Assembly: GCA_019694685.1 (NCBI GenBank)
Contig: JAIBBM010000013.1
Location: 1-64,000 of the forward strand
From: Leptospirales bacterium
GTDB lineage: Bacteria > Spirochaetota > Leptospiria > Leptospirales > Leptonemataceae
Reading direction: 5' to 3'
DNA length: 64,000 bases
Below, one piece after another: positions 1-64,000 of this stretch. The translations under genes and the position numbers were made by a program. Under the pieces are notes generated by a model that ran no database searches, had not been told where the DNA came from, and saw only the letters and a program-made list of their open reading frames with translations. Numbering within the stretch: the first letter of the stretch is position 1; each line of letters begins with the position of its first letter.

Positions 1-278
1 AAAATTTCTCGCGCATCATCTACAGAACGAATTCCACCTCCCACAGTGAGAGGAACAAAAACGTCGTGCGCAGCGCTGCGAATGATATCGTGCAGACTGT
101 TTCTACCGTAGAGACTTGCAACAATATCCATGTAAACGAGCTCATCGATGCCCTGTTCGTAATACTTGCGGGCAAACTCCTGAGGGTCCCCGATGACTCG
201 AAGGCCTTCGAGATGAATGCCTTTGATCAGGTTCGGTCCCTTTATGTCGAGACGGCCGATGAGTCGAATGGTGCTCAT
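1..278 (-). CDS. wbuZ: WbuZ-type HisF-like glycosyl amidation protein (3' end outside window)
   Basis: The first 92 codons are visible. They read as a HisF-like TIM barrel that starts MSTIRLIGRLDIKGPNLIKG and contains LTVGGGIRS. The LDIKGPNLIKGIHLEGLRV pattern is what I recognise in the WbuZ group (HisF paralogues of surface-sugar loci) rather than in histidine HisF, which has CLDV-D-G. In this family the HisF/HisH-like pair supplies ammonia, and the neighbouring amidotransferase builds an acetamidino group on an N-acetyl sugar. Its start lies 24 bp after the stop of that amidotransferase, so the two are very likely co-transcribed. A HisH-like partner (WbuY) would be expected just beyond the left edge, but this cannot be seen. 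Confidence 0.85.
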   Translation of the reverse strand, partial: MSTIRLIGRLDIKGPNLIKGIHLEGLRVIGDPQEFARKYYEQGIDELVYMDIVASLYGRNSLHDIIRSAAHDVFVPLTVGGGIRSVDDAREI

Positions 279-302
279 GGATGAATTTTGTACGGGCGTG
301 AC

Positions 303-1469
303 TTAGACCGGCGTATCAAGATAAGAAGCATATTTGAGCTGCCACACACCCTCTTTCTGTTCCCACAGGTGGGGCGATCGCCAGCTGTCGACCACTTCAT
401 GAACCTCCGCTTCCGTGATGTTGCAGTAGTCCAAAAACTCATCGAAATATTTGTGAGGAAACTCACCGTCGTATCGCTTAACGAGTGCTACACCCTCTTC
501 GCGGGTAATTTTGCCGTCACGGATTTCATGCGCCGCATCCGAGGTCGCGCGTCCAATTCCAAATTTGATATACGCCAGGTAATAGTGAAAGCCGTCTATC
601 TTGTCATCGAGACTCGCGTACTTTGAGTATGTGCCCTGAGAACGTTCTGGATTCGGAGTGAAGCCTGTATGCTCACGGCAGTAGTAATAGTTCTCCTGCG
701 GATCCCAGAATTTGTAATAACTAAAGAAATGAATCTCGGTCTTATTCTTCGTAATCGACTCGTACGGGGGTGCGGCAAACGGTTTTAAATCTGCAAGGCT
801 CACTCCATGCTCCGTCCAGAATTCAGGCGGCATGCCGGAAAAATAATGAGTGTCATGATCCTGAATATCGCGCGTTGGCCTGTGAGCGTTTTTCATATCG
901 CCGCCGTATTCTACTTCGCCGTTTTCTCCGTACATGATCAGCTGAATGCCATGATTCACAGCCATGTGCATCGGGAAGTTCGTCTGGCCATAGATAAAGG
1001 GCTGGAATGGATCACCGAGATATCTAAACGCCAGCTCAGTCAGGCGACGAGTCGTCTTCCCATTCGGAGTGCCCAGTATATTGTCGAAACCGGATGCAAT
1101 GAATGCGTCCAGATTCTTGCGCCCGATTTCAGTGGCCTTCAGAGGCGCCCACGTCACGGTAAGCGGATTCATTCCATATTTGTATTTGAGCTGATGAGCA
1201 ACGAAACCGCCGTCTTTGCCCCCACTGCCAGGCACGATCACATCGTATCCACCGTCGTTGCGACGAAAGCGGTCGCACAGTTCCTTCAGTTCTTTTTCGC
1301 GCTGCGCCCAATCAATCTTTGTCTTTTTGTATTCGGCAAAGTTGCACGCGGAGCAGACGCCGTTTTCGTCGAACGTGATCCGCGGGCGCTGATTGGATAC
1401 GGTACATTTCCGGCAGAATTTGACTTCCACCGGAAGTTTATACATCTTGATCGTATCTTTTCTTTCCAT
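303..1469 (-). CDS. wbuX: N-acetyl sugar amidotransferase (WbuX/WbpG family)
   Basis: 388 residues. Two CxxC pairs near the N-terminus (FCRKC and VCSAC) look like a zinc site and are followed by a PP-loop ATP-binding motif, PGSGGKDGG, which is the signature of the WbpG/WbuX amidotransferases. These enzymes convert an acetamido group on a surface-polysaccharide sugar to an acetamidino group using ammonia from HisF/HisH-like partners, and the WbuZ-like gene follows directly. I chose the ATG at 1469 because an AGGA sits about 7 nt upstream; the open frame continues to 1604 but overlaps the previous gene. ATG 1445 (MYKLP) is a possible alternative start. The sugar acceptor cannot be deduced; legionaminic acid made in this locus is a plausible target. 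Confidence 0.88.
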   Translation of the reverse strand: MERKDTIKMYKLPVEVKFCRKCTVSNQRPRITFDENGVCSACNFAEYKKTKIDWAQREKELKELCDRFRRNDGGYDVIVPGSGGKDGGFVAHQLKYKYGMNPLTVTWAPLKATEIGRKNLDAFIASGFDNILGTPNGKTTRRLTELAFRYLGDPFQPFIYGQTNFPMHMAVNHGIQLIMYGENGEVEYGGDMKNAHRPTRDIQDHDTHYFSGMPPEFWTEHGVSLADLKPFAAPPYESITKNKTEIHFFSYYKFWDPQENYYYCREHTGFTPNPERSQGTYSKYASLDDKIDGFHYYLAYIKFGIGRATSDAAHEIRDGKITREEGVALVKRYDGEFPHKYFDEFLDYCNITEAEVHEVVDSWRSPHLWEQKEGVWQLKYASYLDTPV

Positions 1470-1479
1470 TTTTTTCCTG

Positions 1480-2394
1480 TCAGGCGTGACTGACTTCTGA
1501 TCTATTGGGGCGCAGCCTTTTGTAAACGCCAAAGCACAGGTTTGCCAGGCGCGCTTTGGAGGCCATCCAGAATGTTTTGAAGCTTGCAGGGCCTGCTGGT
1601 TCAATGCTCATCGTGTAGGAGGAGCTTTTCGCGCCCTCTGGACCAACCATAACAAATCCGTCACCCATTGTATGGACACCCTGCGAAAGAGAAAGGCGCT
1701 TGCGCAACTCTGGTTGCTCAATAGAATCAAACGGAACGTGCTGCTGGATAGGCTTGAAGCGCGAGCCGACAGGAAAGCATCCCATGAGAATGATCTTTCT
1801 TTGACCACCTGACGCGGGGGCAGGAAGACGACCGTGGTACGTCTTGTTCACAAAGAACGCCACATCACCGGCAGTACCCGTGAGTGGGACGAACATCTTC
1901 TTCCAATAGTAAGAGCCGATCCAATCCAGCGCCAGACCCACCTTGTTGATGAAAGACCGCGGAAGGAGATGCGATCCTGGCCAAAAAGAAGTCACTCCCG
2001 CCGGTGTGGTCTGATCATTGATCAAATACGCCAGGTTACACTGCCCGACTGCATCCACGTGCATTCCCAGTCCGGGATCTGTGTCCATGGAGATCCTTGT
2101 TGAAATTTCCCAGATCTTGAAATCATCACCGACAACTTGAGAAAGCACTCCCTGCACTTCAGGGTGCGCCAGAATTTTGTTCAGCAAGAAATCCAGACGT
2201 TGGTCGCGACCAATAAGCGATGCGGCGCTCGGACTATTTGCAGAATAGTCAACGCTGATCGATTTGTCCGCGTGCAAGCGATCAATGATGGATTCAAACT
2301 CTTTTGTTTCCTCACTCGAGAGCACCTTCTGCGACAATTTCGCAAACCCATTTTTCTTCAGCGTTGCGATTGCGGCGGTTGCTGCTGTTCCCAT
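1480..2394 (-). CDS. PhyH-like Fe(II)/2-oxoglutarate dioxygenase
   Basis: 304 residues resembling the phytanoyl-CoA dioxygenase superfamily. The expected iron ligands can be placed as H112 and D114 in GMHVDAVGQ and H187 in KTYHGRLP, with R199 (GGQRKI) as the candidate 2-oxoglutarate carboxylate ligand. Family members hydroxylate or otherwise oxidise small molecules or sugar-linked substrates in the cytoplasm. The ATG at 2394 has an excellent GGAGG five bases upstream. It sits between a carbamoyltransferase and the amidation pair, so a decoration step on a surface sugar is a reasonable inference, but the substrate is unknown. Confidence 0.75.
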   Translation of the reverse strand: MGTAATAAIATLKKNGFAKLSQKVLSSEETKEFESIIDRLHADKSISVDYSANSPSAASLIGRDQRLDFLLNKILAHPEVQGVLSQVVGDDFKIWEISTRISMDTDPGLGMHVDAVGQCNLAYLINDQTTPAGVTSFWPGSHLLPRSFINKVGLALDWIGSYYWKKMFVPLTGTAGDVAFFVNKTYHGRLPAPASGGQRKIILMGCFPVGSRFKPIQQHVPFDSIEQPELRKRLSLSQGVHTMGDGFVMVGPEGAKSSSYTMSIEPAGPASFKTFWMASKARLANLCFGVYKRLRPNRSEVSHA

Positions 2395-2421
2395 AAATTC
2401 CTCCAGACTCAGCGTGTCGTT

Positions 2422-4230
2422 TTAAGTACGCTGCGTTTCACCAGTTTTCTTTCGCACAAGTAGAACGTCTTCAATCAAAAGAAAATCAAGACCCGAATTA
2501 TCAAGCACATGAAATGCCTGCCTGTGATCATTCACAAGAGGCAGACCGTGGAGATTGAGACTCGTATTCAGAAGTGCTCCGGTTCCGGTGAGCGCGGCAA
2601 ATTCCTCTATAAGACTATAGTATTGAGGATTTGCATCTTTTGTCACTACCTGCGGCCGAACACTGCGATCATAAGGATGAGTCCCTGCGCGAAAGCGTTC
2701 GTAATGTTCTGGTTTCGTATCAAACGCATTCGCCATAAATCTTGCCTGAAGACCCTTTGGATTGTGAATGTATTTGTCTGCGAAAGAATCGAGCACAGAA
2801 AGAGCGAAAGGCATCCAGAAGTCGCGCTTCTTAATCATCTCATTTATTTCTTTGACAACGTCTTCCTTTCCGGGATCTGCCAGGATACTGCGATTCCCGA
2901 GCGCTCTGGCTCCGAACTCCATTCTACCAGCGACGCGAGCGACCACATGTCCGTCTGCGAGAATCTTCGCCACATCCTTGTTCGTAACACCCCGACGCAC
3001 TTCGTAGCGACTTTGCACCGCGTCCTCTTTCAGAAACTCGGTTACGCCATTTTGATCTACGGGCGGCCCCAGATAAAGATGATGCAGAGGTTTGCAGGCT
3101 GCTTCGCGAGCGCGCGCCGCCATGTATGCAACACCGATCGAGAGCGATTCATCCGCGGAAGAACCGCAAACAAAGAAATCATCCACGAAGTCTTGTTCTG
3201 CGAGAATTTTGTTGAGCTTCACATTCATGGCAACACCACCGGAAAAAACATAATTCCTGATGCCGGTTTCACGATGAATATTTGTCAGCAGCTCGGTTGC
3301 TGTTTTTTCCAGCCACATCTGAACGCCGGCCGCAACATTATCAAAACGATAGTATTGAAAGCGTTCCTTCATGAACTGAAACAGGTCCCGAGGACGATTC
3401 TGGTGAACAATCCGCATGCCGTTTACTTGCGCAATCTCGCTGAGTTCGTCTGCCACGCGCTCAGCGTGCTCTTCTTTGGCGTAAGGAGCAAGACCCATCA
3501 CTTTGTACTCGTGTTCATAGGGACGCATTCCCAGATAGAGAGTAACCGTTCTGTAAACGCGAGCCAGCTCGCATTCTTTTGTATCCGCGAGGAGTTGAAA
3601 CTTGTCTCCCTCGATCTTCCAGACTGTTTGATTGCGATTGTCCCCGAACGCATCTATGGTAAAACCAATCGTAGGATTTGATTTTCTTGGATTCGAATAA
3701 TATCCATAGTAAATATGGCAGGAGTGGTGATCGTAAAACCGAACACGATCTTCAGGTATTCCGAGGAATTTCGAAATACATCTTTTTCGAATGCGATTGA
3801 ACTCCTCAAGCTGCTCCACACCACTGAGTTTCAATAGGGACTCAGGATACTCATAGACGTCATCCTGGTGCTGGAACCTCTTCTGAGTCTTGAAAAGATT
3901 CAGATTGTAGTCTTTGTCAAACTCCTGTCCGCTCAGCTTCGGCTTCCAGTACTTCTCCATCTCCTCGATGTAGTCGCGAATCGTAAAAACAGAATGCTTT
4001 CGCATCATCAAATCGACGTAATCATGATGAACCCCGGCAATCGCGAGTTCATCAATGTCCTCAGGACGAATATTGTATGTTTTCAGGATGTGTTCAATGG
4101 TGTAGCGCGGAAATGCTTCCTCGTTCTTTCGTCCGGTAAACCGTTCTTCCTGCGCGGCAAAAACGATTTCACCGTCCTTATAAAGCGCGGCAGACGCGTT
4201 GTGATCGTCATAAATACCAATAATAATCAT
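2422..4230 (-). CDS. O-carbamoyltransferase (NodU/CmcH/TobZ family)
   Basis: 602 residues, the full length usual for the family. The N-terminal Kae1-like ATPase-type half shows NASAALYKDGE and a metal-binding HHSCHIYYGYY. The middle has FSGGVAMNVKLN, and the C-terminal half shows EFGARALGNRSILADP and NTSLNLHGLPLV. All are hallmarks of carbamoyltransferases that move a carbamoyl group from carbamoyl phosphate, via carbamoyl-AMP, onto a sugar hydroxyl. The ATG at 4230 follows GGAG at good spacing and lies 3 bp after the preceding gene's stop. Context points to carbamoylation of an O-antigen residue. Confidence 0.88.
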   Translation of the reverse strand: MIIIGIYDDHNASAALYKDGEIVFAAQEERFTGRKNEEAFPRYTIEHILKTYNIRPEDIDELAIAGVHHDYVDLMMRKHSVFTIRDYIEEMEKYWKPKLSGQEFDKDYNLNLFKTQKRFQHQDDVYEYPESLLKLSGVEQLEEFNRIRKRCISKFLGIPEDRVRFYDHHSCHIYYGYYSNPRKSNPTIGFTIDAFGDNRNQTVWKIEGDKFQLLADTKECELARVYRTVTLYLGMRPYEHEYKVMGLAPYAKEEHAERVADELSEIAQVNGMRIVHQNRPRDLFQFMKERFQYYRFDNVAAGVQMWLEKTATELLTNIHRETGIRNYVFSGGVAMNVKLNKILAEQDFVDDFFVCGSSADESLSIGVAYMAARAREAACKPLHHLYLGPPVDQNGVTEFLKEDAVQSRYEVRRGVTNKDVAKILADGHVVARVAGRMEFGARALGNRSILADPGKEDVVKEINEMIKKRDFWMPFALSVLDSFADKYIHNPKGLQARFMANAFDTKPEHYERFRAGTHPYDRSVRPQVVTKDANPQYYSLIEEFAALTGTGALLNTSLNLHGLPLVNDHRQAFHVLDNSGLDFLLIEDVLLVRKKTGETQRT

Positions 4231-4233
4231 TTT

Positions 4234-5406
4234 TCACTCCAGTTTTGTCAGTATAGCATTGCGTATGAATTCGTGCGCGGGCACATCCGGATATGGCATA
4301 AAATAGGCGCGCGCGGGCCCTGACTGTTTCTCATAGTCCATGTCAGACATGTTCAGCAAATCGTCTAACGCCCTGGCAAAAGAAGAATAATCCGCCCGGT
4401 TAATATGCCAGGGTCCAGTCGTCGGAGGATCGTATTGGGCAAGACCCGAGAAATTAGAGAACAAAACTCTTTGCCCCCAGCCGAATGCCTCACGACCCGC
4501 CGTGGATGCGCTCGTCACTGCAACCAGACTCTGATCCATGATCCGATATGTGCTCCGCGAAACCGGATCGAAGTCTGCCAGATGAGTTGCTTCGCCCAGA
4601 AGACGTTTGTAATATTCCTTCTCTCCTGGATTCGGAGAGCGTGTAGCAACACAGACACGCGCTTTCGAATTTCTAGTCCAGCGCCGCAGAAAGTAATGAA
4701 GAACCAGAATCGCGCGTTTCAGTTCCGGTATCTCGAAATCCCGGTGAACTCCGGGATACCAATCAGAAATAAAGCACACATCAAACTCGCGCGAGCTTCC
4801 TGACCACGGAACGCGTTTGCGATAGTACCCCGCGATGAGAGAACCAACCGGATGAAACTGTTTCACCGGAACTTCATAACGGCGAAAAATATCGATATCA
4901 AACTGACTGTAGCAAAAGAACTCCGGCAGAGGCAGAATAGGTTCGCCGGTATTCCAGCGTTCTTCCACTGGAAGACGCGTGCCATTCTGAACTGCACAAA
5001 ACGTGGCCGCCCCGGAAAACTCTGCAATCCAACGAAAATGGTGATTGTTGTCAATATGCGTGACGACTACACGGGCTCCCGATGCGCGAATGCAAGCAGT
5101 CAGGTACACGTGAAATGAACGTGATGCAATGTCACGATAGAACCTGGTTCGAAGAAAGAAGATCCTTACTTCCAGAAGCATGTACCAGAGCACGCGCGCG
5201 CCCAATAAATACTCTTCGCCGCGCACCGGCAGCACACATGCTTTTACGTCAGGCAGACAATATCCCAGAAGATACTGACTTCCTTCGCGATCAAAAATGG
5301 CAAGCTTGCTCTGGATTGGACTGCGAAACCTCGCGTTGCGCAAAACGCGCCTCAGGCGACCGGCCAGATAGAAAGCAAGTGCCACATATCTCAATAGTCG
5401 CCTCAT
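4234..5406 (-). CDS. Putative surface-carbohydrate transferase, GT-B-like
   Basis: 390 residues that I do not match to a characterised enzyme. The N-terminus is basic and amphipathic (MRRLLRYVALAFYLAGR), and a hydrophobic stretch lies near residues 65-85 (ARVLWYMLLEVRIFF). The middle carries FCAVQNGTRLP and VCFISDWYPG, then SASTAGREAFGWGQRVLFSN. This layout of a QNG turn followed by a late acidic/glycine loop resembles the orphan GT-B-like 'surface carbohydrate biosynthesis' proteins annotated in Leptospira LPS loci. The start overlaps the end of legF by 4 nt. A glycosyltransferase role is inferred from context and general shape only. Confidence 0.55.
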   Translation of the reverse strand: MRRLLRYVALAFYLAGRLRRVLRNARFRSPIQSKLAIFDREGSQYLLGYCLPDVKACVLPVRGEEYLLGARVLWYMLLEVRIFFLRTRFYRDIASRSFHVYLTACIRASGARVVVTHIDNNHHFRWIAEFSGAATFCAVQNGTRLPVEERWNTGEPILPLPEFFCYSQFDIDIFRRYEVPVKQFHPVGSLIAGYYRKRVPWSGSSREFDVCFISDWYPGVHRDFEIPELKRAILVLHYFLRRWTRNSKARVCVATRSPNPGEKEYYKRLLGEATHLADFDPVSRSTYRIMDQSLVAVTSASTAGREAFGWGQRVLFSNFSGLAQYDPPTTGPWHINRADYSSFARALDDLLNMSDMDYEKQSGPARAYFMPYPDVPAHEFIRNAILTKLE

Positions 5407-6095
5407 GCCGGATTTGGGCGCTGCGAAAGCTGGAACTCGGCCATAGCCCAGTCAAGCGGAGTGTCAATGTCAATGGATCGATCTGCAGGCATCACGTATC
5501 CAAACGCGCCCGATTCAGAGAAGCCTTTCCCTGCGCGCAGATGAGCAGAGCTCGCAGCGTACAGAGCACCATTGATCACATACGCCGGTTCGAGATCCTG
5601 ACGACGAGCCGGGACCTTCCCTCCAAGAATTGCTTTCATTTTTCCATCTCTGTCCAGGCGGTACATCCATTCAGGAGGAGAAGGTGCAGGCGAAAGCCCA
5701 ACAGCGCTTTGACAACCAGAGGCAATAAAAGCCTGCATAAATCCATCAATGTCGCCTGACGTGCGAAGTGGCGATGTTGGCTGGAGAAGCAAAAGAATCT
5801 CGATTTCTGGAAAACAATCGATGGCATGCCTTACCGGATCCATGCCCGAAGCTTCATCCGTTGCCAGCTCGACCGGGCGTTTCAGAGCTTGAGCGCCAAG
5901 AGATTTAGCCACCGTGAGTATCTCTTCATCTTCCGACGAAACAACAATCATGTCCAGGAATGCCGCCTGACGGGCCGCTTCGATGGTCCATCCAATCAGG
6001 GGCCGTCCGCCCAGAATCTTGATGTTTTTTCTGGGGATGCCCCTGGATCCTCCGCGCGCCGGAATCAGGGCCAGAACCTTCTTGCCGCCGATCAC
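5403..6095 (-). CDS. legF: CMP-nonulosonate (legionaminate) cytidylyltransferase
   Basis: 230 residues. The nucleotide-binding motif ARGGSRGIPRKN lies at residues 14-25, followed by LLQPTSPLR and a C-terminal DIDTPLDW acidic motif, all typical of acylneuraminate cytidylyltransferases (NeuA/LegF/PseF). The enzyme activates a nonulosonic acid with CTP to give the CMP-sugar donor. It is the last gene of an unbroken seven-gene legionaminate-type set. The start is GTG and shares the 4-nt GTGA junction with the stop of the upstream gene ptmE, so translational coupling is likely. Assignment to legionaminic rather than sialic acid rests on neighbours, not on this protein alone. Confidence 0.85.
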   Translation of the reverse strand: MIGGKKVLALIPARGGSRGIPRKNIKILGGRPLIGWTIEAARQAAFLDMIVVSSEDEEILTVAKSLGAQALKRPVELATDEASGMDPVRHAIDCFPEIEILLLLQPTSPLRTSGDIDGFMQAFIASGCQSAVGLSPAPSPPEWMYRLDRDGKMKAILGGKVPARRQDLEPAYVINGALYAASSAHLRAGKGFSESGAFGYVMPADRSIDIDTPLDWAMAEFQLSQRPNPA

Positions 6096-7141
6096 GAAAA
6101 TGTCTCGCCAAACTCTCCGTTCGCACGGCGGAAATCTTCGAGCCCTCCAATATCCAGCCAGTATTCACGCAGTGGATATGCGGATGTGGATTGGCCTGCC
6201 GTCCTGAGTTTGTCAAACAGTGTTGGCATATCAAAGAATTGACCCGAGGGAATGAGTTTTAGTGCAGCGGGGGAAATCGTGTAGATTCCAGCATTTACAA
6301 AAAACTTGTGAACGGGCTTTTCCTCAATGCCCCGAATTTCGTGACCTTCAATTCGGACCACTCCATAGGGCACCTGAAAATCGTATTCCTTCACGGCCAT
6401 TGTCGCCGCGGCTTTGTTCTCTTCGTGAAACTTTAGCATGGCGCTAAAATTCGCACGCGTTAGAAGATCACCGTTCATGACCAGAATAGGCTCCTCCGGC
6501 ACTTCGGGAAGAAGGGAGAGCGCTCCTGCCGTACCAAGGCTTTGCTTTTCGTGCAGATATTCAATTTTGACGCCCCATTTCGTGCCATCCCCAAAATAAT
6601 CAGAAATGGTGTGCGCGAGATAGTTTACAGATACATAGAATCTGCGGAAGCCCTGTTCTGCGAAATTTTCTAAAATGTTTTCAAGGATAGGCTTTCCACC
6701 GACGGCCAGGAGAGGTTTGGGTGTATCTTCTGTCAGAGGGCGAAGTCGCTTCCCCTGACCGCCCGCCATAAGGACAACTCGATTGGGTTTCTCAACTGCG
6801 CCAATCAAATCATCCAGTGTAGCCAGCCCAACAATGCGACGGTCCGCATCCACTACAGGCAAATGATGGAGCACACCCCTTCGCATGATCGAAAGCATTT
6901 CCTCGTGCGAAGTATCTGGACGAACGGTCACGGGATTTGAATTCATCACGTCTCGCGCTGCAATATCAAGACTCTGACCTTTCAAAATCGCACGTCGAAT
7001 ATCTCCGTCCGTAAGAACACCTTCCAGCTTCCCGGCAGGCCCTGCCACCAGTACGAGCTGGATCCCCGTAGCATCAATCTGCTTGAGCGCATCGAGAATC
7101 GATCGCTCCGGAGCCAGAATACTTTGTTCCCAACTTCTCAA
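6092..7141 (-). CDS. ptmE: CBS-domain sugar-1-phosphate guanylyltransferase (PtmE-like)
   Basis: 349 residues. Two CBS motifs occupy roughly residues 1-115 (GVLTDGDIRRAIL, LPVVDADRRIVGLAT) and precede a nucleotidyltransferase domain with LMAGGQGKRLRPLTEDTPKP. This fusion is typical of Campylobacter PtmE, which makes GDP-glucosamine in the GDP-linked legionaminic acid pathway. The start appears to be TTG: GAGG lies about 6 nt upstream, and no in-frame ATG occurs early without losing conserved CBS sequence. It overlaps legF by 4 nt. An alternative is a mannose-1-phosphate guanylyltransferase, but the CBS fusion and neighbours favour PtmE. Confidence 0.82.
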   Translation of the reverse strand: MRSWEQSILAPERSILDALKQIDATGIQLVLVAGPAGKLEGVLTDGDIRRAILKGQSLDIAARDVMNSNPVTVRPDTSHEEMLSIMRRGVLHHLPVVDADRRIVGLATLDDLIGAVEKPNRVVLMAGGQGKRLRPLTEDTPKPLLAVGGKPILENILENFAEQGFRRFYVSVNYLAHTISDYFGDGTKWGVKIEYLHEKQSLGTAGALSLLPEVPEEPILVMNGDLLTRANFSAMLKFHEENKAAATMAVKEYDFQVPYGVVRIEGHEIRGIEEKPVHKFFVNAGIYTISPAALKLIPSGQFFDMPTLFDKLRTAGQSTSAYPLREYWLDIGGLEDFRRANGEFGETFS

Positions 7142-7149
7142 ATCTTACC

Positions 7150-7782
7150 TCAAATCACACGCGCTGGATTTCCAACAATCGTGGCACCGGCCGCAACTTC
7201 CTGGATGACAACAGAGCCAGCTCCAATCACAGATCCAGCGCCGACGCGAGTTCCCGGTACCAATATGGCACCCGCACCGACGAAGACAGATTCCTCAAGC
7301 GTCACGCCGCCACAGAGAATTGCGCCAGGCGAAACGTAGCAATGCGCGCCCACTCTGCAATCGTGATCTACACGCGCCGCCGTATTGATCACAACGTTTT
7401 CGGCGATTCGAACGCGGTTCTGAATTACAGCTCCAGCAAGGATCTGCGCGCTGGGATCAATTTCACATTCATTCCCCACAATCGTGTCCGGGTGAAGCAC
7501 ACCCTGCACCGTGAAACCCATTTGAAGCCACGCGGAATACTGCGTGCGCCGTCGCTCTACATTCTTTACTGCGCCAAACCCGTTGAGTACGGAATTCCCG
7601 CTTGCTGGAAGCGACTCCAGATAAGAGTCATTGCCCAGCACAGGAATACCAAAAATGAGTTCGCCCGGAGACAAGGCGCCATCAATTACGCCATCCACGG
7701 AAATCCCGGCGCGCAAGGCCGAGTCCAGAACGACTCTCCCATGCCCACCTCCGGCGATTAGAAGCAGAAGTCCTGATTTCAT
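7150..7782 (-). CDS. legH: NeuD/LegH-like sugar O/N-acyltransferase
   Basis: 210 residues. An N-terminal Rossmann-like part begins LLLIAGGGHGRVVLD. The remainder is a left-handed beta-helix built of hexapeptide repeats (for example VGAGAILVPGTRVGAGSVIG), as in NeuD and PglD-type acetyltransferases. In a legionaminate set this is the expected acetyl-CoA-dependent N-acetyltransferase acting on the 4-amino intermediate (LegH); sialic-acid O-acetylation is the alternative. The ATG overlaps the stop of the NeuB-type gene by 4 nt. Confidence 0.8.
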   Translation of the reverse strand: MKSGLLLLIAGGGHGRVVLDSALRAGISVDGVIDGALSPGELIFGIPVLGNDSYLESLPASGNSVLNGFGAVKNVERRRTQYSAWLQMGFTVQGVLHPDTIVGNECEIDPSAQILAGAVIQNRVRIAENVVINTAARVDHDCRVGAHCYVSPGAILCGGVTLEESVFVGAGAILVPGTRVGAGSVIGAGSVVIQEVAAGATIVGNPARVI

Positions 7783-8855
7783 TCGTTCAGCAACTCCTCA
7801 GCGCTATAGGTTCTGGTTGCTTTCTTTCCGATCCATTTCCAGTACGCCATGGGCGAAATACCATTTCCTGGTCTCTTTACACCGAGATTTTCTTCCGTAA
7901 ACTCCTGGCCGCTTTGAATTTCGCGCAGGGCAACCAGACTCTTCCTGGCCACGCTCATATTCTTTCTCTCAGAAATGGTTGGGCGTTTGCGACCATCGCC
8001 TAACGCTTGTTCTACGTCACGAATCGCATGAACCATTTCCCTGAGTTCCGCGGGTTCGAGAGACGCCTTGTGATCGGGGCCATCCATACCGCGATCCATT
8101 GTAAAATGCTTCTCTATAACGCACGCGCCTCGTGCAACGGCAGCCACCGCGACGTGAATGCCACGGGTATGGTCAGAGTAGCCTGTTTTCAAACCGAAGG
8201 AAGAAGCGAGTGTATCCATCGCACGAAGATTCACTTCGCTCATGGGGGCGGGATACTCTGTGGTTGCGTGCAGAAGGATGACCCTGTTTCGCAGTTCGTC
8301 CCACGCTTTTTGAGAATCCCCGATCTCGATCAAAGAAGACCTGTCAGGATTTCCTGTCGGATTAAGGAAACCAAATGCTATGATCGCCAGAGCCGCTTCC
8401 ACCTCTGAAAGATCGCTCATGCCGGTCGATAAGATGATTTTCTCAGCGGAACGAGCAATTTGAAGAAGAAAGGGGCCGTTCGTGATCTCTCCAGAAGGAA
8501 TCTTGATGGTTCGAATTCCGAAGCGTTCCGTGAGGAGACGAAGACTCAGAGAATCAAAAGGTGTAGACAGAAATTCGATCCCAACTTGCTTTGCGTGCGC
8601 AATCAGATCGCTGTGAGCGGATTCATCGAGCTCCAGTTTCTTAAGCATCTCCGCCTGACTTTCGTCTCCTTTCATTGCGCGAATCTGATACTCAGCACGC
8701 GGCGCAGATGCGCTGACCAGCGCTTCTGTGCGAAAAGTCTGAAACTTTACTGCATCCGCACCCGCACTGGCTGCGACTTCGATCATCTTTCGCGCGACTT
8801 CGAGAGATCCGTTGTGATTGACGCCAGCTTCAGCGATAATGAAGCACTTGCTCAT
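7779..8855 (-). CDS. legI: Nonulosonic acid synthase (legionaminate synthase, NeuB family)
   Basis: 358 residues. The TIM barrel starts with IIAEAGVNHNGSLEVA and holds FLSTPFD, KIPSGEI, ILSTGMS, GYSDHT and PDHKASLEP, all diagnostic of NeuB-type synthases, followed by a C-terminal SAF (antifreeze-like) domain. The enzyme condenses phosphoenolpyruvate with an N-acetylated hexose to form the nine-carbon acid. It lies between LegG-like epimerase and LegH-like acetyltransferase with 4-nt overlaps on both sides. A second, clearly different NeuB homologue lies at 19529-20578. Confidence 0.9.
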   Translation of the reverse strand: MSKCFIIAEAGVNHNGSLEVARKMIEVAASAGADAVKFQTFRTEALVSASAPRAEYQIRAMKGDESQAEMLKKLELDESAHSDLIAHAKQVGIEFLSTPFDSLSLRLLTERFGIRTIKIPSGEITNGPFLLQIARSAEKIILSTGMSDLSEVEAALAIIAFGFLNPTGNPDRSSLIEIGDSQKAWDELRNRVILLHATTEYPAPMSEVNLRAMDTLASSFGLKTGYSDHTRGIHVAVAAVARGACVIEKHFTMDRGMDGPDHKASLEPAELREMVHAIRDVEQALGDGRKRPTISERKNMSVARKSLVALREIQSGQEFTEENLGVKRPGNGISPMAYWKWIGKKATRTYSAEELLNE

Positions 8856-10024
8856 GCGAGATCTCCGGGCTTGAGATCGTAGAATGTCTTCTTAACTGAT
8901 CGATTTTCGCGTCTGGCTTCCAGAATCTTCACGATCTTCTCACTCGCACCTGCGCTGCCATACGGGTTTACGGTTTGCGAAAGCAAATTCTGAAACTCAT
9001 CCGAATAGATCTTTTCAATGCAAGAACGAATTGCAGTCGAGTCCGCATTGCAATCGAGAACGCTTTGCGCTCTAAGACGACCTTTTTGACGATCGCCCAC
9101 ATTGATCGTAGCTTTGCGAAAGGAAGGAACTTCAATCAAACCGCTGGAGGAATTCCCCACAACACCGTCCACATGCCGTAAACACGAAAGGTACCTCAGC
9201 TGCCCGAGGGATGTGAACGCCTTTGAGTTTGCGCGACGCGCCGTGAATTCTTCAATCAACCGAAAGATAACGCGGCTGTCATTGTCTGCATTGGGCATCG
9301 TGAAAATGCAATGTATGTCCGGAAAACTGTCCAGAGCGCTGAGCAACGCTCGCATCTGAGTCTCAGAGGACTCAGACTCCAGCGTAACCGGATGAAACGT
9401 GATCAGAAGATTTCGCGCACCGAGTTTAAAATCAAGCGCCTGCTCCAATTCCGACCGCCCGAGCAAAGCAATCTTAGAAATTCCGTCGAGACCCAGTCCC
9501 CCGACTACATGCACGTTTTGTGGATCTTCTCCAAGCTGAATCACGCGCCTGCGGTAGGCATCCGCTGCAACAAAGTGAAGATGTGACATCTTCGTAATAG
9601 AGTGGCGAATGGCTTCATCAAACGCACCCTCGGTTGTTTCTCCGCCGTGAATATGAACGATTGGAATTCGTGCCACAAGGGCAGCTGAAGCGGCCGACAG
9701 AAGTTCATAGCGATCACCGAGCAGTACAATGCAGTCAGGCTTCAACTCCTGAAATGCGGATGCAAATCCGATCAGCCCCACGCCCATGGATTTAGCAACA
9801 CCAGAGGGCGTATCTGCACTGAGCACCATTTCAATTTTTCTATCTATGGAAAAGCCATCGCTTTCAATCTCGCGGTAAGTAAATCCAAACTCAGGGGATA
9901 GATGCGACCCGGTTGCGATGATCTGCAATTCAAGGTGAGTGGAAAGACGAATCCCTTCCATGACCCAGCGAAGAAGTCCATACTCAGCGCGCGTACCCGT
10001 AACAACACAGACCCTGGTTTTCAT
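8852..10024 (-). CDS. legG: Hydrolysing NDP-sugar 2-epimerase (NeuC/LegG family)
   Basis: 390 residues. Motifs VVTGTRAEYGLLRW, LLGDRYELLSA, HIHGGETTEGAFDEA and NSSSGLIEVPS identify the hydrolysing UDP-GlcNAc 2-epimerase group (NeuC, LegG, PtmD). It releases the free 2-epimerised hexose used by the NeuB-type synthase. I chose ATG 10024, which overlaps the preceding stop as TGATG; a GTG one codon earlier is equally possible. The nucleotide carrier (GDP or UDP) cannot be read from sequence; the PtmE neighbour suggests GDP. Confidence 0.88.
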   Translation of the reverse strand: MKTRVCVVTGTRAEYGLLRWVMEGIRLSTHLELQIIATGSHLSPEFGFTYREIESDGFSIDRKIEMVLSADTPSGVAKSMGVGLIGFASAFQELKPDCIVLLGDRYELLSAASAALVARIPIVHIHGGETTEGAFDEAIRHSITKMSHLHFVAADAYRRRVIQLGEDPQNVHVVGGLGLDGISKIALLGRSELEQALDFKLGARNLLITFHPVTLESESSETQMRALLSALDSFPDIHCIFTMPNADNDSRVIFRLIEEFTARRANSKAFTSLGQLRYLSCLRHVDGVVGNSSSGLIEVPSFRKATINVGDRQKGRLRAQSVLDCNADSTAIRSCIEKIYSDEFQNLLSQTVNPYGSAGASEKIVKILEARRENRSVKKTFYDLKPGDLA

Positions 10025-11163
10025 CACCCTAGAAGTTCCTGGACGTGCTTGATTACCGTGGACTGATCCGCATTACTGAGAGAAGTCGAACATGGAAGAG
10101 TAACAAGAGTAGACCACAGTTCATCTGTGACACCCAGCTCTTCTCTGGGACAACCGCCAAACGGAACCTGAAGATGAATTGGCTTCCAGAAAGGACGCGC
10201 GTCCACTCCCCTCTCACGCAGACTCTTCCTCAACTCTCCTGACTCCATTTTCCCGTTGCGAAGTGTGAATCCGGAAAACCAGCAAGCAGATTTGCCATAG
10301 GCCGGATCAGGAAAAGGAAGGACTCCAGACAGGCCAGTCAGAGCATTCGCGTACGTTGCCTGAATGCGACGCTTTTTTTCCACGAACTCAGACAGCCTCT
10401 CAAGCTGCGCACACCCAACGGCCGCCTGAAGATTCGTCATGCGATAATTGAATCCAATTCTATCGTGATCATAATCTGCACCGACGCGAGCTGTTGTCGT
10501 CAGATGACGAGCGAGTTGAACCAGGGATGCATCGTTGCCGCATATGGCTCCGCCTCCACCTGCAGTGACCGTCTTATTTCCGTTAAACGAAAACACAGTC
10601 AGATCCGCGCCGGTATCGGCGATCTTCCTGCCGCGATAAATAGTGCCGAGGGCCGCCGCTCCGTCCGCAACCACAGGAAGGTTATGCTCTTTTGCGGCGC
10701 GAACGATCCCATCCATGTCTGCCGCGATACCCAGAACGTGCACCGGCATAACCGCTGCTATGCGCCGCCCAGTTTGTCTGTGATAAACCTTGCCGTTTTT
10801 CTTGTCGGTACCTGAAAGCACCTTTGCCAGAGATTCGGGATCCAATGTCCAGGTGTCTTTGTTAACATCCAGTAGATATGGCATGGCGCCGCAATGTGCA
10901 ATCGCATTTGCGCTCCCGATAAAAGTAAATGACGGAAGAATCACCAGATCGTCACGCTCCACGCCCGCTGCAATGAGAGCAGCATGCAGCCCTGTCGTCC
11001 CGGCAGAGGTGGCGACCGCGTACGCAGCCCCGGACAGAGCGGCTACCATCTCCTCGAGACGATTCACAAAAGCACCCACTGACGACACAAACGTACTTGT
11101 GACGCATTCCTGGAGGTATTTTGCCTCGTTTCCAGTGAGATCTGGAATTGCCAGAGGAATCAT
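10024..11163 (-). CDS. legC: PLP-dependent sugar aminotransferase (LegC, DegT/DnrJ family)
   Basis: 379 residues of the DegT/DnrJ/EryC1 family. It starts MIPLAIPDLTGNEAKYLQ, has VATSAGTTGLHAAL and the PLP-lysine segment FSFNGNKTVTAGGGG. Family members transaminate 4-keto nucleotide sugars; here the predicted product is the 4-amino-4,6-dideoxy sugar of the legionaminate route. It overlaps the stop of the upstream SDR gene by 4 nt, and its own stop overlaps the legG start. Confidence 0.85.
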   Translation of the reverse strand: MIPLAIPDLTGNEAKYLQECVTSTFVSSVGAFVNRLEEMVAALSGAAYAVATSAGTTGLHAALIAAGVERDDLVILPSFTFIGSANAIAHCGAMPYLLDVNKDTWTLDPESLAKVLSGTDKKNGKVYHRQTGRRIAAVMPVHVLGIAADMDGIVRAAKEHNLPVVADGAAALGTIYRGRKIADTGADLTVFSFNGNKTVTAGGGGAICGNDASLVQLARHLTTTARVGADYDHDRIGFNYRMTNLQAAVGCAQLERLSEFVEKKRRIQATYANALTGLSGVLPFPDPAYGKSACWFSGFTLRNGKMESGELRKSLRERGVDARPFWKPIHLQVPFGGCPREELGVTDELWSTLVTLPCSTSLSNADQSTVIKHVQELLG

Positions 11164-12143
11164 AGTGCGCTAACTCCGGATGCAGCAAATACATTCTGCT
11201 TATACCAATCGAATGTCAAACGAACTCCCTGCTCTACGCCAACCGAAGGTGTATAGCCCGTAACCCGTATGGTCTTACTCATATCTGGACAACGACGCGA
11301 AGGAGATCCGGCAACGGCAGGTTCAGCAATCAGATTCAGCTTTCTGCCCGTTGCAGAAACGATGATCCTGGCAAGATCGCCTATCGTAACTTCCGTTTCA
11401 GAGTTTCCGATATTGAAAGTTCCGCCGGAAGCAGCATCGGCAAAGAGCAACCTTTGAATTAATTGCACTGCATCGCTGATGTAACACATCGCACGCGAAT
11501 GATCCGCGGAAGCGATGGCAAGATCTTCTCCGTCTCTTTTTTCATAAGATTTCTTAAGTAATTCCGGAACCACATGAGAAAGCCCCATCCGAGGGCCATA
11601 GATATTGTGGGGTCGAATGATCGTAAAAGGAATGCCCGAATGCTGACACATGGCTTCCCCGTAAATCTTAGAAAGCATGTAAGAAGTGCGCGGCTGAGCA
11701 AGATCAGTCAGAGCAAGGGGAAAATCCTCAGGAGTCGGCAGCGGCATGTTAAGATGTATCAACGATCCCGCCATCACCTCGGAGGTGGACGCAAACAAAA
11801 ACCTGGTCAGTTTTTTCTGACGCCGACCAAACGAAATCGCGCGGTCGGTTAGAGCTACGTTGTCGCGCAGCACAGAATATGGTCGCTCAAGCACATGCCT
11901 TACCCCGATGATTGCTGCGAAATGCACTACGATTTCAAAATCATCCGGCAGTGCCCACTCTTGCTCTAGCAAGTCCATTTGCGTGATTTCAACGCCACGT
12001 TTCTCAAGTTCTGCGAGAAAAGGATCACGAACGCCACGTGCGAAGTTGTCAGCGATCGTCACTCTGTGCCCGGATGCTGCGCAAGCCTCCGCCAGATATC
12101 CGCCAATGAAACCGGCACCGCCGGTGATAAGAATGCGACTCAC
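11160..12143 (-). CDS. legB: NAD-dependent sugar epimerase/dehydratase (LegB-like)
   Basis: 327 residues, an extended short-chain dehydrogenase. NAD-binding GGAGFIGGYL lies at the N-terminus, STSEV in the middle, the catalytic YMLSK (YxxxK), then RPHNIYGPRMG and NIGNSETEVTIGD. Position at the head of legC-legG-legI-legH-ptmE-legF makes it the expected GDP-GlcNAc 4,6-dehydratase (LegB). However, the sequence could also be a 4-epimerase or decarboxylase, so the gene symbol is a context call. The start is GTG in a GTGA overlap with the upstream dehydrogenase stop. Confidence 0.68.
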   Translation of the reverse strand: MSRILITGGAGFIGGYLAEACAASGHRVTIADNFARGVRDPFLAELEKRGVEITQMDLLEQEWALPDDFEIVVHFAAIIGVRHVLERPYSVLRDNVALTDRAISFGRRQKKLTRFLFASTSEVMAGSLIHLNMPLPTPEDFPLALTDLAQPRTSYMLSKIYGEAMCQHSGIPFTIIRPHNIYGPRMGLSHVVPELLKKSYEKRDGEDLAIASADHSRAMCYISDAVQLIQRLLFADAASGGTFNIGNSETEVTIGDLARIIVSATGRKLNLIAEPAVAGSPSRRCPDMSKTIRVTGYTPSVGVEQGVRLTFDWYKQNVFAASGVSAL

Positions 12144-13600
12144 GATGGTGATCCTCTTCCAATAGACTTAACTTCATGCTGCCGGGCAACCAGGGACTCG
12201 ATTTGAGCTCTTGATAGCACATTGTTTGTATCCAGAATCTTAGGCCGATTCTCTCCAATCCAGGAAGCAAAATCAAAATCCCGATACTCGCGATGGGCTA
12301 CAGCAAGAACAATTGCGTCAAAACCTGATGCCGGGGGTAGCTTTTGAAGAACGACTGCATTCATCTCCGGCCAGTCATGGACCAGAGGATCGTGATAAAC
12401 AACTGACGCGCCAGCCTCAACAAGAGCGCGTGCGAAGATTTCGGAAGCTGAATAACGAGTATCTCCTACATCTGGCCGATAACTTACACCCAGCAAGAGA
12501 ACCTTTCTCCCTCGCAAATCTCCGCCGAACATACCTGTTAGGCGCCCGACACTGACGAGAGGCATTTGATTGTTCACCGCAACAGCCCGACGTGAGAAAG
12601 GGAAATCCAGTTCAGGGCGCTTGAAAATTGTTGTCGCAGAAAACCGCGCGAACAATGGATCCTTGGTCAAACAATACCCACCGACACCGAATCCAGGCTG
12701 ACGAATATTGTTATGCGTTGGCCGCATGCGGATGGCATCAAGCACCTGAAACAAATCAACGCCAACACTTTCAGCAAAGCGACCCCACTCTTCGATGAAT
12801 GCAATGTTCGTAGCTCGATAACTATTTTCTAGAACCTTGGCAGTCTCCGACGCTGTAATCGTGTCCATGCGCGACATCGGAAAATCCTCTGCATTGACCA
12901 CTGTTAGCAAAAACTCTTCGCATTTGCGAGCAGCAGCTTCGTTGTATCCTGCAAAGACACGCCAGAAATTCGTAATCGAGGATAGGTACTGATTTCCGGG
13001 CATGACTCTCTCGTATGAATGAGCAAGTAGAAAGCTGTCTGGATCCAATCCGCGCTCTGCAAAACAAGCCCGAATCTCGGGCGCTACCACGTGTGCGCAG
13101 GTTCCGGGTGGAACTGTCGTTTCTACCAGAACAAGACAGTCGGGCGAAATTCTAGTTGCAAACGTACGAATGGCCGCGCGCAATCCGGAGAAATCTACAA
13201 ATGGCTCTCCATCTGCAGAAGTCGGGCCAAGATCAAGATTGATGTCCACGATCACAACGCTCGCGAGGCGAAAGGCTTCCGCATCCGCCGTGGCAACAAG
13301 ATTGCCGCGTCTGTATGCCCTGGAAGTTGCCGCTACAAGGTTTGCGTCGTCTGTCTCAGCTGGAAACTTCCCCTCGTTGAGAGACCGAATCACTCTTTCT
13401 CCGCGTGGACCGGGCAGGTCTATTCCTACGACATTGAAGCGTGGGTTGCCCTGAGGATCTGCGGCCTCTGACACCGCCACAGACATCGCCGCGCCAACGA
13501 AGCCCAGACCCTGGACACAGACGACGGGCCTGGATTTCCCATCTGTGCGAATGCCAGCAGAAGCAGCTAACTGCTCAAAGGTGAAAGAAGGATCTGTCAT
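12140..13600 (-). CDS. Nucleotide-sugar 6-dehydrogenase (UDP-GlcNAc/ManNAc or UDP-glucose type)
   Basis: 486 residues. NAD motif VQGLGFVGAAM near residue 30, VETTVPPGT, the catalytic-cysteine segment GVGGYCLTKDP, and a C-terminal domain with LLLGVSYRPDVGDTRYS. This is the two-step NAD-dependent oxidation of a nucleotide sugar C6 alcohol to a uronate. It is longer than most members, with about 25 extra N-terminal residues before the nucleotide-binding fold. With the UDP-glucuronate 4-epimerase at 25450-26490, it suggests a hexuronic acid in the polysaccharide. The exact substrate (UDP-Glc, UDP-GlcNAc or UDP-ManNAc) is undetermined. Confidence 0.85.
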   Translation of the reverse strand: MTDPSFTFEQLAASAGIRTDGKSRPVVCVQGLGFVGAAMSVAVSEAADPQGNPRFNVVGIDLPGPRGERVIRSLNEGKFPAETDDANLVAATSRAYRRGNLVATADAEAFRLASVVIVDINLDLGPTSADGEPFVDFSGLRAAIRTFATRISPDCLVLVETTVPPGTCAHVVAPEIRACFAERGLDPDSFLLAHSYERVMPGNQYLSSITNFWRVFAGYNEAAARKCEEFLLTVVNAEDFPMSRMDTITASETAKVLENSYRATNIAFIEEWGRFAESVGVDLFQVLDAIRMRPTHNNIRQPGFGVGGYCLTKDPLFARFSATTIFKRPELDFPFSRRAVAVNNQMPLVSVGRLTGMFGGDLRGRKVLLLGVSYRPDVGDTRYSASEIFARALVEAGASVVYHDPLVHDWPEMNAVVLQKLPPASGFDAIVLAVAHREYRDFDFASWIGENRPKILDTNNVLSRAQIESLVARQHEVKSIGRGSPS

Positions 13601-15405
13601 AATTTCCCTCGACGAAGTTGTTTCAGGAGATGCGACCAGGAGCTCGACCAGTGATTCACAGCATGACCATATCTAGCCACAAAGCGAGATACCACAGAAG
13701 AATTCTTCTTCATCCAGGCGTGAGGATCTAACTTGAAGCGTGCGTATTCGTCAAACAAAGTGGACGCAGTTCTGTGCACAATGCCCGCGTCCTCAAGTGC
13801 TTTGAAATCTCCTACACACCATTCTTCCTCTTCGCAGTAGAGTCTCGACCATAGAATCATAGTTGGAATTCCGCACTGAAGGCATTCCAGGAACCCGGTG
13901 CCTGGCTGATCCCAGAGAACCAGCGACGCATGATTGAGCGTTTCCATGGTCAGACCCTTGTCAAAATGTTCTGCGCGATCAAAGTATTCACCGCCCACCG
14001 TTTCGAGTTGCGCATAAGTCTCTCGCATCAAATACAATGTCAGAGCGTTGTACGGTTTGCAGTGAATGCGAACCTTTCGCTCATTGGCGTGCCGGGCCAC
14101 ATCGATCATTTCCGCAGAGAATGACTGCAGCACGTCGCGACGCACGGAAGAAGCCCCCTGAGGAGCGCCAGGAAAACGTTTCATCATTTGCGGCATCCAG
14201 AGCATGTCAAAGCGTCGACCCAGACCAATGCGGTATTTCGACCAGTAGAGTCTACGTTCTGACATCCAGGGACCAGGCATGGGCAATACTTGAAGTGAAG
14301 AGAATTCTGGATGCTCTGGAAGCCTTGTCCATCCCCAGCTCAAGAAGATGTCGGTGTCGGGGAATTCGACTTCCAGCATATGCGTAAAATCTCTATAATA
14401 ACCGTAGTGTCCACCGTGCTGAAACTTCACGATCTTGAAACCCCTGGCGCGCGCCGCGCCGATCACGAACATAGAATGCGACGATCCATCCCCGGATGAA
14501 ATCAACGCACGGGTTTGGAACTCCCGGAGCAAGTCGTCCGCGATTGCATGATTCTTACCAACGCCTTCTAAAAACTGCGCGGGAAAAAAATCGCAAAAGA
14601 ATCTTACCAGAAGAGACCGCGCTATCGCTCGCTGTTCCCCTGAAAGTCCGCAGAAAGAGAATAATTTATCCGCAGCTTCGCTTCGCGCCAACGCGGTGAA
14701 GAGCTCAATGCGACGGTCCTGATCCATGGATACATCCGGCCATGTCCAGTGATCAGAAACTCTCTTGATGTCTTTTCGAAGAAAGAATCCGCGCCTATGA
14801 AATGCAACGTCCGCGTTCGCAAGTGTCAGTACAGGGATGGTTTCGCGAGGAAACAGGCGACCGATGAACATATTCCATCGCAAAGCAAGCCGCTCTCGCC
14901 AGGTAGTGACGTCCATCTGAAAGAGCCGATTGCGCGAAGGAACGGAAGGAGAAGGTTCAAATTCCAGTTCAACTTGAGATGCTTCCAGATTCCACACTGG
15001 AGCGAGATATGAAATCACCCATTGATTGAATCCAGGATCCAATGCATATGCTTCCACATCTTCTGCAATGCTGGGAGCATTTCCTACCCGGCCTTTGGGC
15101 ACCGCGACATCTGACCCAGATTGATTCAATGCGCGCGAAATGCGAAGCAATCTGTCAAAGAAAAGATGGGCAACCGGCAGGATACCGCGACGCATATAGA
15201 CACGCCCGGCCGAACGTTCAATTTGTTGCGTTTCGCAATATTGGGTGCAAAGCAGATCCACACCAAAAATCGTAAAATCGCGAAGACCGGCAGACAATGA
15301 AAGAAGGTCAGACGCCGGGACAATCGTCCCGCGCACTTGCTCGCTTTGAAAGAGAGCAACGCAGTCTGAATTCACTGGCTCTGCCGTGAGAAGTCTTGTG
15401 GCCAT
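13597..15405 (-). CDS. Putative surface-polysaccharide transferase (resembles leptospiral LIC12162-type)
   Basis: 602 residues from the ATG at 15405, which overlaps the upstream stop as TAATG; the open frame extends to 15525 inside the previous gene. The central part has KFQHGGHYGYYRDF and the C-terminal part has LVLWDQPGTGFLECLQCGIP. This is the arrangement I associate with a family of large putative transferases in Leptospira O-antigen loci (LIC12162-type), with a GT-B-like C-terminal half. No characterised relative is recognised. A role in transferring a sugar or similar group during O-antigen assembly is inferred from context. Confidence 0.55.
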   Translation of the reverse strand: MATRLLTAEPVNSDCVALFQSEQVRGTIVPASDLLSLSAGLRDFTIFGVDLLCTQYCETQQIERSAGRVYMRRGILPVAHLFFDRLLRISRALNQSGSDVAVPKGRVGNAPSIAEDVEAYALDPGFNQWVISYLAPVWNLEASQVELEFEPSPSVPSRNRLFQMDVTTWRERLALRWNMFIGRLFPRETIPVLTLANADVAFHRRGFFLRKDIKRVSDHWTWPDVSMDQDRRIELFTALARSEAADKLFSFCGLSGEQRAIARSLLVRFFCDFFPAQFLEGVGKNHAIADDLLREFQTRALISSGDGSSHSMFVIGAARARGFKIVKFQHGGHYGYYRDFTHMLEVEFPDTDIFLSWGWTRLPEHPEFSSLQVLPMPGPWMSERRLYWSKYRIGLGRRFDMLWMPQMMKRFPGAPQGASSVRRDVLQSFSAEMIDVARHANERKVRIHCKPYNALTLYLMRETYAQLETVGGEYFDRAEHFDKGLTMETLNHASLVLWDQPGTGFLECLQCGIPTMILWSRLYCEEEEWCVGDFKALEDAGIVHRTASTLFDEYARFKLDPHAWMKKNSSVVSRFVARYGHAVNHWSSSWSHLLKQLRRGKL

Positions 15406-16514
15406 TATTTTGCGGAAGCCCAAACTCGCTCTTTGTAATTCAGGATTCGTCTTTCGATCAAAAACCAGGACAGAATGGCGAGTAGAAACACGATGGCCAC
15501 ATTCGCAATGTCTACAAAGAGCCACAGGAAAGACCCGGCCGGCGGTGACATACCTGATCTTTCCAGAAAACGTTCCGAAAGGCGATAAACAGGCAAATGA
15601 AATAGATAGAGCCCGTAAGATATTTTGCCAATGAAGCGCAAGGTTTTGCTCTTAAGCACACCAGGAACCAAAAATCCAGTGACTACACCGTAAAGAACTA
15701 CAAGTATAGAGAGAGTCAGCAAAGGTGCACCACCCATGAAGAACCAGCGAGTCTGTTCACCCGGAGTGGCAAAACTGAACATTGCGAAGACGTACGCCAG
15801 GGCGGCAAAAAAAAGATACGTGTAGCGCCTGTACCATCCTGACGTAGTCTGATGGTTCGTCTCAGAGCGTGAACGCACAAGAATAGCAAGCCACACACCC
15901 ATCCCGATTTGAGAGAAATGCCAGAACGGATTGTGGTATGCGCCGCCCTGATACTTGTGCAGCACGTAGGGCATCATACAGGCGTTCAGAAAAAAGAAAA
16001 AAAGAAGCGACCAGGAGAATCGTTTCAGGTTTTGGATCTGCCCTACCAGAAAAGGGAACACGAGGTAAAATGCTTCTTCGATCGATAAAGACCATGCGTG
16101 CGGAAACCAGTAAGGATTTGGAAACCTGTGAGTGACCTCAAGAAATTTTGGAAGGACTGTGGTGTACGTCACAAGGTAAAAATAGTTCAATATGGTTACG
16201 GCCGCGCCGTCGAAGTAGTAAATCAATGGCAATAGAACGAGTGGAACGACGGTAAAGATCGGAGGCAGGAGGCGAAGAGCTCTGCGTACATAAAACTTTC
16301 CGTAACGAATGCGACCGCTTCTTTCCTTTTCCTGAAACAACAAACTCGAAATGAGAAAGCCAGACAGTACAAAGAAAACATCTACACCGATGAAACCACC
16401 CGTGAACAGCTCTCGATCGCCAATGCGCAAGAAGAACCTGGAATAGAGGTGATCCCACATCACCATCAGACAGGCGAAAGCCCGGATGCTATCGATTTCG
16501 GAAATGTATTTCAT
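15405..16514 (-). CDS. Membrane acyltransferase, acyltransferase-3/OafA family
   Basis: 369 residues with about ten hydrophobic segments. The N-terminus has IDSIRAFACLMVMWDH with the family's conserved Arg and His, followed by GGFIGVDVFFVLSGFLI. These inner-membrane enzymes O-acylate (usually O-acetylate) surface polysaccharides or lipid A sugars. I chose ATG 16514 because the conserved family start (MKYISEIDSIRAF) begins there. A longer frame to 16577 would overlap the upstream gene, and neither start has a clear ribosome site. Confidence 0.85.
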   Translation of the reverse strand: MKYISEIDSIRAFACLMVMWDHLYSRFFLRIGDRELFTGGFIGVDVFFVLSGFLISSLLFQEKERSGRIRYGKFYVRRALRLLPPIFTVVPLVLLPLIYYFDGAAVTILNYFYLVTYTTVLPKFLEVTHRFPNPYWFPHAWSLSIEEAFYLVFPFLVGQIQNLKRFSWSLLFFFFLNACMMPYVLHKYQGGAYHNPFWHFSQIGMGVWLAILVRSRSETNHQTTSGWYRRYTYLFFAALAYVFAMFSFATPGEQTRWFFMGGAPLLTLSILVVLYGVVTGFLVPGVLKSKTLRFIGKISYGLYLFHLPVYRLSERFLERSGMSPPAGSFLWLFVDIANVAIVFLLAILSWFLIERRILNYKERVWASAK

Positions 16515-16524
16515 AAAAGGAGAA

Positions 16525-17490
16525 TCAGACAGGATTGGCAGATCCGCGAAGGAAAGAATGCAGCATACGAGCAGCATGCCCGTATGCGATCTCCTGAGCT
16601 TCGCGCGTCATTCCGCCGATGTGTTGTGTAATCACGACTTGCCTTCCGGACTTTGCGTAATCCAATAAAGGACTATTCAGACGATTCTTGATTTCATCCG
16701 CCAGAACATCCACTCCTGCCCTGGCCTCAGGATTGTTCTTCAAAAACCCAACCAGATCAGACTCGTTGATGATCTCACCACGCGCGGTATTGATGAGCAG
16801 AACATCCTTTTTCATGCGAGCAAAACTCGCCGCATGAATCATGTTCGTGGTCTCCGGGGAAACGTGCACATGAATCGAAATCACGTCACTTCTCTCGAAC
16901 AATTCTTCGATCGTTGCAAGCTGGGAAATATCGGCCCTATCAACCTTCTTGTATGGATCGTAAACAAGAACTTGCGCACCAAAAGCGCGGCAGTAGCCAG
17001 CGTATAGAGATCCCAGCCGACCATAGCCAATGACACCAACCGTCAGTGAGTTCAACTGGCGTCCAATGTAGTGAGTGTAATCCCATTCTCCCTCAAGAGC
17101 ACCCGCATGACTCCATAGCACTTTGCGAAGTTGCGCCATGGTCAGCGCGAATGCGAGCTCTGCCGTAGAAGAAATCCTATTGATAACCTCTCGTTGCTCT
17201 GTGAGAGAGAGCACAGTGATGTTTCGAGCTGCGGCGGCTTTCTTATCAATGTGATTCGTGCCGGTGGAAGCGGTGCAAATGGCCTTCAGATTTCCTGCAG
17301 ACAGGATCTCCTCGCCGATATAGACGCGACTCTTGTTGGGGTTCGTAAAAATCGCATCATAAGAAGAGATTTGTCCGATTACTTCTGAAGGCTCGGGATC
17401 GTCCAGGTACGTGACTTCTCCCGCAGATTCGAGAACCTCAGGTACACCGGCGATGTGAAGCACAGGGGTGATAACGAGAATTCTTGGCAT
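16525..17490 (-). CDS. D-2-hydroxyacid dehydrogenase family oxidoreductase
   Basis: 321 residues. NAD-binding GVIGYGRLGSLYAG is followed by the catalytic positions of the family: Arg in INTARGEI, Glu/Asp in DVLADEIKN, His in ITQHIGGMT. It is placed 4 bp downstream of a cytidylyltransferase and close to a NeuB homologue, so it may act on an alpha-keto acid or its derivative within the second nonulosonate module. That substrate is inference; a phosphoglycerate or lactate dehydrogenase-like activity cannot be excluded. A second member of this family lies at 26607-27542. Confidence 0.8.
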   Translation of the reverse strand: MPRILVITPVLHIAGVPEVLESAGEVTYLDDPEPSEVIGQISSYDAIFTNPNKSRVYIGEEILSAGNLKAICTASTGTNHIDKKAAAARNITVLSLTEQREVINRISSTAELAFALTMAQLRKVLWSHAGALEGEWDYTHYIGRQLNSLTVGVIGYGRLGSLYAGYCRAFGAQVLVYDPYKKVDRADISQLATIEELFERSDVISIHVHVSPETTNMIHAASFARMKKDVLLINTARGEIINESDLVGFLKNNPEARAGVDVLADEIKNRLNSPLLDYAKSGRQVVITQHIGGMTREAQEIAYGHAARMLHSFLRGSANPV

Positions 17491-17494
17491 ATCG

Positions 17495-18214
17495 TCAGGT
17501 TCCGGACGCGGCTTTTTCGAGTATCTTTTCTGCGATCAAGAAATCAATTTCTGTGTCCACGTTAATCGCTCTTTCAGGAGGAAGAATGTAAGGTCTGCTA
17601 TGCTTTGATCCAAAGCGACGATTCTCCTCCATTAAGTGTTTGCGACTCAACGCATAAATGGAGCCACTTCTAATGTATGCATCCGGCTTCAAATCCTGTC
17701 GCCGCATCTCCGGAACCTCTGGCAGACAAAAATCGACGATGAGGTCATCCACAATCTTCTTGATACGGATCGGATGATGATCGTCAAGTTTGTGCACGGC
17801 AATGACCGAGTCCGCGCCAGTCTCGACGAGTTTTTGAATGCAAGAATCTATGTCGCCAGTTGTCTTCAACGGATTCGTACACATCATTTCAATAATATAG
17901 TCGTACTTACTATTCTCCTCTTTCTCAACCCAGCTGACAGCATGCTGCAACGCCGAAACAGACGATGCTGTGTCGGTGGAGAACTCCGCGGGACGAAGAA
18001 AAGGTGCGTCGGCACCGTAGCGAATCGCCGTGTCGCGAATCTCCGGATCGTCTGTGGAAATGATATAACGAGTCAGGTATTGTGAAGCGAGCGCAGCACG
18101 AATCGTGTACGCGATGAGCGGAACTCCAAGGATGGGCCTTATGTTCTTGTGCGGAACGCTCTTCGAGCCTCCGCGCGCCAGAGTGATGCCAAGAATTCTA
18201 GGTTTGGTAGTCAT
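17495..18214 (-). CDS. Second acylneuraminate-type cytidylyltransferase (NeuA2)
   Basis: 239 residues. LARGGSKSVPHKN is the nucleotide-binding motif, TNPLKTTGDIDS the middle motif and NVDTEIDFLIAE the acidic C-terminal motif. It makes CMP-activated 2-keto sugar acids. It is only distantly similar to the first copy (5403-6095), which suggests a different acid substrate rather than a recent duplication. The ATG at 18214 begins the conserved fold; the open frame extends 14 codons further without motif. It lies 51 bp after the glycosyltransferase-fusion gene and 4 bp before the dehydrogenase. Confidence 0.85.
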   Translation of the reverse strand: MTTKPRILGITLARGGSKSVPHKNIRPILGVPLIAYTIRAALASQYLTRYIISTDDPEIRDTAIRYGADAPFLRPAEFSTDTASSVSALQHAVSWVEKEENSKYDYIIEMMCTNPLKTTGDIDSCIQKLVETGADSVIAVHKLDDHHPIRIKKIVDDLIVDFCLPEVPEMRRQDLKPDAYIRSGSIYALSRKHLMEENRRFGSKHSRPYILPPERAINVDTEIDFLIAEKILEKAASGT

Positions 18215-18265
18215 ACGATTTTCTCTATAGTTTAGCTGAACGTCAGGCTGTGGCACAAAGGCGAA

Positions 18266-19525
18266 TCAATTGTCTTCGAGAGGAAGGATCGCGACTTTGT
18301 TTCCAATTAATGCGCCGGATCGAATGAGAGCAGGAGCGGTCACAGTTCCAAGGCCATACCGCGCAATGTAAACGGGTTCCTTCTTCTCGCGACGCGTATA
18401 ATCGGCACGAAGTTGCGCGTAAACCCCGTTGTCTTTCTGCCAGATATTGCTATACTCTCTGTTCGCCCAGAAAACGGATTCATACATGTCACCGTAGTAG
18501 CAATGTATAGCTTCGCGCAGCAACTCCCACTTCAACCCGGGAGAGCGCAGATTGATATAGACCACCGCGTCCGGAAAGAAATTGCGAGCTGCTTCATCCT
18601 CGATCAACTCCGCCAGAATTTCAACGAATGTCCTTTCACGATCGTCCGCCGCGTAGGGAAGAACGTCGGGCCCTACGGGAAGATCCCGCAGAAGCTCGGC
18701 CTGTGCAGAATGAACAATGAATCTGCCTGGCGGAGCGTCCTTCATCTGGCCCAGCAAAGACAGAAGAACGGTATGAGTACCTGCGTCATGGCCCAGAAAA
18801 CAATAAAGCGTATGTGAATTCTCAGCACGCATGAATTCTGGAAGCTCCATCGAATAACCAAGGCGACCACTCCCAAGAATCTGCGAAATTGCTTCTGCTC
18901 GTTTTATGTTAGCATGATGATTGATGCCGTGGTGATGATACACTACAGCGCCCGGTGTGTACGCGATCCATATCTGATTCTCAATCAACTGAGCGGCCCA
19001 GAGGCGATCTTCGATGTGAGGCGTCTCTTCATCAAAGGGAAATCTCTCCCACACCGAGCGACGCAATATGCTGTTGGCGTTGTGAAAAAAGGTGTCCTTC
19101 TTCTGTACTCGAAACTCGATACCGAATGTGTTGAGCAAGTCCCTTTTGTCGAGAGGATGCGATGTGTGCATGGGAAGCTGCCGGCCGTATGCTGCGCCAA
19201 TGGTTGTATCGTCCATCGCAGAAACAAAACTGGCAAGCCAGCTCTCCTCCGCAGGCACGCAGTGAGCAGAAATAATGACCACGAGTTCCCCGCTCGCAGC
19301 TTCTATGCCTGCATTGATGGCTCTGCCCGGCTTAAAGTCTCCAATTTCGAGGATTCGTCCCGATGGGTATTCCTTGCGAAAGATGGCGCACGTTGCGTCT
19401 GTGCTCTGGTTATCCACCAGAATGACCTCGAAATCCTGGTACGACTGACGCTTCAACTGCGGAAGAAGACGCGGCAGCCAGTACTCTTCGTTCTTTGCTC
19501 GAATGATAATGGAAACACGAGGCAT
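18266..19525 (-). CDS. Family-2 glycosyltransferase with C-terminal cytidylyltransferase-like domain
   Basis: 419 residues. Residues 1 to about 220 are a GT2 (GT-A fold) glycosyltransferase: VSIIIRAKNEEYWLP, VILVDNQSTDAT, ISAHCVPAEESWL and HIEDRLWAAQ. Residues 236-419 are extra. Their layout (HTVLLSLLGQM, RFIVHSAQAELL, PDAVVYINLRSP, LLREAIHCY, ARYGLG) follows the order of secondary elements in NeuA/KdsB cytidylyltransferases but lacks the CTP-binding RxGSK-KN motif. That half therefore looks like a degenerate, probably non-catalytic copy; this reading is my inference from pattern, not a database match. The gene sits between NeuB2 and NeuA2, so it may use the CMP-sugar they make. Confidence 0.72.
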   Translation of the reverse strand: MPRVSIIIRAKNEEYWLPRLLPQLKRQSYQDFEVILVDNQSTDATCAIFRKEYPSGRILEIGDFKPGRAINAGIEAASGELVVIISAHCVPAEESWLASFVSAMDDTTIGAAYGRQLPMHTSHPLDKRDLLNTFGIEFRVQKKDTFFHNANSILRRSVWERFPFDEETPHIEDRLWAAQLIENQIWIAYTPGAVVYHHHGINHHANIKRAEAISQILGSGRLGYSMELPEFMRAENSHTLYCFLGHDAGTHTVLLSLLGQMKDAPPGRFIVHSAQAELLRDLPVGPDVLPYAADDRERTFVEILAELIEDEAARNFFPDAVVYINLRSPGLKWELLREAIHCYYGDMYESVFWANREYSNIWQKDNGVYAQLRADYTRREKKEPVYIARYGLGTVTAPALIRSGALIGNKVAILPLEDN

Positions 19526-19528
19526 AGG

Positions 19529-20578
19529 TTAGCTTAGCATTGCCTTTTCAATGAGAACGTCTTCGGAAATATCGACGACGGCTTTTTTCCCGACTACATT
19601 GTTTATCTCATACGTCGCGAAACCTGTGCCTGGCCCCCGAAAGGAAATCATCTCGGATGAAATGATTTCTCCTGCGCGAATCGCGCGCGCAGTTGCAATC
19701 GAGACGCGTTGCTGCTCTCTCTTCACAAGCTCTTCAGGAAGTAGATGTTTCTTCCCGTCACCCATCATGGACTCAATCGCTCTAATCTGCAAAACAACTT
19801 CTTTGAGATCCGCCGGATTAAGAGATATCTTGTGATCAAATCCCGGCATGTTGTTGTCGAGCGTGATGTGACGTTCCACTATGCAGGCACCGCGCGCCAC
19901 GGCAGCGAGCGTAGGCAAGCTCTTCGCACTGAACTCTTCATGGCCAGAATAGCCAACAGGAACGCCGTAACGCTCACGAAGAAGATCAATCATTCGAAGT
20001 TGAACAAGCGAGAAAGGAGTCGGATAAGCGGACACGCAATGAAGCAGAGCGAAAGGACAATCGTATTTACGAATGACTGACACAGCCATGTCGAGTTCTT
20101 CGATTGTGGACATACCGGTAGAAACGATCAAAGGCTTTCGTTTCTGAGCCAGCACCTCAAGGAGCGGAATGAAAGTAAGATTGTGGCTCGCGCTCTTGAT
20201 CACTTCAGGCTCAAGTGCATCGATCTCCTTCGCAGAATTCAGTTCAAAGGGAGTTACAAAGAAAGGAATCGCTTTCGAACGCGAATAATCACGAAGCTCC
20301 ATTAGCTGCGATGTAGAAAACTCGACAGCCTGACGCACTTCTCGATAGGTTGAACCGAAAGCAGGAAAACGCAAATCGGGGGCATCGAGAAACGAACGCA
20401 CGGCGAGACTGGGCACATGACGCTTCTGAAACTTCACAGCATCACAACCTGCCGCTTTTGCTGCATCAATCAGTTGCTTCGCAATTTCCATGGAACCGTT
20501 GTGGTTGAGTCCCACCTCGGCGATGACGAATACAGGCTGCCCGTCTCCGACGATTTTGTCGAATAGCTTAATCTGCAT
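19529..20578 (-). CDS. Second NeuB-family sugar acid synthase (NeuB2)
   Basis: 349 residues from ATG 20578, which has AGGA five bases upstream. Motifs IAEVGLNHNGSMEIA, VKFQKRH, FFVTPFE, IVSTGMST, GYSGHEE and FDHKISLNP identify a NeuB-type phosphoenolpyruvate-condensing synthase with a C-terminal SAF domain. Compared with LegI in this window, the loop GYSDHT is replaced by GYSGHEE and the FQKRH region differs, so a different aldose substrate is likely. No dedicated precursor-making genes stand beside it, which leaves the starting sugar unknown. Confidence 0.85.
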   Translation of the reverse strand: MQIKLFDKIVGDGQPVFVIAEVGLNHNGSMEIAKQLIDAAKAAGCDAVKFQKRHVPSLAVRSFLDAPDLRFPAFGSTYREVRQAVEFSTSQLMELRDYSRSKAIPFFVTPFELNSAKEIDALEPEVIKSASHNLTFIPLLEVLAQKRKPLIVSTGMSTIEELDMAVSVIRKYDCPFALLHCVSAYPTPFSLVQLRMIDLLRERYGVPVGYSGHEEFSAKSLPTLAAVARGACIVERHITLDNNMPGFDHKISLNPADLKEVVLQIRAIESMMGDGKKHLLPEELVKREQQRVSIATARAIRAGEIISSEMISFRGPGTGFATYEINNVVGKKAVVDISEDVLIEKAMLS

Positions 20579-20592
20579 AGTTCCTCTCTTGA

Positions 20593-22422
20593 TCAATTGT
20601 GAGCGGCGAATAGTTCTTCGTATTTGCCGGCTCGACGAATCTGTCCTGCGCCAAGCTCAATGACCTGATCGCAATTCTTTACAGTACTGAGTCTATGGGC
20701 AATCATCAGAATCGTCAGATCTTTACCAAGACCTTCGATTGCTTCCATCACCGCTTGCTCAGTTTCATTATCAAGCGCGCTGGTCGCCTCGTCAAAGACG
20801 ATAACGGATGCTTGCTTGTAGAGTGCTCTTGCAATGCCGATCCTCTGGCGTTGTCCACCTGAGAGCCTGATGCCGCGTTCTCCGACAAAAGTCTGGTATC
20901 CGGCCTGCAGTGTTTCAATGTGAGAGCTGATCTGGGCCTGCGACGCTGCGCGCTTCACGCGATCCATGTCGATCTGATCTGCCGGCACGCCAAAAGCGAT
21001 ATTCTCCGCGATCGACGTATCAGAAAGATAAATCATCTGAGGCACATGGGCCACGTTCGCCTGCCACGCACGCATCGTAGTGCTATCAATGGTTACGCCA
21101 TCGACAAGAAGTCGACCTTCCGTGGGGACAAGGAGTGCCAGAAGAATATCCAGCAGTGTACTTTTTCCGCTTCCAGTGATGCCAACAATTCCCACTCGAG
21201 ATCCATGAGGGATTTCCATCGTAACGTCGCGAAGAACCCACGGACCTTCTTCGGAATAGCGAAAACCAATATGATCTAACGTTATGCGATCCTTAAAGGC
21301 CATTGGTATCGGTGGTGGCTCAGTAGCATAGGCCGGGAGAGGCTGATCGAGGAAGCCAAGCACTTCCCGCATAGTAGACTGGCTAATTTTCACGTTGGTC
21401 CAGGAGACGAAAGTTGCCTGCATCACAGGCAGAATCCTCTGGGCCCCGAGAGCCATCGCACCAAGGAGTGGAATATGTTGATTGAGACCTCCTGGAGAGC
21501 GCGTGAGCGCGTAGGCGAAGCCAGCAAGAAGAACCATGGCGACAGCTTCAATGGCAAACCTGGGCGTCCCCGCAAGAAAAGTGGCATTTGCGTTTGCACG
21601 ATTCAAACGCCTATCTGACGTGCGAAAAATGCCACTGTAGAAATCCTGGCTGCCGTCGAGAAGGATGTCGCGGATACCGCCAAGACCCTCGCTCATAGTT
21701 TGAGTGGCTCGAGTGAGTTCGCGAGCCAGAATACGTCCATTCGTATCCAGACTATTCTTTGAAAAAATAGCAATCACGAAATATATCGTTGAGAACCCTG
21801 CGACAGCGGAGAGTGAAACGACAGGGTCTATGGTTACAAGAAAAGAAACGATGGAAACAATGACGCAGAGGGATCCAAAAATTGTGAGAAGCGGCGAAAT
21901 TGTCTGATTCACGAGACCTTTCGCCTTCGATGTCGCAGTCGCTACTTCACTGGAATTGCGACCCACGTGCACAAAATACGGTTGGAACAAAGTGCGGCGA
22001 TACACATCGTACGCAAGGTCCGCACCGATCGCATTGCAGAGCCGCGTATTCGCCCACAAAAACAATAGACGTGCGCCACCTGTCACCAGGGCGGCACATG
22101 CAAAGGCAATCGTCATAGGAAGAACCATTTGCTCCGGCGACTGAATCCCGGTCAGTTCCCATAGGAATTGGAGCCGAGGATGGTGAAACGTTCGCCCTGG
22201 ATCTGTGAGGACTGCCAGGAAGGAGAGGATCGCTCCGATGCTGATCACTTCGGCGGCGGATACAGCGACCATGAGCCCCATCAAGAGGAACACCTGAGTT
22301 CTGCGAACAGGCTTCAGATGCAGCCAGAGTCGCTTCAGATAAGAGGGAAGCTCGGAGATGTCGCGAATATAGGTCCGGATCGGGCCTATCTTAGCCTGAG
22401 ACATGTGCTGCCTCAAAGTCAT
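20593..22422 (-). CDS. ABC exporter/flippase (PglK/MsbA-like, fused TM-ATPase)
   Basis: 609 residues. A six-helix transmembrane part (roughly residues 40-340) is followed by an ATPase domain with Walker [10 protein letters not shown], signature LSGGQRQR, Walker [10 protein letters not shown] and the H-loop IAHRLS. This half-transporter architecture occurs in PglK-type flippases for lipid-linked oligosaccharides and in MsbA. Within this locus, export of a lipid-linked O-antigen unit or precursor is the most likely job. The first ATG overlaps the fcl stop region by 32 nt; ATG 22404 is an alternative start with less overlap. Confidence 0.85.
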
Positions 22423-23344
22423 GATATGCGGTCGCGAGTCCTTCGCGCAATTCTACTGTATGGCGCCAGCCCATCTTGTGCAGCTTCGCAACATCTAACA
22501 ATTTCCTGGGAGTCCCGTCCGGCTTTGTTACATCGAATATGATGTCACCGCGAAAGCCAACGACCTCCCCCACAGTCTTTGCGAGATCCCGTATGGAAAT
22601 TTCTGACCCGGATCCAATGTTCACAATTTCGCCGCCCGTTGAATCTCCGCGAACATCATATCGCTCCATCAAGAAGAGACATGCACGCGCGCAATCGTCT
22701 GAAAAAAGAAACTCGCGGAGAGGCGAGCCTGTCCCCCAGATGACTACCTCTTTGACATTGTTCTTCTTTGCCTCATGGAACCTGCGAATCAGCGCCGGGA
22801 TGACATGCGAATTCTCCGGATGATAGTTATCTCCAGGTCCGTAAAGATTCGTAGGCATAGCAGAGATGAAGTTCGTCCCGTATTGACGGTTGTAGCTCTG
22901 ACACATGACTATTCCCGCAATTTTCGCAATCGCATAGGGCTCATTTGTTGGCTCAAGCTTTCCATTCAGCAACTCAGATTCGCTCATGGGTTGATGAGCG
23001 AACTTTGGATAGATGCACGAAGAGCCAAGGAATAAGAGCTTTTTTACGCCGTGACGGTAACATGCATCTATGATGTTGTTCTGTATTTGAAGGTTTGAAT
23101 AAATAAACTCTGCGGGATACGTATTATTCGCATGAATCCCTCCGACCTTCGCCGCGGCCAGAATAGCATAGTCCGGCTTTTCTTTTGAAAAAAAAGCATC
23201 CACGTCAGGTTGGCGAGTCAGATCCAATTCGGAATGGGTACGACCCATCACGTTCGTGTAACCTTGCTCGGCGAGAACGCGAACAATCGCGGAGCCGACG
23301 AGTCCGCGATGACCTGCAATGTATATCTTTGCGTTTTTTTCCAT
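22391..23344 (-). CDS. fcl: GDP-L-fucose synthase
   Basis: 317 residues. NADP-binding [21 protein letters not shown], catalytic [25 protein letters not shown] and [10 protein letters not shown] are the full set of GDP-fucose synthase (epimerase-reductase) motifs. It converts GDP-4-keto-6-deoxymannose, the product of Gmd, to GDP-L-fucose. Its partner gmd lies on the other strand at 28962-29933, about 5.6 kb away. The start at 23344 lies 5 bp after the aldolase gene, so co-transcription is likely. Confidence 0.92.
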
Positions 23345-23349
23345 TCGTT

Positions 23350-24393
23350 TCAGCCTGCGGAATATTTTTTCGCGTATTCATCCAGTCCGACTTGCTTGAT
23401 CTTCGAACCATTGCCCGCGCACCAGAATTTAGCGAAACGATCTGCGCAAACATCTTCCATGTTCTTCATAGCGGGTTTAAGAAAGTATCTTGGGTCAAAT
23501 TCCTCAGGTTTCTTGGCCGCAGCTTCGCGCACAGCAGCAATCCAACCCAGGCGAAGATCCGTATCGATATTGATCTTGCGCACTCCGACCTTGATCCCCT
23601 TCTGAATTTCTTCCACCGGGACACCGTAGGTTTCCGCGATCTTTCCACCTGTCTTGTTTATGATGGCGAGATAGTCTTGCGGCACACTGGAAGAACCATG
23701 CATAACGATGTGTGTATTTGGAAGTTTCTTATGAATTTCTTCTATGCGTTTGATCACAAGAACTTCGCCGGTTGGTTTCTGTTTGAACTTGTAAGCTCCG
23801 TGACTCGTGCCAATTGCAACCGCAAGTGCATCCACATTCGTCTTTTGAACAAACGCAACTGCTTCATCAGGATCCGTCAGTAGTTGCTCGCGCGTAAGTT
23901 TCCCTTCCGCTCCGTGCCCATCTTCTTTGTCGCCCGTCATAGTTTCCAGAGAACCCAGACATCCAAGCTCGCCTTCTACGCTCACACCAATGGAATGCGC
24001 AACGCGAACCACGTCCGCGGTCACGCGCGCGTTGTATTCGAAATCGGCGGGAGTTTTGCCGTCTTCTTTCAGGGAACCATCCATCATGACGGAAGTGAAT
24101 CCGTTGCGGATGGCGGAGAAACAGGTGGCCGGACTGTTACCGTGATCCTGATGTAGCGAAATAGGAATATGAGGATAGGACTCGACAGCAGCGAGAATCA
24201 AATGTCGAATAAAATGCTCTCCGGCATAGGCCCGCGCGCCGCGCGAAACTTGAAGGATGACAGGACTGTCCGCCCGGTCCGCCGCTCGCATGATGGCGAG
24301 CACCTGCTCCAGATTATTTACATTGAACGCGGGAATCCCGTAATTGTTTTCTGCAGCGTGATCGAGCAGCAGCCTCATCGGTACAAGCGCCAT
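23350..24393 (-). CDS. fba: Class II fructose-1,6-bisphosphate aldolase
   Basis: 347 residues. Zinc-site and catalytic motifs are visible: [61 protein letters not shown] and INIDTDLR. The length and the long C-terminal tail match the Calvin-cycle-like subtype of class II aldolases. It interconverts fructose bisphosphate with dihydroxyacetone phosphate and glyceraldehyde 3-phosphate. ATG 24393 has AAGGAG at good spacing. It is unusual to find it embedded between gmhB and fcl in a polysaccharide gene run; it may be the housekeeping enzyme. Confidence 0.92.
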
Positions 24394-24394
24394 A

Positions 24395-24928
24395 CTAGTC
24401 TCCTTCAGTCCTGATTATGTAGTCCGCCGCATCCAGAAGATCCACGGCCCTGTAGACAAGATTTTTCGGGAAATAAACAGGCGCCTCTTTTCCGGCCTGC
24501 AAAAGAATCCCACGAACGCCAAATGGGCGAGCAGCTTCCAAATCGCGTGGTTTATCGCCGATTGCGAAACACTGAGAACCTGACGCGTTCCAATCCTGGA
24601 AGAATTGGCGAAACAGGCCAGGCTTTGGCTTTCGACAATCGCATCCATCTTCATCGCGGTGCGGACAAACATAGAAGCGTTCGATTACTATTCCTTGAGC
24701 GAGCAACAATTCCGAGATTCGATCGTTGACCGCCTGCAGCTCTGGCCCACTGATTAAGCCTCTGGCTACCCCGGATTGATTGCTCATTACGAAAAACCGA
24801 TAACCATGAGAACGCAACAGACTCAGCCCCTCCACTACGCGCGGGAGTAACCGAACCTGAGTCGCATCTGCGAGATAGCCAGGGTCTTCGTTGATTGTAT
24901 CGTCCCGATCAAGCAGAATGGCTCTCAT
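24395..24928 (-). CDS. gmhB: HAD-family heptose-1,7-bisphosphate phosphatase (GmhB-like)
   Basis: 177 residues from ATG 24928, which overlaps the upstream regulator's stop as ATGA. HAD motifs are [16 protein letters not shown] and [11 protein letters not shown]. The zinc-binding loop [17 protein letters not shown] is typical of D,D-heptose-1,7-bisphosphate phosphatase and related histidinol phosphatases. GmhB removes the C7 phosphate on the way to ADP-heptose of the LPS core. The other heptose genes are not in this window. Confidence 0.83.
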
Positions 24929-25437
24929 GCAACGATGCTCTTGAGAATCAGTCCCGGAGGAATGGGGACAGGCATTTCCGGAAGACACACAAGACAAACT
25001 CCGGTCTTACCTTCCAAATCCGCAACCGTGTTCACCTGCTCAAAAACGCGTCCGGATTCGCGCAAAGTCTCAGCAGCCAGCTGCGCCAGCTCACCCGGAC
25101 CCGCGATGTAAAGAGGCGAACCTTCCGGCAGAGCAGCTACGATCGAAAGAATGTTACTTCGCACACGATCGATGAATCGTATGGAGACGGTAATGTACTC
25201 ATACGTTCTCTTTACCTTTTCCGCGAAACCACGCGGCGTGAGCATGTAACTTAGAGTCCGACCATTCAGAGTCACCACTTTGATCAGTCCCTTCTTTACA
25301 AGACGCTTGATGAGAATGTTTGTCATCCCGAGGGACAAACCTGCGGCCCGTGCCAGAATCCGCTGACTGCTGCTTCTTTCGGCGAGCGCTTCTATGAGCC
25401 GCGCTTCACCTTCGCTCAATCGTTCAATGTCATGCAT
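24925..25437 (-). CDS. MarR-like (EPS-associated type) regulator with extra C-terminal domain
   Basis: 170 residues. Residues about 8-75 form a winged helix (SQRILARAAGLSLGMTNILI, LVKKGLIKV, YMLTPRGFAEK) that resembles the EPS-associated MarR-type regulators usually found at the head of polysaccharide operons. Those proteins are normally only about 100-120 residues. Here residues about 105-170 add a small Rossmann-like segment (PLYIAGPGELAQLAAETL, KTGVCLVCLPEMP) that could bind a ligand. It lies 12 bp after the UDP-glucuronate epimerase and overlaps gmhB. Control of this locus is inferred from position. Confidence 0.68.
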   Translation of the reverse strand: MHDIERLSEGEARLIEALAERSSSQRILARAAGLSLGMTNILIKRLVKKGLIKVVTLNGRTLSYMLTPRGFAEKVKRTYEYITVSIRFIDRVRSNILSIVAALPEGSPLYIAGPGELAQLAAETLRESGRVFEQVNTVADLEGKTGVCLVCLPEMPVPIPPGLILKSIVA

Positions 25438-25449
25438 GATGGAGAGAAA

Positions 25450-26490
25450 CTAAACGTTGTAGTATTGCCTGAACCAGGCGACAAACTTGCTGACGCCAAC
25501 GTCAATCGCCGTATCGGGTATGAAGTCGATTTCCTTCTGTAGTTCAGAAGTGTCTGCCCAGGTAGACGTCACATCGCCTGGTTGCGCAGGAAGCATCTCA
25601 AGCACTGCCTGTTTACCGAGAGCTCGCTCAATGGCGCGAACATAGTCGAGCAATTCTGTCGGCCTGGAATTCCCAATGTTATGAATGCGATATGGCGCCG
25701 AAGATGTAGAGGGATCCGGATGATTCGCGTCCCAGCCTTCATCTGGTTGAGGAATGTGGTGCGCCAGCTTCACCACTCCGGTCACGATATCATCTATGAA
25801 AGTAAAATCACGCTGCATGCGCCCGTTATTGTACACTTGAATTGGCTCGCCCTTCAGGATCGACTGTGTGAACTTGAAGAGAGCCATATCTGGCCTGCCC
25901 CAGGGCCCATACGCGGTGAAGAATCGAAGACCTGTGGAAGGGATGCCGAACAGGTGGCTGTACGAATGGACTATGAGCTCCGATGCTTTCTTACTGGCGG
26001 CATAGATACTCACTGGATGATCTGTGTTGTCATGAACTGAGTAAGGCATTTTTTGATTCAGTCCGTAAACGGAGGAACTGGAAGCGAATAGAAAGTGGGG
26101 CGCGTCAGATCGGCAGGCTTCTAGAAGATGGGTCGTGCCCACGATGTTGGCATGCACATAGGCCAGGGGTTGCTCAAGACTAAATCGTACGCCTGCCTGC
26201 GCTGCCAGATGGCAGACGCAATCAAACGGCCCAAGATCAAATACGGACTTCAAATCGGTCGAATTTGTTATGTCCCCCTGCAAGAAGCCATACGACCGCT
26301 GTCTGGCATGGACGATCGACCCTGGCACTGGATCCTCAATACCTGCGGCCCTCAAGCGACTGACTTTGAGAGCGGGATCGTAGTAAGGATTCAAGTTGTC
26401 TATTCCAACAACTTGATGGCCTTCGGAGAGCAGCCGCTCCACGAGGTGGAATCCGATAAACCCGGCTGAACCGGTGACTAGCATTTTCAT
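25450..26490 (-). CDS. UDP-glucuronate 4-epimerase
   Basis: 346 residues. NAD motif GSAGFIGFHLVERL, SSSSVYGLN, catalytic YAASKKASE, and the FTAYGPWGRPDMALFKF segment with RDFTFIDDI are characteristic of bacterial UDP-glucuronate 4-epimerases (CapI/LpsL type), which make UDP-galacturonic acid. The conserved fold begins at the ATG at 26490; the frame extends to 26511 without a ribosome site at either start. With the nucleotide-sugar dehydrogenase at 12140-13600 it could supply a galacturonate residue. Confidence 0.88.
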   Translation of the reverse strand: MKMLVTGSAGFIGFHLVERLLSEGHQVVGIDNLNPYYDPALKVSRLRAAGIEDPVPGSIVHARQRSYGFLQGDITNSTDLKSVFDLGPFDCVCHLAAQAGVRFSLEQPLAYVHANIVGTTHLLEACRSDAPHFLFASSSSVYGLNQKMPYSVHDNTDHPVSIYAASKKASELIVHSYSHLFGIPSTGLRFFTAYGPWGRPDMALFKFTQSILKGEPIQVYNNGRMQRDFTFIDDIVTGVVKLAHHIPQPDEGWDANHPDPSTSSAPYRIHNIGNSRPTELLDYVRAIERALGKQAVLEMLPAQPGDVTSTWADTSELQKEIDFIPDTAIDVGVSKFVAWFRQYYNV

Positions 26491-26589
26491 CTTAAGAGGG
26501 GGCGCGTACATGGCTTCGCCAGGTGAGTCCCAGGGGGAAAAAAGGCACCTTCCAGGGTGAGCCGGAGAGGCTTTGCGTCAATCGATTTT

Positions 26590-26604
26590 GTTCAACGATT
26601 GAAC
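26590..26604. promoter_or_regulatory. Perfect palindrome GTTCAA-CGA-TTGAAC, possible operator
   Basis: A 6-bp perfect inverted repeat with a 3-nt centre lies in the 116-bp gap between the stop of the 26607-27542 dehydrogenase and the start of the UDP-glucuronate epimerase gene. Related CGATT/AATCG-rich sequence flanks it on both sides. It could bind a dimeric regulator, such as the MarR-like protein encoded just downstream. No convincing -35/-10 pair is seen beside it. Confidence 0.3.
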
Positions 26605-26606
26605 GA

Positions 26607-27542
26607 TCAATCAGACGGCTTTTTTTGGCCGAAATGGTGAACCAGGTGAGAAATGGCCGACCGCCCCATGGCAAGGACCGCTTCCCGGGCGTTACCGCCT
26701 ACGTGCGGGGTGCATACCAGTCCTTTCTGGGCAAGTAGCTCAAGGTCGGTTGGTGGCTCCGTCGAGTAAACGTCAAGCCCGGCCTGGATGCGACCGCTCC
26801 TGAGCGCCTCTTTCAAGGCGGCTTCGTCAAAAACGGAGCCACGGGATGTGTTGATCACAATGGCGCCTGGCGTGAGTCGAGCGATCTCTTTGGAGCCCAG
26901 CATCCCACGTGTAGCCTCGGTCAATGGAACATGAAAGCTTAAGATGTCAGCGGAAGAAAGAGCCTCTGAATAAGAGACTTGCCGTGCTCCGAATCTAAGG
27001 GCAACGCCCGAGCGATCTTCAATGTCCACAATCAGGCGCTGTCCACCAAACGCGGAAAGTAAAGAAAGCAAATCTTCGCCTACAAAACCGCATCCCACTA
27101 TGCCCACGGTGAGTCCGGAGAGAAGTCTCCCGCCGTCCTTGTCCCAGATTCCAGAAGCAAGCTGCCTGCTCGTATGCACTGTGTTGCGACAGAGGCTGAG
27201 CATGAACCAGAGGGCAAGCTCGCTGACGCTGCGCCGATTCACTCCGCCCGTCCAACCCAGCGGAATGCCCCGAGTGGCCAGGACCTCCAAATCAATGTTG
27301 TCGAGACCGACACCGTACTTCGCATACATACCAATGCCAGGTAGAGATTCAATGACCCTTCCTGTCACGGGTTCTGTGCCAATGATGGCAGCATCGCACC
27401 GGGCAAGAAAAGAAATAACATCTGCTTCCGACATCTTTCCAGAGTCGTTGAAGCAACTTTCCGGAAACACCGAAAGCAACTCTGCTCTTAGAGTCTGATT
27501 TTTCGAAAAAGAAACGGATGTAACGCCGATGCGCGGCAGCAT
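26607..27542 (-). CDS. D-2-hydroxyacid (phosphoglycerate-type) dehydrogenase
   Basis: 311 residues. Substrate-domain KYGVGLDNIDL, NAD motif GIVGCGFVGEDLL, and catalytic positions in INTSRGSVFDE (Arg), DVYSTEPP (Glu) and CTPHVGGNA (His) place it in the phosphoglycerate dehydrogenase-like branch of the D-2-hydroxyacid dehydrogenases. It is short and has no C-terminal ACT domain, so a specialised sugar-acid role is possible. It starts 24 bp downstream of tRNA-Val on the same strand. The ATG at 27542 has no clear ribosome site. Confidence 0.8.
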   Translation of the reverse strand: MLPRIGVTSVSFSKNQTLRAELLSVFPESCFNDSGKMSEADVISFLARCDAAIIGTEPVTGRVIESLPGIGMYAKYGVGLDNIDLEVLATRGIPLGWTGGVNRRSVSELALWFMLSLCRNTVHTSRQLASGIWDKDGGRLLSGLTVGIVGCGFVGEDLLSLLSAFGGQRLIVDIEDRSGVALRFGARQVSYSEALSSADILSFHVPLTEATRGMLGSKEIARLTPGAIVINTSRGSVFDEAALKEALRSGRIQAGLDVYSTEPPTDLELLAQKGLVCTPHVGGNAREAVLAMGRSAISHLVHHFGQKKPSD

Positions 27543-27565
27543 TTAGATCGCCGGGGCTTTCAAAC

Positions 27566-27639
27566 TGCGAGCTACTGGAATCGAACCAGTGACCTCTTCC
27601 ATGTCAAAGAAGCGCTCTAACCAGCTGAGCTAAGCCCGC
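27566..27639 (-). tRNA. tRNA-Val (anticodon GAC)
   Basis: A complete cloverleaf can be drawn. The acceptor stem GCGGGCT pairs with AGCTCGC (one G-U). The D arm is GCTC/GAGC, the anticodon stem CTTCT/GGAAG has loop TTGACAT, and the T arm carries TTCGATTC. The anticodon GAC reads valine GUC (and GUU). The discriminator is A and CCA is not encoded. It lies between dedA and the hydroxyacid dehydrogenase, all on the same strand. Confidence 0.93.
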
Positions 27640-27674
27640 GTCCTCTTTCAGAGATTCTTTCGACGCAGAGGTCG

Positions 27675-28325
27675 TCAATGAATATTCGAAGACCGCCACT
27701 TCCAGAATACGAAGCCTGCGACCGCAACCACAGCAACGATGATAAATACCGTATTGTACAACTTCAAATATACAAGTACGAGTTCCCAGTTGCGGCCGAG
27801 AGTGTAGCCTCCCGCCGTCAAAAGCCCGTTCCACAGCACAACACCCAGGGCGAAGCAAAGCATGTAGAGGGGCAGAGAGACCCTCGAAATTCCCGCCACT
27901 ATGCTCACAAAAAAACGGACTCCCGCAGAAAATCGCGACACGATGACGAAGTAAAGACCATAGCGATTGAACCACAGACCCGTCTTCTCGATGCTTTCTT
28001 GCGAAACCGCTTCATGCAGACTGTTCTTCAACCAGGCCGGACGCGAAACGCTGCGTTCCATTCTCCGCGCAAGTTCGAGAGCCCTGTGTCCAAGCATATA
28101 CATCACAAATGCGCCGGCCACACTGCCCGCGAATCCAGCAAAGAATACAATGGGCAAGGACATCACTCCGCGGGCGGCAAGAAAGCCCGAGAATGCTAGA
28201 ATTGTGTCTCCGGGATACGGAGGAAAAACGTTCTCCATGAACGCAGAAAAAAAGAAGAATGCAAACATGACCCAGGAAGGCATGCTTTCGATCCACTGAA
28301 GAGAATGAAGAACCTGCTCATCCAT
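27675..28325 (-). CDS. DedA family inner-membrane protein
   Basis: 216 residues with four to five hydrophobic segments. It has the DedA motifs PGDTILAFSGFLA, the gap-rich GSVAGAFVMYMLGH and the Arg-containing VSRFSAGVRFFVSIVAG. DedA proteins are inner-membrane lipid-scramblase-like proteins, some of which recycle undecaprenyl phosphate, the carrier lipid for O-antigen and peptidoglycan. ATG 28325 is chosen; a TTG two codons earlier is in frame. It follows the coiled-coil protein gene by 6 bp. Confidence 0.88.
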   Translation of the reverse strand: MDEQVLHSLQWIESMPSWVMFAFFFFSAFMENVFPPYPGDTILAFSGFLAARGVMSLPIVFFAGFAGSVAGAFVMYMLGHRALELARRMERSVSRPAWLKNSLHEAVSQESIEKTGLWFNRYGLYFVIVSRFSAGVRFFVSIVAGISRVSLPLYMLCFALGVVLWNGLLTAGGYTLGRNWELVLVYLKLYNTVFIIVAVVAVAGFVFWKWRSSNIH

Positions 28326-28331
28326 GCACAA

Positions 28332-29932
<1,601 letters not shown>

Positions 29933-29933
<1 letters not shown>

Positions 29934-30337
29934 TGAGAATCACAAGCCGCGGCCGCTACGGCCTCAAAGCGATGATGGAATTGTCGTCGGGCGGGCTCTT
30001 GAAAACAAGAGAAATCTCGGAAAGGCAGAACATCCCGCAAAAATACCTCGAGCAAATCGTGCACCTCCTTCGAAAGAACGGGCTGGTATCGAGCATCCGC
30101 GGCGCAGAAGGCGGTTACAGACTCACTCGCTCTGCTTCTGAAATCACAATACTTGAAATACTCGAAGCTCTCGAAGGAGATCTATCCCTCATTGATCGCT
30201 CAGACAAGACATGGGATGAATCTACGGGTGGCTTCTGGAAAGAACTGGAGTCTCGCCTTCATGAAATGCTCAGCGTATCTCTGGCAGAATTCATGGCCTC
30301 TGGTTCTAAAAAAGGCGAACTAATGTACTACATCTAA
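29933..30337 (+). CDS. Rrf2-family transcriptional regulator without cluster cysteines
   Basis: 134 residues. The winged helix starts MRITSRGRYGLKAMMEL and contains EISERQNIPQKYLEQIVHLL and SIRGAEGGYRL, the classical Rrf2 DNA-binding region. The region where IscR/NsrR carry three cysteines for an Fe-S cluster has none; the whole protein lacks Cys. It therefore probably senses something other than cluster chemistry, as CymR does. It starts with GTG in a 1-nt overlap with gmd and ends just before a bidirectional terminator. Confidence 0.85.
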
Positions 30338-30341
30338 CAAA

Positions 30342-30363
30342 AAAGGCCGCTTTCGCGGCCTTT
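30342..30363. terminator. Bidirectional Rho-independent terminator
   Basis: A 9-bp perfect stem (AAAGGCCGC/GCGGCCTTT) closes a 4-nt loop. Read on the minus strand it has a GAAA loop and a run of T after the stem, which suits the end of the rplQ operon. Read on the plus strand it ends in TTTCTCC and can serve the Rrf2 gene. It separates the convergent gmd-Rrf2 and ribosomal blocks. Confidence 0.85.
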
Positions 30364-30369
30364 CTCCAA

Positions 30370-30909
30370 TCAGCTTGGAACGTCTGATTTCTTTTTACGG
30401 AAGCGATTGTACCACTTCTCTTTCTTGGCGTCTTTTTCGCTTGGAAGGCTCTTCTTGTCCTTACCTTTCTCCGGTGAGGATGAAGCTTTTCTTTCCTTTT
30501 CAGGTTTCTGCTTGCGAACCTTCTCTTTGCGTTCCACCAGTTCGATGATGCTCATCTTCGCGCTATCTTTGTCGCGTTCTGGAAGATGAATGATGCGCAG
30601 GTACCCACCGTTGCGTTCCTTGAAACGAGGCGCGATATCCTGAAGAAGTTTAACAGCCACGTCGCGATCGCGAACGTGCTTCAGAATTTCTCTCTTGCTG
30701 TGAACCACTTGCGCTTCGTTCATTTCGCCGGACACAGTGTGCTTCGCGCGAGTGATCAGCTTTTCCGCGTACGGACGAAGGACTTTTACCTTCGCACGCG
30801 TAGAAATGATTCTCTCATGGTCAAACAAGCTCGTTGCCATGTTGCGCATCATCGCTTTTCTGTGCGAAGATACGCGATTCAGTTGTTTTGTTTTGTTTCT
30901 CTTTCTCAT
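30370..30909 (-). CDS. rplQ: 50S ribosomal protein L17, C-terminally extended
   Basis: 179 residues. The first ~120 are ordinary L17 (MRKRNKTKQLNRVSSHRKAM, MATSLFDHERI, GGYLRIIHLP). The last ~58 residues form a Lys/Glu/Ser-rich, probably disordered tail ending in WYNRFRKKKSDVPS. L17 binds 23S rRNA near the tunnel exit. It is the last gene of the superlocus, after rpoA. The tail is longer than in most bacteria. Confidence 0.95.
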   Translation of the reverse strand: MRKRNKTKQLNRVSSHRKAMMRNMATSLFDHERIISTRAKVKVLRPYAEKLITRAKHTVSGEMNEAQVVHSKREILKHVRDRDVAVKLLQDIAPRFKERNGGYLRIIHLPERDKDSAKMSIIELVERKEKVRKQKPEKERKASSSPEKGKDKKSLPSEKDAKKEKWYNRFRKKKSDVPS

Positions 30910-30920
30910 GATGTCAGGCC

Positions 30921-31913
30921 TTAGTCGCGAGGCGCAAAAAAGTCGCGCATTCCGAATTCAAGATTGAGTCCCGCAAGTTTCTGGCGAATTTCTTCTACGC
31001 AGTTCGGGGAATAGTGACGTGATTTCTGAAGCTCTTCTTCGTTTCTGCGGACCAGATCCGCGAGAGTTTCGATTTCCAGGCTCTTGAGCACAGAAAGAGA
31101 GCGAACAGAAAGTTCGAGTTCTTCTACATGCTTCTCCAGATTGCGGCGAAGGTTCTCTTCGAGTTCATTTGTCTCATCGAGTTCTTCTTCCGGCTCTTCC
31201 TGGAAGTTAATAAATACAGTCAGATGTTCTTTGAGGATCTTGGCTGCCTGAGCCAGTGCATCTTCCGGCGCAATCGATCCGTCTGTCCATATGTCCAGAG
31301 TGATCTTTTCGTAGTCAGTGCGCTGTCCTACGCGTGTTTCTGATACATCGAGATTCGCGCGACGAACCGGCGAGAACAGAGCGTCCACTGCGATGGTTCC
31401 GATTTCATCAATGTTCTTCTTGAGAATTTCAGATGGAACATATCCGCGGCCGCGCTCAAACTGCACGTCCATGATCAGGTTTGCATCTTCGTTCAGAGTG
31501 GCTACGTGAAGCTCTGGATTGAGAATTTGAATGGATGAATCTACTGCAAAGTCAGCCGCAGTCAGTTGTCCTGCTCCGCGCTTTTCAATATGAATGATCT
31601 TAGGCTCATCGCGGCCTTCTGAATCATATGTGGCGCGAAGTTGCTTCAGATTCAAGATAATGCGTGTAACGTCCTCTACCACGCCTTCAATTGTGCTGAA
31701 CTCGTGAGCCACGCCTTCAATACGAACCGCAGTGATTGCAGTTCCTTCAATAGAAGACATGAGAGTACGACGGAGAGAATTTCCAACGGTGGCACCAAAT
31801 CCGCGCTCGAATGGTTCCGCCACAAAGCGTCCGTAGTTCGGCTGAGTTGTTTCATGGCCGAATTCAACCTGACGGGGTCTCTTCAGGCCTTTCATCAAAT
31901 GCTTCAAATTCAT
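30921..31913 (-). CDS. rpoA: RNA polymerase alpha subunit
   Basis: 330 residues. The N-terminal assembly domain has [17 protein letters not shown] and the C-terminal domain (from about residue 255) has [20 protein letters not shown], so the UP-element/activator-contact domain is present. ATG 31913 (MNLKHL) has AGGAG ten bases upstream; a TTG further out lies on top of that site. rpoA follows rpsK directly, with only 42 bp between and no rpsD. Confidence 0.96.
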
Positions 31914-31955
31914 GGTACGCTTGTCTCCTTCCAAATTTTCGAAAATCGAGGGTGA

Positions 31956-32336
31956 TTAGACGCGACGACGTTTGCGAGGACGACACCCATTGTGTGGCAG
32001 TGGAGTGATGTCCTTGATGGATCGTACATGAATGCCTTCGATAGAGATGGCTCGAATTGCAGATTCGCGACCAATTCCTGGACCTTTCACGAATACATCT
32101 ACTTCGCGCACACCTGATTCTTTTGCTTTTTCAGATGCATTGCGGGCTGCCATCTGTGCTGCGTATGGCGTAGACTTGCGAGAGCCTTTGAAGCTCATGT
32201 GACCCGCGGAAGACCACGCAAGAACATTGCCCTGCAGGTCTGTAATTGTGATGATCGTGTTGTTGAACGACGCTTGAATCAGCGCCTTCCCACGTGGAAC
32301 ATTGCGCTTTTCTTTCTTCTTCTGTGCTACAGCCAT
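31956..32336 (-). CDS. rpsK: 30S ribosomal protein S11
   Basis: 126 residues, ordinary length. It has [31 protein letters not shown] and the C-terminal THIL-equivalent [18 protein letters not shown]. It binds the 16S platform near the E site. It stands 14 bp after rpsM. Confidence 0.96.
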
Positions 32337-32350
32337 ATTCTAAATTCCGA

Positions 32351-32734
32351 TTAACCTTTCGTTGGTGCTTTCTTCTTATTTGCCACAGTCTTTTTCACAC
32401 CCTTGCGAGTGCGTGCATTGGTGCGAGTGCGCTGACCATTTGCAGGAAGACCCATACGATGACGGAGGCCTCTGTAAGCACCAATGTCCATGAGACGCTT
32501 GATGTTCAGGTTCAATTCAGTGCGAAGGTCCCCTTCGAGGCGGCAGTTTTGCGCGATGTAATTGCGAATGGCGTTGACTTGCTTTTCATCAAGATCTCCG
32601 ACCTTGATGTTCTCATCTACACCGGCTGCTCCGAGAATCTTTGCAGCCTGGCTTTTGCCGATTCCATAAATGTAAGTCAGGCCTACAACAGCCCGCTTTT
32701 CTTTTGGTAGATCAATTCCCGCGATACGAGCCAT
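32351..32734 (-). CDS. rpsM: 30S ribosomal protein S13
   Basis: 127 residues. [20 protein letters not shown] and the basic tail [18 protein letters not shown] are typical. S13 contacts the P-site tRNA and the B1 bridges with L5. Its ATG overlaps the rpmJ stop by one base (TAATG). Confidence 0.96.
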
Positions 32735-32847
32735 TATCCTTGCCTCTGCTTATGACGTGGGTTTTCGCAAATGACGCGAATCACACCACCGCGTCGGATC
32801 ACCCGACAATTGGTACAAAGTTTTTTTACCGATACTCTAACTTTCAT
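32734..32847 (-). CDS. rpmJ: 50S ribosomal protein L36 (zinc-binding form)
   Basis: A 37-residue protein beginning [19 protein letters not shown] and ending NPRHKQRQG. The CTNC pair, the later Cys and the final His give the Zn-binding ribbon (C+ form). It lies between infA (3 bp upstream) and rpsM (1-nt overlap), the usual place. Confidence 0.95.
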
Positions 32848-32850
32848 AGG

Positions 32851-33069
32851 TCACTTCTTCCTGAACGTGATTCTGCCTCGCGTCAAATCGTAGGGAGAAA
32901 GCTCCACTACCACTTTGTCGCCTGGCAGAATGCGAATGTAATGCATGCGCATCTTACCGGAAATGTGAGCAAGAACCTTGTGCCCATTGTCCAAAACGAC
33001 GCGAAACATCGCATTCGGGAGGGGTTCCACAACGGTTCCTTCTACTTCTATTGCTTCTTCTTTTGCCAC
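32851..33069 (-). CDS. infA: Translation initiation factor IF-1
   Basis: 72 residues, a single OB fold with [22 protein letters not shown] and RGRITFRKK, matching bacterial IF-1 over its whole length. It blocks the A site during initiation. It lies between adk (46 bp upstream, with a small hairpin in the gap) and rpmJ. Confidence 0.95.
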
Positions 33070-33084
33070 GGTTAAGAAATTGTC

Positions 33085-33116
33085 AGACTTGAGGAACGAC
33101 CTGCCCTGTCAAGTCT
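33085..33116 (-). other. Hairpin in the adk-infA gap
   Basis: A perfect 8-bp inverted repeat (AGACTTGA/TCAAGTCT) with a 16-nt loop overlaps the last base of the adk stop codon and lies just ahead of infA. There is no T run after it, so it is unlikely to be a terminator. It could be an mRNA processing or stability element. Confidence 0.4.
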
Positions 33117-33685
33117 CACTTAATCTTCTCCAGTGGGGAAAGAATTCTTGACGTTACCTCTTCTAGAGTGCCCTCTCCGGGTACCTCAACGAGCACGCCT
33201 TCTTTGCGATAGTAGTCTATGAGCGGCCGCGTCTGGCTGTGATATGTGTCCAGGCGACTCTTGATAACGGGTTCCGTATCATCCGGACGACCCTCTTTCT
33301 TGGCGCGATCCAGGAGTCTGGCAATGAGCAGGTCGTCACGAACGTCCAGATTCAGTGCGATCTGCAATGGAGTTTTGATTTCAGCGAGCATCGCTTTGAG
33401 CGCATCCGCCTGCTCGAGAGTGCGAGGAAAACCATCCAGGATGTAACCCTTTTGTGCGTCCGGTTCGCGAATGCGGTCCTTCACAATTCCAATCACAACG
33501 GAGTCAGGGACGAGTTTGCCTGCGTCCATATACTCTTTCGCCTTCTTGCCCATGTCCGTTCCATTCTTTACGGCGGCACGGAGAATCTCACCGGTAGACA
33601 CCTGCGGAATCCCATAACGATCACAAATGATCTTCGCCTGCGTTCCTTTTCCCGCGCCCGGAGGCCCCATGAAGACGATGCGCAT
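33116..33685 (-). CDS. adk: Adenylate kinase, short-LID form
   Basis: 189 residues. P-loop [10 protein letters not shown], the AMP-binding [20 protein letters not shown] and a short LID ([13 protein letters not shown]) without zinc cysteines. It catalyses ATP + AMP = 2 ADP. It follows secY by 4 bp, the usual spc-operon position; map is absent. Confidence 0.95.
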
Positions 33686-33689
33686 AAGA

Positions 33690-35042
33690 CTATCTTCCCT
33701 TGATTCTGCCCTTTTTCATGAAGCCGTCGTAGTTGCGCATGATCAGCTGCGACTCGATTTGCTTCAGAGTATCGAGTGCAACACCCACGATGATCAGCAG
33801 GGATGTCCCGCCGAACGTATATGCAAGACCCTGGATGTTCGCATTCGCCTTAAATCCGAGAAAGTTGATGATCAAATAAGGAGCAAGGGCCAATCCCGCC
33901 AGAAAGATCGCGCCCGGTAAAATGATGCGATTCAGAGTAGACTCTACATATTCTTTCGTGTGAGTTCCTGGGCGAATCCCCGGTACAAATCCACCGTACT
34001 TCTTCAAGTTCTCCGAAAGCTCCTGCGGATTGATATAGATCGCAGTGTAGAAGTATGCGAAGAAGATGATGAGAATTGTGTAAATAGTGTAATACGGGAG
34101 CTGTTTGTAGAACTCGGGCGCAAAAGGATTGAGCCAATCCTGGAGAATGCGCCAACCGATCCATCCGCGTGAGTCTTCGCCGAGCATTCCAATTACAGTC
34201 TGAGGGAAAAGAAGAAGAGACGAAGCGAAGATGATTGGCATTACGTTCGCGGAGTTCAGTTTGAACTGAATGCTCTGGCTTCTTGCCTGAACCAGACGCC
34301 TTCCCTGCATCTTCTTTCCATACTGGAGAGGGATCTTGCGCACACCTTGCGAAAGCAGGATGGTAAGCGCGATTAGAATCAAGAACAAAGAGACCAGGAT
34401 GACAATATCAAAAGGAGAAATGCTTTTGTCTTTCATCATCTGCGCAAGCTTGCTGGGCAGTTGCGCAATGATACCGGAGAAAATAATCAGAGATGCACCG
34501 TTTCCGATGCCGCGCTCTGTGATTTGTTCACCCATCCACATAAGTAGAATGGTGCCTGTAGTGATTGCCCCGAGGCCAACGACGAAGAACCACGTACGCG
34601 CCATACGAACAAACGGCTCACCGTTGTTTGGATTCTTCTGATCTACAGCCCAGACCAGGATAAACAGCGCCTGGATTGCACAGAGAAGAACCGTTCCATA
34701 ACGAGTGTACTGATTGATCTTGCGCCGCCCGTCTTCTCCTTCACGCTGCATTCTTGCCAGCTGTGGAATCACAACTGTCAGAAGGCTCATGATGATGGAG
34801 GCGGAAATGTAGGGCATGATCCCCAGAGAGAAGATCGACAACTTAAAGAGCGCCCCGCCTGAGAACACATTCACAACGTCCAGGAATGACTGGCCTGGCG
34901 GGCGTGACTGAGCCACTGCGATCGGATTGACGCCTGGAATCGTAATGAAGGACCCAAGGCGATAAACGATCACAAGCCCCGCAGTAAAAAGAATCTTACG
35001 ACGGAGCTCGGGGATCTTGAAGATGTTGATCAGTGCGTTCAT
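33690..35042 (-). CDS. secY: Protein translocase subunit SecY
   Basis: 450 residues with ten hydrophobic segments. It starts [20 protein letters not shown] and has the plug/lateral gate region and the conserved cytosolic loop [15 protein letters not shown]. It forms the SecYEG channel; its SecE partner is at 59378-59563. Its start overlaps the rplO stop by 4 nt. Confidence 0.96.
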
Positions 35043-35629
35043 GCACGTCCCTTACCAAGGCGCGTTTTGCGCTGGGCTTTTTTCTCGAACTTACGGTCTA
35101 CGCGAGGAATGTAATCAGGCCTTATTGTGCAGGTTCCACCGGACTTTTCAATGGCTGCTTTCGCAGTCGCAGAGAATGCATCCGCTGTAACAGACAGCTT
35201 ACCCGACACGGTTCCCACTCCGAGGATCTTCACAGGCATACCGGGGCGTGAAATCAAACCTTTGCCTTTGAGTGCTTCTGGATTCACTTCACCGCTGAAG
35301 CCGGCCTCTGTCAGGTCCTTGAGGTTTACCACCTGGTAGCGAGTCGCGAAAATATTGGTAAATCCGCGTTTTGGAATACGCAAACGAAGTGGGTTCTGTC
35401 CACCTTCGAAGCCAAGCTTCTTCTTGTAGCCGGCACGCGCTTTCTGGCCTTTCTGGCCACGACCTGAAGTCTTGCCGGCACCGGTGGCGCGGCCACGTCC
35501 GATGCGCTTGCCTTCTTTACGAGATCCTTCCGGTGGAGCAATGCTCACGGCTGCCTTTGCTCTTTTCGCCTTCGCTTTTTTACGAGCAGGAAGCAGATTG
35601 GAAAGCCCTGCGATTTCTTTCTTTGCCAT
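35039..35629 (-). CDS. rplO: 50S ribosomal protein L15, N-terminally extended
   Basis: 196 residues from ATG 35629; the open frame to 35662 would run into rpmD. The L15 core starts around [18 protein letters not shown]. Ahead of it is an unusual Lys/Ala-rich segment of about 35 residues ([17 protein letters not shown]) that most L15 proteins lack. L15 is a late-assembly protein of the large subunit. Confidence 0.93.
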
Positions 35630-35642
35630 TGTTAATATATCC

Positions 35643-35831
35643 TTACTTTTTCGCTGATTCAACCGTGATCAAATAAGACACGGTGCGAATCATACCGGCC
35701 AGCTGCGGAGTCATTTTGTGACTGCGCTTTTCGCCGATCTTCCAGAGTCCCAGTGCGCGAAGCGTTCCACGATGCTTGGGCACGCGACCAACCGGGCTCT
35801 TAACAAGAGTGATGGTGACTTGCTCGCCCAT
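35643..35831 (-). CDS. rpmD: 50S ribosomal protein L30
   Basis: 62 residues with VTITLVKSPVGRVPKHRGT and LRALGLWKIG, the standard short bacterial L30. The start overlaps the rpsE stop by one base and rplO follows after 13 bp. Confidence 0.94.
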   Translation of the reverse strand: MGEQVTITLVKSPVGRVPKHRGTLRALGLWKIGEKRSHKMTPQLAGMIRTVSYLITVESAKK

Positions 35832-36370
35832 TATGCCGCTCCCTTACCGCCGAAGATGTGCTGGAGAGACACGCCGCGCTTGCGCGCAGACATGATTGGA
35901 GTCTCCATTTGTTCGAGTGCGTCCAGAGTAGCACGCACCACATTCACAGGATTCTTCGAGCCGATTACTTTGCTCAGTACGTCATGAATTCCAGCCTGCT
36001 CTACTACAGCGCGCACCGCTTCTCCAGCGATGATCCCTGTTCCAGGCGTTGCAGGCAAAAGTGTTACGCGGGTTGCTTTGAAACGACCCACAACTTCGTG
36101 AGGAATCGTGTTCTTGCGAGTCAAACGAACATGACGCAATTGTCTGCGCGCAGACTCGATCGCCTTACGAATGGCGTCCGGTACTTCGTTCGCTTTGCCC
36201 AGACCAATTCCAACGCGGCCGTGGTTGTCTCCCACGACTGCAAGAGCGTTGAAAGAGAATCTACGACCGCCCTTCACAACTTTTGAAACGCGGTTGATCT
36301 TTACAACTTTCTCGGAGAATTCCTTCTCCATTTCCTGATGCTGGTGTTGATGTCTTTCTCTTTCGCTCAT
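35831..36370 (-). CDS. rpsE: 30S ribosomal protein S5
   Basis: 179 residues. The S5 core has [18 protein letters not shown] and [12 protein letters not shown]. The N-terminus carries an odd His/Gln/Glu-rich lead ([16 protein letters not shown]) before it. S5 lines the mRNA entry site. GGAG lies eight bases before the ATG. Confidence 0.95.
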
Positions 36371-36372
36371 AA

Positions 36373-36735
36373 TTAAAACTCCAGTCCTTTTGCGCGCGCC
36401 GCATCTGCAAACTCAGCAATCTTGCCGTGATACAAAATGCCGCGACGGTCCAGTACGATCTGCTTGATTCCCAGCTTCAAAATTCGGTCTGCCATAAGCT
36501 CGCCCAGTTTCTTTGCCGCAGCCTTGTTCTTTGTTCCGCCAGACTTAAACGCTTCTTCCATTGTGCTTGCATGAGCGAGAGTAACGCCTTTCGCATCATC
36601 AATCAGTTGAACCGCGAGGAAGCGATTGGAACGATTGAAAACGAGTCTTGGACGCGCTTTGCGAGAACGAATAGCGAAACGGACGCGGTCACGACGGCGC
36701 CCAAGTCTTTCCTGTTTCTGTGCGATGCGATTCAT
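36373..36735 (-). CDS. rplR: 50S ribosomal protein L18
   Basis: 120 residues with [19 protein letters not shown] and the C-terminal [19 protein letters not shown] typical of L18, which binds 5S rRNA. It lies 2 bp ahead of rpsE. Confidence 0.95.
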
Positions 36736-36738
36736 GGC

Positions 36739-37290
36739 TTATTTACCTTTCCCCGCTTTACCGGTCTTACCAGCTTTGCGACGGATGTTTTCACCCGCAT
36801 ACTTGATCCCCTTCCCTTTGTAAGGTTCTGGTGGACGCAGCGAACGAATTTCAGATGCAGTTTGACCCACTTTCTGGCGGTCAATTCCAGTAATATCAAG
36901 ACGAACCTGGTCGGTTACTTGCACTTTGATTCCGGCAGGAACCTGAAACTTTACTTCATGCGAATACCCAAGTGAGAAACTCAGATCCGCACCTTTCATC
37001 TGCGCGCGATAACCAACACCAACGAGCTCCAGCTTCTTTTCCCAGCCCTTGCTCACTCCGATCACGGAGTTCATGAGGATAGCGCGAGCCATGCCATGCT
37101 TTTGCTTCAATGGCATCTCATCGTTGGCTCTCTTGAGATTCACCACTCCGCCTTCTTTGCTCAGCGTAATGCCGGCAGGAAGAGGTGATTCAAGAGTCCC
37201 GAGCGGACCTTTTACTTTCAGCTTGTCGCCAGATGCTTCTACATCTACGCCCTGAGGCAGCTGAATGGGTGCATTTCCAATTCTAGACAT
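36739..37290 (-). CDS. rplF: 50S ribosomal protein L6
   Basis: 183 residues. It starts MSRIGNAPIQLPQGVDVE and has the second-domain RSLRPPEPYKGKGIKYAGE. A short Lys/Gly-rich tail (AGKTGKAGKGK) is added. L6 lies near the factor-binding region of 23S rRNA. Confidence 0.95.
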   Translation of the reverse strand: MSRIGNAPIQLPQGVDVEASGDKLKVKGPLGTLESPLPAGITLSKEGGVVNLKRANDEMPLKQKHGMARAILMNSVIGVSKGWEKKLELVGVGYRAQMKGADLSFSLGYSHEVKFQVPAGIKVQVTDQVRLDITGIDRQKVGQTASEIRSLRPPEPYKGKGIKYAGENIRRKAGKTGKAGKGK

Positions 37291-37303
37291 ACCGGTCTCC
37301 TGA

Positions 37304-37699
37304 TTACCACACGCGGCAGATCAATTCGCCACCCACATTCTGTGTGCGCGCTTCTCTGCCTGTCATCACGCCTTTTGGCGTAGAGAGGATCGAAAGTCCG
37401 AGGTGATTTCGAACCGGACGAACCTCAGTCGCTTTAATATAGAAGCGACGGCCTGGGCTGGATACTCTTTGCAGCTGGCGAATCACCGGCTGACGGCCAG
37501 AGTACTTCAACATTACATCCAGCTCGGACTTCTGTTTGTCCTTCCGAACCGCATAATCCTCAATGAACCCTTCGCGTTTGAGGATGTCGAGGATCGCGAT
37601 CTTAAGACGTGATCCGCCGAACGTAACCTTAGGATGTTTGGCCCGCGACGCGTTGCGAATTCTCGTGAGCATATCTGCTATTGGATCTGAAAGACTCAT
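37304..37699 (-). CDS. rpsH: 30S ribosomal protein S8
   Basis: 131 residues. SDPIADMLTRIRNASRAKH and LSTPKGVMTGREAR are characteristic. S8 is a primary 16S rRNA binder and, in E. coli, the translational repressor of the spc operon. It lies between rpsN and rplF. Confidence 0.95.
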   Translation of the reverse strand: MSLSDPIADMLTRIRNASRAKHPKVTFGGSRLKIAILDILKREGFIEDYAVRKDKQKSELDVMLKYSGRQPVIRQLQRVSSPGRRFYIKATEVRPVRNHLGLSILSTPKGVMTGREARTQNVGGELICRVW

Positions 37700-37718
37700 C
37701 TATATTACTCCAAATGTT

Positions 37719-37904
37719 TTACCAGGACGACTTGATGACGCCTGGAATTTGACCGAAACCGGCCAGCTTACGAAAGCAAATACGGCACATATCAAAGCGC
37801 CTCATGTAGGCACGCGGACGCCCGCACACCGGACAGCGGTTGTATTCCCTCACTTTGAAGGCTTGTTTCCGCTTGTGTTTTTCCCTCAGGCTCTTCTTTG
37901 CCAT
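37719..37904 (-). CDS. rpsN: 30S ribosomal protein S14, zinc-binding type Z
   Basis: 61 residues from ATG 37904 ([13 protein letters not shown]). [14 protein letters not shown] followed by CRICF gives the four-cysteine zinc ribbon of the short, Zn-dependent S14 form. A longer open frame to 38003 overlaps rplE and is not part of S14. Confidence 0.95.
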
Positions 37905-37911
37905 GATACCC

Positions 37912-38460
37912 TCACTTCTTTCCTTTGCTAAACGGCATGCCAATCGCTTCGAGCAATGCGAATGCTTCTTCGTTTGTAGGCGCCGTGGTAACGATCGTAA
38001 CATTCATCCCGTGGTAATTTTGAACTTTATCCACATCGATTTCTGGGAAAATGATCTGCTCTTTCAGAGAAAGATTGTAGTTCCCGCGGCCGTCGAAACC
38101 TGATGGGTTGAGGCCCTTGAAGTCGCGAACACGAGGCAGTGCAATCGTGATGAACCTTTCAAGGAATTCAAACATGCGATCGCCACGCATTGTGACTTTG
38201 CAGCCGAGAACCATTCCCTCGCGCACTTTGAACGTTGCAATGGACTTGCGAGCGATTGTTTTCACTGGCTTCTGGCCGCTTACCTGCGCCATTTCTTCAA
38301 TCGCACTTTCAAATTGCTTTGGATTGGCAGCCGCTTCGCCGGATCCGTAGTTCAGAACAACCTTTTCAAATCGCGGAACTTGCATCACGGACGAATACGC
38401 GAACTGCTTCTGGAGCTGCGGAATCACGCTCTCTGCGTATTTCTTTTTAAGAAGGGACAT
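37912..38460 (-). CDS. rplE: 50S ribosomal protein L5
   Basis: 182 residues with [33 protein letters not shown] and [16 protein letters not shown], which match L5. It binds 5S rRNA and contacts the P-site tRNA. Its ATG shares one base with the rplX stop. Confidence 0.96.
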
Positions 38461-38786
38461 TACACTTCTCTCCCGTCAGGGCGAGTAACGCGGACTTTTT
38501 TTCCGTCCGGCTGGATCTTGTAACCCAGACGCACGCCCTTCTTCGACTTAGAGTCATAAAATAGTACATTGGAAATCGGCATGCTTTGCTCGAGCTCAAC
38601 TGTGCCGCCTTTCGGATTTTCCTGGCTTGGGCGCTGGAAACGCTTCACACGATTCACACCCTGCACGATGATGCGCGCCTTAGCTTTGTCCAGAGACATG
38701 ATCTTTCCGCGCTTTCCTTTTTGCTTGCCCGCAATGACGATCACTTCGTCGTCTTTGCGAAGCTTGGTTGAGAATTCAGCGGCCAT
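38460..38786 (-). CDS. rplX: 50S ribosomal protein L24
   Basis: 108 residues with the KOW motif [15 protein letters not shown] and [16 protein letters not shown]24 initiates 50S assembly. It directly abuts rplN with no gap. Confidence 0.95.
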
Positions 38787-39179
38787 TTAGAGCACCTCCG
38801 GAGCGAGGGATACGATCTTAAGAAATTTGCGATCACGAAGTTCGCGGGCTACCGGTCCAAAGATACGAGTACCTTTGGGATTCATCTTATCGTCGATGAT
38901 CGCGCATGCGTTGTCATCGAAACGGATGATCGAGCCATCTGGACGACGGATCTCTTTGCGAGTGCGAACCACGACTGCCTTCTGAACAACCTTGTTATGA
39001 ACTTTCTTGCCAGTTGCGTCTTTGATCCCGTATGCAGGAATTGCATCTTTCACGGCGACAACGATGATATCACCTACACCGGCGTAACGCTTGCGCGATC
39101 CACCGAGTACTTTGATACACATTACTTTGCGGGCGCCAGTGTTATCCGCAACGTCTAGATATGTCTGCTGCTGAATCAT
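38787..39179 (-). CDS. rplN: 50S ribosomal protein L14
   Basis: 130 residues. [20 protein letters not shown] and [17 protein letters not shown] are standard. It forms intersubunit bridge B5/B8. The start overlaps the rpsQ stop by 4 nt. Confidence 0.96.
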
Positions 39180-39451
39180 TCTGCTTTCTCCAGGATCTTA
39201 AAGAGGCGATGACGCTTGTCGCGGGACAGTGGACGAGTTTCGACTGCGAGCACCACATCCCCGAGTTTGGATTCATTTTTCGCATCGTGAATCTTGATTC
39301 TGTGCGATTTAACAAGAGGCTTCTTGATCAGCGGGTGCATCTTGCGCGATTCCAGAAGAATAACGCGCGTCTTGTCCATCGTGTCAGAAACGACTCGACC
39401 TTGAATCAGACGCACCTTCGCGGTTCTTTTTGTAGTATTTTCCATGATCAT
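39176..39451 (-). CDS. rpsQ: 30S ribosomal protein S17
   Basis: 91 residues with [19 protein letters not shown] and [17 protein letters not shown], the OB-fold S17 pattern. It is a primary 16S rRNA binder. Confidence 0.94.
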
Positions 39452-39454
39452 GCC

Positions 39455-39742
39455 TTAGGCTTTCGCCTTCTTTTTCTCTTTCGCCTGAGGTTTGGTCTCT
39501 GCTTTCTTCTTTTCTTTTGCTGGCTTCCCGGTAGGAGCTTTCTGCTCTGCCTTGCCAAGCTTGCGCAGATTCAAAACGGTCAACGCTCCTGCGATCGTGC
39601 GTCTGAGGTTACGAATCTGAGATGGATTCTGGAGCGACCGCGCCACTCCAAATTGAAAACGCAGTTCGCGAATTTCAACCTGCGAATCGTCTACCAGCTT
39701 GTGCAATTCTGCATCAGCCAGTTCATGTAATGCGCGTGCCAT
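39455..39742 (-). CDS. rpmC: 50S ribosomal protein L29 with Lys/Ala-rich tail
   Basis: 95 residues. The helical L29 core (LRFQFGVARSLQNPSQIRNL) occupies the first ~65 residues. It is followed by a low-complexity tail of Lys, Ala, Glu and Pro (AKEKKKAETKPQAKEKKKAKA region) absent from most L29 proteins. L29 lies at the tunnel exit. It overlaps the rplP stop by one base. Confidence 0.9.
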   Translation of the reverse strand: MARALHELADAELHKLVDDSQVEIRELRFQFGVARSLQNPSQIRNLRRTIAGALTVLNLRKLGKAEQKAPTGKPAKEKKKAETKPQAKEKKKAKA

Positions 39743-40155
39743 TAGATGAGCTCCTTTTTCACAAATACTGTGCGGATTGGAAGTTTGTGAGCTGCCAGAT
39801 CCAGCGCTTCTCTTGCGAGAGCTTCTTCAACGCCGCTGATTTCAAAAAGAACGCGGCCTGCATAGATAACAGATACCCAGAATTCAGGATTCCCTTTACC
39901 GCTACCCATACGAGTTTCAGCGGGTTTACGAGAAACAGGAGTGTCAGGGAAGATGCGAATCCACAGCTTTCCACCGCGCTTCACTTTACGTGTCATCGCG
40001 CGGCGAGCCGCTTCGATCTGACGCGCAGTCAAGCGACCGGAATCGAGAGCCTTCAGTCCGTATTCACCGAAGGAGACATTGCTCCCGCGCTGAGAAAGAC
40101 CTCTAAGGCGGCCTCTCTGTCTTTTGCGATATTTTACTCTTTGGGGCGCCAGCAT
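39742..40155 (-). CDS. rplP: 50S ribosomal protein L16
   Basis: 137 residues with [38 protein letters not shown] and [14 protein letters not shown]16 organises the A site and peptidyl-transferase region. Confidence 0.96.
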
Positions 40156-40166
40156 ATTCTATTCCG

Positions 40167-40844
40167 TTAACCCGTTTTTCTTCTTACTGCGTAATCATCG
40201 TCTTCGGCTTTTTCAAGACCTGGAAGTGCGTCACCATGATAGGTCCAAACCTTCACACCGATAATTCCATAAGTGGTGCGTGCTTCTGCGTGAGCATAGT
40301 CCACACGCGCACGAAGAGTATGAAGAGGAACGCGTCCATCTTTGTACTGTTCCTGGCGGGCCATGTCCGCGCCATTCAAGCGACCGGATACCATGATCTT
40401 CACGCCTTCCACTCCACCACGCATTGCGCCGCGAAGTGCTTGTTTCATGACTCTTCTAAATGGCATTCTCTGCTCAAGCTGCTGTGCTATAGACTCGCCT
40501 ACGGTCTGTGCAATCGTTTCAGGCTTTTTCACTTCCACGATGCTGATATTGAGAGGCTTCGTGATTTTCTTACGAACTTCAGCCTTCAGCGCTTCAATAG
40601 AAGCTCCCTTCGGCCCAATGATTGTCCCTGGACGCACTGTGTGAATGTTGATCCCGATTTTCTCAGGGAAACGTTCGATGACGATCTTCACAACGCCTGC
40701 GCGCTTGAATTTCTTCTGCACCATTTTGCGGATCATCAGATCCTCATGCAGATTCTGCCTGTATGATTCCTTTGCGAACCAGATCGAATCCCAGGTCCGA
40801 TTGATTCCTACGCGAAGGCCGACTGGATTTACTTTCTGACCCAT
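40167..40844 (-). CDS. rpsC: 30S ribosomal protein S3
   Basis: 225 residues. The N-terminus [20 protein letters not shown], a KH-type segment with [14 protein letters not shown], and C-terminal [14 protein letters not shown]. It lies at the mRNA entry tunnel. Confidence 0.96.
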
Positions 40845-40851
40845 TGATTCC

Positions 40852-41187
40852 TCACTCGTTACTCAGTACGATCGTTATATGACTCATGCGCTTGAGTCTT
40901 CTCATTCCACGGCCACGTGCACGAGGTCTGAAGCGCTTGAGAGTTGGACCCATGTCCACATACACTTTCTTAATATAGAGATCTTCTTCGCGCAGATCCT
41001 TCTGCAGAGAAACTGCGTTGGAACGCGCTGTTTTCAGTACGCTCTCGATGTAGCGAGAACCTTTGCGCGGGATGAAGCGCAAAATGTCCATTGCTTCCGG
41101 ATAGCTGTATCCGCGAATCTCGTCTGCAACCAGACGGATTTTACGAGGCGCGGAGAGTAGGAACTTACCTGTGGATTTCGTTTCCAT
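40852..41187 (-). CDS. rplV: 50S ribosomal protein L22
   Basis: 111 residues with [20 protein letters not shown], the core loop region and [18 protein letters not shown]. It lines the polypeptide exit tunnel. Confidence 0.95.
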
Positions 41188-41189
41188 TC

Positions 41190-41480
41190 TTATGCCCCTG
41201 GTTTCGCCTTGATTTTCTTGTCGAGGCTGGTGTGTCCGCGAAACGTACGGGTCGGAGCGAATTCGCCCAGTCTGTGACCCACCATGTTCTCATGGATGTA
41301 AACAGGAATGAAGCTCTTGCCGTTGTACAAAAGGATCGTGTGACCGATCATTTCTGGAAACACTGTAGAGCGTCTGGACCAGGATTTGAACGGCTTCTTC
41401 TGATTCTCGCTGTTCAGCTTCGTGATCTTCGCCATCAAGTGCTCGGCGATGTATGGCCCTTTTTTAAGAGATCTAGACAT
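41190..41480 (-). CDS. rpsS: 30S ribosomal protein S19
   Basis: 96 residues with [36 protein letters not shown] and [12 protein letters not shown]. It pairs with S13 at the head of the small subunit. The start shares one base with the rplB stop. Confidence 0.95.
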
Positions 41481-42322
41481 TATTCACCAATCCTCTTGTT
41501 CTTCCGACGCTGCACAATGAAACGATCGGATGTCTTGCGTTTCTTTCTTGTCTTGTAGCCGCGCGTTGGTTGACCCCATGGGCTGACAGGATGACGACCA
41601 CCGGACGTTTTACCTTCACCACCACCATGTGGGTGATCCACAGGGTTCATAACCACACCGCGGACTTTTGGTCTGCGTCCAAGCCAGCGCGCACGCCCTG
41701 CTTTTCCGAGACTCACCAGGTTGTGGTCTTTGTTTCCAACGATTCCAACGGTAGCGTTGCACGCTTCGTGGATCTTGCGAACCTCCCCGGAAGGAAGCTT
41801 GATGATGATGTATTCCTGATCACGACCCGATACGGTTGCAAACGCACCCGCGGATCTGGCGATCTGACCGCCGCGTCCTGCGCGAAGCTCGATGTTGTGA
41901 ATGTTGGTTCCTGGTGGGATCTCGCCAAGTGGCAGAGAGTTTCCAGGACGAATGGGTGCGCCTTTTCCTGCAACCACTGGTTGTCCCACTTTCAATCCAT
42001 CCGGACTGAGAATGTAGCGAGCTTCCCCGTCTGGATACTGGATCAGCGCGATATTTGCCGAGCGGTTTGGATCATACTCGATGGACTTTACAACGCCCTG
42101 AATGTCGAGCTTGTTGCGCTTGAAATCGATGATGCGATACATACGCTTGTGACGTCCGCCTTTGCGGCGCACTGCGATGGATCCAGAGTTTGCGCGACCT
42201 GCTCTATAATGAACGGTTTCAAGAAGAGATTTGCGCGGCTCTACTTTGCTCAGTTCAGAAAAATCAAGAACTGTCTGGTAGCGAAGCGTCTTTGTTACTG
42301 GTTTAAAACGTTTAACTGGCAT
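41480..42322 (-). CDS. rplB: 50S ribosomal protein L2
   Basis: 280 residues. [36 protein letters not shown] and the catalytic-region [16 protein letters not shown] are diagnostic. It is required for subunit joining and peptidyl-transferase activity. Confidence 0.97.
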
Positions 42323-42335
42323 ATTCTATTTCCCG

Positions 42336-42632
42336 TTATGCTGTTCTGGCGAAGTCAATCTTCTGACCGCCCTCGAGAACAACGATGGCCTTCTTCCACG
42401 ATGGCATCCGTGTTTTGCCCTGGCGAAAGCGTTTGAGCTTTCCACGGACATTGATGATTTTCACATCCACTGCCTTCACTTTGAAGAGCTGGTGGAGAGC
42501 CTGACGCACGAGTTCTTTGTTTGCATCAGGATGAATGCGAAGAACGTAACGCTCTCCTTCTTTCCCGATGTTCTTGATCGCCTCAGATTTCTCTGTGATG
42601 TGCGGACGCTGGATGACAGTATTCAGATTCAT
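42336..42632 (-). CDS. rplW: 50S ribosomal protein L23
   Basis: 98 residues with IQRPHITEKSEAI and FKVKAVDVKIINVRGKLKR. It forms the docking site for trigger factor and SRP at the tunnel exit. The start overlaps the rplD stop by 4 nt. Confidence 0.94.
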   Translation of the reverse strand: MNLNTVIQRPHITEKSEAIKNIGKEGERYVLRIHPDANKELVRQALHQLFKVKAVDVKIINVRGKLKRFRQGKTRMPSWKKAIVVLEGGQKIDFARTA

Positions 42633-43276
42633 GCCGGTTTCCTTTTACGCTTCAGAGTGTAATGCGCTTCGAGGTACTTGAGCGCCCCTTCAGAGAAGAA
42701 GAGGAAATCAGAATAATAAAGCTCAGGTGCATTCAGGCGCTGCGCATGCATGATCTTCGCATTTGGCAGATTTCCGAAGGACTTCTGAAGCTTGAGATCA
42801 GATACATCCGTTACATATACAACAGTAGAATCTGCAAATCCGGCTTTCTTGAAGATGCTCACGATTGCCTTTGTGCTGAACTCAGGCGCCTGCAGCGCGT
42901 CAATGATTCCAACTTCTTCGCGCTGCGCTTTTTTTGCCAGGATAGAAACAATTCCGAGCCTGCGAAGGCGATCATTCAGACCAATGCGATAGTCGCGCGG
43001 GTTTGGACCAAATACGATCCCACCTTTTCTCCACTGAGGAGCGCGAATAGAACCCTGACGAGCATGGCCTGTGCCTTTTTGACGCCATGGCTTTTTACCG
43101 CCGCCGCTTACTTCCGCGAAGTCCTTGGTCTTGTGTGTTCCATGACGACGATTGCGGTTTTCAGTACGAATTACAGAGTGAATGGCAGCTTCGCTTACAG
43201 GAGCAGCAAAGATCGCATCCGCGAGCTCACCCGTTCCTGATTGTGCGCCCTGCGCTGTGAACTTCTTCACTTTCAT
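42629..43276 (-). CDS. rplD: 50S ribosomal protein L4
   Basis: 215 residues. The extended loop GGGKKPWRQKGTGHARQGS and the flanking NRRHGTHKTKDFAEV are typical of L4, which reaches the exit tunnel. In E. coli L4 also represses the S10 operon through a leader RNA; no comparable leader is possible here because rpsJ follows tuf by 17 bp. Confidence 0.95.
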   Translation of the reverse strand: MKVKKFTAQGAQSGTGELADAIFAAPVSEAAIHSVIRTENRNRRHGTHKTKDFAEVSGGGKKPWRQKGTGHARQGSIRAPQWRKGGIVFGPNPRDYRIGLNDRLRRLGIVSILAKKAQREEVGIIDALQAPEFSTKAIVSIFKKAGFADSTVVYVTDVSDLKLQKSFGNLPNAKIMHAQRLNAPELYYSDFLFFSEGALKYLEAHYTLKRKRKPA

Positions 43277-43887
43277 TTGGTTACCTCGATACGCAGAAGG
43301 GCTGTGCGTGCACCTGGCACTGCACCCTTTACGAATAACAGGTTGTTTTCAGCATCCACTGCGACGATTTTCACGTTGCGCAGAGTGATCTGATCCCCGC
43401 CAGTGCGACCTGGCATGCGTTTGCCTCTCCACACTTCAGCCGGGAATGTGTTTGCGCCAAGGGAACCTGGCGCACGATGAAATTTAGAACCGTGAGCGGC
43501 CGGACCACCACCGAAGCCATGACGCTTCATAGAGCCCTGGAAGCCTTTGCCTTTAGAAATGCCAGTCACTCGAACGGTGTCGCCTGCATTGAAGACAGAA
43601 ACATTGATCTCTTGACCGGATTGTCCTTCCATATCGCGGAATTCTGCTAGAATTCTCTGCGGTGCGATGCCGGCCTTTTTAAAATGACCGATCTCCCCTT
43701 TGGAAAGGAGCTTTTCACGAAGAGCATCAAATCCGATTTGAACAGCCGCGTAGCCGTCCTTTTCCACCGTTTTTACTTGCGAAACGACGCAGGGACCTGC
43801 TCGCAGGACTGAAACCGGAAACAGTTTCCCGGTCTCGTCGTATATCTGCGTCATCCCGATCTTTTTTGCCAGCAGGCCCGTTGCCAT
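43273..43887 (-). CDS. rplC: 50S ribosomal protein L3
   Basis: 204 residues. LAKKIGMTQIYDETGKLFPV, SKGKGFQGSMKRHGFGGGP and GRTGGDQITLRN are typical. L3 is an early 50S assembly protein near the peptidyl-transferase centre. Confidence 0.96.
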   Translation of the reverse strand: MATGLLAKKIGMTQIYDETGKLFPVSVLRAGPCVVSQVKTVEKDGYAAVQIGFDALREKLLSKGEIGHFKKAGIAPQRILAEFRDMEGQSGQEINVSVFNAGDTVRVTGISKGKGFQGSMKRHGFGGGPAAHGSKFHRAPGSLGANTFPAEVWRGKRMPGRTGGDQITLRNVKIVAVDAENNLLFVKGAVPGARTALLRIEVTK

Positions 43888-43889
43888 AA

Positions 43890-44195
43890 TCAGCTCTTAA
43901 TGTCCACACTGACTCCGGCAGGGAGCTGAAGCTTCATCAGCGCATCTACCGTATCAGGGTTTGTATTCATAATATCAATGAGCCGCTTGTAAGTGCGGAT
44001 CTCAAATTGTTCGCGTGATTTCTTGTTCACGTGAACGGAACGAAGTACGGTGAACTTCTCGGTCCGCGTAGGCAGCGGAATCGGCCCGGAGATCTCTGCT
44101 CCCGTGCGACGCGCGGTTGCCACGATCTCCGCAGCTGAGCGATCGATCAACTTGTGATCGAACGCCTTGAGTTTTACTCTAATTCTTTGTGCCAT
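43890..44195 (-). CDS. rpsJ: 30S ribosomal protein S10
   Basis: 101 residues with [33 protein letters not shown] and [16 protein letters not shown]. It also acts as NusE in antitermination complexes. It starts 17 bp after tuf, which joins the str and S10 gene groups without a gap for a promoter. Confidence 0.96.
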
Positions 44196-44212
44196 GGACC
44201 GATTCCCGTTCC

Positions 44213-45415
44213 TTACTCACTAATCTCAGCTACAACGCCGGATCCAACTGTGCGGCCGCCTTCGCGGATCGCAAACTTGAGTCCTTTGTCCATTGCAATC
44301 GGAGTGATGAGCTCACAGTCGATTGATACGTTATCACCTGGCATTACCATTTCGCGTCCTTTTGGAAGAACGATGGTTCCAGTTACGTCTGTAGTTCTGA
44401 AGTAGAACTGAGGACGATAGTTGTTGAAGAATGGAGTGTGACGTCCGCCTTCTTCTTTTGTAAGAACGTAGATCTCTGCCTTGAACTTTTTGTGAGGAGT
44501 GATGGACCCTGGCTTTGCAACCACCTGGCCGCGCTCCACGTCTTCTTTCTTGATGCCACGGAGAAGAAGACCAACGTTGTCTCCCGCCTGACCGTGATCG
44601 AGAAGCTTACGGAACATTTCAATACCGGTTACAACTGTCTTAACAGTGTCTTTGATACCGACGATTTCAACTTCTTCGTTCACAGAGATTTTGCCCTGCT
44701 CCACGCGACCTGTTACTACAGTACCACGACCGGTAATGGTGAACACGTCTTCTACTGGCATCAGGAAGTCTTTATCCAGAACGCGCTTTGGATCTGGAAC
44801 ATAAGTGTCGAGAGTTTCAACCAGTTTGATGATTGCCTGAGTTCCAAGCTCGCTGTCTTCGCCTTCGAGAGCCTTGAGGCCTGAACCGCGAACGAAAGGA
44901 GTTTCAGCAGGATAGCCGTACTTAACGAGCAGTTCCTTCACTTCTTCCTGAACGAGTTCAACCATTTCTTCACGTTCGCCTTCAGCGATCATGTCTACTT
45001 TGTTGAGGAATACAACGATGTAAGGAACACCAACCTGACGAGCGAGCAGGATGTGCTCGCGAGTCTGAGGCATTGCACCGTCAGTTGCGGAAACAACGAG
45101 AATCGCCGCGTCCATCTGAGCTGCACCCGTGATCATGTTCTTCACATAGTCAGCATGACCTGGACAGTCTACGTGCGCGTAGTGGCGCTTTTCTGATTCG
45201 TATTCCTGGTGAGAAGTGGCAATGGTGATCCCACGTGCTTTTTCTTCTGGTGCGTTATCGATTTGATCGTACGCAACAGCTTTGTTCTTACCGCCGAACT
45301 TCTTTGCAAGTACAGTAGTAATTGCTGCCGTCAGTGTTGTCTTGCCGTGGTCAACGTGGCCGATTGTGCCAACGTTTACGTGTGTTTTTGACCTATCAAA
45401 TTTCTCTTTTGCCAT
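44213..45415 (-). CDS. tuf: Elongation factor Tu
   Basis: 400 residues. GTP-binding motifs [19 protein letters not shown] and NKVDM, the effector region ARGITI, and domain 2/3 motifs [14 protein letters not shown] and MVMPGDNVS. It delivers aminoacyl-tRNA to the ribosome. The ATG has AGGAG about 8 bases upstream. Only one tuf is seen in this window. Confidence 0.98.
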
Positions 45416-45464
45416 GACCTTCTCCTATCTTATCCTTTGTAGTATTCCTTTAGAAAAGTCGGAA

Positions 45465-45487
45465 GGCCAGATTTTCAAAATCGGGCC
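45465..45487 (-). other. Hairpin in the fusA-tuf gap
   Basis: GGCC and a GATTTT-C-AAAATC palindrome can pair into an interrupted hairpin in the 95-bp gap between fusA and tuf. There is no T run at its minus-strand 3' side, so it is not a good terminator. It may be an RNA-processing or stability site that lets tuf be expressed above fusA. Confidence 0.3.
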
Positions 45488-45510
45488 CAGCCGTCTATTG
45501 ATTTTTGCGC

Positions 45511-47613
45511 TTAAACCGCCGCCTTCGCCATGATTTCCTGCGCTACGCTGTTTGGTACTTCTTCGTAGTGCTTGAACTGCATAGTATAGGCCGCACGACC
45601 CTGGGTTGCACTCCGTAGATCTGTCGCATAACCGAACATTTCGGCCAGCGGCACATCTGCCTGCACTACGCGGGCATTTCCGCGCTGCTCCATAGCATTG
45701 ATCCGACCGCGTCTGCGGTTCAGGTCACCTACTACTTCGCCCATGTAGTCTTCTGGAGTTACAACTTCGACGCTCATGACTGGTTCGAGCAAGACCGGCT
45801 TTGCCTTACGGCAGGCTTCTTTGAAGCCCATGGAAGCTGCGATCTTGAACGCCATTTCAGAAGAGTCCACATCATGGTAGCTTCCGTCGAATACTTCGAC
45901 TTTCACGTCTACCATTGGATAGCCGGCCAGGACGCCGCTCTGCAGCGCTTCGTTACAGCCTTTGTCGATGGCTGGAATGTATTCGCGAGGAACTGTTCCA
46001 CCGACCACCTTGTTTACGAATTCGTAACCTTTGCCGGGTTCGTTTGGCATCACACGCAGCCAGCAATGACCGTATTGACCACGACCACCTGTCTGACGGA
46101 TGTATTTGCCTTCTTCTTCTGCCTGCTGGCGAATCGTTTCGCGGTATGCAACCTGAGGCTTACCTACGTTTGCCTCAACCTTGAATTCACGCTTCATACG
46201 ATCGACAATGATCTCGAGGTGAAGTTCACCCATACCGGAGATGATGGTCTGACCGGTTTCGCGGTCTGTCTTCACGCGGAAGGTTGGATCTTCTTCAGAC
46301 AGACGCATGAGCGCCATGCCGAGTTTTTCCTGATCCGCTTTTGTAAGAGGCTCGATTGCGAGATCAATGACAGGCTCAGGGAAGCTCATTCTTTCCAGAA
46401 CCACTGGAGTGGCTTCATCGCAGAGAGTATCACCTGTGGTAGTATCTTTCAGACCAACCGCAGCTGCGATATCACCCGCATATACTTCTTCGATTTCATC
46501 GCGTTCGTTCGCATGCATTTGAAGCAGTCGTCCGATCCGCTCGCGCTTGTCCTTGCTGGAGTTCATTACATAAGAACCCTTTTTCAGAACACCGGAGTAT
46601 ACGCGGAAGTAAGTGAGCTTGCCCACATATGGGTCAGACATGATCTTGAACGCGAGAGCAGCAAACGGCTCTTTGTCATCCGCACGGCGAATGATCTCTT
46701 TGTCTCCGTCTACTTCGAGACCCACAACAGGTGGAATATCCAGAGGAGATGGAAGGAAATCCAGAACCGCATCGAGCATTGGCTGAACGCCTTTGTTTTT
46801 GAAAGCAGATCCGCAGAGAATTGGGAAGATCTTCATCTTCAGTGTTCCCGCACGAATCGCTCGCTTGAGTTCAGGAACTGTTAGATCGCCTGACTCAAGA
46901 TATTTTTCGAGCAGCTCGTCATCGCACTCTGCAGCAGATTCCATCAGTTGATGGCGATATTCTTTTGCCTGCTCTTTGAATTCGTCTGGAATTTCAGTGT
47001 ATTCGAATTTCGCGCCGAGTTCCTCACCGTTCCAGATGATCGCGCGGTTTTCAACGAGGTCCACGAGTCCTTTGAACCCACCCTCTTTGCCGATTGGCAG
47101 CTGGAGAGGAACACCGTTTGCACCAAGACGTTCGCGAATGGAATTTACGCAGAAAAAGAAGTCTGCTCCCATACGATCGAGTTTGTTTACAAAACAAATG
47201 CGTGGAACATGATAGCGGTCCGCCTGACGCCATACCGTTTCTGTCTGCGGCTCTACACCGGCCACACCGTCGTACACGGCAACCGCGCCGTCGAGGACGC
47301 GAAGAGAACGCTCTACTTCTACAGTAAAGTCTACGTGGCCGGGCGTATCAATGATGTTGATGCGATGCGGCTCGCGGTCCTTGTCCGCTCCATTCCAGAA
47401 TGTGGTCGTAGCAGCAGAAGTAATCGTGATCCCACGTTCTTTCTCTTGCTCCATCCAGTCCATTTCAGTGGAACCTTCATGAACCTCACCAATCTTGTAA
47501 GTACGACCGGTGTAATACAGAATACGTTCTGTAGTAGTGGTCTTACCGGCATCAATGTGAGCCATGATGCCGATGTTACGTGTCTTTTCGAGCGAAACCT
47601 TGCGAGCAGCCAT
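45511..47613 (-). CDS. fusA: Elongation factor G
   Basis: 700 residues, full length. G-domain motifs [23 protein letters not shown] and [10 protein letters not shown], then domains II-V with [28 protein letters not shown] and [16 protein letters not shown]. It catalyses translocation. It lies 15 bp after rpsG in the classical str order. Confidence 0.98.
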
Positions 47614-47628
47614 TGAATTAAATCCTTA

Positions 47629-48102
47629 TTACCATCTGTAGTGGCTGAAGGCCTTGTTTGCCTCTGCCATTCTTCTTGTTTCGTCGCGCTTCTTAACTGC
47701 GCCACCGCTGCCTTTCTGAGCATCGAGCAGTTCGTAAGCAAGTTTCTCTGCCATGGAATGATCTTTGCGATCGCGCGCGTTCTGCACAATCCAACGAACC
47801 GCAAGAGTGCGCATGCGCTCCGGACGAACTTCCACTGGAACCTGATACGTTACACCACCAACGCGGCGGGAACGGACTTCGAGTTCCGGCTTCACATTCT
47901 GAACTGCTTCGCGGAATACATCCACAGCTTCGCGTCCAGTCTTCTCTTTGAGAATATCAAGAGCAGCATAGAATACTTTTTCAGCCGTTGACTTCTTGCC
48001 ATCCTTCATCATGTAATTGATGAAACGTGCAATATCTTCGTCGTTGTATACTGGATCCGGGATGATGGATCTTTTATGAGAGCTACCTGTTCTACGTGAC
48101 AT
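47629..48102 (-). CDS. rpsG: 30S ribosomal protein S7
   Basis: 157 residues with ARFINYMMKDGKKSTAEKV, VRSRRVGGVTYQVPVEVRP and KKRDETRRMAEANKAF. It initiates assembly of the 30S head. It lies 3 bp after rpsL. Confidence 0.97.
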   Translation of the reverse strand: MSRRTGSSHKRSIIPDPVYNDEDIARFINYMMKDGKKSTAEKVFYAALDILKEKTGREAVDVFREAVQNVKPELEVRSRRVGGVTYQVPVEVRPERMRTLAVRWIVQNARDRKDHSMAEKLAYELLDAQKGSGGAVKKRDETRRMAEANKAFSHYRW

Positions 48103-48105
48103 ACC

Positions 48106-48480
48106 TTAAGCCTTTGGCCTCTTGGCCCCATACTTCGAGCGTCCTTGACGACGCTTGTCTACCCCGAGGGTATCGAGCGCACCACGAACAATGTGATAAC
48201 GCACACCGGGAAGGTCCTTGATTCTGCCCCCGCGGACGAGCACGACGTTGTGCTCTTGAAGGTTGTGGCCTTCACCCGGAATATAAGCAGTAATTTCGAT
48301 TCCAGTTGTCAGACGCACCCGAGCCACTTTGCGAAGCGCAGAGTTTGGCTTTTTTGGAGTGAATGTCATGACTCGCGTGCAGACCCCGCGTCTCTGTGGC
48401 GAACTTGCAAGTGCCGGAGACTTGGTTCTATTCTGCTGCTGTTTCCGCCCGTGGCGGATCAATTGACTGATCGTTGGCAA
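48106..48480 (-). CDS. rpsL: 30S ribosomal protein S12
   Basis: 124 residues. [19 protein letters not shown] and [14 protein letters not shown] carry the wild-type lysines at the positions equivalent to E. coli K42 and K87, whose change gives streptomycin resistance. It is the first gene after the rpoC terminator and therefore the likely head of the str-S10-spc-alpha transcript. Confidence 0.97.
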
Positions 48481-48627
48481 AATCTTCTCCCATACCGGTA
48501 TCTCTACCGAATTCAGCGTTTTTCATTTTTTAATAAGCCCGGAACTTATTGCCTCATCCTGTGAGGAACAGTCTTCCCTGGCAGATGCGGTTTCCCGCGG
48601 GGCCTAAGCCCAGAACAACGCAGGGCC

Positions 48628-48656
48628 ATGATTTTTTCTAAGACCCGCTATGACAA
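48628..48656 (-). promoter_or_regulatory. Candidate promoter for rpsL operon
   Basis: In the 249-bp gap between rpoC and rpsL, the minus strand has TTGTCA (5 of 6 matches to the -35 consensus), a 17-nt spacer and AATCAT (4 of 6 to -10). It lies downstream of the rpoC terminator and about 150 bp before the rpsL start, leaving a long leader. The rest of the gap holds no open frame. Sequence match only. Confidence 0.38.
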
Positions 48657-48676
48657 TCGGTTTTGAATCAGTAGAC

Positions 48677-48704
48677 AAAAAAAGCGGCGAAAACTCGCCG
48701 CTTT
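48677..48704 (-). terminator. Rho-independent terminator after rpoC
   Basis: A 10-bp perfect stem (AAAGCGGCGA/TCGCCGCTTT) with a 4-nt loop is followed on the minus strand by seven T residues in all. It lies 26 bp beyond the rpoC stop codon and separates the rpoBC transcript from the rpsL group. Confidence 0.9.
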
Positions 48705-48729
48705 ATGTCGCATAGAGACTCTCCGGCGA

Positions 48730-52941
<4,212 letters not shown>

Positions 52942-52954
52942 TTCTTATTGCCTC

Positions 52955-55900
52955 TTAGCTCTTCTCGATGGTCTCGATCTTGATCTTGTTGCGGCGGCCG
53001 CCGCGTCCGAGTTCGTCTTCGATTTCGGACAATTCTACTCTTTCATCGCTCTGGTTATAGAGAGCGACGTCAAGAGCCAGGCCTCTGAGTTCTTGCATAA
53101 GAACGTTAAACGATTCTGGAACACCAGGACGAATGCTGTGAACACCTTTCACAATCGCTTCGTAGATACGAGCGCGGCCAAGCATATCATCTGACTTCAC
53201 AGTCAGAAGTTCCTGCAAAGTATGCGAAGCGCCGTATGCTTCGAGTGCCCACACTTCCATTTCCCCGAGTCTCTGGCCGCCGAACTGAGCTTTCCCGCCC
53301 AGTGGCTGCTGAGTCACAAGTGAGTATGGTCCAGTAGAACGAGCATGGATCTTGTCGTCTACGAGGTGAGCGAGCTTCAACATGTAGATGTATCCGCAGA
53401 AAACCTTTCCTTCGAAAGGAAGACCGGAGCGGCCATCGTAAATGTCAAACTTGCAGTCTGTAGGCAATTCCGCTTGCTTGAGGAATTTCTCAATGCTCTC
53501 TTCGTCCGCGCCGTCGAATACCGGCGTTTCAAAGTGAGTACCAAGTCTCTTGCCTGCGAAGCCAAGCATGGTTTCGAAAATCTGACCGATGTTCATACGA
53601 GATGGAACACCAAGCGGATTGAGAACGATATCTACAATGGTTCCGTCTTTCAGGAACGGCATATCTTCTTCCGGCATCACGCGCGCAACAACACCTTTGT
53701 TTCCATGGCGGCCGGCCATTTTATCGCCCACCTGAAGCTTGCGCTTCTTTGCAACGAATACTTTGACCATTGCTTCCACGCCCGCTGCAAGTTCATCCCC
53801 TGCTTCGCGAGAGTACTTCTTGATGTCGATGACCACGCCTTCGGATCCGTTTGGCATGCGAAGGGATGTGTCGCGCACTTCGCGAGCTTTTTCACCGAAG
53901 ATGCTGTGCAGTAGTTTGTATTCAGGAGTCAGATCTGATTCGCCTTTAGGCGTAACCATACCAACGAGAATGTCTCCGGCTTTTACTTCTGCACCAATGC
54001 GGATCACACCGTTTTCGTCGAGATCACGGAATGCCTTGTCGCTGAGGTTTGGAATGTCACGTGTAATGATTTCCTGACCGAGCTTTGTTTCGCGCGCCTG
54101 GATTTCATATTCATCAATGTGAATAGAGGTGAATACGTCATCTTTAACAATGCGTTCGCTGATGAGGATCGCATCTTCGAAGTTGTAACCTTCCCATGGC
54201 ATGAATGCAACGAGCACATTCTTACCAAGTGCCAGCCTTCCGTTGTCGATGGAATGACCGTCCGCAAGAACAGTTCCCTTTTGAGTGAGAATTCCCTGGG
54301 AATCGCGAACTTCCCCTTTGACTGCCTGGCCGGCGAGGAGATCTCCCTTGGAAACAGAAGCGCCGCTTTTCACTACAGCGTGGAATTCAGTGTCATCTGT
54401 TTTCAGGAAATACTGAACTGGATCTCCCTGAGCTGGAGTGAATTCAAGAATGTCTCCTGTGATTTTCACCTTACCGTCTGCAGGTGCAGCATACACGCTG
54501 ACCACTGGACGCTGGTTCACACAGGTTCCCTGGTTGGATCTTTTGAATTTCTTGAGAAAATACGTTACGTCTTCTTTTTTCCCGCCTGTTGGACGAATCA
54601 CAACTTTGTTGGAATCCACCATCAGCACCATGCCGTCCTGCTTTGCGACCACACAGTTGCGCGAATCGTAGGCTGCTTTTTCTTCGATGCCTGTTCCAAC
54701 AAAAGGAGCTTCATCTACAAGAAGAGGCACAGCCTGACGCTGCATGTTTGAGCCCATGAGTGCGCGGTTCGCATCATCGTGCTCGAGGAATGGAATGAGA
54801 GAAGTAGAAACGCTCACTACCTGCAGAGGAGCCATGTCCATGTACTGCACTTCTTCTGGAGCACAGAATGGGAAATCGCCGCGCTTGCGGCAGCTGATCT
54901 GCTTGGACTTGAAATGACCGTTGTCTTCTAGAGGAGCGTTTGCCTGAGCAATGTTGTAACGCTCTTCAATGTCTGCCGTGAGATATTCGATCTTTTCTGA
55001 AACTTTGCCGGAAGCAACCTTGCGATAAGGAGTTTCCAGGAATCCGTATGGATTCACACGGCAATAAGAACTCATCGAAACGATCAGACCAATGTTTGGA
55101 CCTTCCGGAGTTTCAATCGGACACATACGGCCATAGTGGCTGTAGTGAATGTCACGAACTTCGAAGCCTGCACGCTCGCGAGAAAGACCACCAGGACCGA
55201 GTGCGTTGAGACGACGCTTGTGAGTGAGCTCTGCGAGAGGATTCGTCTGGTCCATGAACTGTGAAAGCTGGCTGGAACCAAAGAACTCATTGATGACAGC
55301 CATGATTGGTTTAATGGAAATCAGAGCCTGCGGAGTGATGACGTCAATGTCTTGAACCGTCATGCGCTCTTTGACAACGCGTTCCATTCTGCTGAAACCA
55401 ACTTTCAACTGGTTCATCAAAAGTTCGCCCACGCTTCTTACGCGGCGATTTCCAAGGTGATCAATGTCATCGAAGTGATATTCAGGTACTTCGTTGATCA
55501 AATTCACGAAGTAGCGCATGGTTTCTACGATGTCTTCCGGACGAAGAGCACGTGTGTCGATTCCAGTGAATTCTTTCGGGTTGTGGTATGCGAACTTGTT
55601 GTTGATCTTGTAACGGCCAACGCCGCCTAGATCATACGACTTCTCAGAGAAGAAGAGTCTGTTGAGATCTGCTTTTGCGTTTTCTGGATTGAAAGGTTCA
55701 CCCGGACGCATGAGAGTGTGGAACTTCTGGAGAGCCGCTTCCTGAGTCTCTGTTCCTTCTTTCTCCAGACAGTTGATGACAATGACGTCGTCTTTGCTGG
55801 TAGGGAATACAAGGAGCTTGAGTTCCTTGATCTTCATCTCTTTGAGAATGTCGAGGTTGTCCTCATTGACTTTCTCACCTGCATACATGATCACTTCATC

Positions 55901-56629
55901 GTTCTCTGGATTGAGAACACGCGCTGCAAGGCGTCTGCCGATGATTTTCTTGAGATCGCGCCCTGTGAGACCGGCGAGCTTCAGGCTTTCAATCTTATAG
56001 AAGAGTTTGAGTACATCTTCATCCGAGCCGTAGCCCATAGACTTGAGAAGCAGTGTAGCCGGGAATTTTTTCTTACGGTCAATGCGAGCAACCAGAATGC
56101 CTTTGGTGTCGAGTTCCAGTTCCAGCCAGCTGCCACGGTAAGGAATGACGCGTGCTGAATACACGCGCTTCTCTGCGTCGTAGAAAAAGAAAATACCAGG
56201 ACTGCGATGGAGCTGTGATACAACTACGCGCTCTGCGCCATTGATGACGAACGTGCCCTGCTCTGTCATTACAGGAAGGTCTCCCATATAAACAGACTGC
56301 TCACGAACTTCACCTGTGAGTTTGTTGATCAAACGAATGATTGCTTTGAGAGGAAGAGCGTATGTGGTTCCGCGATTTTTGCATTCTTCTTCATCCCAGC
56401 GAGGATCGCCAAGAGAATAGGAAACATATTCGAGCACCATGTCTTCGTTGGGGCTCTCAATCGGGAATGTTTCCTGAAAAACAGCGTCGAGGCCCTGACT
56501 TTTCCGTTTGGCTTCTCCAGCGTCTTTTTGAAGAAACCAGTCGTAGGATTTAAACTGGATATCGATCAAATCCGGGATTTGATCGTAGTCTGTAATTGTT
56601 CCGAGACGTACGTACTTGTTCTGGGCCAC
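52955..56629 (-). CDS. rpoB: RNA polymerase beta subunit
   Basis: 1224 residues from GTG 56629, which has a perfect AGGAG six bases upstream; the frame extends to 56671 through sequence that holds that site. The rifampicin region reads [14 protein letters not shown] then [14 protein letters not shown]. Compared with E. coli, the Ser531 position is Asn (codon 55205-55207, residue 475 here), the change known in spirochaetes and linked to their natural rifampicin resistance. C-terminal catalytic motifs include [13 protein letters not shown] and [20 protein letters not shown]. Confidence 0.97.
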
Positions 56630-56673
56630 GGGCTGCTCCTGGTCAGGAAAATAAACAAAAGAAAAAAGCAATC

Positions 56674-56695
56674 AGCAGGGCGGATGCCCTGCTGT
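56674..56695 (-). terminator. Attenuator-like hairpin between rplL and rpoB
   Basis: A 9-bp perfect stem (CAGCAGGGC/GCCCTGCTG) with a 4-nt loop is followed on the minus strand by ATTGC and then six T residues. The T run is displaced from the stem by about 5 nt, so it would terminate only partially. A partial terminator at this position is also known in the E. coli rplL-rpoB gap, where it sets the ribosomal protein to polymerase ratio. Confidence 0.6.
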
Positions 56696-56720
56696 GCTGC
56701 GAACAAAAGGAATCGAGCAA

Positions 56721-57104
56721 TTAGCCTGCTTTGAGCTCGATTTGAGCGCCGAGTGCCTCAAGCTTCTTCTTGAGATCTTCAGCTGCTGCTTTAGCAAGTC
56801 CTTCTTTAACAACGGATCCAGCCTTCTCTACAAGATCTTTGGCTTCTTTCAGACCAAGACCCGTAACTTCGCGAACGACTTTGATCACGTCGATTTTCTT
56901 CTCACCATGGCTCTTCAGAACCACGTTGAATGTTGCATCTTCGCCTGCGCCCGCGTCAGCGGCTCCGCCTGCGGCTGGACCTGCAGCTACTGCAACTGGT
57001 GCAGCGGTGGAGATTCCGAACTTCTCCTCCATTTTCTTAACGAGCTCTGCTGCCTCCATAAGAGTCAGTTTCCCGATCGATTCGAGCAGTGCGTCTGTAG
57101 ACAT
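56721..57104 (-). CDS. rplL: 50S ribosomal protein L7/L12
   Basis: 127 residues. The N-terminal dimerisation helix, an Ala/Gly-rich hinge ([19 protein letters not shown]) and the C-terminal factor-binding domain with [20 protein letters not shown]. It forms the ribosomal stalk on L10. A partial-terminator hairpin lies before rpoB. Confidence 0.97.
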
Positions 57105-57141
57105 TGTTTTCTCCTTACCCTGGTTTCAGTAAATTTTTGCG

Positions 57142-57690
57142 TTAGCCGTTTTTCTCTCCGACGGCGCGGATCCCGCGAGCGAGACTCGTGATGACTTCTT
57201 TCATGCCGATTGCAATCTTCGTGGCAGGCGTGTTGAGGCCGCGTCCGATGATTGTCAATAGCTGCTCGCGAGAAGGAAGATTGGCGATCTGCTGAACTTC
57301 CGCCTTATCGAGCTTCTTCCCTTCGAGAAACCCGGTGATTACTTCCACCTTGTTGTTCTTCTTGGAGAAGTCTACGAGAGCTTTGGATATAGCGGAAATG
57401 TCCGCGCCTGCAAATGTTACAGCGATTGGCCCTTTGAGCTTGTCGCTGATTGCATCTGCCGCACTGGCGTGAACCGCTGATTCTTTGAGTGCGATGCGAA
57501 AGAGGTTATTCTTCACGACCTTTACCCGGCCGTCCTTTTCGCGCACTGCAGAGCGCAACTCGCCCATGTCCACAACGCTGAGACCTGAATAAGTGGTCAC
57601 AACGAAGTTGGCATGCTTGCTCAAGATTTCTTTGAGCTTTGTTACGCTTTCTTTGTTTTCTGGACTGATTACAGTTGCATGTGCTGGCAT
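57142..57690 (-). CDS. rplJ: 50S ribosomal protein L10
   Basis: 182 residues with FVVTTYSGLSVVDMGELRSA and VVKNNLFRIAL, then a helical stalk-binding C-terminus. It anchors the L7/L12 dimers. The gap from rplA is only 11 bp, so an E. coli-style long leader for L10 autoregulation is not present here. Confidence 0.94.
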   Translation of the reverse strand: MPAHATVISPENKESVTKLKEILSKHANFVVTTYSGLSVVDMGELRSAVREKDGRVKVVKNNLFRIALKESAVHASAADAISDKLKGPIAVTFAGADISAISKALVDFSKKNNKVEVITGFLEGKKLDKAEVQQIANLPSREQLLTIIGRGLNTPATKIAIGMKEVITSLARGIRAVGEKNG

Positions 57691-57701
57691 TTTCTAATTC
57701 C

Positions 57702-58388
57702 TTAAGTCGCCATAGCGCGGATGTTTACACGCGCAGCGGGTCCCATAGTTGGAGACACATAGAAACTTCTAACATATTCGCCTTTCGCGTCTGAAGGGCG
57801 ATCACGAGTGATGGCAGCAAAAACTGCGCGCATGTTTTCTTCAATTTTGTCCGGTGTAAAAGACACGCGGCCAATACGAACATGAATCACACCAGTCTTG
57901 TCCGGACGATATTCCATCTGGCCGGATTTGAGATTCTTCACAGCTGTCCCAACATCTGTGGTTACAGTTCCAGCTTTTGGCTTTGGCATGAGGCCCTTGC
58001 GACCAAGGATCGCACCGAGCTTACCTACATCCTTCATGAGATCGGGAGTAGCAACGCAAGCGTCGAAATCGGTCCATCCCTCTTTCAGGATCTTCTCTAC
58101 CATTTCTGTTCCGCCAACAAAATCAGCACCGGCTGCTTTTGCTTCTGCCTGCTTGTCTTCTTTTGCAAACACAAGAACGCGAACTTCTTTTCCAGTGCCA
58201 TGCGGAAGACGTACGATCCCGCGAACGTTCTGCAGAGATTTGTATCCGATTTTAACGGATGCTTCTACTGTACCGTCGAATTTGGAAGTGCTCACTTCTT
58301 TCATGAGTGCTGCCGCTTCCGTTGGCTCGTAATGACGAGTGCGTTCGACTTTTTCTACAACTGCTTTGTATTTCTTGCCGCGTTTCAT
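57702..58388 (-). CDS. rplA: 50S ribosomal protein L1
   Basis: 228 residues. KFDGTVEASVKIGYKSLQNV, RGIVRLPHGTGKEVRVLVF and LGRKGLMPKPKAGTVT are typical. L1 forms the mobile stalk at the E site and in many bacteria represses the rplKA mRNA. Confidence 0.96.
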   Translation of the reverse strand: MKRGKKYKAVVEKVERTRHYEPTEAAALMKEVSTSKFDGTVEASVKIGYKSLQNVRGIVRLPHGTGKEVRVLVFAKEDKQAEAKAAGADFVGGTEMVEKILKEGWTDFDACVATPDLMKDVGKLGAILGRKGLMPKPKAGTVTTDVGTAVKNLKSGQMEYRPDKTGVIHVRIGRVSFTPDKIEENMRAVFAAITRDRPSDAKGEYVRSFYVSPTMGPAARVNIRAMAT

Positions 58389-58389
58389 C

Positions 58390-58818
58390 TCAACCCTCTA
58401 CGTTTACGCCCATGGATCGGCATGTTCCTGCCAGAATTTTGACTGCCGCGTCCATGTCATGGCAATTCAAGTCCTTCATTTTGATCTCTGCGATCTTCTC
58501 AAGTTGCGCACGCTTGATTGTGCCGACTTTCGCCTTGTTGGGAGTTGCAGATGCAGACTCAAGACCCAGCTCCTTCTTGATGAGAAGAGCAGCCGGAGGC
58601 GACTTGGTGATGAAAGTAAAGCTGCGATCAGAGAACACGGTGATCACAACAGGAATCTTGATTCCCACCTGATTCTTTGTGCGCTCATTGAACTGCTTGC
58701 AGAATTCCATAATGTTCAAGCCGTGCTGACCCAGAGCCGGACCAACCGGAGGCGCCGGTGTAGCTTTTCCTGCTTCCACCTGCAACTTGACCTGTGTTAC
58801 TATCTTCTTCGCTGCCAT
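58390..58818 (-). CDS. rplK: 50S ribosomal protein L11
   Basis: 142 residues with [35 protein letters not shown] and a C-terminal rRNA-binding domain. It forms the GTPase-associated centre and is needed for RelA activation. It directly precedes rplA. Confidence 0.96.
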
Positions 58819-58844
58819 CTAGTCCCTCTATAATCTATACAATG

Positions 58845-59378
58845 CTATCGAACGTTAGCCGCCACCTGCAGATAATCCAGCTCTACAGGAGTGGCCTGGC
58901 CAAAGATTTCCACCTTCACGCGAAGGCGGCCTTTGTCCGGCATGATTTCATCTACGACACCGTTGAAGTTTGCAAACGGACCATCCACGATCTTGACGGT
59001 TTCTCCGACCGAGAAAAGCATTCTTGCTCTCGGTTGCTCTTCTTCCACAGCTCCCTCTGAACTCATCAGATTCTTCACTTCATCCGCTGTAAGCGCCTGA
59101 GGATCCGGTGATCCTACAAAGCCCGCAACGGAAGGAAGCTTTCTAATAGTATACTGCAGCTCATCGTCCATTTCGAGTTCAGCCAGAATATAACCCGGCA
59201 TGAACTTCTTTTCAACGACTCGCTTCTTGCCAGCCTTCATCTCCGCCACTTTGATGGTGGGGATGTTGATCTGACCGACCTTGCCTGCGAGATTGCGAGT
59301 TTGCACCAGCTTCTCGAGGTTGGTCTTGACCTTGTTCTCGTGGCCCGAGTAGGTCCGGATGACGTACCAGCTCATCAT
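58845..59378 (-). CDS. nusG: Transcription elongation/antitermination factor NusG
   Basis: 177 residues. The N-terminal NGN domain begins SWYVIRTYSGHENKV and has KFMPGYILAEL; the C-terminal KOW domain has VGETVKIVDGPFANFNG. It couples polymerase to the ribosome or Rho. The start is the ATG pair at 59378/59375, overlapping the secE stop as TAATGATG. A longer open frame to 59615 would run through secE and part of the tRNA-Trp gene and is rejected. Confidence 0.95.
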   Translation of the reverse strand: MMSWYVIRTYSGHENKVKTNLEKLVQTRNLAGKVGQINIPTIKVAEMKAGKKRVVEKKFMPGYILAELEMDDELQYTIRKLPSVAGFVGSPDPQALTADEVKNLMSSEGAVEEEQPRARMLFSVGETVKIVDGPFANFNGVVDEIMPDKGRLRVKVEIFGQATPVELDYLQVAANVR

Positions 59379-59563
59379 TAGCCAGACCCCAACCGAATCA
59401 ATGCATCGAACATTGCCGAAAACATACGATCGATGGAAAATAAAAACAGAGAAATCAAAACCACAGCGCCGAGCACGACGAGAGTGGAATTCATAACTTC
59501 TTCTTTGGAAGGCCAAACAACCTTCCTGAGTTCTTCGCGACTTTCTTTTAGAAACTTCAACAT
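59378..59563 (-). CDS. secE: Preprotein translocase subunit SecE
   Basis: 61 residues, the short single-span form: an amphipathic ELRKVVWPSKEEVMNSTL segment followed by one transmembrane helix (LVVLGAVVLISLFLFSI). It clamps SecY in the inner membrane. It lies 22 bp after tRNA-Trp and overlaps nusG. Confidence 0.94.
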   Translation of the reverse strand: MLKFLKESREELRKVVWPSKEEVMNSTLVVLGAVVLISLFLFSIDRMFSAMFDALIRLGSG

Positions 59564-59585
59564 ACTCTACGTTTCCTGGTTCCCT

Positions 59586-59657
59586 CAGGCCGGGAGAGAA
59601 TCGAACTCTCATCAAGGGTTTTGGAGACCCCTATTCTAGCCATTGAACTACCGGCCT
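59586..59657 (-). tRNA. tRNA-Trp (anticodon CCA)
   Basis: Acceptor stem AGGCCGG/CCGGCCT pairs perfectly, the anticodon stem GGGGT/ACCCT closes loop CTCCAAA, and the T arm carries TTCGATTC. The anticodon CCA reads UGG. The discriminator is G and CCA is not encoded. It lies immediately upstream of secE, a common bacterial arrangement. Confidence 0.95.
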
Positions 59658-59661
59658 CCTG

Positions 59662-59734
59662 AGCCCTCTACCAGGCTTGAACTGGTGACCTCATCCTTAC
59701 CATGGATGCGCTCTACCAACTGAGCTAAGAGGGC
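59662..59734 (-). tRNA. tRNA-Thr (anticodon GGT)
   Basis: Acceptor stem GCCCTCT/AGAGGGC, D arm GCTC/GAGC, anticodon stem CATCC/GGATG with loop ATGGTAA, T arm with GTTCAAGC. The anticodon GGT reads ACC and ACU. The discriminator is T and CCA is not encoded. It lies 4 bp upstream of tRNA-Trp and is the first gene of the secE-nusG-rpl-rpo group. Confidence 0.95.
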
Positions 59735-59775
59735 ACCCGCCCCCGATCCGGACATACCTGTTCGGGAGAATGTCC

Positions 59776-59804
59776 ATAAAATTTATCTGTACGTCTAATG
59801 TCAA
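59776..59804 (-). promoter_or_regulatory. Promoter for tRNA-Thr/tRNA-Trp/secE operon
   Basis: A perfect TTGACA -35 box is followed after 17 nt by TTTTAT (4 of 6 to -10), about 40 bp before the tRNA-Thr gene on the minus strand. It is the best promoter match in the window. It lies in the only gap between the beta-propeller gene and the tRNA pair. Confidence 0.7.
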
Positions 59805-59859
59805 GTGGAATGGAATTTGCGTTCATCCTGCCGGCGAATGAATGCGAAAGGCAGATGCC

Positions 59860-60987
59860 TCAGGGCCAGTAAGAGTCAATAGACGTTGTGCATTCTCCGA
59901 GGTTGCCTCCCGTTGTCAGGCTGGATGCCAGAGTCGGGCTCAGGTCTGCATTGATTTTCACAACCTGGATTACACCAGTCGCATTTGCCTTCGTAAGGAA
60001 AAGGAATTGGCCTCCTCTCTCAAAGCACCCGTTGTCGTAACTCACGCCACCCATCCCGGTGTAGTAGTTCACGAAAGTGAGCGATTTATCCCCATTGATT
60101 CTGTAGAGGCGGAGTCCCCCGCTTGCAGTGTCCCCGGCATACAGATATCCCTGGTTAGGATGGATGAAAAGCGCACCCACATTGACTGATATGTTGGAAA
60201 CTGGAATAGGCATACCGGTGGTTGCATTGATGGAATAAGACATCAATCGGCCGCTCGAAGTGGTATACAGGAACATGCCCGACCCGTCTGACAAAAACTG
60301 AGCGCGAACCGGTTCTTCTGTGCCGGAAATGAGAGTGTTTCCCTGAGCAGTCAGACTTGCTCCTCCATTTGTAGTGAATGTATTTACGCCGCCCGTTCCG
60401 CTGATCGTGCCGTAAAGGAATCTACCGGTTGGATCCAGAGTCATGAACTGACTGTTGGAAGGCTCGCTTGCGTTCTGTAAAACCGCAGTCCCCATGCTTC
60501 CCGAATTCAAAGGAGCGCGGAACATGCGAGTGTTTCCTGCCTGGACCGAGTTGAAGTAAATTGCATTTCCTGCCGGATGGACTTTAACGCGGTGAGTGTT
60601 CGAATTCCCCGTATTGATGGAACCCGCAGAAGTCAACGCGCCCGCAGTATCAAATTGCGCCGCGATTACTCCGTCCGTTGTATTGTTTGCAAGATAAACA
60701 TAGGACAGCGTGGGATGAATGTCGATTCCGATCCCCGAGATCGTAGGAAAGGCAGTAACCTGAGTCAGTGCGCCTGTTGCGGAATCAATGCGATACGAAC
60801 GCATGGTTGTATCGAGCGCGGACACTGCGAACAAAAACCTACTGTAATTCCAGGGCGGATGAATGAGCCACACAGCCAGGACGCGCCCGTCGAGCTGTTG
60901 CTGCCCTGGTAGAAATGCAGCAGAGCATTGGATGGAACAGAGAGAAAAAAGCGAACACAATAGTATGCTCAAACGCGACTTCATCAT
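59860..60987 (-). CDS. Secreted beta-propeller (lactonase-like fold) protein, possible lipoprotein
   Basis: 375 residues. The N-terminus is a signal peptide (MMKSRLSILLCSLFSLCSIQ) followed by CSAAF. Cys is present at the cleavage region, but the preceding SIQ is a poor lipobox, so lipidation is uncertain. The rest consists of repeated blades with patterns such as SYRIDSATGALTQV, IDIHPTLSYVYLAN and LFIHPNQGYLYAGDTA, the recurrent HP-G-YLY phrase of YncE/lactonase-type seven-blade propellers. No catalytic residue is assigned. ATG 60987 has AGGA seven bases upstream. Confidence 0.65.
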   Translation of the reverse strand: MMKSRLSILLCSLFSLCSIQCSAAFLPGQQQLDGRVLAVWLIHPPWNYSRFLFAVSALDTTMRSYRIDSATGALTQVTAFPTISGIGIDIHPTLSYVYLANNTTDGVIAAQFDTAGALTSAGSINTGNSNTHRVKVHPAGNAIYFNSVQAGNTRMFRAPLNSGSMGTAVLQNASEPSNSQFMTLDPTGRFLYGTISGTGGVNTFTTNGGASLTAQGNTLISGTEEPVRAQFLSDGSGMFLYTTSSGRLMSYSINATTGMPIPVSNISVNVGALFIHPNQGYLYAGDTASGGLRLYRINGDKSLTFVNYYTGMGGVSYDNGCFERGGQFLFLTKANATGVIQVVKINADLSPTLASSLTTGGNLGECTTSIDSYWP

Positions 60988-61056
60988 CTTATGTTCCTTG
61001 CTTCTTAAGTAATAAAATCACCCCGGATCGAGCAAGCGCAAGCGATTACTTCTATA

Positions 61057-62529
61057 TCAAATTGCCGCAAGCCTCTGTAGATAAGAATCCAGAGTCTGCT
61101 TCAAAGAAGCTTTTCTGGAAGGATCCGGAACAGCCAGGAGCAGAATCTGAAGTCTCGAGGACAGTGCGGCCGCCGTCCCTCCTTCATCGAAGAGCAACTT
61201 GATTTGAGGCCAGAGTCTTTTTAGATCTTCCATGAGAGCCGGGGGCGCGCTTCGGGCTGTCTGCATCAGTTGATTCCATAGCGCATGCACTCGCGATAGC
61301 TTTATGATGTGTTTATGCACGCGCTCCACATACGCAGGCTTGCATGCAAGACGAGTGGAGAGGTTGTAGTATTCTTCCGACCAGTTCACAGCTCCGCCCG
61401 CTTTCTCTTTTCTTTCGAAGTTCCTCACAGCGACCAGCACCTTTGCCTCAGATGAAGCTTCATTCGCAAGCCAGGCCCGATAAGCGCCCTGGTCGCCGCT
61501 GGCCTGGAATTCCTGAAGCCGCTTGATCACATCCAGATAAGAAGTAAAAGGAAATGGAATCGGCGCATCCACCACAGGAGTAGCCACAGGTTCTTCTTCT
61601 GCTTCCTCTTCCTGCGTAGCGAATACATCTTCTTCCGCAGAGTCGTCACCCAGATCCCTGGGAACTAGCTTTTCATGAATATCCAGATCATTGGCGAACT
61701 TCTCCACCATCTCGCGCAGAATAGAACTCTCTCTTTTCGCGGCGGGACGCTCTGCGGGGGGTGCGCCAGGTGATGCGGCAGATGCAGGTGCGGATGAAAC
61801 AGTGGCTTCTTCTTCGTCTGGCTCCCCTTCAAAGATTTCAACTTCAGCAGATTCATCTCCCAGATCTTTTGGTACAAGTTTTTCCGGAATGTCGATCTGG
61901 TTGCCGAATCGCTCCAGGATTTCTTTCAGGATTGATTTCTCTGCGCCCTGAGGAGGACGCGGTGCCTGTGGGGCTGCTGGACCACGTGCTTGATCCTGAA
62001 CAGGCGAAGGCGAAGATGCAGCTGGAGTTGAAGGTGCCGCGTCATAAGAAATTTCGGGAGCTCCCGCATCTCCGCTCATGAGAAAACTTTGCGACATCAC
62101 TTCGCCCTGAGGCGTGATCAATTTCAAGAATCCAGACTCTGCAGTCTCGAATCGCGATCCGGCAGGAAGGCCTGACGGCGAAAACTGAATGATTTCCACG
62201 AGGAAGCTAGAGGGCTTACCGGAAGGACGCGGTGCAACGGGTGCTGCCTGAGGTTGCTGCTTTGCCACCATCTGCAGCGCCTGCAGAAAGTTTGTACCTA
62301 TAAAAGTAGAGAGGGGCGCGGCTCCAACGCCGAGCATGGTTGCAAACTCCGGAATGCGAGGGATCAAATCATCCGTCGTGCGAATGACTGAATCCATATG
62401 AGCGGATAGTTTTTGGATGAGCTGTTCTTTGGCCGCCGCATCCATGGGACGCTTGGCCAGAACGGATCGAAACAGCTGAAGGTACGCCTGCTTGTGTCTT
62501 GTTAGCTCATCTGCGAGCGCCGCAGTCAT
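61057..62529 (-). CDS. Uncharacterised protein with 35-residue internal duplication
   Basis: 490 residues, no recognised family. The N-terminal ~90 residues look helical. Residues about 90-265 are Pro/Ala-rich and probably disordered. Residues 199-233 and 269-303 are copies of the same unit (SILKEILERFGN with LVPKDLGDESAE; SILREMVEKFAN with LVPRDLGDDSAE), exactly 70 residues apart and each followed by an acidic run. The C-terminal ~160 residues are helical again. There is no signal peptide, so it is probably cytoplasmic. It overlaps the upstream 108-residue gene by 4 nt. Confidence 0.7.
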   Translation of the reverse strand: MTAALADELTRHKQAYLQLFRSVLAKRPMDAAAKEQLIQKLSAHMDSVIRTTDDLIPRIPEFATMLGVGAAPLSTFIGTNFLQALQMVAKQQPQAAPVAPRPSGKPSSFLVEIIQFSPSGLPAGSRFETAESGFLKLITPQGEVMSQSFLMSGDAGAPEISYDAAPSTPAASSPSPVQDQARGPAAPQAPRPPQGAEKSILKEILERFGNQIDIPEKLVPKDLGDESAEVEIFEGEPDEEEATVSSAPASAASPGAPPAERPAAKRESSILREMVEKFANDLDIHEKLVPRDLGDDSAEEDVFATQEEEAEEEPVATPVVDAPIPFPFTSYLDVIKRLQEFQASGDQGAYRAWLANEASSEAKVLVAVRNFERKEKAGGAVNWSEEYYNLSTRLACKPAYVERVHKHIIKLSRVHALWNQLMQTARSAPPALMEDLKRLWPQIKLLFDEGGTAAALSSRLQILLLAVPDPSRKASLKQTLDSYLQRLAAI

Positions 62530-62852
62530 GCATCCTGATTCAAGGACATGCCGGAATGGTCAAAGTCTTTTTCTGCAAGGACTGCCGCTTCATCTGCTTC
62601 CACGATTCTGTAGCGCAGATACGTATTGCAGGAAGCTTCGTCTGCATAGCGCACGAGATCAAAGTCTACCCGGGGAGACAGAAAGAAGTTAGAATTGCGG
62701 AGGCGATTTTCGATCTCTTTTTTCACATGAGCTCTGCATTCCGAACGCCTTACATACAGAGTGGGCAGGTTCATCTCATTGCGATAAACCAGCCTCTTTT
62801 CACGGTAAACTGCCACAGTCAGGCGGATTCGGTAAGATGTTCCTTCTCTCAT
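62526..62852 (-). CDS. Uncharacterised 108-residue protein
   Basis: No family recognised. The N-terminal half (YRIRLTVAVYREKRLVYRNE) alternates like beta-strands and the rest is charged (VKKEIENRLRNSNFFLSPR). Two cysteines. No signal peptide or membrane span. The stop overlaps the start of the duplicated-unit protein gene as ATGA, so the two are probably translated together and may act together. Confidence 0.65.
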   Translation of the reverse strand: MREGTSYRIRLTVAVYREKRLVYRNEMNLPTLYVRRSECRAHVKKEIENRLRNSNFFLSPRVDFDLVRYADEASCNTYLRYRIVEADEAAVLAEKDFDHSGMSLNQDA

Positions 62853-62927
62853 GCATTCACAAGATCGTCCCGCGCAGAACCCGAAATAAAGAGGCAGCGA
62901 TGATTTTTCGGGGTGGTTTTGGAAACG

Positions 62928-63551
62928 TTACAAATCAGGAGACGTAAGGCCGTTCAAAATTCTCTTCTGTAATTCACGAGAGTACGCTCTATAGTTTGCA
63001 CGCCACTGATCCGACCCGAGTGGACCCACATCGTTTGTGATCGCGAGAATTGCAGTGAATGGAATGTTCTTTTTGTGCGCCACCCAGGCCAGCCCGAAGC
63101 ATTCCATATTCTCAAAGTCAAGCCCTTCAAATTCAGATCCGGGTGGAATGAGAGTAACAGAATCCACGCAATTTACGCTGCCATCTTCGCAACCGGATCG
63201 CATTGCAATGCCTGCGGCGATTGGACCTCTGCGAGTTTCGATGACCAGCGGCATCAGAGGTGGTTTGCTGGATTCTCCCTTTATAGAAGAAACGTCTCGC
63301 TGAAAAAATACATTGGATGCAACCGCACGAAATCCTGCAGACTCCTGTGACTGCGAATGATACGCACCGGCAGATCCCACAAACAGGATTTCATCTGGCG
63401 TCTGGGAGAGAAGATACTCGGCCAGGCTTACTGCGGCAGCCACATTGCCGATGCCGCAAATCAAAGGCACGAGCTGCACGTCTCGCGCGACATACCATCC
63501 AAGCATTTCCTGTTCTTCTGGAATGGCCGAACATACAAGTACACGCCGCAT
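62928..63551 (-). CDS. Purine nucleoside phosphorylase / nucleosidase superfamily protein
   Basis: 207 residues from ATG 63551 (MRRVLVCSAIPEEQEML). GIGNVAAAVSLA near the N-terminus, ILFVGSAGAY, FENMECFGLAWVAHKK (the usual Glu-Met-Glu ribose/base contact) and ILAITNDVGP (the catalytic Asp region) match the MTA/SAH nucleosidase and futalosine hydrolase fold. Exact substrate is unknown. GGGAGG lies about 12 nt upstream. The open frame continues to 63764 but is then antisense to the lipoprotein gene. Confidence 0.75.
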   Translation of the reverse strand: MRRVLVCSAIPEEQEMLGWYVARDVQLVPLICGIGNVAAAVSLAEYLLSQTPDEILFVGSAGAYHSQSQESAGFRAVASNVFFQRDVSSIKGESSKPPLMPLVIETRRGPIAAGIAMRSGCEDGSVNCVDSVTLIPPGSEFEGLDFENMECFGLAWVAHKKNIPFTAILAITNDVGPLGSDQWRANYRAYSRELQKRILNGLTSPDL

Positions 63552-63595
63552 CTTTTGTGATTGCCTCCCTGCCCGCTGAGAAATTCCGTGTGATT

Positions 63596-63871
63596 GTGAA
63601 GTACGCTCTGATTTTGTCTGCCATCTTTCTTGCGGCCAGTTGCAGCCGCAAACCTGCCAAAGAAGACTGCGCCAGGTATGATCGCCATCTTGCGGAACTC
63701 GCAGCTCACCCTGCCATCGAAGCGGCTCTTCGTTCTGCAGGCGGAAGAGATGCTGCCACCGCACATTGCATGGAACTCAAAAAATCACAGGTAGAATGTT
63801 CTACGGAAGCCACGTCCCTTTCGGACGCTGCAGCCTGCGAAAGCAAGAAAGGCTCTTTCTTCGACTTTTAA
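63596..63871 (+). CDS. Small Cys-rich lipoprotein
   Basis: 91 residues from GTG 63596. A short signal peptide VKYALILSAIFLAAS leads to Cys16 (LAASC, a good spirochaetal lipobox). Four further cysteines follow at 25, 58, 68 and 81 in an otherwise helical, Ala-rich protein. The spacing recalls small four-Cys lipoproteins annotated in Leptospira. It would be exported and anchored by lipid, with two possible disulphides. It is divergent from the nucleosidase gene (44 bp) and its stop abuts the stop of the next gene. No strong ribosome site is seen. Confidence 0.68.
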   Translation: MKYALILSAIFLAASCSRKPAKEDCARYDRHLAELAAHPAIEAALRSAGGRDAATAHCMELKKSQVECSTEATSLSDAAACESKKGSFFDF

Positions 63872-64000
63872 CTAGAGCTTGAGCGCGCCCGCAGACTCAA
63901 GGGCGCTGATCTTCTTCCACGCCATTTCCGGAAAGCAATGAATGTGCATGTGCACCGGATCGCTGAACTCTGAGCATTTCATCTTGTCCTGACTCAGATC
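63872..64000 (-). CDS. C-terminal end of an unidentified gene
   Basis: The last 42 codons of a minus-strand frame are visible, ending EMAWKKISALESAGALKL and a TAG stop at 63872. The segment contains DPVHMHIHCFPE, rich in His. Too little is present to name a family. It is convergent with the lipoprotein gene: the two stop codons touch with no base between. Confidence 0.5.
   Translation of the reverse strand, partial: DLSQDKMKCSEFSDPVHMHIHCFPEMAWKKISALESAGALKL

Follow-up and report, generated by a model that had tools for sequence, protein, structure and literature searches.

What does a domain that resembles a CMP-sugar synthetase contribute to a glycosyltransferase encoded next to an intact synthetase of the same kind? 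The question is raised by a 419-aa protein encoded at 18266..19525 on the minus strand of the window (the whole stretch of DNA that was analysed, 64,000 nucleotides from a Leptospirales bacterium). It is a fusion of a GT2 glycosyltransferase (GT) with a pseudo-NeuA domain. The gene is flanked on the same strand by NeuB2, a sialic-acid-type synthase (19529..20596; PF03102 2.8e-70, with TIGR03569 below cutoff), and by NeuA2, a cytidylyltransferase with an intact RGGSKSVPHKN loop (17495..18256; PF02348 7.9e-20), in the order that the earlier note had given. NeuA2 starts 9 bp past the GT stop if the GTG is used, or about 51 bp past it if the ATG is used. The same cluster continues on the minus strand with a D-2-hydroxyacid dehydrogenase (16525..17490; PF02826 1.5e-43) and a membrane acyltransferase (15405..16577; PF01757 7.7e-36).

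A contig scan returned five loci with related proteins. The first, L001, is a Desulfobacterales MAG (48% identity over residues 2-418), L003 is a Desulfatibacillum MAG and L002, L004 and L005 are Pelagibacteraceae assemblies. The order NeuB - GT - NeuA - hydroxyacid dehydrogenase is common to the window and L001, the latter with an inserted methyltransferase-like gene. At the place of the acyltransferase, L001 has a similar-looking membrane protein that is unmatched by the acyltransferase HMM. Profile matches (cut-offs 1e-40 or 1e-60; genome totals include the seed genomes) were found in 13 of 347 genomes from the order to which L002 belongs, in 4 of 395 from the phylum to which L001 belongs and in 2 of 393 from the window's phylum, one of these being the window's own. 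Not all matches are complete fusions (the GT of L034 is incomplete), and the analysis set comprises 19 complete fusions: the window copy and 18 relatives of the same layout. A viral scan gave no relatives, the three matches in phages are limited to the GT2 part, and no plasmid record was matched at 80% coverage. No description of a GT2 protein fused to a dead CMP-sugar synthetase was found in the open-access literature searched. The fusion is found in groups as far apart as Desulfobacterales and the marine Pelagibacteraceae.

Identity of the C-terminal domain

The C-terminal part (residues 236-419, starting around residue 230; 18269..18820, minus strand) has no Pfam match of its own in the window copy. 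A direct phmmer search of the PDB returned PPR repeat proteins only, which were discarded as they offered no significant single stretch. The identity of the domain therefore rests on its relatives. Four of these score above the gathering threshold of PF02348 in the C-terminal domain (L003 6.7e-8, L002 1.4e-6, L005 3.3e-5 and L004 8.6e-5), with matches beginning at profile position 18-26, i.e. past the P-loop. Three unfused NeuAs (73-85 bits, in a small ORF set) are likewise matched by an HMM built from six members of the GT family. When a profile of the C-terminal domain alone was run against the PDB, the five sequences found were all CMP-sugar synthetases (best E 7e-7). In hhalign, the 19 fused domains match 19 NeuAs with a probability of 99.8 (E 2.3e-30). 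The E-value is 4.7e-7 for the window and L001 domains against the NeuA profile, and 3.7e-6 over 101 columns for the window domain alone; all of these are E-values of single comparisons, and five control pairs reached a probability of 0.1-1.3%.

The predicted fold points in the same direction. From an alignment of the window domain and five relatives, with NeuA sequences left out, AlphaFold2 gave a model with pLDDT 70.9 and pTM 0.69, in which residues 173-186 of the domain are poorly predicted (a single-sequence model of the whole 419-aa protein, pLDDT 32, was not used). In Foldseek, each of the 13 best PDB matches of the domain model is a synthetase of CMP-NeuAc, CMP-Kdn or CMP-pseudaminic acid (E 1.2e-8 to 3.5e-6, TM 0.52-0.58). 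This was the fold search that the earlier note had proposed as a check, and acylneuraminate cytidylyltransferases indeed came out on top. A TM near 0.55 supports the fold of the modelled domain, not its detail. The nucleotidyltransferase fold is common to IspD, KdsB and GlmU, and the CMP-sialate-type synthetases came first in both the sequence and the fold searches. The NeuA order of elements read in the earlier note is also borne out by the alignment: IVHSAQAELL aligns with IISTDDPEI, PDAVVYINLRSP with YDYIIEMMCTNP, and LLREAIHCY with the next helix.

Taken with the motif counts and the tree, these profile and model results make it almost certain that residues ~230-419 form a degenerate CMP-sugar synthetase (NeuA-type) domain. 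In an unrooted tree from which the columns of the deleted P-loop were omitted, a branch supported at 100/99 sets the fused domains apart as one clade. The neighbouring NeuAs are drawn from several NeuA clades. No standalone dead NeuA was recognised among the loci of the Pelagibacterales search; the five unfused NeuAs that fail the P-loop regex keep the loop length and the KN, with variant letters (read by eye).

The degenerate nucleotide site

The CMP-sialic, Kdn and pseudaminic acid synthetases (PF02348; PDB 6ifd, 1qwj, 1eyr, 9ftb, 9t4z) share fold and element order with the window domain and match it significantly. Unlike them, the window domain is fused to a GT2 domain and its nucleotide site is incomplete. 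The P-loop (GSKxxxxKN) is deleted at residues 244-250 (18776..18796, minus strand): every one of the 19 fused domains has gaps in the K21 and N22 columns, which are filled in all 19 aligned NeuAs, and the P-loop regex has no match in any fused protein. The absence of the RxGSK-KN loop is thus as the earlier note described it. Four fused domains still have the Arg at R12, and at S15 the five commonest letters do not include Ser. The R71 position, which we take to be that of the cytosine-site Arg (a role assigned after the N. meningitidis enzyme), carries Arg within an RP motif in 15/19 fused domains; it is absent from the window, where Leu is found, and from L001. These two copies are also missing the Asp tail with the metal Asp pair (D213/D215 positions). 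Having lost the P-loop, the R71-position Arg and the tail, the window copy is among the more degraded of the fused domains. Residue roles were taken from the V. cholerae CMP-sialate synthetase (CMAS) (PMC6580227) and mapped through the alignment by motif.

Given this loss of nucleotide-binding residues, catalysis has probably been lost in the fused domain, and the intact synthetase site of a bifunctional GT-NeuA fusion is absent. It had also been suggested that the dead domain might bind the CMP-sugar. For the window copy this is unlikely on the same residues, as none of the three sites is left. A related possibility is that the domain acts as a ligand sensor, binding CMP, the CMP-sugar or the free sugar acid and thereby regulating the GT or NeuA2. 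There is precedent in GMPPA, likewise a non-catalytic nucleotidyltransferase paralogue beside an active enzyme, which binds product, interacts with its partner GMPPB and inhibits it (PMC11228364). GMPPA differs from the window domain in belonging to another nucleotidyltransferase family, in being a separate protein and in binding a nucleotide sugar. The RP motif kept in many fused domains would suit a sensor, but the P-loop is gone in all of them and the window and L001 lack the other two elements as well, so that such a role appears quite improbable.

The dead domain beside NeuA

Could the domain be no more than a functionless relic, now decaying, of a GT-NeuA fusion that was once bifunctional? 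The NeuA part of Campylobacter jejuni CgtA/NeuA1 is an active synthetase. In that system a glycosyltransferase and NeuA are likewise found in one gene, so natural fusions of this type do exist (PMC7248181); by comparison, the window fusion lacks the nucleotide site and is accompanied by a separate NeuA. The missing C-terminal tail of the window copy and L001 would also fit decay. However, the reading frame of the dead domain is open in 19/19 fusions. A simple Nei-Gojobori script gave dN/dS values well under 1 for the dead domain in three pairs, the window copy being in none: 0.115 (L004/L005), 0.122 (L027/L028) and 0.287 (L002/L005), next to 0.056-0.091 for the GT domain. These values are rough, since some of the comparisons are close to saturation at synonymous sites. 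To judge from these three pairs, the fused domains are under purifying selection, and a relic is very hard to reconcile with the data.

CMP-sialate synthetases are dimers in which the extended dimerization module of each subunit closes over the active site of the other, and a catalytic Arg on this module acts on the opposite subunit (PMC6580227). The segment of the window domain that aligns with this module covers approximately residues 354-386 (18368..18466, minus strand; module limits as in the V. cholerae CMAS, PMC6580227). Six columns are conserved in the fused domains but not in NeuA. Five of them lie at residues 357-402, three of these within 354-386, and none is among the 72 N-lobe columns. 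Taken as a whole, the segment shows no higher conservation than the remainder of the domain (mean entropy 2.37 versus 2.1-2.3). The second Arg of RRQ, which matches the catalytic Arg of the module, is found in the window and L001 and in 8/19 fused domains overall, i.e. under half.

A separate NeuA, identified with the NeuA profile, is located within 4.4 kb of the fusion in 19/19 loci, on either side of the GT; the only control for this proximity is the GT2 motif comparison (His-type versus Asp-type) described below. In eleven of the 19 loci it adjoins or overlaps the fusion, with gaps of 13 bp or less in ten and a 92-bp frame overlap in L035, whose NeuA has a variant P-loop (KKNSVGIPGKN). The nearest NeuA is 1.2-4.3 kb off in six loci (L003, L004, L027, L028, L037 and L038). 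That of L029 is encoded on the other strand, and that of L004 is joined to a methyltransferase.

The dimerization region has been kept while the nucleotide site decayed, and for this reason docking is the most likely role of the dead domain. NeuB2 and NeuA2 would make a CMP-activated sugar acid, which the GT2 domain probably uses as donor. The dead domain, with its own nucleotide site decayed and its dimerization region apparently retained, could then attach the GT to NeuA2 in the manner of a heterodimer, placing the transferase beside the source of its CMP-sugar and allowing the donor to be channelled. That the same fusion is found next to a working NeuA in bacteria distant from one another suggests that the domain is kept as a docking part and not as a catalyst. 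The partner would be a dimer-forming protein, most likely NeuA2. A pseudoenzyme module docking the transferase to NeuA2 is a tentative proposal, credible but somewhat short of probable. It is compatible with the NeuA neighbours in 19/19 loci and with the family-specific residues conserved in the dimerization module and in the next strand. The proximity of the NeuA genes would fit a shared pathway without contact as well. The distance matrices of the fused domains and their partner NeuAs correlate modestly (r 0.44, or 0.24 as a partial correlation that takes the GT domain into account), which is not decisive. As the partner NeuAs come from several clades, any specific interface would need to accommodate a change of partner.

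Two other roles were considered. In the first, the dead domain pairs with itself to give a GT dimer and leaves NeuA2 uncontacted. NeuA-type domains do dimerize through the region that is kept (PMC6580227), and self-pairing requires no co-divergence with NeuA. By itself, however, it leaves the NeuA in 19/19 neighbourhoods unexplained, although a shared pathway would account for it, and homodimerization is considered unlikely. Equally unlikely is an add-on in which the fold is reused to hold the acceptor glycan or to stabilise the GT domain. The dead domain diverges faster than the GT domain (mean distance 0.70 versus 0.41 over 12 loci) and its family-specific residues lie outside the nucleotide site, as an add-on might predict, but positive evidence is absent and the neighbouring NeuA is again left unexplained.

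Should the dead domain indeed dock NeuA, this would offer a natural example in which a pseudo-synthetase brings a CMP-sugar transferase to where its donor is made, and the domain would mark GT2 transferases that use CMP-sugar acids. Even without docking, the analysis gives a name to a conserved fusion whose C-terminal part is invisible to Pfam in the window copy.

The GT2 domain and variant gene arrangements

The GT2 catalytic domain covers residues 1-204 (approximately; 18914..19525, minus strand), as delimited by its PF00535 match (8e-22) and by conserved columns. Its motif S86-A-H-C-V-P91 (19253..19270, minus strand) has Asp in sampled relatives (TQDA-type), while H88 and C89 are invariant across the compared proteins. 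We take this site to be the place of the acidic DxD-like metal-binding motif of GT2 enzymes; such a motif is absent from the domain and SAHC stands there instead. With SAHC in place of the Asp motif, the GT2 domain may be metal-independent. E172-D173 is also invariant and presumably represents the catalytic-base motif. A more detailed version of the docking proposal would have the GT family form a heterodimer with a live NeuA, give its dimerization module in trans and hand the CMP-sugar acid directly to the metal-independent GT2 site; in this full form it is doubtful.

The motif was compared with the neighbouring genes in 28 GT2 proteins from two phyla, with flanks of about 1.5 kb or less. By script count, a NeuA lies beside four of eight His-containing motifs but beside none of the remaining 20 (Fisher p 0.0034). 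Among the eight is L066, whose motif THDAVP places Asp where the window protein has H88; moved by hand to the Asp group, it changes the counts to 4/7 for His-for-Asp and 0/21 for Asp-type, a reassignment made by reading after the table had been seen, so that the p-value belongs to the script count only. Because the flanks are short and three of the four positives are themselves fusions of the GT2 + pseudo-NeuA family, the association of the His-Cys form with a neighbouring NeuA in this small sample is suggestive only; as far as it goes, it favours a CMP-activated donor for the GT2 domain. The His-Cys form (SGHC) is also found in plasmid GT2s of Sulfitobacter D7 and Thalassovita, with an overlapping NeuA gene and an adjoining dehydrogenase; unlike the window protein, these GT2s (~320 aa) have no pseudo-NeuA domain. 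A plasmid of Pararhizobium sp. A13 carries a NeuA-like fragment (L043:6731-7195), apparently a broken gene, in overlap with the end of an SGHC-type GT2. An SAHT-form GT2 shares one 649-aa frame with an apparent alcohol dehydrogenase in L053:205-2151 (minus strand).

Other arrangements were seen around NeuA. A NeuA with an intact P-loop is found in one frame with a methyltransferase domain in L004:2139-3890 (Pfam) and L088:1429-3171 (by eye), and a 488-aa frame in L084:724-2187 has a NeuB-like start and a NeuA with intact P-loop at its end (by eye). A DAHP-synthase-like gene occurs near the fusion in ten loci (L002, L003, L004, L005, L026, L029, L031, L032, L033 and L034), nine of which, L004 being the exception, also have a shikimate-dehydrogenase-like gene. 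Pfam matches confirm the DAHP synthase of L002, L003 and L005 as well as the shikimate dehydrogenase domain of L002. In several other loci NeuB takes the place of the DAHP-synthase-like gene, and both are present in L029 and L032. Different loci may activate different acids with CMP. A D-2-hydroxyacid (phosphoglycerate-type) dehydrogenase is a repeated neighbour of NeuA in the fusion loci of the window, L001, L003, L026, L038 and L039, and the same type adjoins NeuA in two Roseobacter plasmids (L041 and L042).

At 18256-18268 of the window, the GT stop (TGA) is in frame with NeuA2 and read-through would fuse both, a one-in-three coincidence. The window further holds a second NeuA (5403-6095) and a second NeuB-like gene (7779-8855) within 5403-8855, together with a nucleotidyltransferase with a kpsF/GutQ-like N-terminus (6092-7141).
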